Position numbers and translations under genes: made by a program. A DNA stretch of 51,321 nt from Ectothiorhodospiraceae bacterium (GTDB taxonomy: Bacteria; Pseudomonadota; Gammaproteobacteria; Nitrococcales; Aquisalimonadaceae): positions 1 to 51,321 of the forward strand of contig PXAT01000096.1 in the NCBI GenBank assembly GCA_003565775.1, read 5' to 3'. Of the stretch, positions 1 to 51,321 are shown piece after piece. Below the pieces are notes generated by a model, which saw nothing but the letters and a program-made list of their open reading frames with translations, searched no databases and was not told the DNA's origin. The first letter of the stretch is position 1. The number at the start of each line of letters is the position of its first letter.

Positions 1-2
1 CA

Positions 3-281
3 TTAAGGAAACGCTGACACATTACCGCGCCTGCGCCCGAGACCGGTTTTGGTCATCTGGCAAGGCGCGGTGCCGGTTCGGTAGTGATTCTACCGGGCCG
101 GTAGCGCAACGCCGCCAGGGGCCAAAACCGGCCGGGGTCTTCGACTTGGGCCGCATTTTCCCCGAATGCGGCGTTGCGCTGCTTGACCGCAGAATGACTG
201 CGGCACTGCGCAGCGCGCCTTGCCTCGGGAAATTAACGTGGACTCCAACGCAGACGTGCGAATACTTCAGCGTTTCCTTAA
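3..281. repeat. MITE-like inverted-repeat element, copy 1
   Basis: This 279-bp element begins TTAAGGAAACGCTGA and ends with the near-inverse TTCAGCGTTTCCTTAA. By eye roughly nine in ten positions match a second copy at 5129-5405. Inside are short hairpins such as GGTAG-TGATT-CTACC (80-94) and CCGCAG-AATGA-CTGCGG (187-203). It is too short to code for a transposase, so it looks like a non-autonomous element mobilised in trans. The ends could be read as TTAA, or as AGGAAACG flanked by a duplicated TA as for IS630-type MITEs; the sequence does not settle this. Confidence 0.85.
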
Positions 282-411
282 AGGTCCGCGGGTCAATGTC
301 CACGCCCGCGCCTACTCTGCGCCTCGCGACCGGGCCTCCACACGGAACGAACAGCGCACAGGTGCCGCACTGACGACAGGGCCGACACCGGTTGCCATAC
401 GGCAGCGTCAT
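22..411 (-). pseudogene. Cys-rich open frame running into MITE copy 1
   Basis: Before it enters the repeat at about 281, this minus-strand frame codes for a short cysteine-rich segment (pattern CRPCRQCGTC, then PCGG). From there it is translated element sequence. An AAAGG lies about 10 nt upstream of the ATG at 411. It could be the 5' remnant of a gene interrupted by the element, or a chance frame. I recognise no family, and the rest of 282-649 holds no other convincing gene. Confidence 0.2.
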
Positions 412-649
412 CAGCAAACCGGCCTTTCCGGATCCTTGCAGTCGTCGGGGGAAGCCGCTCGGAACTCCCCATGCCGCAAGCCATATCAGTGGGGCGGCCC
501 ACGCATCGAAAGTCCAGACCGTTCATTGCGGTGACCGGATCGGCGGAGAAACGCTGCATCGCCCGGTTTCGGACTCTGGGGGATGCTTCACAGCTACGCT
601 CTGGCGGTCACTGCTACCGTCATCAACTCACGGCAACAGGACGGCGCCC

Positions 650-3600
650 GTGCTGGATATTCCCTCCGACCATCTCGGCCTGATTTATCAGTTGCAGGCG
701 ATCGCTTTCCTGATGCTGGGCAGCGCTGCATTCCTCCTGCCCCGGCGCAAGGACGGGCCAGCATGGCTGTCTCCCAACCTGTGGTGCCTCGGCCTGTTCG
801 GCCTGCTGCACGGCGTATCGATCCTGCTCACCTGGCATTCGCTGCAGACGCCCATTGCCTGGCTGCCGGCGGCGAAAATGGTGCTGTTGCCTCTGTCCTA
901 TCTGGCGCTGCTGGAGTTCGGCCGGCGAGCGCTTCGGGCACAACAGGTATCCAGTGCGGCGACAACGGCTCTGGTGCTCTACCCGCCCCTCATCCTCGCT
1001 GCTTTCGTTACGCTGCTGGTGACGGAGACAGCGGCCGTCGGCATCGAGGCGGGATCGCGCATCTTTCTCGGTCTGCCGGCCGCGCTGCTCGCGACCACTG
1101 CATTTCTCCGGGGCTCTCTGCTCAGCCGACGTCAGGCATCGTTGCGACGAGCCGGTGGCTGGCAGTTGCTGGCCGCCGCGGCTCTTCTGATCTACGGCCT
1201 CTCCGTCCCGATACTGCCGGCCCCCGCGATCGGTCTGGCCACCTGGTTTCCCCACGAAGCCATGTTCGAGGGTTTGTCCGGCGGTCTTGTCAGAAGCGTT
1301 CGTGCACTCAGTACCCTGGTCCTGGCTGTCGCGCTGTTCGGTCTGGTCAGGGAACTCAACATCCTCGGCCAGCGCGAGCTGGACCGGGTGCTGGACGCGG
1401 TCCGCGGCTACGTCTACCGGGTACGGAACGACCAGGAATGGACCGCAATTTTCATCGCCGGTGACATCGAAAGCGTTCACGGGCTGCCCGCCGATGTCTT
1501 TCTGCGTGGCGAACGCAGCCTGGATCAGGTCATACACCCGGCAGACCGCGCCTGGGTCTGGGAATCGGTTCAGCAGCAACTTGCCGATAGCGGCCATTAC
1601 GAACTGGTGTGCCGCGGCCTGCGAAACGAGACAGAACAAATCTGGATCCACGATCGCGGGCGCGGAATTTATGACAGCGCCGGCCGCCTGCTCGTTCTCG
1701 AAGGCCACATGGTGGATGCCACTGCGCTGCAGGAAGCGCGGACCAGCGTCGACCAGTTCCAGCGTACGCTGGATCAGTTGCTGGACGGGGTCTTCATCAT
1801 GCACCCGGAATCCCTGGACCTGCTGTATGTCAATAATGGTGCCAGCAGACAGCTGGGATGGAGTCGCGAAGCCCTGCTCAGCATGCGCTTCGCCGACACC
1901 CTGCCCGATTCCGAGCAGCCCGGGTTTCTGACCCGGATCGAACGGTTAAGGGAAGGTCACGGGACGTCGCTCCGCCTGCAGCTGACCCAGCGCAATCGTC
2001 ACGGGGACATGACGCCGGTGGAGGTCTTTCTCCAGTCCGTGGCGCCCGAAGCGGATTCCCCGCGCCTGGTCGCCATCGTCCACGATATCGGGCCCCGGCT
2101 TGCCCGCGAGCAGGAACTCGATGACGCGCGTCTGCGCCTGGAACAGGCCGAACAGATCGCCGCTCTGGGACACTGGCAGATGTCTGCCGACGGCGAGAAA
2201 CTCGTCTGGTCCGACACCCTGCGCCGGCTGCTGGGAGTCGCTCCGGATGCCGGTGCACCGAGCATCACGCTTTACCTTGAGAGCTTCCATCCCGATGACC
2301 GGCCGGTGCTGGCATCTGCACTGGAGGCCCTGCAGGCCGGTGAAACGCCGAATCCTCTGGTCCTGCATACCAACCCGGAAACGCAGCAGGACCGTCAGCT
2401 ATCTCTTACGTTCCGCCAGATTGTCGGCGACAACGGGTTTGTCGGCACCGTGCAGGACGTTACCGAGCGCGAGCAGGTGCTGGCACGGTTACGCGCCTCG
2501 GAGCTCGAGGAACGCCAGCAACGGCAGGCGGCACAGCTGGAACAAAGCCGCATGGCCGCGCTGCTCTCTGCCATGAGCATCGGCATCCTGTTCGAGGACG
2601 GCAGCGGCCGGGTGGAATACGTCAACCCGGCCTTCCGGAGCATGTGGGCCGTCGACGAGTCACTGACTCTGGCGGGCCGGCCCACGCGCGAGGTGCTGGC
2701 GCATTCAACGCATGAGTTCGCACGACCGGACCATGCCTCACGCTACGCGCTGCAGGTGCTGGACACGCACGAGATCAGCGAACGCTTCGAGCTGGATCTG
2801 CAGGACGGCCGCGTGCTCACCCAGCTCTCCTACCCGGTCCATGATCAGTCGGGGCGCATCATCGGCCGGCTATGGATCTATGAGGACGTGACGCATGAAC
2901 GGCAGACCGCCCAGCAACTGATTTATCTGGCGGAACACGATCCGCTGACAGGCCTCTACAACCGGCATCGTTTCCAGCAGCAACTGGAACAGATGCTGAA
3001 AACGTCCCCCCGAATGAATCACCGCTTCGCCCTTTTGTACTTCGACCTGGACGATTTCAAGCACATCAACGACAACTTCGGCCACCGGGCCGGCGACACG
3101 GTGCTGGTGCGAACCGCCGGCGAAGTGGCAGCGCTGGTCCGCAGTGGCGACCTGCTGGCGCGCCTGGGCGGCGATGAGTTTGCGGTGATTACGGAACTGG
3201 CCTCGGACGACGACCCGGGCAAGCTGGCGGAGCGTGTTGTTCATGCCATCTCCAGCATCCCGCTGCGGTTTCGCGGCAGCAATTTCCGCCTGACCACCAG
3301 TGTCGGCATTGCCATCTACCCCGACCATGGCCGCGAGGCGGAGGCGCTGGTGGCTCACGCCGACGTCGCCATGTACGAGGCCAAGCGCCAGGGAAAGAAC
3401 ACGTGGGCACTGTATGACGCTTCGCGCGATAGCGCGGAAGCCGATCTGCAACGGTTGTCGTGGGGCCGGAGAATCGCGGCAGCGCTGGAGGAGAACGGCT
3501 TCGAACTGCACTTTCAGGGCGTCTACCGGGTGCATGACCGCGGCCTCAGTCACCTGGAAGCATTGATCCGGATGCGCGACCCGGGCCATGCGGAACGCCT

Positions 3601-4213
3601 CCTAATGCCCGGTCAGTTCATTCCGGTGGCGGAGAAAACCGGGCAGATCCAGGATATCGACCGCTGGGTTCTGCGCCGCAGTATCGAGACACTGGCAGCC
3701 CGCCCGGAATTGCCCGGACTGGCCGTGAATCTCTCGGCTCGCAGCTTTGACGACGCCTCCCTGCCCAACTGGATCCGGAAGCTGCTGGATCGGCACTCAG
3801 TCGCGCCGAACCGCCTGCTGATCGAACTGACAGAAACTGCAGCGGTGTCGGAAATGCAGGACGCACAGCATTTTATCGAGGCCCTGCAGCGCACCGGTTG
3901 TGTCGTCTGCCTGGATGATTTCGGCTCGGGCTTTGCGACCTTCGCCTACTTGAAGTACCTGGCCGTGGACCTGCTGAAAATCGACGGCATGTTCATTCGC
4001 GACCTGTCCAACAATCCGGAAAACCAGGCATTCGTCCGGGCCATGATCGACGTGGCCGCCGGTCTCGAAAAAACCGTGGTTGCCGAGTACGTGGAGGACG
4101 CCGACACACTGGCCATGCTGCACGAAATGGGGGTGGCGCTGGCCCAGGGCTTCCATCTTGACCGCCCGAGCAAGGAGCACCCGGGCCTGGGGCCGACCAG
4201 GACCGGCCACTGA
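650..4213 (+). CDS. Membrane-anchored multi-PAS GGDEF-EAL protein (c-di-GMP turnover)
   Basis: This is a bifunctional diguanylate cyclase/phosphodiesterase of about 1187 aa. The first 230 or so residues hold about seven hydrophobic segments. Several PAS-type sensor domains follow, one after another, up to about residue 750. The GGDEF domain carries an intact RLGGDEF signature preceded at the usual spacing by RSGD, an RxxD inhibitory (I) site. The EAL domain keeps EALIR, AVNLS, ELTET, DDFGSG and LKID, so both activities could be present. The frame is open further upstream, but I place the start at GTG 650: AGGA lies 8 nt before it and the first membrane segment follows directly. It stands alone, converging on the MBL-fold gene. 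The sensory input is unknown. Confidence 0.9.
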   Translation: MLDIPSDHLGLIYQLQAIAFLMLGSAAFLLPRRKDGPAWLSPNLWCLGLFGLLHGVSILLTWHSLQTPIAWLPAAKMVLLPLSYLALLEFGRRALRAQQVSSAATTALVLYPPLILAAFVTLLVTETAAVGIEAGSRIFLGLPAALLATTAFLRGSLLSRRQASLRRAGGWQLLAAAALLIYGLSVPILPAPAIGLATWFPHEAMFEGLSGGLVRSVRALSTLVLAVALFGLVRELNILGQRELDRVLDAVRGYVYRVRNDQEWTAIFIAGDIESVHGLPADVFLRGERSLDQVIHPADRAWVWESVQQQLADSGHYELVCRGLRNETEQIWIHDRGRGIYDSAGRLLVLEGHMVDATALQEARTSVDQFQRTLDQLLDGVFIMHPESLDLLYVNNGASRQLGWSREALLSMRFADTLPDSEQPGFLTRIERLREGHGTSLRLQLTQRNRHGDMTPVEVFLQSVAPEADSPRLVAIVHDIGPRLAREQELDDARLRLEQAEQIAALGHWQMSADGEKLVWSDTLRRLLGVAPDAGAPSITLYLESFHPDDRPVLASALEALQAGETPNPLVLHTNPETQQDRQLSLTFRQIVGDNGFVGTVQDVTEREQVLARLRASELEERQQRQAAQLEQSRMAALLSAMSIGILFEDGSGRVEYVNPAFRSMWAVDESLTLAGRPTREVLAHSTHEFARPDHASRYALQVLDTHEISERFELDLQDGRVLTQLSYPVHDQSGRIIGRLWIYEDVTHERQTAQQLIYLAEHDPLTGLYNRHRFQQQLEQMLKTSPRMNHRFALLYFDLDDFKHINDNFGHRAGDTVLVRTAGEVAALVRSGDLLARLGGDEFAVITELASDDDPGKLAERVVHAISSIPLRFRGSNFRLTTSVGIAIYPDHGREAEALVAHADVAMYEAKRQGKNTWALYDASRDSAEADLQRLSWGRRIAAALEENGFELHFQGVYRVHDRGLSHLEALIRMRDPGHAERLLMPGQFIPVAEKTGQIQDIDRWVLRRSIETLAARPELPGLAVNLSARSFDDASLPNWIRKLLDRHSVAPNRLLIELTETAAVSEMQDAQHFIEALQRTGCVVCLDDFGSGFATFAYLKYLAVDLLKIDGMFIRDLSNNPENQAFVRAMIDVAAGLEKTVVAEYVEDADTLAMLHEMGVALAQGFHLDRPSKEHPGLGPTRTGH

Positions 4214-4254
4214 TCGCATTACGATCGCCGGCCTGGCCGTCTCCCGTTCCCCCG

Positions 4255-5115
4255 TCAGAGGGCATTCAGCGGAATCTTGAGATAACGCCGGCCATCCGGC
4301 TCCGCCGGCGGCATGCGACCGGCGCGGATATTCACCTGAATCGACGGCAGAATCAGCCGCGGCATTCCCAGAGTCGCGTCGCGGGCATCGCGCATCTGCA
4401 CGAAGTCCTCCTCGGTAACGCCACCCCCAACATGAATATTGTCTGCCCGCTGCGCCGCCACCGTGGTCTCGCAGGCATGGCCGCGGCTGTCACCCGGATA
4501 ATCGTGGCAGACGAACAGGCGCAGATCATCCGGCAGCGTCAGCAGCTTCTGGATCGAACGATACAGGGTCGCGGCGCTGCCCCCCGGGAAATCACAGCGC
4601 GCGGTCCCGACGTCGGGCATGAAAAGGGTGTCCCCGACGAACACGGCATCGCCGATGACATAGCTCAGATCGGCCGGAGTATGCCCGGGCGTATGCAGCA
4701 CCCGTCCCTCAAGGTCACCGATACGAAACGTCTCGCCATCCCGGAACAGATGATCGAAGTCGGCGCCGTCCGGCAGGAACTCCTTCTCCAGATTGAACAC
4801 CTTGCGGAAGATGTCCTGAACTTCGCGAATGTGCTCGCCGATGGCGATTCGCCCACCGAGCTGCTCGCGAATGAAGGGCGCGGCCGACAGATGGTCGGCA
4901 TGGGCATGGGTTTCCAGCACCCAGTCGACGGTCAGATCCAACTCGCGCACGAAGTCGACGATCGCCTCGGCACTGGCGGTCGATGTCCGCCCGGACGCCG
5001 GATCGTAATCCAGCACCGGATCGATCACCGCTGCGTGTCCGCCGGGGCGGTCATAAACCACATAGCTGAATGTTTCGGAATCCTGGTCCAGAAAGGCCTT
5101 GATTTGCGGCTGCAT
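4255..5115 (-). CDS. MBL-fold persulfide dioxygenase-like hydrolase
   Basis: This 286-aa metallo-beta-lactamase-fold enzyme has all the expected metal ligands: H70-A-H72-A-D74-H75, H141 in HTPGHT, D162 in GDTLF and H203 in CHDYP. It resembles the ETHE1/Blh group, which oxidises glutathione persulfide to sulfite using a mononuclear iron, and no fused rhodanese domain is present. It is divergent from a BigR-type repressor and the pmpAB transport genes, the same partners found in known bigR operons. The ATG at 5115 has a strong GGAGGT 5 nt upstream. MITE copy 2 begins only 2 bp beyond that ribosome-binding site, so the promoter must lie in or beyond the element. Assignment to persulfide is inferred from the context. 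Confidence 0.85.
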   Translation of the reverse strand: MQPQIKAFLDQDSETFSYVVYDRPGGHAAVIDPVLDYDPASGRTSTASAEAIVDFVRELDLTVDWVLETHAHADHLSAAPFIREQLGGRIAIGEHIREVQDIFRKVFNLEKEFLPDGADFDHLFRDGETFRIGDLEGRVLHTPGHTPADLSYVIGDAVFVGDTLFMPDVGTARCDFPGGSAATLYRSIQKLLTLPDDLRLFVCHDYPGDSRGHACETTVAAQRADNIHVGGGVTEEDFVQMRDARDATLGMPRLILPSIQVNIRAGRMPPAEPDGRRYLKIPLNAL

Positions 5116-5128
5116 GTGCTACCTCCGG

Positions 5129-5405
5129 TTAAGGAAACGCTCAAGTATTCCCGTGTCTGCGCCCGAGACCGGTTTTGCTCATCTGGCAAGGCGCGGTGCC
5201 GCTCCGGTAGTGATTCTACCGGGCCGGGGCCGCAACGCCGCCAGGGGCCAAAACCGGCCGGGGTCGTCGGGTTGGGCCGCATTTTCCCCGAATGCGGCGT
5301 TGCGCTGCCTGACCGCAGAATGACTGCGGCACTGCGCAGCGCGCCTTGCCTCGGAGAAAATGCGGACTCCAACGCAGGCGTGCGAATACTTCAGCGTTTC
5401 CTTAA
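5129..5405. repeat. MITE-like inverted-repeat element, copy 2
   Basis: This 277-bp element closely matches copy 1 and has terminal inverted repeats starting TTAAGGAAACGCT at both ends. The inverted match extends, with mismatches, for about 22 bp. It keeps the same internal hairpins. It fills nearly the whole space between the divergent persulfide dioxygenase-like gene (ribosome-binding site at 5121-5126) and the bigR promoter area (from about 5409). It has therefore either displaced or supplied control sequences for one or both genes. Confidence 0.88.
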
Positions 5406-5408
5406 CAG

Positions 5409-5438
5409 TTGCAAGTTTCTTATAATATGGGAAATAAT
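5409..5438 (+). promoter_or_regulatory. AT-rich promoter/operator region of bigR-pmpAB
   Basis: Directly after the MITE is an AT-rich island unlike the surrounding GC-rich DNA. TTGCAA (5409-5414) and AATAAT (5433-5438) are 18 bp apart and make a plausible sigma-70 promoter. A perfect TATAAT (5421-5426) lies between them, and its -35 would fall inside the MITE end. BigR/SqrR operators are AT-rich dyads overlapping the promoter, so this is the likely operator, but I see no clean palindrome. Confidence 0.5.
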
Positions 5439-5475
5439 AGGGAACATTACAAGGGCTTCGTTTCCGGAGGAGGAC

Positions 5476-5808
5476 ATGACGGCACCCGCACCCGCGCTGG
5501 ACATGTCCCGCATGCGGCTGGCGGCCCGCGATGCCAGCCTGCACCTGCGCGCCCTGGCGCACCCGGACCGCCTGCTTCTGCTGTGCCAGCTGAGCCAGGG
5601 TGAACGCAGCGTGGGTGAACTGGAGGCTCTGGTGGATCTGCACCAGCCCCACCTGTCACAGCAACTCGGGGTGCTGCGACGCCAGGGCCTGGTGCTCACC
5701 CGACGGGCAGGCCGGCACGTCATTTATCGCATCCGGGACGCCAGCACGCTGCAATTGCTGCAAACGCTCTACACCATTTTCTGTGCGGAAAAGGACACAT
5801 CATCATGA
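5476..5808 (+). CDS. bigR: BigR/SqrR-type persulfide-sensing ArsR-family repressor
   Basis: This 110-aa winged-helix regulator of the ArsR family has its recognition helix around residues 55-70 (LHQPHLSQQLGVLRRQGL). Two cysteines, C37 and C103, are 66 residues apart. That is the same spacing as the redox pair of BigR (C42/C108) and SqrR (C41/C107), which form a di- or polysulfide link on sensing sulfane sulfur and so release DNA. The start at ATG 5476 follows GGAGGAGG. The stop overlaps the pmpA start by 4 bp (ATGA), so the two are translationally coupled. It probably represses its own operon and perhaps the divergent persulfide dioxygenase-like gene. Confidence 0.88.
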   Translation: MTAPAPALDMSRMRLAARDASLHLRALAHPDRLLLLCQLSQGERSVGELEALVDLHQPHLSQQLGVLRRQGLVLTRRAGRHVIYRIRDASTLQLLQTLYTIFCAEKDTSS

Positions 5809-6239
5809 CCATTGACTGGAGTGCCTTCACACCCTGGTCAGCGCTGATCGGCGGCCTGCTGATCGGGCTGTCGGCCAGTCTTCTGCTGATTCTCAACGGC
5901 CGCATCGCCGGCATCAGCGGTATCGTCGGCGGTCTGTTGCAGCGGCCCGACAACGACAGCAGCTGGCGGCTGGCTTTTCTCGGCGGGCTCGTCGCCGCAC
6001 CGATTCTGTGGCTGCTGGTCGCCGGGGCACCGGAGATACGGATCGATGCCGGATATCCGATGCTGATCCTGGCCGGGCTGATTGTCGGCTTTTGCACACG
6101 CCTCGGTGCAGGCTGCACCAGCGGTCATGGTGTCTGCGGCCTGTCACGGCTGTCACCCCGCTCGCTGGTTGCCACGCTGTGTTTCATGGCGGCCGGTTTT
6201 GTCACTGTCTATCTCGTTCGCCACGGACTGGGGGGCTGA
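5805..6239 (+). CDS. pmpA: YeeE/YedE-family sulfur transporter subunit PmpA
   Basis: This 144-aa membrane protein has about four hydrophobic segments and the YeeE/YedE signature FCTRLGAGCTSGHGVCGLS near residues 93-111, whose cysteines are the sulfur-handling residues of the family. Larger YeeE proteins carry thiosulfate through related Cys motifs. The half-size PmpA and PmpB proteins are thought to act as a pair and are found in BigR operons. It starts within the bigR stop codon (ATGA overlap), and pmpB follows after 3 nt. The exact sulfur species carried is not known. Confidence 0.85.
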   Translation: MTIDWSAFTPWSALIGGLLIGLSASLLLILNGRIAGISGIVGGLLQRPDNDSSWRLAFLGGLVAAPILWLLVAGAPEIRIDAGYPMLILAGLIVGFCTRLGAGCTSGHGVCGLSRLSPRSLVATLCFMAAGFVTVYLVRHGLGG

Positions 6240-6242
6240 ATC

Positions 6243-6656
6243 ATGCCGACACTGGTGTCTTTCCTGCTGGGTCTTCTGTTCGGTCTGGGCCTGCTGATCT
6301 CGGGCATGATCAACCCGGCCAAGGTGCTCGGTTTTCTCGACATTGCCGGACAATGGGACCCGTCCCTGGCGCTGGTCATGGTCGGCGCCATCGGCGTCGG
6401 CACGGTCCTGTTCCGGCTGTTCGGCCAGCGCCAGTCAAGCGTGCTCGGTGAACCCATGCGGGTGCCGACGCGGCAGGATATCGACCGACCGCTGATCCTT
6501 GGCGCCGTGGGCTTCGGCGTTGGCTGGGGGCTGGCCGGATTCTGTCCCGGTCCGGCGATCGCGGCGCTGGGTGCCGGCGAAGGCAAGGCCTTCGTGTTCG
6601 TCGCCGCGATGCTGCTGGGCATGTGGGGTTTCGAACGCTGGCAGGCGCGAGCCTGA
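6243..6656 (+). CDS. pmpB: YeeE/YedE-family sulfur transporter subunit PmpB
   Basis: This 137-aa membrane protein is the partner of PmpA. It opens with a hydrophobic segment ending LLISGMINPAKVLGFLD, and its second half holds GWGLAGFCPGPAIAALG with one conserved cysteine. It lies 3 nt after pmpA and is the last gene of the bigR-pmpA-pmpB operon. The gene ends 9 bp before the convergent thioesterase gene, and I see no hairpin terminator in the gap. Confidence 0.85.
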   Translation: MPTLVSFLLGLLFGLGLLISGMINPAKVLGFLDIAGQWDPSLALVMVGAIGVGTVLFRLFGQRQSSVLGEPMRVPTRQDIDRPLILGAVGFGVGWGLAGFCPGPAIAALGAGEGKAFVFVAAMLLGMWGFERWQARA

Positions 6657-6665
6657 GCCCGGCAG

Positions 6666-7058
6666 TCAGTCCTGCGGGATCACCCGGCTGCGACCCTCGG
6701 CGTCGATCGCAACAAACGTGAACTGGCCTTCGGTGACCTGGATCATGTCTTCGGTTTCCCGTGGTCGTCGCCAGGCCTCCACGGCAATTCGCATGGACGA
6801 GCGGCCCACCTTGATCAGCCGGGCATAGAGGCTGACTTCATCACCCACCAGCACCGGACTGATAAAGCTCATGCTGTCCACGGCGACCGTGGCGCAGCGC
6901 CCCCGCGCGCGGCGCGCGGCAGCGTTGCCGGCGGCGAGATCCATCTGTGCCATCAGCCAGCCGCCGAAAACATCACCCGCCGGGTTGGTATCGGCCGGCA
7001 TGGCGATGGTCCGCACCACCAGATCGCCGGCCGGTGCCCGCTTGTCTGCTTTGCTCAT
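6666..7058 (-). CDS. YciA-type hotdog acyl-CoA thioesterase
   Basis: This 130-aa single hotdog-fold protein has the YciA/BACH-type signature PADTNPAGDVFGGWLMAQMD near residues 20-39, which carries the catalytic Asp. Such enzymes hydrolyse a range of acyl-CoA thioesters in the cytoplasm. Its ATG overlaps the stop of the upstream channel gene by 4 bp (ATGA), so the two are co-translated. The link between a mechanosensitive channel and a thioesterase has no obvious functional meaning. Confidence 0.88.
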   Translation of the reverse strand: MSKADKRAPAGDLVVRTIAMPADTNPAGDVFGGWLMAQMDLAAGNAAARRARGRCATVAVDSMSFISPVLVGDEVSLYARLIKVGRSSMRIAVEAWRRPRETEDMIQVTEGQFTFVAIDAEGRSRVIPQD

Positions 7059-9592
7059 CCCTGAGATCTCCTGTTGTCGTCTGGCGGCAAGTCGTGCGTG
7101 TCCTGCTCCGGCGGTGCGCTGTCCGAGAGTGCCCCGGTCTGCTGCAGGTGCAGATCCCGTTGCGGGAACGGAATCACGATGCCCGCGTCACGGAAGGCCT
7201 GATCCACGGCGAAATGCAAATCGCTGAGCACCACCACGAAGTCATCGGTATCACCGATGAAGCAGCGCAACTCGAACTCCAGTGCCGACTCGCCGAAACC
7301 GAGAAAGAACACCACCGGTGGCGGCACTCGCAGCACCCGCGGGTGCTGCTCGGCACACTCGGTCAGGATACGCGCTACCTGCCGGGTGTCGCTGCCGTAG
7401 GCGACACGAACCTTGAGAATCTCACGGGCCATGCGATTCTTGTGCGTCCAGTTGGTCACCGCGGTGGCAATCAGCTCGGAGTTGGGCACGATCACCGAAG
7501 CCCGGTTGAAGGTCTCGATTTCGGTGGAGCGCACCGAGATATGCCGCACCGTACCCTCGTTGGTGCCGACAATGATCCAGTCGCCGACCTTGATCGGCCG
7601 CTCGATTAGCAACAGCAGACCGGCGGCGAAGTTCTCCACCACATTGCGCAGGCCGAAACCGATACCCAGCGACAGCGCCCCGGCCACCAGTGCCAGATTG
7701 GTGAAGTCCAGCCCCACCACCGAAAGGGCCAGAAGGATACCGAGACCGACGCCAAGATAACCGGTGGCGGCGGAGACCGAGTTCCGGGCACCGGAATCGA
7801 GCCGCGTATTCGGTAGCACCTGCCGCGTCAGCCAGCGCCGGATCCGGTTGGTGACCAGCAGTGTCACCACCAGAATCAGCACTGCCATGATCAGATTCCA
7901 CGGCGACAGCGTGAAGCCGCCAATCTCCACGCCGTCCATCAGGTCGCGGGTCCAGATGGCGAGGGCGATCGGCGGCACGCCGTAGAGCAGCAGGGCCAGG
8001 TACAGCAGCGGCACGAAAATGAGGATATTCGCCAGCAGTGACGACCAGAACACGGTGGCGCGCACCGTGCTCTCGCCGGTCACGGTCTCCGCGGCGTCGC
8101 GGCGCGGCCCGATAGGCGTGAGACCACTGTGAAACAGTCGCTCCAGGCCTTCTCGTGCCGCGACGCAAAGCAGCACACCCAGGCCAATCAGCGCCATGGT
8201 CGCGAGCAGACGGGTCTGCATGAAATACCCGAGACGGCCAAACCCGGCCAGTGCCGGCAACGGCGCCAGCACCATCAGCACCCGCAGCACGGCCCGTCCA
8301 CGCTCGAGCAGGTGCGGGGTCGGATCATCCTCGTCGGGTTCGGCCGAGAGACCCTCTCCGTCATCTGCCTCGCCCGGTTCGGCCTCCTCCACGCTGCCCG
8401 CCTCCCGGGAAGCGGCCAATGAACCTGTCCAGTAGCGGGGCCGCAGCATCCAGGCGGCCAGCAGGCCGACCACTGTGGTCTGTATCAGGAAGAACACCGC
8501 TTCCAGGCCACCGGCATGGATTCCCGTCTGCAGCGCCAGCACGATGAGCACGACGGCTGCTGTCACCGCCGCCATGGTGGCCCGGATCGCGCGCAACAGT
8601 TCGTTGGCGTAGGCCGGCTCTACCGGCACGATACGCCAGGCCACCAGCGACGGGGACAGAGCGGCTCGACTCAGGCCCACCAGCACCAGGTAGAGGGCAA
8701 TGGCGAGACCCAGCACATTGAGGGCGCTGCCGAACACCCCGGTCAACACATCCTGCGACCAGAGAGCGGCCACCACCAGACCGATGATGGCCGCCGGCAC
8801 CACGGCATTGGCCACGCCATCACCGACCGCGCCGATGATCCGACGGGCAAAACTCGGATCGTCCTCCTCGGCATCCCGACCCAGATGACGCAGCAACCAG
8901 CGGCGCATGGGCCAGCCCAGCAACAGACCGATCACGGGCATGGACAACAGCAGCACCAGAGCGATGCGATCGTGCTCGGCCTCCTGCTGCTCCCGCCACC
9001 AGACGCCGGGGGAACGCAGCAGGGTCATCCCCAGTTCGCCACCGACGACTGCCGCCTCACGCCATGCGGACAGCGACAGGGGCGTCGGGCTCTGTTGTAG
9101 AAACTGCTGACGGAATCGTCGCTGCTCCCACCAGGCGACGTCCTCCAGCAGATCCGAGGCCCGGCTTTTCACCAGATCGATTCGCGTCTGCTGGCCGGCA
9201 TAGGCAGCCGTGGACCGCTCCAGTTCCTGACGCATCTCACGGACCGACTCGTCCTCGGGCGGATCATCCTCCGCCGGCGCCTCGCCCAATTGATCCAGCT
9301 GACGGCGGGCAGCCTCCTTGCGGGTGCTGACCCGCCCCTGGATGTCGCCGGCCCGATTGAGGATGGCCTGCAGTTCACGCTTGATGGACCCGATATCGGC
9401 GTCCTCGAAGTCGTCTTCCAGTGCCTGTTGCGCCTCGCTCAGGGTGCGCTCCCATTCCTGCAGTGCATGCTCGATCGCGCGCGCGTCCTCTGCCTGCAGA
9501 GCAGTCAGCGGCAGCAGAAGGAATAGCAGGAAGGCAAGACCGTATGGGACGGCGAGCCATGCACGAGGCAGTTGCTGACAGTGGGGGTTCAT
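7055..9592 (-). CDS. Large MscS-family mechanosensitive channel (DUF3772-type)
   Basis: This is a protein of about 845 aa. An N-terminal signal peptide ends near LTALQA|ED, followed by a periplasmic helical region of about 150 residues. About ten membrane segments come next, then a C-terminal MscS core with the glycine-rich pore helix LGIGFGLRNVVENFAAG and the beta domain around RPIKVGDWI. An acidic linker (EEAEPGEADDGEG) lies between membrane segments mid-protein. It belongs to the large MscK/YbdG-like MscS proteins that release solutes on hypo-osmotic shock. The frame is open to 9610; I chose ATG 9592 because it gives a normal signal peptide, but neither start has a clear ribosome-binding site. 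It is coupled to the downstream thioesterase gene. Confidence 0.85.
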   Translation of the reverse strand: MNPHCQQLPRAWLAVPYGLAFLLFLLLPLTALQAEDARAIEHALQEWERTLSEAQQALEDDFEDADIGSIKRELQAILNRAGDIQGRVSTRKEAARRQLDQLGEAPAEDDPPEDESVREMRQELERSTAAYAGQQTRIDLVKSRASDLLEDVAWWEQRRFRQQFLQQSPTPLSLSAWREAAVVGGELGMTLLRSPGVWWREQQEAEHDRIALVLLLSMPVIGLLLGWPMRRWLLRHLGRDAEEDDPSFARRIIGAVGDGVANAVVPAAIIGLVVAALWSQDVLTGVFGSALNVLGLAIALYLVLVGLSRAALSPSLVAWRIVPVEPAYANELLRAIRATMAAVTAAVVLIVLALQTGIHAGGLEAVFFLIQTTVVGLLAAWMLRPRYWTGSLAASREAGSVEEAEPGEADDGEGLSAEPDEDDPTPHLLERGRAVLRVLMVLAPLPALAGFGRLGYFMQTRLLATMALIGLGVLLCVAAREGLERLFHSGLTPIGPRRDAAETVTGESTVRATVFWSSLLANILIFVPLLYLALLLYGVPPIALAIWTRDLMDGVEIGGFTLSPWNLIMAVLILVVTLLVTNRIRRWLTRQVLPNTRLDSGARNSVSAATGYLGVGLGILLALSVVGLDFTNLALVAGALSLGIGFGLRNVVENFAAGLLLLIERPIKVGDWIIVGTNEGTVRHISVRSTEIETFNRASVIVPNSELIATAVTNWTHKNRMAREILKVRVAYGSDTRQVARILTECAEQHPRVLRVPPPVVFFLGFGESALEFELRCFIGDTDDFVVVLSDLHFAVDQAFRDAGIVIPFPQRDLHLQQTGALSDSAPPEQDTHDLPPDDNRRSQG

Positions 9593-9686
9593 GCGCACGC
9601 ATCCGGCCATCGAAGGATGGCTTGCATGCTAGCGCACGCCGCGGCGAGGGCAAGGCCGCCGCCCGCGGTCCAGCCCGGAACGAGCA

Positions 9687-11429
9687 TCAGAGAATGAGTT
9701 CGGTGCGCCCGTCGCCAAGATCAATCAGTTCGACATCGGCACCCGCGACATTGATGCCCAGCAGTTCGAGGAGCGGTTCGATCAGCGCCAGAATGACCTC
9801 GTCCAGCAGGCCGAGAATCGCGCTGGAGAGGGCGCTGGTCGTGGTGTTCGCGAGACTGTTCACGAGGTCACACAAGGAACCGGTCAGGCTGCCCAGCAGC
9901 CCGCCGCCGCAACTGGACTGCAGAATTTCCACCTCAATGGACAAGGCACTTTCCGCGAGCCCGGACGAGAGGGCGGAACCCCCCACGCTGAATGACTGCG
10001 GCAGATGCTCGTTGCGATCCACACCGGTGACGTCCAGTCGGGAGGTCTCGCCTTCACCAAGAATAACGGTGCCTTCAAGGGTGACCTCAATCAGTCCGGA
10101 GTCGCCGACAATTGTCCCGCCACCATCGATACCGGAGTCGGGGTTCTCCAGGTCACCGAAGGCACCGATGGCCACAGTGGCTGCCGACGTCTCCATGCTG
10201 AACCCCGCGTCCATGGTCTGACGGGTCATCGTCCGACAGGTCAGATCCTCGAAAATGCCGCTGGCTGAGGCGGCTTCCACGGCAAGCTGGATCGGTATTG
10301 CAAGGCCCAGCCCCAGCGGATCGAGCACCACCTCCAGCTGCAGGCGCAACTGCGCCGTGCGGGCCTCGGTCTTCGGCGTACCGTCCGGTAGATAGCCCGG
10401 CGGCCCCAATGCCATCTGCGGCGCTTCGATGATGGCCAGCTGTGCCTGAACGTCCACGAGATCATCGATGCTCGAAGACAGATCCAGATCCACCGCGGAT
10501 TGACCGTTCGCAAGCATGATGCCGTTAAGCAACAAGTCGCCGACCGCCAGTTCCGTGTCCAGGGCCGCGTTTTCCGAGGCCTGGTCGGCAACCAGAATAT
10601 CGCCGATGCGAATGGGCTCCTCGCCCGCACCGGCATCGATCCCGACCACCAGGGCATCGACGGCTGCGGTGCTGCGGTTGTCCCGCTCCAGCGCCGTAAC
10701 GACCAGGTCCCCGAGTTCCCCGAGGTTCACGGTACTGCCGAGCAAGCCGTCCAGCGTCCCGGCCTCGGCACCGATCACCGTCTCCCCGGCCCCCAGCAGA
10801 TCCCCCAGAGAAGCCCGCGTCGCTGCCAGACCCTGATAGGAGACCAGGTCCAGATCAACCTCACCGCCGAGCAGCCCCTCCAGCAGCATGTTCACCAGAC
10901 CGCGGTCTTCCTCGCTATCGATCCTGGCCAGCCAGCTCCCAACGGCGAACGTCGCTGTCGGCACCCGCCGCGCCACCGCGGTTTTCTCCAGCGTTACCGT
11001 GCCGGGGAACAACGCATCAGCCACGATGCTGCGCGGAACCTCCTGCCGGGCCTGCAACAGGAAAGCCTCCGGCTGATCGCCATCGGCGACGAACTGACGC
11101 ACACCGTCGTCGCGATCCATGAAACCGAACGCCGCATTCACCACCGTGACCGGATTGCGCAGGTCCTGATCGACCAGTGCGGCCTCGACGTCGCCGGCCG
11201 GCGGAGTCTGGCCCATGCTGTCGCCGCCGCAGTAGCCGCCATGCATGGCGTATTGCATGGCGATGGTGTCCACTGCCTTCTGCAGGCGCCGGTCCTCCAT
11301 GTACCAGCGCCCTACATCCAGCACGAGAGCCGCAAACAACACGCCGAGCAGCAGCACGGCACCGAAGGCGATGGCCATCGCCCCCTGTTGCCGCGCGCAG
11401 CCGGACACGATGCCGCGGGCCGTTCTCAT
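9687..11429 (-). CDS. tadG: TadG-like pilus assembly protein
   Basis: This 580-aa protein has a TadE/TadG-type N-terminus: a short positive stretch, then QGAMAIAFGAVLLLGVLFAA as a single membrane segment, then a long extracytoplasmic part. The +5 Glu of processed pseudopilins is Ala here, so it may not be cut by the prepilin peptidase. The C-terminal 100 residues are leucine-rich and amphipathic (ILGLLDEVILALIEPLLELLG). It is the last gene of the minus-strand tad operon, and its ATG overlaps the DUF3613 stop by 4 bp. TadG is an envelope-anchored component of the Tad machinery. The body of the protein is poorly conserved, so assignment rests on the N-terminus, position and size. Confidence 0.8.
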   Translation of the reverse strand: MRTARGIVSGCARQQGAMAIAFGAVLLLGVLFAALVLDVGRWYMEDRRLQKAVDTIAMQYAMHGGYCGGDSMGQTPPAGDVEAALVDQDLRNPVTVVNAAFGFMDRDDGVRQFVADGDQPEAFLLQARQEVPRSIVADALFPGTVTLEKTAVARRVPTATFAVGSWLARIDSEEDRGLVNMLLEGLLGGEVDLDLVSYQGLAATRASLGDLLGAGETVIGAEAGTLDGLLGSTVNLGELGDLVVTALERDNRSTAAVDALVVGIDAGAGEEPIRIGDILVADQASENAALDTELAVGDLLLNGIMLANGQSAVDLDLSSSIDDLVDVQAQLAIIEAPQMALGPPGYLPDGTPKTEARTAQLRLQLEVVLDPLGLGLAIPIQLAVEAASASGIFEDLTCRTMTRQTMDAGFSMETSAATVAIGAFGDLENPDSGIDGGGTIVGDSGLIEVTLEGTVILGEGETSRLDVTGVDRNEHLPQSFSVGGSALSSGLAESALSIEVEILQSSCGGGLLGSLTGSLCDLVNSLANTTTSALSSAILGLLDEVILALIEPLLELLGINVAGADVELIDLGDGRTELIL

Positions 11430-11746
11430 CGCCGCGTCGCCCGCTGGTCGGGATCAAAGAAAAGGTCGGGTACCGGATGCTCGAAGCTCTCCAGATAGCG
11501 CAGATAGATGCGACTGCGGACGCCGGAGGGCAGGCTGTGGTCGGTGTCCGAGGCGGCGTCGCCCGACGTCTGCAGGTCGAGCAGGGCCCGGGTCTGGTCA
11601 CCGAGCGGCTCGCGCGACTGCTTCGACAGATGCGGACTGTTCGAATAGCCGCTCCGCTCCTCTCCGGCAACCGCCAACGGCATCGTCAACAACAAGGACA
11701 GAGCCAGCAGGAGCCCGCCAGGGTAATGCGTTCTCTTGATCGACAT
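11426..11746 (-). CDS. DUF3613 small exported protein of the tad locus
   Basis: This protein of about 106 aa has a signal peptide ending near AVAGEE and a C-terminal motif RSRIYLRYLESFEHPVPD typical of DUF3613, a family found almost only in Tad/Flp operons. Its function is unknown. Of several in-frame starts I prefer ATG 11746, because AGGAG lies 7 nt upstream; ATG 11752 would sit almost on the ribosome-binding site. It lies between tadD and tadG and overlaps tadG by 4 bp. Confidence 0.75.
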   Translation of the reverse strand: MSIKRTHYPGGLLLALSLLLTMPLAVAGEERSGYSNSPHLSKQSREPLGDQTRALLDLQTSGDAASDTDHSLPSGVRSRIYLRYLESFEHPVPDLFFDPDQRATRR

Positions 11747-11757
11747 CGTCATTCTCC

Positions 11758-12492
11758 TCAGCGCGGGTTCGACGCGAGGGGCCGGGACCGGTCCCAACCC
11801 TCCTGCAACGCGGGCAGACGAGCGCTGATGCGCTGCACCAGCGCACTATCAACCTCGTAGGCATTGATCACCGAAGCCATCTCGTCCAGCGCATCGTCGG
11901 CCAGCAGCGCCAGCAGCAGGTTCGACAGGGCCCGCTCGTTGTCCGGATTCAATTCGAGCGCGGTCTTCAGTTCGAACACCGCATCCTCGACCTCGCCCTG
12001 TTGCAACAGGGCATAGCCATAGTCGTTGCGAACCTGACTGCTGGATGGATGCGCACGGCGAGCCTTTGCCAGGGCGTCCACTCCGCGTTCGGGTTGACCA
12101 TGGGCCATGTGGTAAAGCCCCAGCCCGTGATGCGCGATCCCGTTCATGCAGCTTCCGATCAGGGACTCGTATTCGTCCCTGGCCTGGGCACGCCCCAGGC
12201 GGCGACTGGCCTCGGCTCGCCAGTACCGAACGGCGACACCCCGGTCGTCCATGTCGTCGAGCATGGCAAGGGCGGCATGGAATCGCTCCTCGCGCATCTC
12301 CTCGCGGGCCGCGGACAGGCTGACCTGTGCGTCGGAATCGAGTGCGCCATCGCAGTTGTCAAGATTTGACGGCGAACTCATCCGCTGCGAGCCCTGGTTC
12401 GAACCGGGCCCGTTGAAGGTTGCGGCACAGCCGGTCACCATCAGCAACAGGCTCAGGACACCGACAAGGCCGGCATGCTGTCTGATCGTCAT
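11758..12492 (-). CDS. tadD: TadD TPR lipoprotein
   Basis: This 244-aa protein has a lipoprotein signal peptide with lipobox LMVTGC (Cys near residue 22), followed by TPR-type helical repeats, clearest around YGYALLQQGEVEDAVFELKT and ALELNPDNERALSN. TadD proteins are outer-membrane-associated TPR lipoproteins needed for Tad pilus assembly, probably as pilotin-like or scaffold partners of the secretin. The start codon overlaps the tadC stop by 4 bp. Confidence 0.88.
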   Translation of the reverse strand: MTIRQHAGLVGVLSLLLMVTGCAATFNGPGSNQGSQRMSSPSNLDNCDGALDSDAQVSLSAAREEMREERFHAALAMLDDMDDRGVAVRYWRAEASRRLGRAQARDEYESLIGSCMNGIAHHGLGLYHMAHGQPERGVDALAKARRAHPSSSQVRNDYGYALLQQGEVEDAVFELKTALELNPDNERALSNLLLALLADDALDEMASVINAYEVDSALVQRISARLPALQEGWDRSRPLASNPR

Positions 12493-13340
12493 CCGGACAG
12501 GTCTCCCAGTGAACCGAGCACGGCGATAAAGGCCGGACCCGCAAGCAGAATGAACAAGGCCGGGAAGAAAAACAGCACCATCACCACGGTCATCTTGCCG
12601 GCCATCTTCGAGATCTTTTCCTGCAACTGCTGACGCCGCCGGATCTCCAGAAGCTCGGCCAGCGACAGCAGCGATTTGCGGGCCTCGCCGCCCTGCTGCA
12701 GCAACTGGCGGAGGACACTCACCAGATCACTGAAGGAATCCACATCCACCGACTCATCCATCAGTGCCATGGCCTCCACCAGGTCCTCGCCGTGATCCAG
12801 CCTTACGAAAAGCTGGTCCAGCTCATCGGCGATATCCGGCACCAGACGCCGGCAGTCACGGCGCACGGACGACAGCGAACGCTCCACGGTGAGCCCGGCG
12901 TCAAAGGTCATGATCAGCAGGTGAATCAGCATCGGCACCTGGGCATCAATGCGGTCACGATGCCGCGCCTCGCGCGCACGGCCGAGCCACACCGGCAGCA
13001 TCCAGCCGCTGATGCCGCCAATCAGCCCCAGCACGAGCAGTTGGGTCGCAGGTTCGCCGCGTACCAGACCGAAGGCGATCAGCGCGGCGGCAAGGACCGG
13101 CGCCGCCAGCAGACGTTGACCGTGGACACGTTGTTCGAGGCTCGCCCCCTGCTGACGTCCCCGCCGGGCCTTCTTCCGGGTCAGGGGCTGGTCTTCGGGG
13201 CGATCCGTTGATTCTGCCGGGAACGCGGCGTGCGTCTGCAACCGGGCACGCACAATCTCCTGTCGTGCCGCCTGACCACGAACCACCAGCAGCAGGGCTG
13301 CCCCGGCGAGCAACAACAGTCCGAGACCAAGCAGGGTCAT
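12489..13340 (-). CDS. tadC: TadC inner-membrane pilus platform protein
   Basis: This protein of about 283 aa belongs to the T2SSF/GspF family. Hydrophobic segments occur at the N-terminus, mid-protein (residues ~80-115) and the C-terminus (VMVLFFFPALFILLAGPAF), with a cytoplasmic helical domain between them. With TadB it forms the inner-membrane platform driven by the TadA ATPase. The frame extends upstream to 13433, but ATG 13340 gives a typical N-terminus and overlaps the tadB stop as ATGA. Confidence 0.9.
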   Translation of the reverse strand: MTLLGLGLLLLAGAALLLVVRGQAARQEIVRARLQTHAAFPAESTDRPEDQPLTRKKARRGRQQGASLEQRVHGQRLLAAPVLAAALIAFGLVRGEPATQLLVLGLIGGISGWMLPVWLGRAREARHRDRIDAQVPMLIHLLIMTFDAGLTVERSLSSVRRDCRRLVPDIADELDQLFVRLDHGEDLVEAMALMDESVDVDSFSDLVSVLRQLLQQGGEARKSLLSLAELLEIRRRQQLQEKISKMAGKMTVVMVLFFFPALFILLAGPAFIAVLGSLGDLSG

Positions 13341-14218
13341 ACGGTTTTCACCATGCGCCAGAGCAGAAAACAGCCAAGCCCCTGCCAGGCGACCGAACCG
13401 ATCAGCACCAGCCGGCCGGTCTCGTGCTCCCACATGTGCATCAGGTAATCGGGATTGCTGAGGAACATGTATGTCGCGATCCCGACGGGCATAAGCGCCA
13501 GCACCAGGGCACTGAAACGGGTCTCGCCGGTCATGGCACGCAGTTCCCGCGCCCAGCGATCCTGCTCCCGAATCATGCGCGCGATACTCTCGAGCAGGGT
13601 GACCGGGCTGCCGCCGTAACGGGTATTGATTTCGATGCCGGCAGCCAGGGCGCGGAAGGCCTCCAGCTCGTAACGATCGGCGGCATCGTGGAAGACCTCG
13701 TGCAGGCCGGCACCCATGCGCATGGCCCGTTCCGCCGGTTGCAGCACTTCGGATAAAGGCTCACGGGTGTTGGCGATGCCGGTCAGCATCGATCCGTGCA
13801 GGCTGGAACCGGTGCGCATGCCGCGCACCACCTGATCGAGGAATGCCGGAAACTGGGCGGTCATCCGCACCGCCCGGCGTCGCGCCTTGAGCAGCAGACC
13901 GACGTAGAGCAACACCGGCCAGCAGAGTAGCCAGACCAGCAGACCGGACCATCCGAGCCACCAGACAAGCGGCGCCACACCCAGCAGGAACACCACGACC
14001 ACGACCAGCACAAGCCGGGCATTCATGCGCAGACCGGCACGACGCAGCAACGGATTCAGATAACCGCTACGGGGCGGTGGCAGTCTGTCCCGCCGGACCC
14101 CGGCGCGTTCGAAGACCTGTGCCTCGATCTGCTCCTCGCGACGCCTGGTCCGGCCGGCCAGCAGCAGCATGCCACTGGCGACAAGCAGCATCCCGGCCAG
14201 TATCTGAAGCATCACCAT
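13337..14218 (-). CDS. tadB: TadB inner-membrane pilus platform protein
   Basis: This protein of about 293 aa belongs to the T2SSF/GspF family. It begins with a membrane segment (ILAGMLLVASGMLLLAG), has two more around residues 60-100, a cytoplasmic T2SSF domain with GSSLHGSMLTGIA and RYGGSPVTLLESIARMI, and a C-terminal segment. TadB pairs with TadC as the platform of the Tad secretion machine. The longer frame to 14317 is unlikely, since ATG 14218 lies within the tadA stop region and gives the usual start MVMLQI. Confidence 0.9.
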   Translation of the reverse strand: MVMLQILAGMLLVASGMLLLAGRTRRREEQIEAQVFERAGVRRDRLPPPRSGYLNPLLRRAGLRMNARLVLVVVVVFLLGVAPLVWWLGWSGLLVWLLCWPVLLYVGLLLKARRRAVRMTAQFPAFLDQVVRGMRTGSSLHGSMLTGIANTREPLSEVLQPAERAMRMGAGLHEVFHDAADRYELEAFRALAAGIEINTRYGGSPVTLLESIARMIREQDRWARELRAMTGETRFSALVLALMPVGIATYMFLSNPDYLMHMWEHETGRLVLIGSVAWQGLGCFLLWRMVKTV

Positions 14219-15489
14219 TGTCGGCCACTCCACGGCGCCAGGCGTCCGCGCAGCTTGTCGAGACTGGGCGCGGTCTCGGACATGAGGAAACGATCCGTCT
14301 CGGGGTCGTAGTGGCACAGCGAATTCACCACGTAGCTGCCATCGCGCACGTCGAGCACCTCCAGCACTTCGCTGATCAGGCGCCGCCCCGAGCGCAGCCG
14401 GGTGACATGCACCACCAGATCCAGCGCCATCGCAATCATGCGGCGCAGGGTTTCCTCCGGTGTCTGGTGGCCTGCCAGCCCCACCAGCATTTCCAGACGC
14501 AGCAGTGCATCCTGGGCGGTATTGGCATGCAGCGAACTCATCGAGCCGTCATGGCCGGTATTCATGGCCTGCAAAAGATCCAGCACTTCGTCACTGCGCA
14601 CCTCACCGACCAGAATCCGGTCGGGGCGCATGCGCAATGCGTTGCGCACCAGATCACGGGCCTTGATCATGCCGCGACCCTCGACGTTCGGTGGCCGGGT
14701 CTCCAGCCGCACCACGTGGTGATTGTTCAGGCGCAGCTCGGCGGTATCCTCGATCGTGACCACGCGCTCGGCGTCCTCGATCTGCCCGCTGATCATGTTC
14801 AGCAACGTGGTCTTGCCTGTGCCGGTGCCACCGCTGACCAGAATGTTGCAGCGCTCACGGACCGCCGTCTCCAGCACATTGAGCAGCGGCAGATCCAGGG
14901 TGCCGGACTGCAGCAGATCATCCGCACGCAGCAGGTCATGACTGAATTTCCGGATCGAAATACAGGGGCCGTCCAGCGCCAGCGGGGGAATGATGGCGTT
15001 GACCCGGCTGCCGTCCGGCAGGCGGGCGTCCACCATCGGCTGTTCCTCGTCGAGACGGCGGCCGATCGGCGCAAGGATGCGCTGCATGACCCGCAGCACA
15101 TGATTGTCGTCGACGAACTCCAGATCGGTCTCGCGCAAACGGCCGTCACGCTCGATGAAAATGCGCTTGGCGCCGTTGACCAGGATTTCGCTGATTCGCG
15201 GATCGCCCAGCAGTTGCTGCAGCGGGCCGTAGCCCACCAGTTCATCCACCACTTCCTCGACCAGACGGTCGAGGTCATAGCGGGACATCGCGACGTTCCG
15301 CTCGGCGATATAGCGGGCGCAGCGATCGGCAACATAGTCGGTGAGATTGCCGCGCAGCCAGTTGCCGATGTCGATGCCATCCTCCTCGATGGCAGCGATC
15401 AGGTGTCGATGCAGATCCGGCCGCAGATCCCGGTCGACACGATCGGCGCGGAGGCTGAACTTGCTGCTGCCGGTCTGCGACTTGTCCAT
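14212..15489 (-). CDS. tadA: TadA/CpaF pilus assembly ATPase
   Basis: This 425-aa type II/IV secretion ATPase contains the Walker A motif [10 protein letters not shown], an Asp box near [10 protein letters not shown], a Walker B region [13 protein letters not shown] and a His box [12 protein letters not shown]. TadA hydrolyses ATP to power assembly of Flp pilins at the inner membrane, acting with TadB and TadC. It begins 4 nt after the tadZ stop, and its stop overlaps the tadB start region. Confidence 0.95.
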
Positions 15490-15493
15490 ACCA

Positions 15494-16702
15494 TCAGCCT
15501 CCGGCGAACCTGCGCTTCAGACGCGCCAACAGACCACTGCTCTCGCGGGGATCGGCAAGTTGCCGATTGAGACGCAGCACTTCGCGGTGATAGGGATCCC
15601 GCCGGTTCTGCCGGTCCAGCGCCTGACCGGTGTTGCGCAGAAGCAGCCGCGGCTGCTCGTTGGCCGGCAACACGCCGGCCAACGGCAGGCCGAAATTGTC
15701 GGCTATGGCCTCTGCGCGCGGCGGCACCCGCTTGTCAAAGCGATCCACAACCAGATGACTCTGCGCCGGCAACACCTCGGCCTGACGCAGGTTTCGCAGC
15801 ACGGCCAGATTCTGCCGACAACTGCTGACCGACTGCTCCACCAGCCAGATCAGGCGATCGGTATTGGCAAGAATCAGATGCAGAAACTCCGAATCCGGCA
15901 CGCCACCCAGGTTGATGACGATGCGACGGTAATAACGACGCAGCGTACCCAGCAGCAGGTACAGCTCCGCCGAACTGACCTTGCTCAAATCGTCATCCTC
16001 CGGCATCAGCGGCAACACCCGCAGACCGCCATCCTGCCGCGGAATCGCGCCATCCAGCATCTGCTGATCAAGGCGACGCAGATTGCTCACCGCATCGAGA
16101 AAACCAAACTCCGGCTGGGTCCCGAGGCAGTCGACGACCTCGCCGGGGGGTGTCCCCAGATCCACCAGCAACACGTCTTCGGGAGGGTCCTGCCGTCGGT
16201 GCGGCATGCTGCGCGCCAGTTGCAGCGCCAGCGTCACGGTATCGGTGCCGGGCCGAGCCCCGTAGATCGTGGTCACCGTTGATGCCGTGCGCCGGCCGTC
16301 GGCGCCATCGGTTTCCGCGGCATCCGGTGCACGGGATGTGGCCAGACGGCGAATCAGCCCGGTCAGCTCGCTGGTGCGGCTGGCCGGGGTAATGAAATCC
16401 CGCGCGCCGGCGCGCATGGCCGACAGGACCAGTTCGATTTCCGCGTCGTCGCCGAGAGCGATCACGGCCACTGCCGGCCGCGCTGCCACCAGCCCCTCGA
16501 TCAGCGAGGCCTGGCGCCCCATCCGGCCGGGGTCGAGTTCCACGACGACCAGCGAGGTGGCGGTGGAATCGATCAGGCGCACCAGATCATCGAGCTGCGG
16601 TTCGGTCGCACTGACCACCTCGCAAGCACCTTGCAAGGCCGTGCGCAGCCAGTTCTGGTAACGGGCCGTGACAAAGGCGGCGACCAGCGTGTCGCCACTC
16701 AT
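15494..16702 (-). CDS. tadZ: TadZ/CpaE-like pilus localisation protein, degenerate Walker A
   Basis: This 402-aa protein has an N-terminal receiver-like domain (residues 1-125) and a ParA/MinD-like ATPase domain. TadZ/CpaE proteins direct the Tad machine to the cell pole. At the Walker A position the sequence is IYGARPGTDTVT (residues 146-157). It lacks the GK[T/S] and the deviant lysine of MinD-type ATPases, so ATP turnover is doubtful; atypical P-loops are known in this family. VLLVDLGTPPGEVVD retains a Walker A'-like Asp. It is the first large gene after rcpA and overlaps a possible 21-codon leader by 4 bp. Confidence 0.87.
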   Translation of the reverse strand: MSGDTLVAAFVTARYQNWLRTALQGACEVVSATEPQLDDLVRLIDSTATSLVVVELDPGRMGRQASLIEGLVAARPAVAVIALGDDAEIELVLSAMRAGARDFITPASRTSELTGLIRRLATSRAPDAAETDGADGRRTASTVTTIYGARPGTDTVTLALQLARSMPHRRQDPPEDVLLVDLGTPPGEVVDCLGTQPEFGFLDAVSNLRRLDQQMLDGAIPRQDGGLRVLPLMPEDDDLSKVSSAELYLLLGTLRRYYRRIVINLGGVPDSEFLHLILANTDRLIWLVEQSVSSCRQNLAVLRNLRQAEVLPAQSHLVVDRFDKRVPPRAEAIADNFGLPLAGVLPANEQPRLLLRNTGQALDRQNRRDPYHREVLRLNRQLADPRESSGLLARLKRRFAGG

Positions 16703-16764
16703 GCCTGCGCTCCCCGTGTCGCGAGGCGCATGATCACTTGTCCAAGCAAGGCGTCGGTATCCAT
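16699..16764 (-). CDS. Possible 21-aa coupling/leader peptide before tadZ
   Basis: This small frame (MDTDALLGQVIMRLATRGAQA) starts 15 nt after the rcpA stop, preceded by AGGACAGGACCCGGA. It ends in a TGA that overlaps the tadZ ATG in the same ATGA form used between other genes of the operon. tadZ otherwise has no clear ribosome-binding site. A role in passing ribosomes from rcpA to tadZ is plausible, but it could be chance; I know no homologue. Confidence 0.35.
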   Translation of the reverse strand: MDTDALLGQVIMRLATRGAQA

Positions 16765-16779
16765 TCCGGGTCCTGTCCT

Positions 16780-18015
16780 CTAGTTGGAGAAACCCGTCCC
16801 GCTGTCGCGCTCCTCGACATGATCCAGCCCCTGGAACATGTGGCGGAAGAAGCCGGGCCGGTACTGTCGGTATTCCTCTCCGGGCAGCGGCGGGAGCTCG
16901 GCATCGGCGCGCAGAGGCTGCACCAGGCGTGGCGTCACGATCATGACCAGCTCGCGGTCTTCGGTCTCGAGCTGCGAGGCGCGGAAGAAAGCCCCGAGGA
17001 TGGGAATACTGGCAAGCCCGGGCAGCCGGTCCATGCCGCCGGAGCTTTCGGTGCTGATCAGACCGCTGATGATGAAACTCTCGCCATCGCCGAGGGACAC
17101 GGTGGTATCGGTGCGACGCACGCGAAGGGCGGGAACCTCGACGTCGCCACTGCTGACGGCCGCAGTGAAATCCAGCTCGCTGACCTCCGGTGCGACCTTC
17201 ATGACGATGCGGTTCTCGTCGAGCACTGTCGGCGTCAGCGACAGCCGTACCCCGAACTCCTTGAACTGGATCGTGACCGCCTCGTTGACGCCTGCCTGGA
17301 CCGGCACCGGAAACTCGCCGCCGGCAAGGAATGTGGCCTTCTGACCGCTCAGCGTCACCAGACTCGGCTCGGCCAGGGTATAGGCAAAGCCGGTGCTCTC
17401 CAGCGCATTGATGATGGCCAGCGCCGTGCCGTCACGGCCACCCACCGCCAGATTGAAGCCGGACCCCGGCGACAGACTGGTGCCAGGTCGGGCGATATTG
17501 CCGGCTCTGGCGTTGATGTCATCGAAAACGCTGCCGCTACCGATGCCCGCACGCGCACTGCGCCGCCCCAGGAAAAACCGGCTGCCCGCATCCAGCAGGC
17601 GCTGGCGACTGACTTCGACAATGCGGATATCCGCCTGGACTTGCGGGATCCCCGCACCAGGGCGGGACGGATCGCTGGCGCGCTCACCGGCGGCCTGCAG
17701 CGCATGGGGATCACTGACCAGCAGCAGCAAGCGGTCCGGTTCTTCGGAACAGTGGGTCCAGACCATCAGGCTCGTGGCGCCGGCACCGACCGCCGTGACC
17801 AGCAGTTCCTTATCCTCGATCAGATCCACGTCGGCGATCGCGTCATCACCCACCGCCACCCGGCGGATCGGTGTCGGATAATCAACGGTGTCCTGCGTGC
17901 CGGCGTAGAATTCCTGAACCCGAGGCATGTCGGCGGCGCGCTCGCAATCGGACAATGCCGGCGACGCTGCGACCAGGGCCGAAGCGGCGAGCAAGGCCAG
18001 GCATGACCATCGCAT
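16780..18015 (-). CDS. rcpA: RcpA/CpaC outer-membrane secretin of the Tad pilus
   Basis: This 411-aa protein has a signal peptide ending near SPALS|DC, an N-terminal pilus-formation domain (YPTPIRRVAVGDDAIADVDLI) and a C-terminal secretin domain with VPVQAG, FGVRLSLTPTV, the conserved SGLIS and LPGLASIPILGAFF. It forms the outer-membrane ring through which Flp pili exit. The start overlaps the rcpC stop by one base (TGATG). It ends in TAG, after which the small coupling frame and tadZ follow. Confidence 0.93.
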   Translation of the reverse strand: MRWSCLALLAASALVAASPALSDCERAADMPRVQEFYAGTQDTVDYPTPIRRVAVGDDAIADVDLIEDKELLVTAVGAGATSLMVWTHCSEEPDRLLLLVSDPHALQAAGERASDPSRPGAGIPQVQADIRIVEVSRQRLLDAGSRFFLGRRSARAGIGSGSVFDDINARAGNIARPGTSLSPGSGFNLAVGGRDGTALAIINALESTGFAYTLAEPSLVTLSGQKATFLAGGEFPVPVQAGVNEAVTIQFKEFGVRLSLTPTVLDENRIVMKVAPEVSELDFTAAVSSGDVEVPALRVRRTDTTVSLGDGESFIISGLISTESSGGMDRLPGLASIPILGAFFRASQLETEDRELVMIVTPRLVQPLRADAELPPLPGEEYRQYRPGFFRHMFQGLDHVEERDSGTGFSN

Positions 18016-18905
18016 CAGCGCTCTACCTCCTGAACGCGTGTTCCGCGATGAACGGGGACCGACGGCCGTGGTGCGACCTGGTTGTTCGCGGCCGGTGCCG
18101 ACGCGCCGCCGGGACGCGAGTATTCCGAGGGACGCGCGAACAGTGCTTCCTCGGTGAGTCCCCCGATCACTACCTCGTCATCGGGCTCACCGGTCAACGC
18201 AAGGCTGAGCCGACCGTGCTGCTGCGCCATCAGTAACACCGGAACGGCGTCGCGCTCCAGGGCAAGAACTGCCGTGCGGGAGCCGGTATCCTGCTCGCGC
18301 TCGCCGTCGTCACCCCGTTCCAGGCTCGGGCCGAAGCTGAGCACCGCGGCATACTGCACCAGCACCCGGGAGGCGTCCTCGGTTTCATCCTCCAGGTGGG
18401 CAAGCACGTCCACATGGTCACCGGGCCTGAGCAGACCGCCCACTGCAGCCAGTTCGTCCACCGGCACGGCGAAAGCACGCTGTCCGGGGCGCAACCGATC
18501 CGCCAACGCATCCGGCGCACGCAGCAGATCGGTGGTGATCACGTCACCGGCTTCCAGGTCCTCGCGCAGACGATGATCGATACCCTGATCGCGTGCACCA
18601 AGCGCCGCTTCAGGCGCGTCTTCCATGTCCTTCAGTTCCAGGTCATCCGACAACAGGCGCGTACCCGCCGAAAGATCGCGCGCGACCACGACCACCTGAC
18701 GGACGACAGGATCGGGGTCGACCGGCTCGTCGGCGAGCTCCGGTTCCTCGTCATCGTCCTCCTCGACGACTTCCTCCGCGGCAGCCGGCTCGCGCTCGAC
18801 CACCTCGATCTCCGGGCCGTTCTGCAAACGCAGGCCGAGCACGATCAGCACGATCGCGCCCGCGCCCAGCAGGACGGCGAGGGACGTAATCACTCGACTG
18901 CTCAT
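18015..18905 (-). CDS. rcpC: RcpC/CpaB Tad pilus assembly protein
   Basis: This protein of about 296 aa has an N-terminal membrane anchor (VITSLAVLLGAGAIVLIVLG). A very acidic linker follows (EEVVEEDDDEEPELADEP), then an SAF-type domain (VVVARDLSAGTRLLSDDLE) and a CpaB domain containing GQRAFAVPVDELAAVGGLL and GDHVDVL. CpaB/RcpC proteins are periplasmic partners of the secretin. It is the first gene of the minus-strand operon, and ATG 18905 is chosen over upstream in-frame codons because it directly precedes the anchor. The shared motif at 18984-19007 lies about 80 nt upstream. Confidence 0.9.
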   Translation of the reverse strand: MSSRVITSLAVLLGAGAIVLIVLGLRLQNGPEIEVVEREPAAAEEVVEEDDDEEPELADEPVDPDPVVRQVVVVARDLSAGTRLLSDDLELKDMEDAPEAALGARDQGIDHRLREDLEAGDVITTDLLRAPDALADRLRPGQRAFAVPVDELAAVGGLLRPGDHVDVLAHLEDETEDASRVLVQYAAVLSFGPSLERGDDGEREQDTGSRTAVLALERDAVPVLLMAQQHGRLSLALTGEPDDEVVIGGLTEEALFARPSEYSRPGGASAPAANNQVAPRPSVPVHRGTRVQEVER

Positions 18906-18983
18906 ACCAGTTATCGCTTTGCCTGCCCGGGATGGTTCACGGCTGCCACCGGGAAATCCGCGGGTAAATGACTGCTTCAGGGT

Positions 18984-19007
18984 TATATTTCTTTTTCTGT
19001 ACGTTAG
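18984..19007 (-). promoter_or_regulatory. AT-rich motif upstream of rcpC, shared with lipoprotein gene
   Basis: Read toward rcpC this is CTAACGTACAG followed by AAAAAGAAATATA. A near copy, CTAACTTACTG then AAAGAAATATA, lies upstream of the lipoprotein gene at 24857-24878 in the same orientation. The two differ mainly by a 2-bp gap and three substitutions. It may be a binding site for the PprB-like regulator coded nearby or a shared promoter element. Confidence 0.4.
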
Positions 19008-19027
19008 CGCACATTGTTGCCCCGGAT

Positions 19028-19050
19028 TGTGATTACGTTCACTAATCACA
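19028..19050. promoter_or_regulatory. CRP/Vfr-like site and perfect dyad between rcpC and flp
   Basis: TGTGA-N6-TCACT (19028-19043) matches the CRP/Vfr consensus TGTGA-N6-TCACA at 9 of 10 bases. Overlapping it is a perfect 8-bp inverted repeat, TGTGATTA-N7-TAATCACA (19028-19050). It sits in the 248-bp divergent control region, about 104 bp before the flp start, so it could serve either direction. Confidence 0.5.
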
Positions 19051-19153
19051 TGGCATTTTTTCGATAGAAGTACGCCTAAAGAACAATACTGCTCGCCATG
19101 GGTTACGGGGTATTCAAAGGATCGAATGTTCGACCTACTTCAAGGAGCATCAA

Positions 19154-19348
19154 ATGTTTTATATCGAACGGTTACGCAATGCGCTTCGCCGCTTCGTCAA
19201 GGACGAACGGGGTGCCAGTGCGATCGAGTACGCTTTGATTGCGGCGTTGATTGCATTGGTAATAATTGGAGCGGCCACGTTGTTAGGCGAGGAAATTGAG
19301 TCCGTCTTCGAATCTATCCAAGAAGCGCTATCCAATGCAGGAAGTTAG
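19154..19348 (+). CDS. flp: Flp-type IVb major pilin
   Basis: This 64-aa Flp/Fap pilin is the structural subunit of the Tad pilus. The leader ends at G20, and cleavage before ASAIEYALIAALIALVIIG gives the mature N-terminus with Glu+5 and Tyr+6, the Flp signature. It has a strong AAGGAG ribosome-binding site 6-7 nt upstream. It is transcribed away from the rcpC operon and followed after 46 bp by the prepilin peptidase. No hairpin terminator is visible between them. Confidence 0.97.
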   Translation: MFYIERLRNALRRFVKDERGASAIEYALIAALIALVIIGAATLLGEEIESVFESIQEALSNAGS

Positions 19349-19394
19349 TCGATAGGCTCTTTTCCAGGTTGCGTTTCAGAATGCGGAGTCGAAC

Positions 19395-19868
19395 TTGGAG
19401 GCTGTCACTTTTCTAGGTCTTCTTGTTGCTGTCGCCGTCACTGACCTTCGCTCTCGTGCCATCCCGAACACTCTTATCGTGTTCGGGGTCCTCATTCTTA
19501 TGATCTCCTCGTTTTTTTCCTCCCTTCACGCGTTGCCATTAGGCACCCCGGTTGTCGCGCTGGCCGGCATTGCTATAGCACTCTTACTGACGGTCCCAGG
19601 GTGGTTCTCAGCCAAACTCGGTGGCGGCGACGTTAAGCTCTCACTGCTGCTTGGCGCCGCTCTCGGACCACTGGGCTTTCTCTGGTCGGTCGTGCTCGCC
19701 GTACCCTTCGGCCTGGTCTTTGCGGTCCTGTATCGAATCCGGGGGAAACCAATTCCGGAAGATCTTCCGGCAGGGGCTTTTCTCTCCGGCGGCGCCGGCA
19801 TCGTCGTGGTCGGCGCGACCTGGCCCCTCGCATGGCCGACTCAGCCGGCGCTGTGCCATTTCTCGTAG
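19395..19868 (+). CDS. tadV: TadV/CpaA/FppA-type prepilin peptidase
   Basis: This 157-aa A24-family aspartic peptidase cleaves Flp and TadE-type leaders at the inner membrane. The two catalytic aspartates are D17 (VTDLRSRAIPN) and D79 (GGGDVKL). Like other TadV proteins it lacks the N-terminal methylase domain of PilD. It appears to use a TTG start at 19395, with GGAG 6 nt upstream. The 3' end overlaps the convergent response regulator gene by 28 bp, an unusual tail-to-tail overlap. Confidence 0.9.
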   Translation: MEAVTFLGLLVAVAVTDLRSRAIPNTLIVFGVLILMISSFFSSLHALPLGTPVVALAGIAIALLLTVPGWFSAKLGGGDVKLSLLLGAALGPLGFLWSVVLAVPFGLVFAVLYRIRGKPIPEDLPAGAFLSGGAGIVVVGATWPLAWPTQPALCHFS

Positions 19869-20590
19869 ACCAGCGCCAGCTGGGTCCTGTTGTAAAGGCC
19901 GGTGGCGCGCAGGATGCGCGAAACGTGCAGCTTAACCGTGCTCTCCGACATGTTCAGTTCGCAGGCCACCTGGAAGTTGTTCATTCCCTTGGCCACCATT
20001 GCCAGGACTTCCTTCTGCCGGGGCGTCAGCCGCAGATCCTCCGGCACACCCGAGCCGTCATGATCGGCGATGCCATCGAGCATGTGTCGACCGTCGCGCT
20101 GGTTCAGGTTTTCCATCCGCTGGTTGATGTTCTCGATCGCACTCGATAGCTCCTCCAGTCGTGAGGAGAAACCGGCATCCGCGGCAAGACGCTGCTTCTG
20201 ATCGAAGTAGGCGGTCTGCAGGCGTTTGACCACGGCGACGAGTTCATCCAGATCCACCGGCTTGCGCAGGTAGTCGGCAACACCGAGACGCAGCGCCTGG
20301 ATCAACTCTTCCTCACCGCCATGGCCGGTAAAGATGACCACCTCAAGCGGTCGGCCGTCCGGCAGAAAATCGCCCAAGTCACGGATGAATGACAGGCCGT
20401 CCTTTTCGGGCATGCGCAGATCGATCAGCAACACGCCGATCGCCACGTCGTCCGCCAGCAGCTCCCGCGCCTTCAAGGGTGAGGTTTCACCGATACAGTC
20501 GAAGCCTTCGGCATCAAGGAATTCGGTCAGCTCTTCGACGATTTCCGGCTCGTCGTCCAGAACCAGTAACTTGCAGACCGCTGCCATCAT
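19841..20590 (-). CDS. PprB-like response regulator with LuxR-type HTH
   Basis: This 249-aa regulator has an N-terminal receiver domain with phospho-acceptor D57 (LLIDLRMP) and K110, a linker with a predicted coiled coil (ELSSAIENINQRMENLNQ), and a C-terminal LuxR/NarL-type HTH (LTPRQKEVLAMVAKGMNNFQ). The arrangement and place next to a Tad locus match PprB of Pseudomonas aeruginosa, which activates Flp pilus genes. That equivalence is inferred. Its ATG overlaps the kinase stop by 4 bp. Confidence 0.88.
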   Translation of the reverse strand: MMAAVCKLLVLDDEPEIVEELTEFLDAEGFDCIGETSPLKARELLADDVAIGVLLIDLRMPEKDGLSFIRDLGDFLPDGRPLEVVIFTGHGGEEELIQALRLGVADYLRKPVDLDELVAVVKRLQTAYFDQKQRLAADAGFSSRLEELSSAIENINQRMENLNQRDGRHMLDGIADHDGSGVPEDLRLTPRQKEVLAMVAKGMNNFQVACELNMSESTVKLHVSRILRATGLYNRTQLALVYEKWHSAG

Positions 20591-22818
20591 GGGCTCGCGC
20601 CTCCATCATCAGACTGTTTCGTGGCCGGTAACTCCACCAGGAATTCCGCCCCGCGATCGACATTACGGACCGACAGGCGTCCACCCATGTCGTTGATCAT
20701 GCCAAAGCTGATCGACAGCCCCAGCCCGGTGCCCTTGCCCACATCCTTGGTCGTGAAAAACGGTTCGAAGATACGCGGCAGCAGCGCCTCGGGGATACCG
20801 CCGCCGGAATCGACAATACGAATCTCGCGCATACCGTCAGCAGCGATCGCGGTGGCGATCTGCACCCTGCCGGGCGCTTCGCTCGCGGCTCCCAGAATCG
20901 CATCCCTGGCATTGACCATCAGATTGATAAGCACCTGCTCGAGTTGATCGATATGGCCATAGACCTCGCCAACCTCCTGCGAGAGACGCAGGTCCAGCGC
21001 AATCCCCTGACGCTGCAGCTCGGGCTCCACCATCTGCACCGCCTCGTTCACCGCAGCGTTGAGATCGAAAGCGACCGGCTCGCGACCGGAAACCCGCCCG
21101 AATCGGCGGATGTTGTCGACAATGCCGGAGGCTCTCAGTACCTGCTCATCCATGCGGTCGAGCTTGTCGATCACCTTTCGCGGATCCACATCCCCCCGCT
21201 CCATCCGGCTTCGCATATTGCGAATGGTCAGCCGCATCACGTTCAGCGGCTGATTGAGCTCGTGCGCGACCCCGGTAGCCATGACGCCGAGTGCGGCCAT
21301 CTTGCCGGCCTGAATCAGTTGCTCCTGAGCCTCCCGCAGACTGGTGTTGTCATGGCCGACCGATTGCACTTCCTCCAGCAGGCCATGCGAACTGAAAAAT
21401 CCGCGATCCGTCCAGACGTACCAACGTCGACGCTGATCCGGCAGCGACTCGATGATCTCGTAATGTGCCACCGGGTCTGTCTCACTCAACTCGCTCAAGC
21501 GGCGCAGGTGCAGTTCCCGGGCAGGCGCCGGCAGAAAATCCCGCCATGATTTCCCCAGCATCGCCTCCGGCGTCTGACCGAAATGCTCGGCACAGGCCCG
21601 ATTGACGAAGATGATCGTGTAGTCGGCCCGGTACCGGCAGATCATCGCCGGCGCATCGTCAAGCAGGCCGCGGAACCGGGCCTCGCCGTCCCGCAGCGCC
21701 TCGCGCGCATCGACCTCGTCACTCAGGTCCGTATCCACGGCGACCAGATACTCCGCGCCGTCAGCGCGTTGCCGGCAGAGGCCCTGCTCGGCCAGATACA
21801 GCCATCCGTTACGGCCGTCCCGCATCCGGTACCGCAAGGAGTAGCTATTGCCCGGCTGCAAGGAACGGCGCGCCCGCATCAGTGCCGCCAGATCATCCCG
21901 ATGCACCAGGGACTCCAGTGTGCCCGGCTCCTGCAGCGATTCGCTCTCGCGACCAAGGAGAGCCGCCAGCCCGCGGCTCACCGAGGCCGGCGCCCAGACA
22001 CCCTCGACGCGGGTGAAACGCTGCACCAGCAGCTCGTCAGCACCTTCCAGATCGTCCGCCAAGGGACCACTCGCAGCAGCAGCGGCGTCGTGTTCTACCG
22101 TGACAATGCCGTCGGCCCCGGCCACGCTTGCAATGCCCTGCCAACGCGCATGTCCGCGGCCCGTCGTAACAGCGAGCGGGAACCTTCGGTCAATCAGGTC
22201 TCCGGGCTCGGCGCTGCGCAACAGCTCTCTGAGTCTGGCCCTGTCCGCTCCTGACATCTGCCGCAGCGGTTCCGGCTCCCGGTTCCCTGCCTGCTGCTCC
22301 CGCCTGCAGAACGTCTGCTTGTCCCGCCGCCAGTGCCAGTAATGCAGGCCTGGCAGCTGCAATTGCGTCGGCGCCTGCCGTGATGCAGGGAGCAGCTGTT
22401 CCGTCGCCTGACGCAAGCCGATCACCAGCTGATGCAACTGTGAATCAACAGGGCGCTCCGTGATCCCTTGCCAGGCGAGCACGATAATCCCGACCAGCCC
22501 TGCACGGGATCGTAACGGCAGCGCAACGGTCCCGCCGATGAAGCCGGCACTGATCGCGACCGTCTCGCCGGCCTCGAGAACCGGCAGATGCCGCTGCGCC
22601 AGGACCGGCGGGGAACATGCGTCCACATCCGTGGAACTGGCCGCATCCGGCACCGCCGCATGCCGGGAAATCAACCAGCCATGGCGCGCGCGAGTTGCCT
22701 GGCGGATGGCTTGCAGGACCTCGTGGAAATCCGCCGGCGGATCTGCTTCCAGGACAGTTGCTGTCAGCCAGCGAAGACAGGCGTCAACGGTTCGCATTCC
22801 GACATCCGACTCCGTCAT
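20587..22818 (-). CDS. PprA-like PAS sensor histidine kinase
   Basis: This 743-aa kinase has no obvious membrane segments, so it is probably cytoplasmic. A GAF-like N-terminal part comes first (residues ~20-160), then two PAS domains (around 280-370 and 375-490). The HisKA H-box GVAHELNQPLNVMRL and an HATPase domain with N (INLMVNARDAI), G1 (IVDSGGGIP) and G2 (GTGLGLSIS) boxes follow. It resembles PprA, the partner of PprB near the P. aeruginosa Tad locus. The response regulator follows in an ATGA overlap, so the pair is co-expressed. The signal is unknown. Confidence 0.9.
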   Translation of the reverse strand: MTESDVGMRTVDACLRWLTATVLEADPPADFHEVLQAIRQATRARHGWLISRHAAVPDAASSTDVDACSPPVLAQRHLPVLEAGETVAISAGFIGGTVALPLRSRAGLVGIIVLAWQGITERPVDSQLHQLVIGLRQATEQLLPASRQAPTQLQLPGLHYWHWRRDKQTFCRREQQAGNREPEPLRQMSGADRARLRELLRSAEPGDLIDRRFPLAVTTGRGHARWQGIASVAGADGIVTVEHDAAAAASGPLADDLEGADELLVQRFTRVEGVWAPASVSRGLAALLGRESESLQEPGTLESLVHRDDLAALMRARRSLQPGNSYSLRYRMRDGRNGWLYLAEQGLCRQRADGAEYLVAVDTDLSDEVDAREALRDGEARFRGLLDDAPAMICRYRADYTIIFVNRACAEHFGQTPEAMLGKSWRDFLPAPARELHLRRLSELSETDPVAHYEIIESLPDQRRRWYVWTDRGFFSSHGLLEEVQSVGHDNTSLREAQEQLIQAGKMAALGVMATGVAHELNQPLNVMRLTIRNMRSRMERGDVDPRKVIDKLDRMDEQVLRASGIVDNIRRFGRVSGREPVAFDLNAAVNEAVQMVEPELQRQGIALDLRLSQEVGEVYGHIDQLEQVLINLMVNARDAILGAASEAPGRVQIATAIAADGMREIRIVDSGGGIPEALLPRIFEPFFTTKDVGKGTGLGLSISFGMINDMGGRLSVRNVDRGAEFLVELPATKQSDDGGASP

Positions 22819-22938
22819 TGCCCGCCCTGAACCCTCTGGTCGAAACTGTGAGCTCAGTCCCTGATCTTGCCGTGACGATGCCGCATGCTGCGCGGACCTG
22901 TTTCACAGTTGCGGGCGGTTATCGCAGAGGATCTCCAG

Positions 22939-23406
22939 ATGCCAACGTCGGAGACCGGTTGCTCCCGGAAACGACAGAATCGCCATCAGCGCGGCGCCAT
23001 TGCCATCGAATTTGCACTCCTGTTCGCACTGGCCTTCGCCCTGTTCTATGGCGCCGTGGTCTATGCGGTGACGTTTCTGCTGGCGCAAAGCTTCGAATCC
23101 GCCGCCGCCGAGGGCACACGCGCCGCGATCTCCGTCGACCGGGACGATCCCGGCTGTGCCGACTATGAAAGCTGCGTCGATCAACAGGCCACCGAGGCTG
23201 CTCTGGAACGCCTGGCCTTTCTGCCGGCCGGTCTGATCGACCAGATAACAGTCGAACCGAGCATCGAGGGTGACACCCTGGAACTGCTGATCATCTTCCG
23301 CGGGTACGGCGCCTCACCACCCTTGCCACCCTTACCCCTGCCCGGTATCGGCTCCATTCCACCGCTGCCGGACAATCTGTCGGCCATCAGCCGCATCCGA
23401 CTGTAG
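22939..23406 (+). CDS. tadE: TadE-like pseudopilin
   Basis: This protein of about 155 aa has a TadE-type prepilin N-terminus: a basic leader ending at G19, then AIAIEFALLFALAFALFYGA with Glu+5 and Phe+6, the site cut by the prepilin peptidase. The mature part has two cysteines (CADYESC) and ends in an unusual proline-leucine run (PPLPPLPLPGIGSIPPLP). ATG 22939 is preferred over 22885 because GAGGA lies 7 nt upstream. It is divergent from the kinase and followed by a strong terminator. Confidence 0.85.
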   Translation: MPTSETGCSRKRQNRHQRGAIAIEFALLFALAFALFYGAVVYAVTFLLAQSFESAAAEGTRAAISVDRDDPGCADYESCVDQQATEAALERLAFLPAGLIDQITVEPSIEGDTLELLIIFRGYGASPPLPPLPLPGIGSIPPLPDNLSAISRIRL

Positions 23407-23420
23407 CGTCGGTGAAGAAA

Positions 23421-23460
23421 GTTGATCCGCGATTACACGGATCAACTCAGGTCTTTTTTT
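23421..23460. terminator. Rho-independent terminator after tadE
   Basis: A perfect 9-bp stem, GTTGATCCG (23421-23429) with CGGATCAAC (23438-23446), is followed on the plus strand by a run of seven T (23454-23460). An upstream A-rich stretch (GAAGAAA) may let it also act on the convergent lipoprotein transcript. Confidence 0.85.
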
Positions 23461-23520
23461 CGTTTTTTCATCCACCTGCTAGTCCCGAGGCCGGGACACG
23501 ATCTGACGACATCGCAATCG

Positions 23521-24693
23521 TCAGACAACCGCCTGACGGTTCGGATGGTCCGAAACATGTCCGGCACCAACCAGACCACCGAGAAGACCATCAACAAGAT
23601 CCAGAATCGGCGTCAGGAGATTATTGAGTAGTTCAGTCAGACCACCATCAACCTCCAGCAAGGCTTCCACCTGGTCCTGAAGATCAGCAACCAGTGCGTC
23701 CAGGTCTTCGATGTCGCCGGATTCCAGCAGACCGACGATATCGTTCAGAACGTCATCGAGTAGCCCGCTTTCCAACTCGGTCAGAGCGGACAGGAAGTCA
23801 TCCACCTCACCCGGATCCAGAGCAAGCAACTCGATCAGCAACACTTCTGTCGTATCGAGCGTCAGATCGACAACGTTTTCGACAAGATTCTGAACCTCAT
23901 CAACACCGGTAATCGTGAGAAATTCGTCGGTAGCTTCCAGCAAGGCGCCGGCAATGGTCGAAAGATTGTCGAAGAAAGGCACGTCTAGGCCCTGATTGCG
24001 GACAAACTCCTCCAGGTCGTCCAGCAACGTTGCCACATCGGACATGGCCAACACGTCGCGAATCGCGTCAGGGGCTGTCGTCGGATCGTCAGCGAGAGCC
24101 AGCAACTCAAGGACGAGTGCGTCGATTTCCTCGACCAGGCCCATCGCTGCCCCGTCAACCTCCGGAACGCCCGTGGCGGGATCGCCCGGATTATCACAAG
24201 TCCCGCCCGCTCCCAGGGCCAGCAGCAGACTGTTTCCGATTCGCTGGTAGGCCGCCGCGACGCGATTGGCAAGGTCGGCATCCGACAGTACGGCGTCCGA
24301 TAGGCTCGCCACATCCGGGTTCTCCTCAATGAGCGCGAGGAGAACCGCGTCGCCGCCGTCGACGAGAATATTGCTCGCCTGTTCGACACAGACTGCGGCT
24401 TCCGCCTCTCCGTCTAACCCTTCCTCCCTGAGGACTGCAATCAACTCGTCGAAAACAGCCTCGCCGAGGAGTTCCTGCAGCGGCTCGAGCGGCCCTTCGA
24501 CCATCTCCGGATCATCCGCAAACCCCGGCGTGTCAGACCCGCCGTTGTCGCCATTTGAACCAGAGCCATTACTGCTGCTACTGCTGCCGCCACCACTACT
24601 GCCACCGCCGCAGGCGACAAGCGCGAGGGCGGCAAACAGAACCAGAGATAGCCAGAGCCCTTTCGCTGGCGTCAACTGCTTGAGAATGTTCAT
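23521..24693 (-). CDS. Leucine-rich secreted lipoprotein, function unknown
   Basis: This predicted lipoprotein of about 390 aa has lipobox LALVAC (Cys near residue 28), then a Gly/Ser-rich low-complexity linker of about 25 residues. A highly acidic, leucine-rich helical body follows, with repeated LL-E/D-x-L patterns to the C-terminus (ILDLVDGLLGGLVGAG). I recognise no domain. The amphipathic C-terminal style resembles that of TadG in this locus. ATG 24693 has AAGGGG upstream. It lies next to tadE, and its promoter region carries the same motif as the rcpC operon, so a surface role with the Tad pilus is plausible but unproven. Confidence 0.75.
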   Translation of the reverse strand: MNILKQLTPAKGLWLSLVLFAALALVACGGGSSGGGSSSSSNGSGSNGDNGGSDTPGFADDPEMVEGPLEPLQELLGEAVFDELIAVLREEGLDGEAEAAVCVEQASNILVDGGDAVLLALIEENPDVASLSDAVLSDADLANRVAAAYQRIGNSLLLALGAGGTCDNPGDPATGVPEVDGAAMGLVEEIDALVLELLALADDPTTAPDAIRDVLAMSDVATLLDDLEEFVRNQGLDVPFFDNLSTIAGALLEATDEFLTITGVDEVQNLVENVVDLTLDTTEVLLIELLALDPGEVDDFLSALTELESGLLDDVLNDIVGLLESGDIEDLDALVADLQDQVEALLEVDGGLTELLNNLLTPILDLVDGLLGGLVGAGHVSDHPNRQAVV

Positions 24694-24716
24694 GAGAAGC
24701 CCCTTGGTTGATTGTT

Positions 24717-24745
24717 GGCAGTCGCAACCCGACGTTGCGACTGCC
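24717..24745 (-). promoter_or_regulatory. Perfect 11-bp hairpin in the lipoprotein leader
   Basis: GGCAGTCGCAA (24717-24727) and TTGCGACTGCC (24735-24745) pair perfectly around a 7-nt loop, ending 23 nt before the lipoprotein start codon. It has no T-run, so it is not a classical terminator. In the mRNA it would sit just above the ribosome-binding site and could affect translation or stability. A weaker CCTG/CAGG pairing follows immediately. Confidence 0.6.
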
Positions 24746-24856
24746 TGCATTCGGCAGGGGCCGATGCGACAGACGGTGCACCTCCCCCCGAGACGCAGGG
24801 TTTCAGGAAGGAGATTCCGATCCAATCCGACTTGAGCAGTAAGACGAAGGTATAAA

Positions 24857-24878
24857 TATATTTCTTTCAGTAAGTTAG
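24857..24878 (-). promoter_or_regulatory. AT-rich motif shared with the rcpC control region
   Basis: Read toward the lipoprotein gene this is CTAACTTACTG followed by AAAGAAATATA, a near copy of the element upstream of rcpC at 18984-19007. It lies about 165 nt before the lipoprotein start, within the 323-bp gap 24694-25016. Apart from this AT-rich stretch and the leader hairpin, I see only a possible ribosome-binding site for the transporter gene in that gap. Confidence 0.4.
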
Positions 24879-25016
24879 AGTTTTTCGCCCGTCTTTCTTT
24901 TCTGATCGAGCCACCACGTTCGACAAACGCCTGTCGAGATTCGACGTGCCGGCGAACAGGGGTACGATGATGGCCGTCCGGATCGTTCCCCGCTTCCGCA
25001 AAAAGGACCGGCCCCG

Positions 25017-26243
25017 TTGCCCATGCTCATGACCGTCTTCAGGGACCTGCGGCCAATCGCTCCCGCACTGTTTCTACTCTGGTGCCTCGGGGTCTATCTG
25101 CGGCTGACACTGATGGCGGCGGCGCCGCTGGCGCCGCGCATCGCTGATGATCTGGGCCTGGGCCAATCGGCGACCGGCGCACTGACCACGCTGCCGTTGC
25201 TGATGCTGGCCGTTGCAGCCATCGCCGGTTCCTTCATCGTGTCGCGGCTCGGTGCCCGCAGGACCGCCGTGCTCGCGCTTCTGCTGCTGGCCGGTGCGTC
25301 CGCGGCACGCGGTCTCTCGCCGTCGCTACCCTGGATACTGCTTGCCACCGCGGCCATGGGACTTGGCATTGCCGTGCTGCAGCCCACGCTGCCGGCGATG
25401 GTGAGAGAGAATTGCGCCGGCCAGATAGCGCTCGCGACCGCCATCTACACCAACGGCATGCTGGTCGGCGAGGTGATCGGTGCGGGCCTGACCCTGCCCC
25501 TGCTGATCCCGATCAGCGGCGACAACTGGCGGATCGCGATCATGCTCTGGTCCCTTCCGGCCATTCCGCTGCTGCTGTTTCTGCTGCGACGTCCGAGGCA
25601 TGCCGCGGACACGCAGGTGGCGCTTCCCGGGAGCTGGATTCCGGACTGGCGTGACCCGTTGCTATGGCATCTGGGATTGTTGATGGGCGCCACCGCGGCG
25701 CTGTTCTTCGGGACCAACGCTTACATGGCCAGCATCCTGTCGGTGCGTGACGAAGACAGTCTGCTGGCAGGCGGCCTGCTGTTGTTCAACAGCGCTCAGG
25801 TACTGGCCTCGTTACTGATGCTGGTATTCGCTCGCCGGCTGGCCCTGCGCAGCGGGCCGATCATCGTCATGATGAGCACGGCATCACTGGCCCTGTTGCC
25901 GTTTCTGCTGGGCGGCGGCTGGCCGGCACTGTGGTTCGCTTTTCTGGTCAGCCTGGCCAGCGGCACGCAACTGATCCTGCTGTTGTCGCTGCCACCGGCG
26001 CTGGCGCCTCGCGGCGGAACCGCAGCGATGGCCGCAGGCATGTTCACCATCGGTTACGGCAGCTGCTTCCTGGTGCCATTACTGGGCGGCGCCCTCGCGG
26101 ATTTACTGGGGGATCCCCGGTTGGCACTGGTGCCGGTGATCCTGTTCGGTGTCGCCATGAGTTGTAACGGCCGACGCCTGCGGACACAAATGGCGGAACG
26201 CCAGCGACTACGCCAGGAGATCGACGAGGGAATCGGCGAATGA
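25017..26243 (+). CDS. MFS transporter of the CynX/NimT family
   Basis: This 408-aa major facilitator has about twelve membrane segments and the inter-helix motif SRLGARRTAVLALLLLAG between TM2 and TM3. Its nearest look-alikes are CynX (cyanate) and NimT (nitroimidazole) transporters. The substrate cannot be told from sequence, and no cyanate genes are adjacent. The start could be TTG 25017 (AGGA 9 nt upstream), ATG 25023 or ATG 25029. It is transcribed alone and converges on the endonuclease-fold gene. Confidence 0.82.
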   Translation: MPMLMTVFRDLRPIAPALFLLWCLGVYLRLTLMAAAPLAPRIADDLGLGQSATGALTTLPLLMLAVAAIAGSFIVSRLGARRTAVLALLLLAGASAARGLSPSLPWILLATAAMGLGIAVLQPTLPAMVRENCAGQIALATAIYTNGMLVGEVIGAGLTLPLLIPISGDNWRIAIMLWSLPAIPLLLFLLRRPRHAADTQVALPGSWIPDWRDPLLWHLGLLMGATAALFFGTNAYMASILSVRDEDSLLAGGLLLFNSAQVLASLLMLVFARRLALRSGPIIVMMSTASLALLPFLLGGGWPALWFAFLVSLASGTQLILLLSLPPALAPRGGTAAMAAGMFTIGYGSCFLVPLLGGALADLLGDPRLALVPVILFGVAMSCNGRRLRTQMAERQRLRQEIDEGIGE

Positions 26244-26288
26244 CGGGCATTGAAAGGTCGACCTGCGGCCTGCGATGCAAGGGCTGCG

Positions 26289-27134
26289 CTACGGCACCAG
26301 GACGATCGAGTCAGGCAACTTGACGTCCATGCTGATCGGCAGGTGGTCGGATAGCGGGTAATCGAGCACCGCCGCCCGCTCCACGGTCAACGAGTCGGAC
26401 ACGAGAATATGATCGATATTCCGCCGCGGCGCCCAGCTCGGATAGGTATACAGGCTCGGCAGCGGCTCGCGCAGCGTCGTGGTATCGAGCAGATGGCGCA
26501 GCTCGCGACTGTCCGAGCGGCAATTGAGATCGCCCATGACCACCACGTGCTTGAGCTCCCGCACCAGACCGGCGACGTAAGCCAGCTGACGCATGCGGGT
26601 GCGCGAGCCCAGGGCGAGATGCATCAGGATGACATCCAGGTCGTCGCCCGGACCGCCGAAGGTAATGTGCAGGGCACCGCGGCCGGGGATCATGCCTGGC
26701 AGCGGATGTTCGCGGATGCGCAGGGCTCGATGGCGGCTGAGCAGACCGTTGCTGTGCCGTGCCAGACGGCCGATACGACGATTGGTCTGATCGTGCCAGT
26801 ACGGAAAGCCGGCACGCTCGCCCAGGTAGCGCGTCTGGTTGACGAAACCGCTACGCAGGCTGCCGGCATCCACTTCCTGCAGCCCGACCAGATCAAAGTC
26901 GCCGATCATGTCGGAGATCCGGTCGATATTGCCGGAGCGCTGCGGATGCGGCGTCAGCGTCTGCCAGCTCCGCATCAGGTAGTCACGGAAGCTGCTGGTG
27001 CGGATCCCGGTCTGGATGTTGTAGCTGAGTAGCCGGAGCGCATTGCCCGCGTTTCCGGCCGGCTCAACGGGGCACGACAGCTCGTCGGGCGCCACCTCCT
27101 GATCGGTGATCGACGACCGCTGGGTCATGCTCAC
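26289..27134 (-). CDS. Endonuclease/exonuclease/phosphatase-fold protein
   Basis: This 281-aa protein has the EEP fold of AP endonucleases, sphingomyelinases and inositol phosphatases. Visible motifs are RLLSYNIQTG, LVGLQEVD (metal-binding Glu), VVMGDLNCRSDS, NIDHILVS and SDHLPISMDV with the catalytic His. There is no signal peptide. The likely GTG start at 27134 overlaps the dsbA stop as GTGA; ATG 27128 is an alternative. A gene of this type following dsbA is common in related bacteria, but its substrate is not known. Confidence 0.85.
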   Translation of the reverse strand: MSMTQRSSITDQEVAPDELSCPVEPAGNAGNALRLLSYNIQTGIRTSSFRDYLMRSWQTLTPHPQRSGNIDRISDMIGDFDLVGLQEVDAGSLRSGFVNQTRYLGERAGFPYWHDQTNRRIGRLARHSNGLLSRHRALRIREHPLPGMIPGRGALHITFGGPGDDLDVILMHLALGSRTRMRQLAYVAGLVRELKHVVVMGDLNCRSDSRELRHLLDTTTLREPLPSLYTYPSWAPRRNIDHILVSDSLTVERAAVLDYPLSDHLPISMDVKLPDSIVLVP

Positions 27135-27760
27135 CGGCCGGCCTGACGCTCCTTTTCGACCAGATAGTCGACAATCTCGAGCATCCGCTCGAAGCTGCCG
27201 GCTAGCTCGGTATCGATATAGTAGCGACCGTTCACTCCCATGGATGGCGTTCGCTGGACACCGTGTCGGCTGGCGGACCGTTCGGCGGAACGCATGGCTC
27301 CATCAACGGCGAAACCATCCCACTGGGCCCGCACGTCTTCCAGATCTACGTCCTGCTCCTCGAAGATCGCTTCCAGCGACTCGCGCGATTCCAGCCGCTG
27401 ATTGCGGTCATGGAAGGCATGGAAGATGGCGCCGTGCACGGTATCGGTCACCTCCAGTGCGCTGGCGACCTGATAGGCCCGGGCCAGGTTCTCCCAGCTC
27501 GAGCGGAACACCACCGGGCTGCGCACCAGCTCCACGTCGTCGTCCAGTGTCTCGCTCCAGCGGTCGACCAGCGGATGAAAGGCATTACAGCCGGGGCACG
27601 CATAGGAAAAGAACTCGCGGACTTCGATTCGGTCGCCGGTCGACGTCCGGGCGTCGGACGACAGCACACGGTAGTCCTGCCCCTCCTCGAAGCTCTGGGC
27701 CATGGCCGAACCGGCCATCAACACCGACACCAGCAGACTGCCAAACCACTTGTTCATCAT
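27131..27760 (-). CDS. dsbA: DsbA-type periplasmic thiol:disulfide oxidase
   Basis: This protein of about 209 aa has a signal peptide ending GSAMAQ|SF, a thioredoxin-like fold with inserted helical domain, active site C55-P-G-C58 and a cis-Pro loop TPSMGVNG. DsbA introduces disulfides into exported proteins and is re-oxidised by DsbB, which is not in this window. The active site is CPGC rather than the CPHC of E. coli DsbA, which should lower its oxidising power. ATG 27760 has AGGAG 7 nt upstream. It lies downstream of the cytochrome maturation genes, whose haem-binding cysteines it may influence. Confidence 0.92.
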   Translation of the reverse strand: MMNKWFGSLLVSVLMAGSAMAQSFEEGQDYRVLSSDARTSTGDRIEVREFFSYACPGCNAFHPLVDRWSETLDDDVELVRSPVVFRSSWENLARAYQVASALEVTDTVHGAIFHAFHDRNQRLESRESLEAIFEEQDVDLEDVRAQWDGFAVDGAMRSAERSASRHGVQRTPSMGVNGRYYIDTELAGSFERMLEIVDYLVEKERQAGR

Positions 27761-27942
27761 TACCCGACTCCTTTCGCAAAGACTGGCGGATCGCCACATG
27801 GGTCACTAGTCGCTTGGATCGCGAAAACCCGGCCGGGTTCTGCCGAAAGGGCGAGCCTGACACTTCCTTACCTTGAGGCAGTGACAACCATCGCCGAGAG
27901 GGCTCTGCTCCTGCAGCGTCTGTGCCCCCTTGTGGAACCGGA

Positions 27943-27972
27943 CCCGTGACGCGGCGATTGCCGCGTCACGGG
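27943..27972. terminator. Perfect 13-bp hairpin after ccsB
   Basis: CCCGTGACGCGGC (27943-27955) and GCCGCGTCACGGG (27960-27972) pair perfectly around a GATT tetraloop, starting 14 bp after the ccsB stop. There is no T-run on either strand, so it is more likely a 3'-end stabilising or Rho-assisted structure than a standard terminator. The rest of the 225-bp gap to dsbA shows nothing clear beyond the dsbA ribosome-binding site. Confidence 0.55.
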
Positions 27973-27985
27973 AGGACACCTCCGG

Positions 27986-29149
27986 CTACAGTTCGCCGTA
28001 GGAATGCAGCCCGGACAGGAAGATGTTCACCCCGAGGAACGTGAAGGTGACCACAGCCACGCCGATAATCGCCCACCATGCCATGGGCACACCGCGCCAG
28101 CCCTTGGTGAACCGCAGGTGCAGCCAGGCGGCATAGTTCAGCCAGGTGATCAGTGACCAGGTTTCCTTGGGATCCCAGGACCAGTAGCCGCCCCAGGCTT
28201 CGGCCGCCCACAGCGCACCCAGAATGGTGGCGATGGTGAAGAAGGCGAACCCGAGGGCGATGTTCTTGTACATCAGGTCATCCATGACCTCGGCCGACGG
28301 CAGCCCGCGGCGTTTCCACGCTTCCGGGTTGCGCGCCTGGACGACGTAGGCCACGCCGACCATCCCCGCGATGGCGAAGGCGCCATAGGCCACGAAGTTG
28401 GTGGGTACGTGAATCTTCATCCACCAGCTCTGCAGCGCCGGAATCAGCGGCTCGATTTCGTGGGCGCCCTGGGCGAAGTGATACCAGAGCAGGAAACCGA
28501 TGGAGGCGCAGATGATGAGACCGACAAAACCGCCCATGGCGCGGGTCTTGTACCGGAACTCGTAATACAGATAGATCAGGCCGGTGGTGAAGGCGAACAG
28601 GACAAACACTTCGTAGAGGTTGGTGACCGGAATCCGGCCCACCTCCGGCGCGATCAGGTACGACTCCCACCAACGCACCAGCAGACCCACCAGGCCGGCG
28701 CCACTGGCAAGCCAGGTCAGCGCGGTGCCGACGCGCTCGAGAAACGGCGCGCGCAGCAGCAGTCCGGCGAAGTACACCGGTGTCGCCGCCAGGAACAGGG
28801 CGCACATCCACATGATGGCGGCCTGGCTGGACAACAGGTAATTGAGGAAGAAGTCCGACTGACCCGCTGCCAGGTCCGGGTAACGGGACAGGGAAAACAG
28901 CGTCACGACGGCCACGATGATGCTGAACAGCCGTGCCTGCTTCCACATCCAGCCGACGCCGACCAGGGTGGCCCAGCTCAGATACAGGATGCCCTGCTCG
29001 TAGCGGTCCATCCACGGCGCGAACTCGACGCTGGCATAGATGGTGCCGGCCAGAAACGCCAGCGCCCAGACCCAGTCGAAAGCCGACAGACGACGGAAGA
29101 ATCCGCGCTCGTCAAAGTCGGCCACCAGTGATTCCTGTGGCGTGCTCAT
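27986..29149 (-). CDS. ccsB: CcsB/CcsA System II cytochrome c haem-lyase subunit
   Basis: This 387-aa membrane protein has about eight hydrophobic segments and the haem-handling WWD-type signature WGGYWSWDPKETWSLITW near residues 310-330, with conserved histidines in flanking segments. With ResB it brings haem across the inner membrane and attaches it to CXXCH motifs. It follows resB by 11 bp and is the last gene of the c4-resB-ccsB operon. Annotations use both names, ccsA and ccsB, for this protein. Confidence 0.93.
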   Translation of the reverse strand: MSTPQESLVADFDERGFFRRLSAFDWVWALAFLAGTIYASVEFAPWMDRYEQGILYLSWATLVGVGWMWKQARLFSIIVAVVTLFSLSRYPDLAAGQSDFFLNYLLSSQAAIMWMCALFLAATPVYFAGLLLRAPFLERVGTALTWLASGAGLVGLLVRWWESYLIAPEVGRIPVTNLYEVFVLFAFTTGLIYLYYEFRYKTRAMGGFVGLIICASIGFLLWYHFAQGAHEIEPLIPALQSWWMKIHVPTNFVAYGAFAIAGMVGVAYVVQARNPEAWKRRGLPSAEVMDDLMYKNIALGFAFFTIATILGALWAAEAWGGYWSWDPKETWSLITWLNYAAWLHLRFTKGWRGVPMAWWAIIGVAVVTFTFLGVNIFLSGLHSYGEL

Positions 29150-29160
29150 GCTTGCCTACC

Positions 29161-31236
29161 TCATGCGTCGCCGGGCGGTTGCCGGCTTTTATGTGATTCT
29201 GACTCTGCCGCACGGAGTCTTGTATCGAATTCCTCGCCCAACTCGGCGAACTTGCGCTCGAAAGTCAGCGGATCCCGCTGGTTCGAGCCGGCTACCAGCA
29301 ACATGGTGCGCTCGCCATCGCGGCGGATCCAGCACCAGATACGCCGATGAGACACATAGAATAACAGCAGGATTCCAGCCACCAACAGGGCGCAACCCAG
29401 ATACACGATGTTGGCTCCGGGTGCCCGCGCGATCTGCAGACCGGTGGCCTGGCGATGATTGTAACTGTCGAGTTCGAGGAACAATGGCACGCCGTATTCG
29501 GCCAGCGCCGGAATCGTCGACAGCGCGTCCTGGAAGAACATCTGATCGCTCTCGCCCAGCTCGCGATCCGGATCATCGCCAGCCGCCCGCAGGGCATCAC
29601 TGAACGCCTCCCACAGCGTACGTTCCAGCACCAGTCGGGAGAACATCACCAGACTCTGCTGGGCGCCTTCCTCGCCCTGACTCGCCATCCGCGCTTCCAG
29701 ATCCGTCATCACCGCGCCAAAACCTTCGTCGAGCAACTGCCGCACCAGCTCGCGGCCGGTTGCCGCGACCTGCGGTACCAGCTCCTCCTGATTCAGCCCG
29801 AATTCCTGCATGGCAACGGCCGCGCCGCGTTCGGAGGCGTCCCGCAGGCGTTCCTCACTGCTCAGAATGTCGTTGAACATGAAGAAGGTATCCGGCCGGT
29901 CATTGGCGTCCGCCGGAATATGCAGGTAGCGGAACGGTTCCTGTGGCGCCGTGCGCATCCCGCTGAGGAAGAACCGACGCCCGTCGATCTCCACCGAACG
30001 CATGTAATTGTGAAACTCCCGCGCGCTGCCATCCGCGCCGCGCAGACGGTACTCGAACGACGGCCCGAGCTCTTCCATCTCGCGGCTTTCGACCCCCGGC
30101 ACGCGGCGCGTGTTGAAGGTCTCGAACTCGGTCAGCTCCAGGATCAGGCTGTTGCCGGCAATCTCGATTTCTTCGCGGTCACTGACGCGCTGCTCGATGT
30201 CGAGCGGGTCGGCCCCGTCACCCAGCAACGACCATCCACGCAAGGACAGCATCGAACCACCGTCCCCGAAGCTGGACTGGTAAATGGCATAACCATCAAT
30301 GATCAGGGGGTGATTGACCCGCAGGGTATGGTGGATCGGTTCGTCGATATTGTCGCCGGTAACAATCAGGTCGCTCTCGAACAGGCTCGGCTCGCCGGTA
30401 TCCCAATGTTCGACCCGGAACTCCTCGACCTCGATACGGAAGGGCAATTCCTGGACGATGTAGCCATCGCGCAGCGGCAGGAAGACAACCCGCGCACCAC
30501 CGCCCTCCGGGATATTGACCATGCCCCGGAACGAGCTGCGGCCCGGCGGAATCCGGCTTTCCTCGCCGATCTGCGAAACCGGAATGTTGCGCGTCTCCAG
30601 CGTGAGGTCGCCGGTCCATTCCCGGTACTTGAGCATCAGATTGCCGTCCAGCAGACCGCCGATACAGATCACCACGATGGCCAGATGGGTCAGGATGTAA
30701 CCGATCCGGTTGCTGGAGCCGGCCATGCCCGCAAGCAGGATCGCATCGCCATGATCCTTGCGACGCATCCGCAAACCGTTGTACTTCAGCGCCCGGGCCG
30801 CCACGGCCTCGACCTCGTCCGGTGCCAGCCGCGTCTGCCACTCCCGGTGGTTGGTGAAGGCGCGCAGCGAGCGTTCCTGCTGGTGCTCGCGGAACTTGCC
30901 CATCTCCCGGAGCATGCCCGGCGTCTGACGGGTCAGGCAGACCGAGACCGAGACCAGCAGGAAGCCCAGAATGCCGAGAAACCAGGTGGCGCTGTAGACG
31001 TCGTACAGGGCGAGCTTGTCAAAGATCGGGAACCAGAAGGGACCGAATTTGGACAGATAATCCTCGTACGGCTGATTCTGCTGCACCACCGTGCCGATCA
31101 CCGAGGCAATGGCGACCGCGACCAGCAGCGTGATGGCCAGGTTCATGGAACCCAGGAAGTTCAGCAGAATGCTGACGTTGCCGCGGCTCCGTCGCTGGCG
31201 ACGCGGCGCATCAATGTCTTGCGGGACGCTTGCCAT
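29161..31236 (-). CDS. resB: ResB/Ccs1 System II cytochrome c biogenesis protein
   Basis: This protein of about 691 aa has membrane segments near the N-terminus (MNLAITLLVAVAIASVIGTV), around residues 80-100 and 170-195, and near the C-terminus (ANIVYLGCALLVAGILLLFY), with a large periplasmic domain between the third and last. ResB forms the cytochrome c synthase with CcsB. The frame is open to 31296, but ATG 31236 follows AGGCAAGG and gives a normal cytoplasmic N-terminus. It is transcribed after cytochrome c4 and before ccsB. Confidence 0.93.
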   Translation of the reverse strand: MASVPQDIDAPRRQRRSRGNVSILLNFLGSMNLAITLLVAVAIASVIGTVVQQNQPYEDYLSKFGPFWFPIFDKLALYDVYSATWFLGILGFLLVSVSVCLTRQTPGMLREMGKFREHQQERSLRAFTNHREWQTRLAPDEVEAVAARALKYNGLRMRRKDHGDAILLAGMAGSSNRIGYILTHLAIVVICIGGLLDGNLMLKYREWTGDLTLETRNIPVSQIGEESRIPPGRSSFRGMVNIPEGGGARVVFLPLRDGYIVQELPFRIEVEEFRVEHWDTGEPSLFESDLIVTGDNIDEPIHHTLRVNHPLIIDGYAIYQSSFGDGGSMLSLRGWSLLGDGADPLDIEQRVSDREEIEIAGNSLILELTEFETFNTRRVPGVESREMEELGPSFEYRLRGADGSAREFHNYMRSVEIDGRRFFLSGMRTAPQEPFRYLHIPADANDRPDTFFMFNDILSSEERLRDASERGAAVAMQEFGLNQEELVPQVAATGRELVRQLLDEGFGAVMTDLEARMASQGEEGAQQSLVMFSRLVLERTLWEAFSDALRAAGDDPDRELGESDQMFFQDALSTIPALAEYGVPLFLELDSYNHRQATGLQIARAPGANIVYLGCALLVAGILLLFYVSHRRIWCWIRRDGERTMLLVAGSNQRDPLTFERKFAELGEEFDTRLRAAESESHKSRQPPGDA

Positions 31237-31404
31237 ACCTTGCCTGTCCTGATTGCTGCCACGCGAAAGCCGGGGATTCGGAGGCCGAAGGAGCACATTC
31301 GTACCTTTCAGCGGACAACGAATCCCCGGCTGGGTTCAAGCCATTGCAGTGCTGGACCGAGGGCAACCGCGATCGGTTACCCCGACAGAAAGATCACGAA
31401 CCGC

Positions 31405-32019
31405 CTAGTCCTTGGAGCGCCGATGCAGACCGTTCATGTACGAGGAAACCGCCTCGATTTCCTCGTCGGTGAGGCGTTCGGCAATGCTCTGCATCATGCT
31501 GTTGCGACGCTCGCCATCACGGTACTTGGTCAGCTGAATTGCCGAATAGGTCGCATGCTGACCGGCGATGGCCGGCCAGCCCGCTGCGGACATGCCGCCA
31601 CCGGCCGGGCCGTGGCAGGCCATGCAGGCCGCGACGCCCTTGTCGGGAATACCGCCGTGGTAGATTTCCTCGCCCAGGTCGACGAGGTCGGGGTCGGCCG
31701 CGCCGCTGGTAGACGGTGTCTGGGCGGCATAAAAAGCGGCCAGATCCTTCATGTCCTCGTCGCTGAGATCCTGTACCTGCTGCGCCATCAGCGCATTCTC
31801 GCGATCGCCCGATTGGTAGGCCTTCAGCTGCTCGTAAGTGTACCGGGCATTCTGCCCCGCCAGATTCGGCCACTCCGGGTTGCCGCTGATGCCATCGGCA
31901 CCATGACAGGCCGCGCACGACGCCGACAGTTCCTGACCCCGCGACACATCGCCGGCCAGGCTGACGGACGTGAGAGACAGGGCGAGACTCGCAAGAATAA
32001 GGCTCTGCCAGATCTTCAT
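31405..32019 (-). CDS. Dihaem cytochrome c4
   Basis: This protein of about 204 aa is exported by a signal peptide ending SVSLAG and has two cytochrome c domains, each with a haem site: C35-AAC-H39 and a second CMACH near residue 140. Distal Met ligands are expected. Cytochromes c4 carry electrons in the periplasm to terminal oxidases. Both ATG 32019 and GTG 32025 fit an upstream AGGAG. It is first in an operon with resB and ccsB, which mature it, and has a good sigma-70 promoter upstream. Confidence 0.94.
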   Translation of the reverse strand: MKIWQSLILASLALSLTSVSLAGDVSRGQELSASCAACHGADGISGNPEWPNLAGQNARYTYEQLKAYQSGDRENALMAQQVQDLSDEDMKDLAAFYAAQTPSTSGAADPDLVDLGEEIYHGGIPDKGVAACMACHGPAGGGMSAAGWPAIAGQHATYSAIQLTKYRDGERRNSMMQSIAERLTDEEIEAVSSYMNGLHRRSKD

Positions 32020-32102
32020 GGACACTTGAACTCCTGGGGCGGCTAGACAAGCCGGGGGAAACAGCGCCGCAAGGACGCCAGAGTGAAGACAAACCGATCA
32101 GT

Positions 32103-32131
32103 TTTATACCAGCGCAGCCCGAAACGGTCAA
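32103..32131 (-). promoter_or_regulatory. Sigma-70 promoter of the cytochrome c4-resB-ccsB operon
   Basis: On the minus strand TTGACC (32131-32126) and TATAAA (32108-32103) are exactly 17 bp apart, matching the consensus at 5 of 6 and 5 of 6 positions. The expected start of transcription is about 32096, some 75 nt before the c4 start codon. Confidence 0.75.
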
Positions 32132-32225
32132 TTGAGGCAAAACCACGTGAACCGCGCCCAAGACCTTGCATTGACGGGCATATCGCCCGGCCGCAGGGTA
32201 TCCTCCAGCCTTCCATGCAGAGACA

Positions 32226-32840
32226 GTGAAACCGGGCACCATGCAGACACGTTACCACCAGGCCCAATTTCTGATGAGCGCCGCCGAACTGGGCCAGTTG
32301 CCGCCGGATCAGGGCCGCGAAATCGCCTTCGCCGGACGCTCCAATGCCGGCAAGTCCAGCGCGCTGAATGTGCTGACCGGCCACAAGGGCCTGGCCCGGG
32401 TCAGCAAGACACCCGGGCGCACGCAATTGATCAACGTCTTTCCGTTATCCGACAACGAGGCCCTGATCGACCTGCCCGGCTATGGCTATGCCAAGGTGCC
32501 GGAGCGCGTGCGACGGCAATGGCAGGCGCTGCTGCCCAACTACCTGATGGAGCGGCAGGCACTGGTCGGTCTGATTCTGATCATGGACAGCCGCCACCCC
32601 TTGCGGGATTTCGATCAGCAGATGCTGGACTGGACCGGTGCTGCCGGCCTGCCTGTCCATATTCTCCTGAGCAAGGCGGACAAACTCAGCCGCGGTGCCG
32701 CCGGCAACACCCTGCAAGCGGTCCGCCGCGAACTGGAAACAAGGTCTCCACCGGTCAGTGTGCAACTGTTTTCGGCCCAGGATGGTCGCGGCACCGAGGA
32801 CGCCCACCGCGTCATGGACGCCTGGCTCGACCAGCCCTGA
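32226..32840 (+). CDS. engB: EngB/YihA ribosome-biogenesis GTPase
   Basis: This 204-aa TrmE-Era-type GTPase has P-loop GRSNAGKSS, switch region SKTPGRTQ, G3 DLPGYG and G4 SKADK. EngB acts late in 50S subunit assembly and is essential in many bacteria. The start may be GTG 32226 or ATG 32241 (199 aa); neither has a strong ribosome-binding site. It lies back to back with the c4 operon and converges on polA across a 618-bp gap, the arrangement found around spf in E. coli and ersA in Pseudomonas. Confidence 0.95.
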
Positions 32841-32858
32841 GGAAACGAAACACGGCCG

Positions 32859-32885
32859 GAACTTCATTGCGGTGCAACAGTCATA
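32859..32885 (+). promoter_or_regulatory. RpoE/AlgU-like promoter of the predicted sRNA
   Basis: GGAACTT (32858-32864) is a full match to the -35 of envelope-stress sigma factors (GAACTT). It is followed after 16 bp by TCATA (32881-32885), close to their -10 (TCtgA/TCaaA). It begins 18 bp after the engB stop. The predicted start is about 32891-32893. Confidence 0.6.
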
Positions 32886-32890
32886 ATGGA

Positions 32891-33016
32891 TGCGCCAGTG
32901 CCCGGCGCTGCCCGCTCCCTCCCCTTACGATCGAGCGGGCTTAAAGCGGCCTCTACCCCGGAGGTCGCGGATGTTGGCCCTGGTCTTTCCCCCGAAAGCC
33001 AGGGCCCTTTCTTTTC
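32891..33016 (+). ncRNA. Predicted sRNA in the engB-polA gap (Spot 42/ErsA position)
   Basis: About 125 nt with no coding potential folds by eye into three hairpins in a row. The first is GCCCGCT/AGCGGGC (32910-32916 with 32934-32940), with a 17-nt C-rich loop containing CCCTCCCC, complementary to Shine-Dalgarno sequences. The second is GCGGCCTC/GAGGTCGC (32946-32953 with 32961-32968) with loop TACCCCG. The third is a terminator stem GGCCCTGG/CCAGGGCC with inner CTTTC/GAAAG, followed by CTTTCTTTT. The gap between polA and engB holds spf (Spot 42) in enterics and the AlgU-dependent ErsA in Pseudomonas. Position, stress-type promoter, length and fold all fit an ErsA-like RNA. Homology by sequence was not tested. 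Confidence 0.68.
32976..33016 (+). terminator. Rho-independent terminator of the predicted sRNA
   Basis: The 8-bp stem GGCCCTGG (32976-32983) with CCAGGGCC (32999-33006) encloses a second perfect 5-bp stem, CTTTC (32985-32989) with GAAAG (32994-32998), and loop CCCC. It is followed by the pyrimidine run CTTTCTTTTCC. It would also stop read-through from engB. Confidence 0.8.
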
Positions 33017-33038
33017 CGCCCCGCATACCCCGATGATC

Positions 33039-33110
33039 AGGGAAACGTCGAGCTACTCGCACTCCCGTGTTGGAGTCCGCATTTTTCTCAAGACAAAGCG
33101 CGCTGCGCAA
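33039..33110. repeat. MITE end fragment, inverted, between sRNA and polA
   Basis: This 72-bp stretch matches the reverse complement of the right end of the 5129-5405 element. It starts AGGGAAACG, and the most conserved part is GTTGGAGTCCGCATTTT (33069-33085). Beyond 33110 the similarity ends. It is a decayed or partial copy. Together with the inverse-like end at 33432-33458 it may mark the limits of an older, diverged element of about 420 bp. Confidence 0.65.
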
Positions 33111-33431
33111 CGGTCGGGGTCATGCGGCTCAGCGGTTGGTTTCGATGCCGATCGGGCGGATGCCGGCTCCGGAACCGCCGTGAACCCATCCCTGGGGGCT
33201 TGACGATCGCGTCCCTGCGATCGACATTCCTCCGCCGACATCCGCCCGCCCGGCTTGATGCGGGTGGCTCCTGGGAGTGACGTGGCCTGGGCGGCGGCCC
33301 GAATCGGGCACTGCAGTTCTGGACGGGTTAACGGCGGTCCCGGAGAGGGAATGCCTGACCCCGGCTGGGCAACGCTCAGTGGGGTTGGCACTCGAACTGA
33401 AGCGCCCGACCGCTAGCGATGTCAGGCATAG

Positions 33432-33458
33432 GCGGGGGAATCGCTCAGTGTTTCCCTG
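33432..33458. repeat. Possible opposite terminal repeat next to the polA stop
   Basis: GAATCGCTCAGTGTTTCCCT (33438-33457) resembles the right end of the MITE (GAATACTTCAGCGTTTCCTT) and stands directly against the polA stop codon (33459-33461). With the fragment at 33039 it could bound a diverged relative of the element. The interval 33111-33431 holds a short hairpin, GATCGC-GTCCCT-GCGATC, and no convincing gene. Confidence 0.35.
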
Positions 33459-36164
33459 CTAGTGCGCCTCTTCCCAGTTGTCGCCGACACCCACGTCCAC
33501 CTCCAGCGGTACCGCCAGTTCCGCCGCCTCCGCCATGATCTCGGTGACCCGCGCCGCAACCGCAGCTGTATCGGCCGCCGGCACTTCGAACACCAGTTCG
33601 TCGTGGACCTGCATCACCAGCAGCACGTCCGGCTGCTCCTGTTCGAGCCAGGCGTGCACCCGGATCATGGCGCGCTTGATGATGTCGGCCGCGGTACCCT
33701 GCATCGGCGCGTTGATCGCGGTGCGCTCGGCATACTGCCGGCGCTGGGCGTTACGGGCATTGATCTCGGGCAGATGCAGGCGGCGGCCGAACACGGTCTC
33801 GACGTAGCCCTGCTCGCGGGCCTGGACGCGGGTCCGATCCATGTAGGCACGGACGCCCTCGAACCGCTCGAAATAGCGGTCAACATAATCCTGTGCCTGA
33901 CCGCGTTCCACCCCCAGCTGTTTCGCCAGGCCGAAGGCAGACATGCCGTAGATCAGGCCGAAATTGATCGCCTTGGCGGCACGGCGCTGCTCGTCCGTCA
34001 CCTGCTCCGGCGTGCTGCCGAACACCTCGCCGGCCGTGGTGCGGTGGATGTCCTGGCCCTCGGCAAACGCCCGGCGCAGGGTGTCGTCGCCGGACAGGTG
34101 CGCCATGATGCGCAGTTCCACCTGGGAGTAGTCCGCCGCCAGCAGCCGGTAGCCTGATTCGGCGATGAAGGCCTTGCGGATGCGCCGACCCTCCTGCGTG
34201 CGCACCGGAATGTTCTGCAGATTCGGATCGGAGGAGGACAGTCGTCCGGTGGCCGTCACCGCCTGATGATACGAGGTGTGCACCCGACCGGTATCCGGGT
34301 CGATCATGCGCGGCAGCTTGTCGGTATAGGTGGAACGCAGCTTGGACAGGCCGCGGTGTTCGAGAATCAGATGCGGCAGATCGTAGTCGTGGGCCAGCTC
34401 CTGCAGCACCGACTCGGCCGTGGACGGCTGTCCTTTGGGCGTCTTCTGCAGTACCGGTAGCCCCTGACGTTCGTACAGGATCTCCTGGATCTGCTTCGGC
34501 GAGCCCAGGTTGAACGGTCCGCCGGCGGCCTCGAAAGCAGCCTGTTCGACCCGCTGCATGCTCTCGGCCAGTTCCCGGCTCTGCTCGGCGAGACGCTTGC
34601 GATCCACCAGCACACCATGTCGCTCCATGCGCGACAGTACCGGCACCAGCGGCACCTCCAGATCGCGATAGACGGCTGCCAGCGAGGGCACCGCTTCCAG
34701 TCTCGGCCACAGCGTCTGATGCAGTTGCAGCGTGACGTCCGCGTCTTCAGCGGCGTAACCGGTGGCCGTATCGACGTCCACCTGATTGAAGCTCAGCTGC
34801 TTTGCCCCCTTGCCGGCCACGTCCTCGTACTTGATCGTGCCGCGTCCCAGGTATTTGAGGGCCAGCGAGTCCATGTCATGCCGGGTCGCCGTGGAATCCA
34901 GCACGTAGGATTGCAGCATGGTGTCGTGCGCCACCCCGCGCAGCGTGATCCCGGCCCGCGCCAGGACACTCATGTCGTATTTCAGGTTCTGCCCGACCTT
35001 GGCCCGCTCCGGATCCTCCAGCAGCGGCCGCAATCGCTCGAGCACCCTGTCACGATCCAGCTGATCCGGCGCACCGGGATAGTCGTGCGCCAGCGGAATG
35101 TAGGCCGCCCGGCCGGGCTCCACGGCCAGACAGACGCCGACGATATCCGCCTGCATGTAGGCCAGACTGGTGGTTTCCAGATCCACCGCGAACAGTTCGG
35201 CCTGAGCGATACGCTGCAGCCAGTCCTCCAGCAATCCCTCGCTGTTGACCTGCACGTACTCCGTGTCGGGCGCTGCGGCGACGGGTTCGGGCTGCGCCGC
35301 CCCGTCATCCTCGTCCAGCTGCGCCAGCCAGCTCCCGAATTCGAAGCGCCTATAGAGGCGCCGCAGGGTCTCGGTGTCGGGTTCGCCGCGCGCCAGGCTG
35401 CCCAAGTCCCGACCCAGTTCCACGTCGCAGCGGATGGTGGCCAGTTCGCGGCCCATCGGCAGCACTTCGAGATGCTCGCGCAGGCGCTCGCCGACCTTGC
35501 CCTTGACCTCATCGGCCCGGGCCATGACGCCGTCCAGATCTTCGAACTGCTGCAGCCACTTCGCTGCGGTCTTGGGACCGGCGCCGGGAATGCCGGGAAT
35601 GTTGTCGGAGGTATCTCCGACCAGGGCCAGATAATCGATGATCCGCTCCGGCGGTACGCCGAATTTTTCCCGCACACCATCGATATCCATGGACTTGCCG
35701 CTCATGGTGTTGAGCAGGGTGATCCGCGGCGACACCAGCTGCGCCATGTCCTTGTCGCCGGTGGAGATCACCACATCCTGACCGGCCGCCTCGGCCTGGC
35801 GTGCCAGCGTGCCGATGACGTCATCCGCCTCCACGCCATCGATTTCGAGCAACGGCAGCCCCATCGCCTCGACGATCTCCTTCAGCGGCTTGATCTGCGG
35901 CCGCAGATCGTCCGGCATCGAAGGCCGATTGGCCTTGTACTGATCGTAGAGATCGTCGCGGAAGGTGCGCCCCGGGGCATCGAACACCACCGCCATCGGA
36001 CCATCGGGATATTCCGCCAGCAGCTTGCGCAGCATGTTGACCACGCCGTAGATCGCACCGGTGGGCTCGCCGTCGGCATTGGTCAGCGGCGGCAGGGCAT
36101 GAAAGGCGCGGTACAGGTAGGACGAGCCGTCTACCAGAACCAGAGGCGCGGATTGATCCGCCAT
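33459..36164 (-). CDS. polA: DNA polymerase I
   Basis: This protein of about 901 aa has the full three-domain layout. An N-terminal 5'-3' exonuclease (VLVDGSSYLYRAFHALPPL, ISTGDKDMAQLV) comes first. A 3'-5' exonuclease follows, with FAVDLETTSL carrying the catalytic Asp-Glu pair. Last is the polymerase domain with DYSQVELR, the O helix RRAAKAINFGLIYG and the C motif VHDEL. It fills gaps left by Okazaki primer removal and repair. ATG 36164 is preferred over GTG 36170, which is too close to the AAGGA ribosome-binding site. It is divergent from the LOG gene. Confidence 0.97.
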   Translation of the reverse strand: MADQSAPLVLVDGSSYLYRAFHALPPLTNADGEPTGAIYGVVNMLRKLLAEYPDGPMAVVFDAPGRTFRDDLYDQYKANRPSMPDDLRPQIKPLKEIVEAMGLPLLEIDGVEADDVIGTLARQAEAAGQDVVISTGDKDMAQLVSPRITLLNTMSGKSMDIDGVREKFGVPPERIIDYLALVGDTSDNIPGIPGAGPKTAAKWLQQFEDLDGVMARADEVKGKVGERLREHLEVLPMGRELATIRCDVELGRDLGSLARGEPDTETLRRLYRRFEFGSWLAQLDEDDGAAQPEPVAAAPDTEYVQVNSEGLLEDWLQRIAQAELFAVDLETTSLAYMQADIVGVCLAVEPGRAAYIPLAHDYPGAPDQLDRDRVLERLRPLLEDPERAKVGQNLKYDMSVLARAGITLRGVAHDTMLQSYVLDSTATRHDMDSLALKYLGRGTIKYEDVAGKGAKQLSFNQVDVDTATGYAAEDADVTLQLHQTLWPRLEAVPSLAAVYRDLEVPLVPVLSRMERHGVLVDRKRLAEQSRELAESMQRVEQAAFEAAGGPFNLGSPKQIQEILYERQGLPVLQKTPKGQPSTAESVLQELAHDYDLPHLILEHRGLSKLRSTYTDKLPRMIDPDTGRVHTSYHQAVTATGRLSSSDPNLQNIPVRTQEGRRIRKAFIAESGYRLLAADYSQVELRIMAHLSGDDTLRRAFAEGQDIHRTTAGEVFGSTPEQVTDEQRRAAKAINFGLIYGMSAFGLAKQLGVERGQAQDYVDRYFERFEGVRAYMDRTRVQAREQGYVETVFGRRLHLPEINARNAQRRQYAERTAINAPMQGTAADIIKRAMIRVHAWLEQEQPDVLLVMQVHDELVFEVPAADTAAVAARVTEIMAEAAELAVPLEVDVGVGDNWEEAH

Positions 36165-36290
36165 GGGCACGAGATCCTTGCAAGTCGGTGAAACGGGACG
36201 CCTGGGCCGGGCATTACGGCCTGACCCGGCGCGGCGTTGTGCCGTAGGATACCTGCACCATTACTCAAGGACACACGGAGCCGTCGCTGC

Positions 36291-37013
36291 ATGAGCAATC
36301 CGGACAAGCAGTTCCCCGGCCGACCGCCGATCAACGACTCGATGATGACCCGCGAGTCCTGGAAAATCTTCCAGATCATGGCCGAGTTCGTCGAAGGCTT
36401 CGAACGGCTGGCCCATATCAAGCCATCAGTGAGCATTTTCGGCTCGGCCCGGACGGCACCGGATCACCCGTATTACAAGTTGGCCGAAGAGACGGCGAAG
36501 CAGCTGTCGGACGCCGGCTTCTCGGTGGTCAGCGGCGGCGGCCCGGGGATCATGGAGGCGGCCAACAAGGGCGCCCAGGCCGGAAAGTCGCTGAGCATCG
36601 GTCTGAACATCCAGCTGCCGATGGAGCAGTCCGGCAACCCGCATCAGGACATCAGCCTCAACTTCCGCCACTTCTTCTCGCGCAAGGTCATGTTCGTCAA
36701 ATACGCCTCGGCCTACGTGGTACTGCCCGGCGGCTTCGGCACCCTGGACGAACTGGCCGAAATCCTGACCCTGGTGCAGACCGGCAAGACCCGACGTATC
36801 CCGATCATCCTGGTGCACAGCGAATTCTGGAGCGGACTGCTGGACTGGTTTCGCGAGCATCTGGTCAACGAAGGCATGATCGATGCCGAGGACCAGGAGC
36901 TGTTCAAACTGGTGGATGATCCGGCGGACGCGGTCAAGGCCATCTTCGACCATTACGAGCACCGCGGCTTCGAACCGTCGGCGAGGGAGAGGGAGATCCT
37001 GCTTGATCTGTAA
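36291..37013 (+). CDS. LOG-family (TIGR00730) Rossmann-fold protein
   Basis: This protein of about 240 aa has the LOG signature PGGFGTLDELAEILT plus SIFGSARTAP and VVSGGGPGIMEAANKGA. Family members include cytokinin riboside 5'-monophosphate phosphoribohydrolases and bacterial nucleotide 5'-monophosphate nucleosidases, which release a base from a nucleoside monophosphate. The bacterial substrate here is unknown. ATG 36291 is chosen over in-frame codons from 36237 because CGGAG lies 10 nt upstream. Its last codons form one arm of a perfect hairpin. Confidence 0.88.
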   Translation: MSNPDKQFPGRPPINDSMMTRESWKIFQIMAEFVEGFERLAHIKPSVSIFGSARTAPDHPYYKLAEETAKQLSDAGFSVVSGGGPGIMEAANKGAQAGKSLSIGLNIQLPMEQSGNPHQDISLNFRHFFSRKVMFVKYASAYVVLPGGFGTLDELAEILTLVQTGKTRRIPIILVHSEFWSGLLDWFREHLVNEGMIDAEDQELFKLVDDPADAVKAIFDHYEHRGFEPSAREREILLDL

Positions 37014-37034
37014 TTTTTCAAGTTACAGATCAAG
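37002..37034 (+). repeat. Perfect 12-bp hairpin spanning the LOG stop codon
   Basis: CTTGATCTGTAA (37002-37013), which contains the last three sense codons and the TAA, pairs perfectly with TTACAGATCAAG (37023-37034) around a 9-nt loop, TTTTTCAAG. It lacks a following T-run. It may protect the 3' end of the mRNA or be the relic of a small duplication or insertion. Confidence 0.6.
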
Positions 37035-37075
37035 CCGCTCAAAGTTGAACGTTCAAGGTTCCAGGTAACTGAATT

Positions 37076-37098
37076 CGAACCTCGAACCTCGAACCTCG
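37076..37098. repeat. Tandem heptamer CGAACCT, three copies
   Basis: CGAACCT is repeated three times head to tail in the gap between the LOG gene and uvrD, after a palindromic TTGAACGTTCAA (37045-37056) and an inverse-looking AAGGTTC. This short non-coding simple repeat may vary in copy number between strains. Confidence 0.6.
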
Positions 37099-37115
37099 CC
37101 GATCTCCGATCGGCG

Positions 37116-39287
37116 CTACCCGACCGGCTCCAACTTCGCATATGCCGCAACCAGCCACTTTTCGCCGACGCTGCTGAAATTGACCTGGACGCGGGCACTG
37201 GGGCCCTGGCCTTCGTACTGGATGACCACGCCCTCGCCGAATTTCTGGTGATGCACCGGCTGTCCCAGGCGCAGCGCGCCGGGCTCCGGTTGCTGGTCGA
37301 TCAGGCCGCGGCGAACTGCCATTTGCGGACGCGAAACACTGACCCGCGTGCGGATCTGGTGCTGGTGCTCCTCGGGGATTTCACGCAGGAAACGTGATGG
37401 TGCACAGAAATTGTCACTGCCGTGCAAACGGCGTTTCTCGGCCCAGCTGAGCAATAGCCGTTCCCGGGCACGGGTCATGCCCACGTAGCAGAGCCGACGT
37501 TCCTCCTCGAGCCGTTCCGGATCCTCGGCCGACATGCGGTGCGGGAACAGCCCTTCCTCCATGCCCGACAGGAACACCACCGGAAACTCCAGCCCCTTGG
37601 CCGAGTGCAGAGTCATCAGCTGGACGCAGTCCTCCCACTCCTCGCCCTGGCCTTCGCCGGCCTCCAGCGCGGCGTGGGACAGGAACGCGGTGAGCACGTC
37701 CATCTCGCCGTCATCCTCCCATTCCTGCTCGAAGCCGCGCGCGGCGCTGACCAGTTCGTTCAGGTTGTCCAGCCGGGATTCGCCACGATCATCGCCCTGC
37801 TTGCCGAACAGCTCGCGCAGGCCACTGCCGCGAATCACCGTCTCCATGCGCTGGGCCAGCGGCTGATCACGGGACGTTTCATCGAGGGTGTCGATCAACG
37901 CGAGAAACTTGCCGACGGCAGTGGCGGCGCGGGCCGGCAACAGCCGTTCATCATGCGCCCGGGCGGCCGCCTGCCACAGGGTCAGGCCGCGATTCCGCGC
38001 CTGCTCCCGCAGCGTGTCCAGGGTCTTGCCACCGATGCCGCGGGCCGGCGTGTTCACCACCCGTTCGAAGGCCGCGTCGTCATCCCGCTGGTTGGCGAGT
38101 CGCATGTAGGCCAGGCCGTCCTTGATTTCCGCGCGCTCGAAAAACCGCAGACCGCCATACACCTTGTATGGCACGCCGTGGGCCAGCAGGGCCTCTTCGA
38201 ACACCCGCGACTGGGCGTTGGAGCGGTACAGGATGGCGAACTCGGCCCGGGCCCGACCGGTCTGCAGCTCGTCGCGGATGCGGGCAACCACGAACCTGGC
38301 CTCGTCCAGCTCGTTGAAGGCGGCATAGACATGGATCGGTTCGCCGTCGACGCCATCGGTCCAGAGCTTCTTGCCCATGCGGCCACTGTTGTGGCCGATC
38401 AGGGCATTGGCGGCATTCAGGATATGCGCGGTGGACCGATAGTTCTGTTCCAGCCGCACGGTGCGGGTGTCCGGGTAGTCCTCGGCGAAGCGCCGGATGT
38501 TCTCGACCCGGGCACCGCGCCAGCCATAGATCGACTGGTCATCGTCACCGACCACGAAGGCGTCGGCGTCGACACCGATCATCTGCTGCAGCCAGGCGTA
38601 CTGAATCCGGTTGGTGTCCTGGAACTCGTCCACCAGCACATGCCGGAACTGCTCGCGGTAGTGCTGCAAAAGCGCCGGCGTGCGCTGGAGAGTCTCGTAG
38701 GCGCGCAGCAGGAGTTCTGCGAAGTCCACCTGGCCGCCACGATCACAGGCCTGCTGGTAGGCACGGTAAATCCGCACCATGCGATCGGTATAGGGGTCGC
38801 TGCCGTCGCCGATGGCGTCAGGCCGCTGGCCCTCGTCCTTGTGCCCGTTGATGAAGCCCTGCACCTGTTTGACCGGCCAGCGCGATTCGTCGATCTCCAG
38901 CGCGCGCATGACCCGCTTGATCAGGCGCCGCTGGTCTTCCGAGTCGAGGATCTGAAAGGTGTCCGGCAGACCGGCTTCGCGGGCATGACGACGCAGCAGG
39001 CGGTGACACAGCCCGTGAAAGGTGCCGACCCACATGCCGGCCGCGCTGAAACCCAGCAGGGCCTCGATGCGGCCCCGCATCTCGCCGGCCGCCTTGTTGG
39101 TGAAGGTCACCGCCAGCACGGAATAGGGCGAAACACCCTCGACCCGCGCCAGCCAGGCCGCCCGATGCACCAGCACGCGGGTCTTGCCGCTGCCGGCGCC
39201 GGCCAGCACCAGCGTCCGCCCGAGCGGCGCGGACACCGCCTCGCGCTGGGCATCATTCAGAGGATCGAGCAGATCGGAAACGTCCAT
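37116..39287 (-). CDS. uvrD: DNA helicase II (UvrD/Rep family)
   Basis: This superfamily 1A helicase of about 723 aa has motif I AGAGSGKT, motif Ia TFTNKAAGEM, motif II VDEFQDTN, motif III GDDDQSIYGWRGA, motif IV EQNYRS, motif V TLHSAKGLEF and motif VI YVGMTRARE. The C-terminal Tudor-like part (HQKFGEGVVIQYEG) marks UvrD/PcrA. It unwinds 3'-5' in nucleotide excision and mismatch repair. ATG 39287 is preferred to the frame start at 39377, which lies in non-coding sequence overlapping the MITE fragment. Confidence 0.95.
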   Translation of the reverse strand: MDVSDLLDPLNDAQREAVSAPLGRTLVLAGAGSGKTRVLVHRAAWLARVEGVSPYSVLAVTFTNKAAGEMRGRIEALLGFSAAGMWVGTFHGLCHRLLRRHAREAGLPDTFQILDSEDQRRLIKRVMRALEIDESRWPVKQVQGFINGHKDEGQRPDAIGDGSDPYTDRMVRIYRAYQQACDRGGQVDFAELLLRAYETLQRTPALLQHYREQFRHVLVDEFQDTNRIQYAWLQQMIGVDADAFVVGDDDQSIYGWRGARVENIRRFAEDYPDTRTVRLEQNYRSTAHILNAANALIGHNSGRMGKKLWTDGVDGEPIHVYAAFNELDEARFVVARIRDELQTGRARAEFAILYRSNAQSRVFEEALLAHGVPYKVYGGLRFFERAEIKDGLAYMRLANQRDDDAAFERVVNTPARGIGGKTLDTLREQARNRGLTLWQAAARAHDERLLPARAATAVGKFLALIDTLDETSRDQPLAQRMETVIRGSGLRELFGKQGDDRGESRLDNLNELVSAARGFEQEWEDDGEMDVLTAFLSHAALEAGEGQGEEWEDCVQLMTLHSAKGLEFPVVFLSGMEEGLFPHRMSAEDPERLEEERRLCYVGMTRARERLLLSWAEKRRLHGSDNFCAPSRFLREIPEEHQHQIRTRVSVSRPQMAVRRGLIDQQPEPGALRLGQPVHHQKFGEGVVIQYEGQGPSARVQVNFSSVGEKWLVAAYAKLEPVG

Positions 39288-39365
39288 GGCGTCGGAGTGT
39301 ATCAGGGGATCGGCGACGGTCGGAGCACCATTTGGGCTACCGGGTTGTCTCCGGATGCCGCAAAC

Positions 39366-39410
39366 TGCGGACTCCAACGCAGGCGTGCGAATACTTCAGC
39401 GTTTCCCTAA
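39366..39410. repeat. MITE right-end fragment, upstream of second GGDEF-EAL gene
   Basis: These 45 bp are almost identical to the last 45 bp of the 5129-5405 element, including ACTCCAACGCAGGCGTGCGA and the terminal CAGCGTTTCC. The rest of the element is missing. It lies between the divergent uvrD and GGDEF-EAL genes, about 70 bp before the latter's start. Confidence 0.75.
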
Positions 39411-39479
39411 ACACCCGCTGCAATGGACTGTCGCGACGCAGGCCGGAACGGGCCACCCTCCGCCAAGGACCATGGAATC

Positions 39480-41279
39480 GTGAGCGACATCGATCAGGAC
39501 ATAGAAGGCCACGATCAGGACGCGGTGACGCCCGGGACAGGCGTCCGCGCCGCGAATGATCCGCGCGGTGCCCATATACTGTCGACGGAACGCAACGTTC
39601 ACGAGTTGCTCGACGCCATGGTCGATGGCGTGTTCATCGCCAGTGATTTCCGGTTCGTCTTCTGCAACCACGCCATGGCCGATCTGGTCGGTGTCACCCC
39701 CGAGCGGTTCATCGGACAGCCTTTTTCGACTTTCGTCGCCGCCGAATTCCTGGGCATCTGGACCGAACGCTTCGAAAAGCGCATCAGCGGTGTCCGCGAT
39801 GTCCCGCGCCGCTATGAAGTGCGGCTGCTGAACGGGCGCGCGCGCAGCGAGATCTGGGTGGAACTTATCGCCACCCCGATCCGGTTCTCGAACCAGCCTT
39901 CGGTACTCGGTATCGTCCGCGACATCAGCGATCGCAAGACGGCGGAACAGGTGATCTGGGCCCAGGCTCATCTCGACGTCGTCACCCGGCTACCCAATCG
40001 CTTTCTGCTGACCCGGCAGCTGGAGGATGCGCTGGAAAACGCTCGCCAGCGTGCCGAGTCGCTGGCCCTGCTGTTCATTGATCTGGACGAATTCAAGCAG
40101 ATCAATGACGTGTACGGCCATGACCACGGCGACAAGGTGCTGGCACAACTGGCAGCCCAGTTGCAGGCCTGTATCGGCGAACGCGAGTTGCTGGCCCGCT
40201 TCGGTGGCGACGAATTCAACGTGCTGTGTCCCGGTGCCGGCTCGGACGCGGCAATCGAGCAGATCGGCGAACGCCTGCTGAAGGCCATCAACAGCCCGTT
40301 CCAGCTGGGTGGCAAACGTCTTCAGGTACGGGCCTCGATCGGCGCCGCCCGCTTTCCTCAGGATGCCGACAACGCCGAGGATCTGCTACGTCATGCCGAT
40401 CAGGCGATGTACGACGCGAAACGGGCCGGCAGCAACAAGCTGCGCCTGTTTCACCGGGAACTGGACGCGGCCAACCGGCGCAAGGGCGCCATCACCTCGG
40501 GGCTCGACCGCGCCCTGCGGGAGGATGAGCTGTTCTTCCTGTACCAGCCGATCGTGAATATTCAGACCATGAGCATCGACAAGGCGGAGGCCTTGATCCG
40601 CTGGCGGGACCTCGATGGCACCATCATCAGCCCTGCGGATTTCATCCCGGTCGCGGAGGATACCGGCCGTATCGTCGAAATCGGCAATCACATGCTCGGC
40701 GTGGCACTGGATTTCGGCCTCGCATGCCGCCGGGAGCTGGCCGAATCGTTTCAGGTGACGGTCAACATATCGGCCGTGCAGCTATCCGACATCGACTCGA
40801 AGTTCGAGGCGATCCTCCTGCAACGTGCCAGGGAAAACCGCCATCGCGCGCCGATCTGCATCGAACTGACCGAATCAACATTTCTTGACCCGCGACCGCA
40901 CGTGAAAGAGCGGCTGCGCCTCCTGCAGGAAGTCGGTTATGCCGTGGCCATCGACGATTTCGGTACCGGGTATTCGGCACTCTCCTATCTGCGCGCGCTG
41001 GACGTGGATTACGTCAAGATCGACCGCGCATTCATTTGCAATCTGGCCCGTGGCAACAAGGATTTTCACATCCTCAAGGCGATCGTCATGCTGGCCCACG
41101 AGATAGGCGCACGGGTGATCGCCGAAGGCATCGAGACGGATCGTCAGTTCGCCCTGGTGCGGATGAGCGGATGCGACTTTGCACAGGGCTACCATTTCTC
41201 GCGGCCGTTGATGCCGGACGCCCTGGTCGAGACGGTGCAGAGGTTCAATCGAGGCAGGCGGGACGACAAGCCGGGGTAA
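39480..41279 (+). CDS. PAS-GGDEF-EAL protein (c-di-GMP turnover)
   Basis: This protein of about 599 aa has no membrane segments: one PAS domain (residues ~40-160), a GGDEF domain with intact RFGGDEF, and an EAL domain with EALIRW, VNISAV, ELTES, DDFGTGYSALSYL, VKIDRAF and AEGIET. All catalytic motifs are intact. In contrast to the protein at 650-4213, the I-site position before GGDEF reads GERE, not RxxD, so product inhibition at that site is unlikely. GTG 39480 is the likely start, with AAGGA 10 nt upstream. A MITE fragment lies just upstream and a cluster of hairpins follows. Confidence 0.92.
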   Translation: MSDIDQDIEGHDQDAVTPGTGVRAANDPRGAHILSTERNVHELLDAMVDGVFIASDFRFVFCNHAMADLVGVTPERFIGQPFSTFVAAEFLGIWTERFEKRISGVRDVPRRYEVRLLNGRARSEIWVELIATPIRFSNQPSVLGIVRDISDRKTAEQVIWAQAHLDVVTRLPNRFLLTRQLEDALENARQRAESLALLFIDLDEFKQINDVYGHDHGDKVLAQLAAQLQACIGERELLARFGGDEFNVLCPGAGSDAAIEQIGERLLKAINSPFQLGGKRLQVRASIGAARFPQDADNAEDLLRHADQAMYDAKRAGSNKLRLFHRELDAANRRKGAITSGLDRALREDELFFLYQPIVNIQTMSIDKAEALIRWRDLDGTIISPADFIPVAEDTGRIVEIGNHMLGVALDFGLACRRELAESFQVTVNISAVQLSDIDSKFEAILLQRARENRHRAPICIELTESTFLDPRPHVKERLRLLQEVGYAVAIDDFGTGYSALSYLRALDVDYVKIDRAFICNLARGNKDFHILKAIVMLAHEIGARVIAEGIETDRQFALVRMSGCDFAQGYHFSRPLMPDALVETVQRFNRGRRDDKPG

Positions 41280-41283
41280 ACAT

Positions 41284-41395
41284 CCGGCCACCGATGTGGC
41301 CGGCCATTGCCGACCCACCAAAGCCGGAGGAGGCGCACCCCACGCGTTGCACCTCCTCCGGATACAGGGACGACGTTGCGGTGGCTTGAGCCACC
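41284..41395. terminator. Three consecutive hairpins between convergent genes
   Basis: Three perfect stems follow one another: CCGGCCAC-CGAT-GTGGCCGG (41284-41303), CCGGAGGAGG with CCTCCTCCGG (41324-41333 with 41352-41361), and GGTGGCT-TG-AGCCACC (41380-41395). They fill the gap between the GGDEF-EAL gene and the convergent fmdB. No T-runs follow, so they are likely bidirectional 3'-end structures rather than simple intrinsic terminators. Confidence 0.5.
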
Positions 41396-41408
41396 ATTGC
41401 TGGCCGCG

Positions 41409-41777
41409 CTAGTGGCTGATCATCCAGGGCCGGGCGGACGGAAACATCTTCTTGCCGTCCGCCGTATAGAACACTTTCGGCTTTGTCACGCCATGATCGT
41501 GACAGCCACAGCCCTTGCCATGCCGATGTTCAGCCCTGGCCTGATCCTCGGCCCGATGCTCGGGTGTCGAGAACCGGGGCTCATGACGGCTACGCTCGTT
41601 CCGCGCGATGGCATCGCGCCGCGCCGGAGCCATCGCCAGCAATTCGGGCGGCAACATGACCACCCGTCCCGCCGGCGTGCCGCACTGCGGACACGGTTTG
41701 GGCTGGGCACTTTCCGACAGCATGGCCAGTTCGTGAAACAGGCCATGCTCCCGGCACTTGTAGTCGTACAGGGGCAT
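41409..41777 (-). CDS. fmdB: FmdB-family zinc-ribbon protein
   Basis: This protein of about 122 aa has the FmdB N-terminus MPLYDYKCREHG, a zinc-ribbon pair CPQCGTPAGRV, and a His/Cys-rich stretch near residue 90 (HGKGCGCHDHG) that may bind a further metal. FmdB was first seen with formamidase in Methylophilus and is thought to be regulatory; its mechanism is not established. It starts 5 bp after fmdA, with GGAG 8 nt before ATG 41777, and is the last gene of the amide operon. Confidence 0.85.
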   Translation of the reverse strand: MPLYDYKCREHGLFHELAMLSESAQPKPCPQCGTPAGRVVMLPPELLAMAPARRDAIARNERSRHEPRFSTPEHRAEDQARAEHRHGKGCGCHDHGVTKPKVFYTADGKKMFPSARPWMISH

Positions 41778-41782
41778 GCGTC

Positions 41783-43015
41783 TCACTCCTTGTCAGGGGA
41801 GAGCGGCACATCCATGGCACCGCTGGCCTTGGCCTGCGGTCCATCAGCGCCCGGGTTGATGTCGAAGTCGAAGATACCGGTCGGCAACCACAGCGTGGCG
41901 CAGGCGTTGGGTATGTCCACGACACCGCTGATATGACCCTCGACCGGGGCACAACCGAGGATGGCGTAAGCCTGGGCTCGGCTGTAGCCGAACTTGGTCA
42001 GATATTCGATGGCGTTCAGGCAGGCCTGCCGGTAGGCCACATGGACATCCAGGTAATGCTGCTCCCCCTGTTCGTCCACCGAGATGCCTTCGAAGATGAC
42101 GTAATCGTCGTAGCGCGGCTTGATCGGGCTCGGCTTGAAGATCGGGTTCTTGATCCCGTATTTCTTCATCCCGTCCTTGATCACGTTGACCCGCATGTGG
42201 ATCCAGCCGGCCATTTCGATGGCGCCACAGAACGTGATTTCGCCATCGCCCTGACTGAAGTGCAGATCACCCACCGACAGACCGCCGCCCTTCACGTAGA
42301 CGGGGAAGTAGATCTTGGAGCCGCGGGAAAGATCCTTGATGTCACAGTTGCCACCATGCTCCCGGGGCGGCACGGTACGCGCGCCCTCGGCCGCCGCGAC
42401 CCTGGCCTGATCGGCCGGCATACGGCCCATATGGGCGGTGTCGGCATAGGGCAGGGCAGCCAGCGGCGGCACCCGGTCAGGGTCGGTGTCGACCAGGGCC
42501 GTCTCGCGCTTGTTCCACTCGGCCAGCATTTCCTTTGACGGCAGACAGCCGATCAACCCCGGGTGGATCAGGCCTGCGAACTCGACATTGGGAATGTGCC
42601 GCGACTTGGTGAACATGCCATTGAAGTCCCAGATGGACTTCTGGGCCTCGGGAAAATGTTCGGTCAGGAAGCCGCCGCCGTTCTTCTTCGAGAAGAAGCC
42701 GTTGAAACCCCACTGGCTCTGCTCGAAGGCACCGATGTCGAGGATGTCCACTTCCAGCAGATCGCCGGGCTCGGCGCCCTCGACCCCGACCGGGCCGGAC
42801 AGGAAATGCACCTGGGTCAGATCGACGTCGCGGACGTCGTCGGCGCTGTCATCATCCTTGATCTGTCCCCCGGTCCAGTCGTAGCACTCGACGATGAAAT
42901 CGTCGCCCGGCTTGACCGTGGCCACCATCGGGATATCCGGATGCCAGCGATTGTGGATCATGTCGTTCTCGTAGCAGGACTTGTCCAGATCAATCTTGAT
43001 AATGGTATCGGCCAT
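41783..43015 (-). CDS. fmdA: Formamidase (acetamidase/formamidase family)
   Basis: This protein of about 410 aa belongs to the FmdA/AmdA family, which hydrolyses formamide or acetamide to ammonia and the acid. Its length fits the known formamidases, and blocks such as RWHPDIPMVATVKPGDDFIVEC and GDLHFSQGDGEITFCGAIEM are typical. It is a different fold from AmiE, so the operon carries two unrelated amidases. ATG 43015 is favoured because AAGGAG lies 8 nt upstream. It is followed by fmdB and preceded by the amiB-like gene. Confidence 0.92.
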   Translation of the reverse strand: MADTIIKIDLDKSCYENDMIHNRWHPDIPMVATVKPGDDFIVECYDWTGGQIKDDDSADDVRDVDLTQVHFLSGPVGVEGAEPGDLLEVDILDIGAFEQSQWGFNGFFSKKNGGGFLTEHFPEAQKSIWDFNGMFTKSRHIPNVEFAGLIHPGLIGCLPSKEMLAEWNKRETALVDTDPDRVPPLAALPYADTAHMGRMPADQARVAAAEGARTVPPREHGGNCDIKDLSRGSKIYFPVYVKGGGLSVGDLHFSQGDGEITFCGAIEMAGWIHMRVNVIKDGMKKYGIKNPIFKPSPIKPRYDDYVIFEGISVDEQGEQHYLDVHVAYRQACLNAIEYLTKFGYSRAQAYAILGCAPVEGHISGVVDIPNACATLWLPTGIFDFDINPGADGPQAKASGAMDVPLSPDKE

Positions 43016-43098
43016 GGCCATCACTCCTTGGGTTTCGATGGATCGGTGCTCCAGTTCCTCGTATCACTATCCGCAAAGCCCCCGACGAGAGCCATGCG

Positions 43099-44139
43099 TC
43101 ATTTGACGTAGTCCGGACACGGTGCGACCACCAGCGCACCGTCCTGCAGATCGGCCCTGAGGCGACCCGCGCCGGGGTTCGTCAACAAGCTGTGCGCCAC
43201 TGCCGGCAGCAACTCTGCGCGCAGCCTGCGAGCCAGATCCCGGGCGCCAAAGCGGGGGTCATAACCCTCCTGCAACCGGTTCCTTGCCGAACGACTGAGG
43301 CTCAGGTGCACGTCGCGTCGGGCCAGACGCTGGTTGAGCTTCAGCAACTCCAGGTCCAGCAGGTCCTCGAGCCGGCCCGGCGGCATCGGCTGGTAATGGA
43401 GAATGCGGTCGATGCGGTTGATGAATTCCGGCTCGAAGCGTTCGTGCAGGGCATCCTCCAGCAACTGCCGCTGCTTTTCGGGATCGGGCTTGAACAGCCG
43501 TCGCCAGCCGCGCCGGAAACGGTTCTGGTAGCGAGCGAGTTCCCTGGCGCCCAGATTGCTGGTCATGAAAACCAGGGAATTCCGGAAGTCGATCCGCCGG
43601 TTGCCGGCGGGCAGCGTCAGCCAGCCGCTGTCGAGAATGTTGAGCAGGCTGCGGATAACCTCCGGACTGGCCTTCTCCAGTTCATCGAACAACACCACGC
43701 TGGGCTTGCTGAAACTGCCCCGGATCCGGTCGGCGTCGAACAGGCTGTGCCCTTCCTTGCTACCCACGTACCCCGGCGGCGCGCCGACCAGCGCCGAGGC
43801 ATAGTGCTCCTGGCTCAGGGTATTCATGTCGATCCGGGACAGGGCGTCGTCGGTGTCATGAATGGCCCGGGCCAGCAGACGAACCGTCTCCGTCTTGCCG
43901 ACACCGGTGGGCCCGAGCAGTAGACAGATACCCAGCGGGCGTTGCTCGGGAGCGAGATCGGCCTTGACCACCTGCAACAGGTCGGACAATTCCGCCAGCG
44001 CCTGCTCCTGCCCGAGGATCCGCCGTTGCAGGTGGTCCATCACCTGTAACGGCTCGAAGGTGAAGCGGGCCGCCGTCGGCGCGGATGCCAACTCCTGCTG
44101 ACGACGCTGGTCCTCCAGGCGATCGTTGATGAAAGGCAT
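43099..44139 (-). CDS. amiB: AmiB-like AAA+ ATPase (ClpB/ClpA C-terminal type)
   Basis: This 346-aa single-ring AAA+ protein resembles the second ATPase module of ClpA/ClpB: Walker A GPTGVGKT (near residue 77), VGAPPGYVGSKEG pore region, Walker B VVLFDELEKA, sensor 1 FMTSNLGA and C-terminal GARDLARRL. AmiB of the P. aeruginosa amiEBCRS operon is a Clp-like ATPase of this kind and place, thought to aid amidase or transport function. It starts 9 bp after amiE. It lacks the N-domain and the first ATPase ring of true Clp unfoldases. Confidence 0.85.
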   Translation of the reverse strand: MPFINDRLEDQRRQQELASAPTAARFTFEPLQVMDHLQRRILGQEQALAELSDLLQVVKADLAPEQRPLGICLLLGPTGVGKTETVRLLARAIHDTDDALSRIDMNTLSQEHYASALVGAPPGYVGSKEGHSLFDADRIRGSFSKPSVVLFDELEKASPEVIRSLLNILDSGWLTLPAGNRRIDFRNSLVFMTSNLGARELARYQNRFRRGWRRLFKPDPEKQRQLLEDALHERFEPEFINRIDRILHYQPMPPGRLEDLLDLELLKLNQRLARRDVHLSLSRSARNRLQEGYDPRFGARDLARRLRAELLPAVAHSLLTNPGAGRLRADLQDGALVVAPCPDYVK

Positions 44140-44148
44140 ATCGCTTGC

Positions 44149-45195
44149 TCAGCCTTCCGCGCCTTTCTCTTTGCCCTCGACGGGCAGGTTGCCGACCGGG
44201 CACTGCGCCACACCGATGGTGGAGCGGGTAAAGCCCTCGACCTGCTCGCGGGCCTTCTCTGCATCGAGTACCCAGGTCCGGTAGAAGTCGAACGGGCAGT
44301 TGGCAACGCCCTTGTCACCATCGCCGGATGCATGGACACCCGTGTAGCCGCGGTGCAGCAGCTTGAACAGATGATTCTGGGACTGATCGTTGGCGCGGGC
44401 ATCGCGAATCTGGCTGACCGACAGCTGGGCATACTGCACGCCCATGTCTTCCTCGCCGCATTCGCCGAGGGTACGACCATCGAAACCGACGATCGCGGAA
44501 TGCCCGAAGTAGCTGTAGACGCCGTCGAAGCCGGTGGCGTTGGCCACCGCCACATAGCTGTTATTGGCCCAAGCCATGGTCTTGGCCATCATGACCTGCT
44601 GATCCTTGGCCGGGTACATGTACCCCTGGCAACGCACGATCAGCTCGGCACCCTTCATCGCGCAATCGCGCCAGATTTCCGGGTAGTTGCCGTCATCACA
44701 GATGATCAGGCTGACCTGCATGCCCTTCGGACCCTCGCAGACGAAGGTTTCGCCGCCTGGATACCAACCCTCGATCGGGCACCAGGGCATGATCTTGCGG
44801 TACCTCTGAACGATCTCACCCTCGTTGTTCATCAGAATCAGGGTGTTGTAGGGATGCTTCTTCGGGTGCTCCTCGTGACGCTCGCCAGTCAGCGAGAACA
44901 CGCCCCAGGTATTCGCCTCGCGGCACGCTTTCGCGAAGATTGCGGTTTCGTCACCGGGGACGACGGATGCCGTTTCCATCATCTCGTCGTGGTCGTACAT
45001 GATCCCGTGGGTGCTGTACTCGGGGAAGATCACCAGGTCCATGCCCGGCAGGCCTTTCTTCATGCCCACCACCATGTCGGCAATCTTCTGCGCGTTTTCT
45101 AGCACTTCGGCCCGGGTATGCAGACGCGGCATCTTGTAGTTCACCACGGCAACGCCGACCGTATCGTCGCTGCTGGAAATATCACCATGACGCAT
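44149..45195 (-). CDS. amiE: Aliphatic amidase AmiE
   Basis: This 348-aa nitrilase-superfamily enzyme hydrolyses short aliphatic amides to carboxylic acid and ammonia. The catalytic triad falls at the same numbers as in P. aeruginosa AmiE: E59 (FPEY), K134 (RKIMPW) and C166 (ICDDGNYPE). The length also matches the ~346-aa family. It is the first enzyme gene after the porin, separated by a 96-bp gap that contains a terminator-like hairpin. GAGG lies 9 nt before the ATG. Confidence 0.96.
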
Positions 45196-45216
45196 GAGTT
45201 ACGTCCTCTTGCTCGT

Positions 45217-45252
45217 GAAAAAGACCGGCGGTGAGCGTGGGGCCACCGCCGG
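45217..45252 (-). terminator. Rho-independent terminator/attenuator between porin and amiE
   Basis: On the minus strand a perfect 9-bp stem, CCGGCGGTG with CACCGCCGG (45252-45244 with 45233-45225), is followed directly by TCTTTTTC. It ends only about 22 bp before the amiE start codon. A second stem, GAGTCG/CGACTC (45262-45267 with 45285-45290), lies just after the porin stop. The porin transcript should therefore stop here unless antiterminated. Confidence 0.75.
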
Positions 45253-45291
45253 AACGGAGGAGAGTCGTTACGGGAAACGCCGAGCGACTCC

Positions 45292-46482
45292 CTAGATCTG
45301 GAGCTGCAGGCCCAGCACCATGAAGTTGTTGCTGGAGCTACCGCTTTCGCGTTCGGTTCCACCGATCAGCGCAGCCCGGGCGTTATGCCCGTTCATGATG
45401 TAGTTCAGGCCGCCCTCGACCCGCTCGACGTTCGGTCCGTTGTCGTTGTCCAGACGCTGATAGCGAATCTGCGGCTGGATCCGGCCGATGCCGACAACCT
45501 GCGGGAACAGGAAGCTGCCAAGCACGAAGTAGCCGTCACCCTCATAGCCGAAATCGGGGTCGGGAATACCGTCGTAGTCGAAGTCGTAATAGGCCGCTTC
45601 CAGTGTGAACACGCCGTTCGGCATGTTGCGCTCCATCAGGAAGTCCACGCTCCAGCCGGTGAAGTCACCCTTGTCAGAGAATGTGCCGTCATTCTCGAGG
45701 GTGCCGGTGGCGTCCTTCTGATACTGGCCGGTGAGACCGAAGGCGAGGATGTCCTTTTCGCCGTAATAGGTGCTGGCGTTGTAGTAACCCGGCTCCGGAT
45801 CCCACAGGTTCAGGGTCAGCCGGCCGGCATACAGGAGGTTGTCCTTGTCGTTCGGGTTAGCTGATTCCGACGCGTCCGCGCTGACGAGATCCCGTTTAAA
45901 GCCCTGGAACGCGCCGACCTGATACTTGAAGGCCCCGCCTCCCACCTGACCCCAGATGGCGAGACCGTCGTCACGACCGATGAACTCGTTGGGATAGGCC
46001 TGAACCAGCGGGAAGTCGAAAGTGCCGAGGAAGTACGGGCCACTCAGGTTGGAACGATCGGTGGGCGGAATCAGACGCCCGGCCCAGACGTTGAAGAGGT
46101 CGTCGGGCTCGAAACGGATCAGCGCGTCCAGCAATTCGATGGAGCCGTCACCGTCACGCTCGGTGTTGAAGGTGAAGCCCAGGTACGGCAGCAACTGGCC
46201 GTTCATGTAGAGCCGGATGCTTTCCAGCGCGAAATCCGTCGAGTAATCGTCACCGCTCGGCGCAGCATCTTCCACTGCACGGAACGTGGTGCGCAGCCCG
46301 GCGCCCAGGGTCACGGAACGCCCTGCGTCGTCCTCCCAGACCGTGGTGCCGGCGAAGGCCGGCGCCGCTGTGCCCAGAGTGGTGACCAGACCGAGGCCGA
46401 GAGCGGCAAGCAGTGACGGCCCCCTCCCGATCGGCGAACGCTGGGCCCGGGTGGAACGCATGGAATGATCGGGATGTTGCAT
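45292..46482 (-). CDS. Outer-membrane porin of the amide operon (FmdC-like role)
   Basis: This 396-aa protein has a signal peptide ending AAPAFA|GT, alternating beta-strand pattern and a C-terminal aromatic/hydrophobic strand (FMVLGLQLQI), as in trimeric or OprO/P-type porins. Methylophilus has a short-chain amide/urea porin, FmdC, next to formamidase genes. The location before amiE suggests the same role, but the sequence alone does not show specificity. ATG 46482 has AAGGGG 9 nt upstream, and a sigma-54 promoter match lies about 95 bp before it. Confidence 0.85.
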   Translation of the reverse strand: MQHPDHSMRSTRAQRSPIGRGPSLLAALGLGLVTTLGTAAPAFAGTTVWEDDAGRSVTLGAGLRTTFRAVEDAAPSGDDYSTDFALESIRLYMNGQLLPYLGFTFNTERDGDGSIELLDALIRFEPDDLFNVWAGRLIPPTDRSNLSGPYFLGTFDFPLVQAYPNEFIGRDDGLAIWGQVGGGAFKYQVGAFQGFKRDLVSADASESANPNDKDNLLYAGRLTLNLWDPEPGYYNASTYYGEKDILAFGLTGQYQKDATGTLENDGTFSDKGDFTGWSVDFLMERNMPNGVFTLEAAYYDFDYDGIPDPDFGYEGDGYFVLGSFLFPQVVGIGRIQPQIRYQRLDNDNGPNVERVEGGLNYIMNGHNARAALIGGTERESGSSSNNFMVLGLQLQI

Positions 46483-46575
46483 CGGTTTCTACCCCTTGCT
46501 TGATGGTGCTCGTTGAATGACGCGACCAGTCCGTCGGATGCGGCCGACCGTGCCTGTGGCATGACAAGCAGGAAA

Positions 46576-46593
46576 TTGCAGAGGGCGTGCCAA
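46576..46593 (-). promoter_or_regulatory. Sigma-54 promoter of the porin-amidase operon
   Basis: On the minus strand the sequence reads TTGGCACG-N4-CTGCAA. Against the sigma-54 consensus TTGGCACG-N4-TTGCA it differs at one base, and the GG and GC pairs are spaced exactly as required. It lies between the transposase-like gene and the porin. Sigma-54 with NtrC commonly drives nitrogen-scavenging genes. I could not find a convincing NtrC box upstream. Confidence 0.75.
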
Positions 46594-46614
46594 ATCAGAG
46601 ACTTAGAGATGGCC

Positions 46615-47301
46615 TCATGGTGAATCCGGACCAATGGCAGGCATGACGTCCTGTAACGGGGTGCGACGCAAAAGCTTGTTTACAAGAGGGAAAAGATCCT
46701 GCTCGCGATGGTTGAAGCGAAAACAGATTTCACCCAGGTAAGGCGGCAGGTTTTTTGGCGGCACACCGCGGTAGGAATGCAGCCAGTGATTGACGAAGCT
46801 CCAGAAGTTTTCCAGGCCGTCGCCGGGACGTCCGGTAGTACCCGAGAGATCCCGCCGCTGGATGCTGATGCGGTCGTTGCGGAACTCCATGATCGCCTGC
46901 GGTCGCACGACATCGGCCCCTAGCGGCACGCCCGCCGGGTCAAGTAGCCGTGCACAACCGTCTTCCAGACACACGCCGAGGCGCAACAGGCCGCTATCCG
47001 CTGTGCCGCTGGAGGTCGCGACGGACAGTGTCGCCAGTTGCTCGATCGCCAGTGCGGCTCGCGTCAGCCGGTAGAATCGCTCGATGGTCGACGGTGCCAG
47101 CGCCAGGCGGAAGCGAAGCCGATAGGCGGGCACCCCGAGGACAAAGAATTCCAGAAGCCGGGTCTTGTCACGGCCGCTGATGCGCTGCGCATCCCAGACC
47201 ACCCGGTAGCGATAACGGTGCCCGCAACGCCGACACTTCCAGCGCCCGTCGGACAGGTGCCAGGCCGGTTTGGCAGCACACGACGGACAACGACGGCTCA
47301 T
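46615..47301 (-). CDS. IS1595-type transposase-like protein, catalytically degenerate
   Basis: This 228-aa protein starts with the IS1595 zinc ribbon (C5, C8, C23, C26) and ends with the family's C-terminal block, ENFWSFVNHWLHSYRGV then YLGEICFRFNHR. The first catalytic Asp motif of DDE/DDN transposases (normally DE-x-Y-x-GG) and the second Asp region are not visible; the middle reads LRLGVCLEDGCARLL. The frame itself is intact, with no stops, and no terminal inverted repeats flank it. It may be a domesticated DNA-binding protein or a decayed IS remnant. It lies between ureG and the amide operon. Confidence 0.75.
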   Translation of the reverse strand: MSRRCPSCAAKPAWHLSDGRWKCRRCGHRYRYRVVWDAQRISGRDKTRLLEFFVLGVPAYRLRFRLALAPSTIERFYRLTRAALAIEQLATLSVATSSGTADSGLLRLGVCLEDGCARLLDPAGVPLGADVVRPQAIMEFRNDRISIQRRDLSGTTGRPGDGLENFWSFVNHWLHSYRGVPPKNLPPYLGEICFRFNHREQDLFPLVNKLLRRTPLQDVMPAIGPDSP

Positions 47302-47482
47302 CGCGTCGACACTCCGGTCCAGTTCGGCAGGGAGGGCTCAGCAGACATGCGGTCCTCGCCCGGACAGGCCGTTTGCCGCAACGCACCAATGGTGTCCGCC
47401 GCCCCGGAAACGTGCACCCGGAAGGTGCCGAAAGCCCCAGAAACGGATCCAGAACCCACTGTTTTTATTAGTTTTTTATACG

Positions 47483-48109
47483 TCATTTGACGTAGTTTTC
47501 CTGCAACATTCCGGCGTCGACGATGAAATCGCGGACCAGATCGCTGCCGGTGCCCTGACGCAGTGCAGTAAACACGTACGGCTTGTCGCCGCGCATCCGG
47601 GCGGCATCCCGGTCCATGACCTCGAGCGAGGCACCGACCATCGGCGCCAGGTCGATCTTGTTGATCACCAGCAGATCCGACTGGGTAATCCCCGGCCCGC
47701 CCTTGCGCGGAATCTTGTCGCCGGCGGCCACGTCGATGACGTAGATGGTGAGGTCGGACAGTTCCGGGCTGAACGTGGCCGACAGGTTGTCCCCGCCGCT
47801 TTCGACGAACACCAGGTCGAGTTGCGGAAAGCGTGTCTGCAGATCCGCCACGGCCGCCAGGTTCATCGAGGCGTCCTCGCGAATCGCGGTATGCGGACAG
47901 CCACCGGTTTCGACGCCGATGATTCGCTCTGCCGGCAGGGCACCCCGCCGGGTCAGGAACTCGGCATCCTCCCGGGTGTAAATGTCATTGGTCACCACGG
48001 CGATCTCGAACTGGTCACGCAGGGCGTGACACAACACCTCGAGCAGGGCGGTCTTGCCGGACCCGACCGGACCGCCGATACCAACACGCAATACCGATTG
48101 CTCACTCAT
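47483..48109 (-). CDS. ureG: Urease accessory GTPase UreG
   Basis: This 208-aa SIMIBI-class GTPase delivers nickel to apo-urease. It has P-loop [26 protein letters not shown], the nickel-binding CPH motif in [15 protein letters not shown], and NKIDLAP. It works with UreF, UreD and UreE. It is the last urease gene here, 48 bp after ureF. Its end (NYVK) shares a 15-bp sequence with the end of the amiB-like gene. Confidence 0.97.
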
Positions 48110-48157
48110 GAATGCTCCTCATGCAGGCTTCGCTCCGCCGTGGCGGAGGCGGGGAGA

Positions 48158-48853
48158 TCAGCTTCGGAAAAGCCGGGAGTACTGGGTCTCATGCTGACTG
48201 CTGGCGATGGCCACGCCGGGCGCACTGCCGCCGATGGCCTCGTCACGGAGCTGCAGGCCGTCGGTCGCGGCCTGCATGACCGGTTGCGCCAGGCCCAGCA
48301 GAAGTCGCTGGCCGTCGGTCTGACCCAGTGGCACCAGCTTGATGGCCGCCGCCGTCTGGTTTTCACACCAGCTCCAGAGGTAAGCCTCGGCGCCATCGGC
48401 GAGCGGGATTCGCCACGCGACCAGAGCCAGGGAAAAGAGAGTGGCCCAACTGGCATCGGGCCGGTCCACCCAGGGCGCGGCCGACGGCAGCTCCAGATCC
48501 CGCAACAGTCGCGCCAGCGCCTGACCGAGGTGCCGGTCTTCGGAAGCCAGTTCGGCAGTTTCGCGGCAGGCACGCAGGCGGCGACTGAGATGGCGGAGCC
48601 TGGCGTCGTCATCCGCCTGCCAGGCGGCATGAAGACGCGCCAGCAGGGGGATATCGGTGACCGACAGGTTGTGCCGCAGCTGACCCCGCAGCCAGGCATC
48701 CACGTCTTCGAGGCGTCGGACCCAGCCAGCCTGCACCGCAGCCTCCAGACCACCGGAAAAGGCATAGGCACCGATCGGCAGCGTCGGACTCAGCAATTGC
48801 CAGAGCCGCTGCCGACTCTGTCCCTCGGTGTCAGTGACCGGCAACGAGACCAT
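48158..48853 (-). CDS. ureF: Urease accessory protein UreF
   Basis: This all-helical protein of about 231 aa has the UreF hallmarks LLSPTLPIGAYAFSGGLE near the N-terminus and a C-terminal basic tail SSQHETQYSRLFRS. UreF bridges UreD and UreG in the nickel-loading complex. I start it at ATG 48853, which overlaps the ureE end by 23 bp; a longer frame to 48889 is possible. Confidence 0.93.
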   Translation of the reverse strand: MVSLPVTDTEGQSRQRLWQLLSPTLPIGAYAFSGGLEAAVQAGWVRRLEDVDAWLRGQLRHNLSVTDIPLLARLHAAWQADDDARLRHLSRRLRACRETAELASEDRHLGQALARLLRDLELPSAAPWVDRPDASWATLFSLALVAWRIPLADGAEAYLWSWCENQTAAAIKLVPLGQTDGQRLLLGLAQPVMQAATDGLQLRDEAIGGSAPGVAIASSQHETQYSRLFRS

Positions 48854-49322
48854 GGTCGGTCGATGGCGGCGATGCCGAAGGACCGGCATGCGAATGGTGG
48901 TGATGATAGGCGCCCGCTTCGGGCTCGAAGGGCGCGCGCTCGGTCACCGGCTTCAGACCCAGACTGCGCACCATGTCGTCCAGCACATGATCATGCTGGT
49001 AACGCGCAAAATCCGCGCCGATCTGCAGCATCACATGCCGATTACCGAGGTGATAACACAGCCGGGCGAGACGCTGGCGGTGATGGCAGTAAACCGTGGA
49101 CACGGTTTCCGGCGCGGCCTCGACCCGGATCACGCGGCCGTTGGTGGCCCGCAGCAAGTCCCCGTCGCGCAGGACCCGACCGCGTTCCAGAAACACGCCG
49201 ACGTCATTGCCGTCCAGCAGCACGGCGCGAAACCGGCTCTTCTGACGCACCGCGAACGGCTGCACCAGCACGCCGCTGATCTCGGCCTCGGAGGCCTCGA
49301 CCCGTTCTGTCAGACGCAACAT
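48831..49322 (-). CDS. ureE: Urease nickel metallochaperone UreE
   Basis: This 163-aa protein has the UreE N-terminal beta domain and a metal-binding C-terminal domain with YHLGNRHVMLQI and DHVLDDMV. It ends in a His-rich tail (YHHHHSHAG) suited to nickel storage, as in Klebsiella UreE. GGAGGAG lies just before the ATG. It follows ureC by 15 bp. Confidence 0.95.
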   Translation of the reverse strand: MLRLTERVEASEAEISGVLVQPFAVRQKSRFRAVLLDGNDVGVFLERGRVLRDGDLLRATNGRVIRVEAAPETVSTVYCHHRQRLARLCYHLGNRHVMLQIGADFARYQHDHVLDDMVRSLGLKPVTERAPFEPEAGAYHHHHSHAGPSASPPSTDHGLVAGH

Positions 49323-49337
49323 GGGTCTCCTCCTTGA

Positions 49338-51044
49338 TCAGAACAGGAAATAGCGCTGCGCCATGGGCAGGCTGTCCACGGGCTCGCAGTGCAACAATTC
49401 GCCATCGGCCCGGACCTCGTAGGTCTCCGCGTCCACCTCCATGGTTGGCAGCCAGTCGTTCAACACCATGGAGCGCTTGTTCACCGTGCGGCAGCCTCGC
49501 ACGGCGAGCAGCGGTCGCTGCAGATTCAGCGTGTCCGCCAGCCCCGACTGCACGGCTGCCGCCGAGGCAAACGTCACCGAGGTGGCATGACGGGCACCGC
49601 CATAACTGCCGAACATCGGGCGGTAGTGCACCGGCTGCGGCGTGGGAATCGAGGCGTTCGGGTCGCCCATCGGGGCATAGGCGATAAAGCCACCCTTGAT
49701 GATCAGGGCCGGTTTGACGCCGAAGAAGGCCGGATCCCAGAGCACCAGATCGGCCAGCTTGCCCGGTTCCACCGAGCCGACTTCGTGCGCGATGCCGTGG
49801 GCCAGTGCCGGATTGATCGTGGTCTTCGCGATGTAGCGGCGGGCGCGGAAATTGTCGTTGCCCACCGAGTCCTGGGCCAGCGGACCCCGTTGCACCTTCA
49901 TCTTGTGCGCGGTCTGCCAGGTACGAATCAGGTTCTCGCCGACCCGCCCCATGGCCTGGGAGTCGGAGGAAATGATCGAAAACGCACCGAGGTCGTGCAG
50001 GATGTCTTCGGCGGCGATGGTTTCCCGCCGGATCCGCGATTCGGCAAAGGCCACATCTTCGGCGATGCGGGGATCCAGGTGATGACACACCATCAGCATG
50101 TCGAGATGCTCGTCGATGGTGTTGACGGTAAAGGGCCGGGTCGGATTGGTGCTGGATGGCAGCACGTTCACCTGGCCGCAGGCCTTGATGATATCCGGCG
50201 CGTGCCCGCCGCCCGCGCCCTCGGTGTGGTAGGTATGAATGGTGCGGCCCTTGAATGCCGCGAACGTGTCCTCGACGAAGCCGGACTCGTTCAGGGTGTC
50301 GGTATGAATCGCCACCTGCACGTCGTATTCCTCGGCCACGCCCAGGGCACAGTCAATGGCGGCCGGCGTCGTGCCCCAGTCCTCGTGCAACTTGAGCCCG
50401 AGTGCCCCGGCTTCCACCTGCTCCCGCAACGCCTCCGGGCGACTGGCGTTACCCTTGCCGAGAAACCCGAGATTCATCGGGAAGGCATCCGCTGCCTGCA
50501 ACATCCGATGAATATTCCACGGCCCCGGGGTACAGGTGGTGGCATTGGTGCCGGTGGCCGGACCGGTGCCACCGCCGATCATCGTGGTGACACCGGAAGC
50601 GAGCGCTTCCTCGATCTGCTGCGGACAAACGAAATGGATGTGCGCGTCGATGGATCCGGCGGTCAGGATCTTGCCCTCACCGGCAATCACTTCGGTCCCC
50701 GGCCCCAGGGCAATCCCGACACCCTCCTGGGTGTCAGGATTGCCGGCCTTGCCGATCGCGACAATACGCCCCTGCCGGATACCAACGTCCGCCTTGACCA
50801 CACCCCAGTGATCCAGGATCAGGGCATTGGTGATCACCAGGTCGACCACGTCCGCCGACACGCGCTGGCTCTGGCCCATGCCGTCGCGAATCACCTTGCC
50901 GCCGCCGAACTTCACCTCGTCACCGTAGACGGTGTAATCGCGCTCCACCTCGATCACGAGTTCGGTATCGGCCAGCCGCACCCGATCGCCAACCGTGGGG
51001 CCGTACATCTCGGCGTAGCCTCGGCGTGAAATGCGGCAGCTCAT
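49338..51044 (-). CDS. ureC: Urease alpha subunit UreC
   Basis: This full-length 568-aa catalytic subunit hydrolyses urea to ammonia and carbamate at a di-nickel site. All ligands are present, each one residue later than in Klebsiella: H135 and H137, carbamylated K218, H220, H247, H273 and D361. The flap pair C320-H321 is also kept. Its ATG overlaps the ureB stop by 4 bp, and ureE follows. Confidence 0.98.
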
Positions 51045-51321
51045 GTCGATGACTCCGCGTCCAGCGGCCCCATGACCCGGCCCTTGAAACCGTAGACATG
51101 GCGAGCGCCGGCATAACGGACCAACTGCACGGTGCGAGCCTGCCCCGGCTCGAAGCGCACTGCCGTGCCGGCCGGGATATCCAGCCGAAAACCGCGAGTG
51201 GCAGCACGATCAAAAAGCAGCGCGTCGTTGACTTCGAAAAAATGGTAGTGCGACCCCACCTGCACTGGCCGGTCACCGCTGTTGGAGACCGCCACGCTGA
51301 CGGTCTCTCGCCCCGCATTCA
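51041..51321 (-). CDS. ureB: Urease beta subunit UreB (5' end outside the window)
   Basis: The last 93 or so codons of UreB are present, with the typical [29 protein letters not shown] and [11 protein letters not shown]. UreB is usually about 100 aa, so only the first few residues are cut off by the window edge. The stop overlaps the ureC ATG. ureA and ureD are expected just beyond the right edge. Confidence 0.95.

Follow-up and report, generated by a model that had tools for sequence, protein, structure and literature searches.

The window, a 51,321-nt stretch of DNA from an Ectothiorhodospiraceae bacterium (contig PXAT01000096.1), contains an unannotated small RNA (sRNA) gene with a sigmaE-type promoter, located between the genes engB and polA. 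The sRNA belongs to a family that extends through the class Gammaproteobacteria, a distribution wider than could be seen in an earlier note that had been made from the sequence alone. The locus comprises the following features:

32241-32840, plus strand: engB (yihA), the co-directional upstream neighbour, with 51.5% identity to E. coli YihA
32858-32886, plus strand: sigmaE/AlgU-type promoter recognised in the sequence, with GGAACTT (32858-32864), 16 nt and TCATAA (32881-32886)
32890-33016, plus strand: sRNA gene of about 125 nt, with the start predicted at 32890-32892 and the end at about 33015 by the matches of models R1 and R2 (see below) and by the fold
32892-32908, plus strand: hairpin 1, GCGCC-AGUGCCC-GGCGC, almost invariant in alignments from the order of the window
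32910-32940, plus strand: hairpin 2 of the fold, with the loop CCUCCCCUUACGAUC, the C-rich loop of the earlier note, which contains CCTCCCC
32946-32968, plus strand: hairpin 3 of the fold, with the loop ACCCC
32976-33016, plus strand: intrinsic terminator according to fold and alignments, formed by hairpin 4 (32976-33006, with the C-rich tip CCCC) and a U-rich tail
33459-36170, minus strand: polA, the convergent neighbour, with 58.2% identity to E. coli PolA

The promoter follows the stop codon of engB at a distance of 17 nt, and a simple scan of the region 32500-33300 yielded no sigma70 promoter. Folding of the segment 32890-33016 resulted in a free energy of -65.9 kcal/mol, compared with -45.5 +/- 3.5 kcal/mol for 200 dinucleotide shuffles (z -5.85), and none of the 200 shuffled sequences was as stable. 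The promoter GAACTT-N16-TCATA and the intrinsic terminator that the earlier note had described are thus both present. Its three hairpins exist as well, but the actual number is four, as the 5' hairpin had been overlooked, and the hairpin that was called the first, with the C-rich loop, is the second in order. Two sites were reported by an automatic terminator scan with 0.5 expected, namely 32963-32979 and 33061-33076, and the hairpin 32976-33006 was not among them. A protein starting at the ATG at position 32886 was set aside as an explanation, given length differences of single bases among the copies in the alignment.

Between the sRNA and polA, the window contains about 440 nt (33017-33458) more than a locus of the same genus (L002). 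This additional segment includes a 28-nt inverted repeat (33147-33174 and 33227-33254, 79%); at 33294-33313, 20 nt match the start of the sRNA in inverted orientation (75%). The inverted repeat of the 5' hairpin hinted at a decayed second copy between 33017 and polA, and this candidate was rejected with model scores of at most 4.7 bits. Elsewhere in the window, the Rfam family 5_ureB_sRNA gave a match at 50606-50891 on the plus strand (93.4 bits), antisense to a long urease-subunit-like open reading frame (49338-51044, minus strand); it probably reflects conserved coding sequence and not a true antisense RNA.

By DNA similarity, the stretch was found in 30 of 59 genomes, the own genome included, and 29 of these 30 loci hold engB and/or polA, the remaining one (L029) holding neither. 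Two covariance models extended the search: R1 was built from 28 sequences belonging exclusively to the order of the window, and R2 from 61 sequences that include sX13 and anti-hemB loci and no recognised ErsA. In the window, R1 matched 32889-33014 with 102.5 bits, and the single R2 match (90.9 bits) is located at the sRNA gene. R2 detected the sRNA in 37 of the 40 genomes of the order, in 32 of the 33 high-quality ones and in all 16 genera, while R1 found it in 124 of the 370 genomes searched in the class Gammaproteobacteria, representing 103 of 273 genera. The class set used below consists of 96 loci with 114 copies and represents the stronger matches, R1 matches weaker than about 2e-6 being mostly left out; two loci originated from DNA similarity, 29 from the R1 class search, 60 from additional fetches and five from the R2 search of the phylum and the search with the ErsA model. 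Genes engB and/or polA were present at 84 of the 96 loci (both at 49, engB only at 22, polA only at 13 and neither at 12).

Among the genomes compared, the nearest named one by EngB identity is that of Methylonatrum kenyense (85.6%). A pattern scan of named genomes for the 5' hairpin with two C4 runs downstream yielded 28 stretches, 21 of which carry a strong R2 match (22 places, at least 79.8 bits), one a weak match (19.9 bits) and six none. The stretches with strong matches are of the Ectothiorhodospiraceae type, deriving from Aquisalimonas, Nitrococcus, Spiribacter, Arhodomonas, Methylonatrum, Alkalilimnicola and metagenome-assembled genomes, one of the latter being labelled only Gammaproteobacteria. 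In one genome of the same genus (G002) the sRNA was not found; the EngB matches in this genome are weak and GTPase-like (25-33% identity), so that the engB-polA locus is probably absent from the assembly.

At the level of the phylum, R2 matched 59 of 299 genomes, and 28 of the 59 genomes matched at E <=0.01 belong to other classes, which exceeds the expectation from a bound of 0.01 per genome. Neither engB nor polA was present at the nine loci of other classes that were fetched. The best match outside the class, at 1501-1632 on the minus strand of locus L072 (47.1 bits, E 4.2e-7), has C-rich loops; its surroundings contain neither engB nor polA, and Rfam identifies no family at the site of the match. 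Additionally, R2 gave weak second matches elsewhere in several genomes of the order of the window. In view of this excess of off-locus matches, weak scores (E of about 1e-4 to 1e-2) cannot be relied on by themselves and need the support of locus and promoter.

The comparison of the loci also bears on a simpler explanation, according to which the element acts only in cis, as a terminator or 3'-UTR structure insulating the convergent genes engB and polA. This would agree with its position between convergent genes and, in the window, with its co-directional arrangement so closely behind engB. Across the class, however, the RNA runs in the direction of polA and against engB in 58 of the 61 copies for which both genes were found, and 16 of 28 classified loci have the RNA in the direction of polA. 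In the family of the window it runs in the direction of engB at all 12 loci at which engB was found, and at a thirteenth (L008) it opposes polA. This reversal relative to most of the class indicates that in that lineage the sRNA gene, together with its promoter and terminator, underwent inversion or re-insertion, which speaks against an element that is no more than a 3'-UTR or terminator. Moreover, an insulating element would require neither a conserved promoter of its own nor a conserved 5' hairpin and C-rich loops, which are superfluous for termination, and the sRNA also occurs in tandem, with up to four copies in a row. We therefore regard a purely cis-acting element as very improbable and treat the locus as a separate sRNA gene. 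The loci L090 (1088-1842) and L163 (1757-2692) each harbour four tandem copies, which are sibling sRNAs, and a strict sigmaE-type motif precedes three of the four copies in either locus. In Alkalilimnicola ehrlichii (L214), copies at 1803-1919 and 4249-4367 are separated by 2.4 kb, one adjoining the 3' end of polA and the other lying about 2.5 kb beyond it.

The structure of the sRNA is under selection. In alignment A3 (61 copies), 94.4% of the cells pair and 28 of the 29 pairs show changes on both sides with pairing kept, as the earlier note had suggested looking for in alignments of relatives; the covariation score is 0.605, compared with 0.173 for shuffled alignments and at most 0.116 with slid partners. 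Alignment A4, comprising 81 further copies, gave very similar values (0.610 versus 0.180 shuffled and at most 0.122 with slid partners). Since A3 and A4 were each fitted to the model, they lean towards the structure; a plain MAFFT alignment of 28 members of the order shows two-sided changes in 14 of 23 predicted pairs. Across the class, all five pairs of hairpin 1 display two-sided changes. The stems vary while the loops of hairpins 2 to 4 remain C-rich, their content being 48-60% for C and 6-13% for G; hairpin 1 has a less C-rich loop (27-37% C). The motif CCUCC, which is identical to the anti-Shine-Dalgarno core of 16S rRNA, occurs in 94 of 142 hairpin-2 loops of the family, and CCCC is found in the loops of hairpin 3 (124 of 142) and of the terminator (107 of 142).

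The promoter is conserved as well. The motif GAACT-N16-18-TCNNA is located close upstream of 62 of the 114 copies, compared with a mean of 0.2 in letter shuffles, and a looser pattern precedes 74 copies, compared with 2.7 in shuffles; the 52 copies lacking the strict motif include near variants as well as clear absences. These data substantiate the envelope-stress-type promoter of the earlier note. Stems and promoter are both conserved in close relatives, and along with the stability of the fold this conservation bears out the proposed sRNA gene in the engB-polA gap. Within the own genome (3.2 Mb), the pattern GGAACTT-N15-17-TCNNA occurs at two places, one of them the sRNA promoter, and a control with the reversed pattern occurs at six. 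The own genome encodes RpoE (317.7 bits, cut-off 236), and in all 13 family genomes that yielded RpoE a loose pattern detected GAACT-N17-TCTA upstream of rpoE, with the form and spacing of the sRNA promoter. By eye, rpoE in the own genome (L111, 2473-5826) is followed by open reading frames resembling rseA, rseC, a DegP/MucD protease and lepA, and no rseB-like reading frame of at least 120 amino acids was seen between them. Taken together, the conserved motif and its likeness to the rpoE promoter argue strongly that the sRNA is under sigmaE control. For the related ncS04 (anti-hemB) in B. cenocepacia, a table of PMC5688073 lists no significant change under seven conditions, including osmotic stress and low pH, so that induction by stress may not be general.

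With respect to named RNAs, no Rfam family was assigned to the window RNA at the Rfam cut-offs. The matches below the cut-offs were led by 6C (22.2 bits) and included sX13 (20.5 bits, E 0.17 for 801 bases, cut-off 50), alphar7 (17.9 bits, E 0.4, cut-off 60) and ErsA (13.7 bits, E 7.6, cut-off 50), the latter three being RNAs of the polA neighbourhood. Up to E 10, the window gave no match to anti-hemB (RF02837, cut-off 49.5 bits) or to Spot 42. The Rfam models of ErsA and Spot 42, with which the earlier note had proposed to check its reading, thus left the RNA unrecognised. The own models were more informative. R1, although confined to the order, recovered sX13 (L052, L061) and anti-hemB (L039, L040, L048, L051) with E 1.7e-13 to 1.9e-10 per genome, and R2 recovered four ErsA loci with 32-37 bits (E 8e-5 to 6e-4 per genome), each situated between engB and polA and scoring 127-135 bits with the Rfam model of ErsA; another ErsA locus (L089) reached 26 bits with R2. 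Conversely, the Rfam model of ErsA gave 12 matches below its cut-off in 140 genomes, nine overlapping R1 matches, two (L091, L094) lying in the engB-polA gap, where R2 gave 28 and 33 bits, and the twelfth in genome G103. Since R2 contains no recognised ErsA and nevertheless recovers ErsA loci, the models support a detectable relationship between the window RNA and ErsA. Rfam recognises the RNA in 11 of the 94 class loci that were scanned, and 83 are without an Rfam family.

The RNA closest in architecture is sX13 (RF02232) of Xanthomonadaceae, which is 115 nt long, adjoins the 3' end of polA as does the window RNA and likewise has, in its Rfam consensus, a small 5' hairpin and three stem-loops with C-rich tips. 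It differs in running in the direction of polA (L052), whereas the window RNA opposes it, and in the GAACC of its promoters at five loci, compared with GAACTT in the window. ErsA (Pseudomon-1, RF01719) of Pseudomonas shares the engB-polA gap, the sigmaE/AlgU-type promoter motif and the C-rich loops of hairpin 3 and terminator, and differs in hairpin 2, which has diverged to a U-rich stretch. The RNA anti-hemB (Burkholderia RNA 7, ncS04, RF02837), named as antisense to hemB, is located beside engB and has four hairpins; polA was found at three of four class loci and at none of six loci of a second set. The loose promoter pattern precedes all five sX13 loci (with GAACC), four of six anti-hemB loci and all five ErsA loci. 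Both sX13 and ncS04 have been seen experimentally as transcripts, as stated in PMC3771888 and PMC5688073, respectively. From these features we read the window RNA as apparently wired like ErsA and built like sX13. The ErsA-like RNA of the earlier note is supported with regard to gap and promoter type and by the recovery of ErsA with R2; in architecture, sX13 is the closest.

Two further RNAs were considered and set aside. Spot 42 (spf) of enterobacteria occupies the corresponding gap between polA and yihA, but R2 on spf gave a non-significant 10.7 bits (E 0.19), which leaves a kinship unsupported. The RNA alphar7 (RF02342) of Alphaproteobacteria adjoins polA, has hairpins with C-rich tips and scores 21-31 bits with R2 at six of six loci, but at all six it is situated beside the N-terminal (5') end of polA, whereas the window RNA lies at the 3' end; on account of this position and the weak scores it was rejected as an orthologue and left out of the family.

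The shared locus, the promoter type and the model matches support a single ancestral polA-engB sRNA. In the full form of this reading, one sRNA was present in or before the gamma/beta-proteobacterial ancestor and was kept in the polA-engB gap under sigmaE, ErsA, sX13 and anti-hemB descend from it, and its C-rich loops silence mRNAs with G-tracts, hfq being an old target. We give this reading about even chances, the weak off-locus matches and the unresponsive ncS04 lowering its probability. A separate origin of sX13, anti-hemB, ErsA and the window RNA, with convergence on C-rich loops and a strong terminator, appears unlikely to us. C-rich-loop RNAs do recur in unrelated bacteria, as is illustrated by the leading position of 6C among the sub-threshold matches; alphar7 obtains its R2 scores at the other end of polA, off-locus weak matches exist, and the Rfam models of sX13 and ErsA give the window only low scores. 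Convergence would nevertheless have to account for whole-length R1 matches to sX13 and anti-hemB at the E-values given above, for a shared locus, hairpin order and promoter type, and for the many unclassified intermediates. PMC3771888 describes sX13 as exclusive to Xanthomonadaceae, and a literature search, in which most subscription papers were outside reach, found no paper that names both ErsA and sX13 and no title uniting these RNAs.

The features of the locus suggest how the sRNA may act. Envelope stress would release RpoE (sigmaE), which would transcribe the sRNA from GGAACTT-N16-TCATAA, and synthesis would end at its own terminator. The structured RNA would then present three C-rich single-stranded loops (CCUCCCCUU, ACCCC and CCCC) that may base-pair with G-tracts (AAGGGG, for example) located within ribosome-binding sites or next to them and thereby repress translation, as sX13 does; the conserved 5' hairpin probably serves in protection of the 5' end or in protein binding. 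That the gene specifies a free-standing, trans-acting sRNA of about 125 nt which depends on sigmaE and acts through C-rich loops is, in our judgement, quite probable; transcription, sigmaE control, pairing, repression and the target hfq are the parts that we infer. According to PMC3771888, sX13 recognises G-rich motifs close to start codons by pairing through its C-rich loops, without a need for Hfq; it represses hfq via a G4 motif 9-12 nt downstream of the ATG, and its level is higher at high salt and at 37 C.

Judged from its translation start, hfq is the best candidate target of the window RNA and a likely conserved one, by which the stress response would be tied to Hfq levels. The own genome encodes Hfq, and two stretches of its hfq gene are complementary to the loop sequence CCCCUU, namely CAAGGGG at the ribosome-binding site and, at codons 3-4, AAGGGG. 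The motif RAGGGG is present at the ribosome-binding site of hfq in 14 of 14 family genomes (L031, L220-L232), which are close relatives, and the G4 tract at codons 3-4, partly fixed by the protein, in five of the 14. Among 55 other gene starts, a crudely called background, RAGGGG occurs in two and G4 in five.

The presence of Hfq and the U-rich tail after the terminator would also suit an Hfq-dependent sRNA of the ErsA type, driven by sigmaE and pairing with the aid of Hfq partly outside the loops. ErsA itself, which is recovered by R2, is driven by sigma22 and depends on Hfq for several targets (PMC8575079). The predicted fold, however, leaves no extended unpaired region comparable to the unstructured domain II of ErsA, and C-rich loops on stable stems are the architecture of sX13, described as Hfq-independent in PMC3771888. 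We accordingly rate Hfq-dependent pairing as a rather doubtful alternative to the preferred pairing through the C-rich loops.

The sRNA family seems to link three regulatory RNAs that have so far been filed as unrelated. If the kinship is true, the results on ErsA (biofilm, porin and anaerobic growth), on sX13 (virulence and hfq) and on ncS04/anti-hemB concern one regulator, the name anti-hemB is probably misleading, and sigmaE control would be predicted for many genera in which Rfam shows nothing. Provided that the RNAs indeed descend from a single ancestor, the family would represent an ancient non-coding branch of the envelope-stress response governed by sigmaE.
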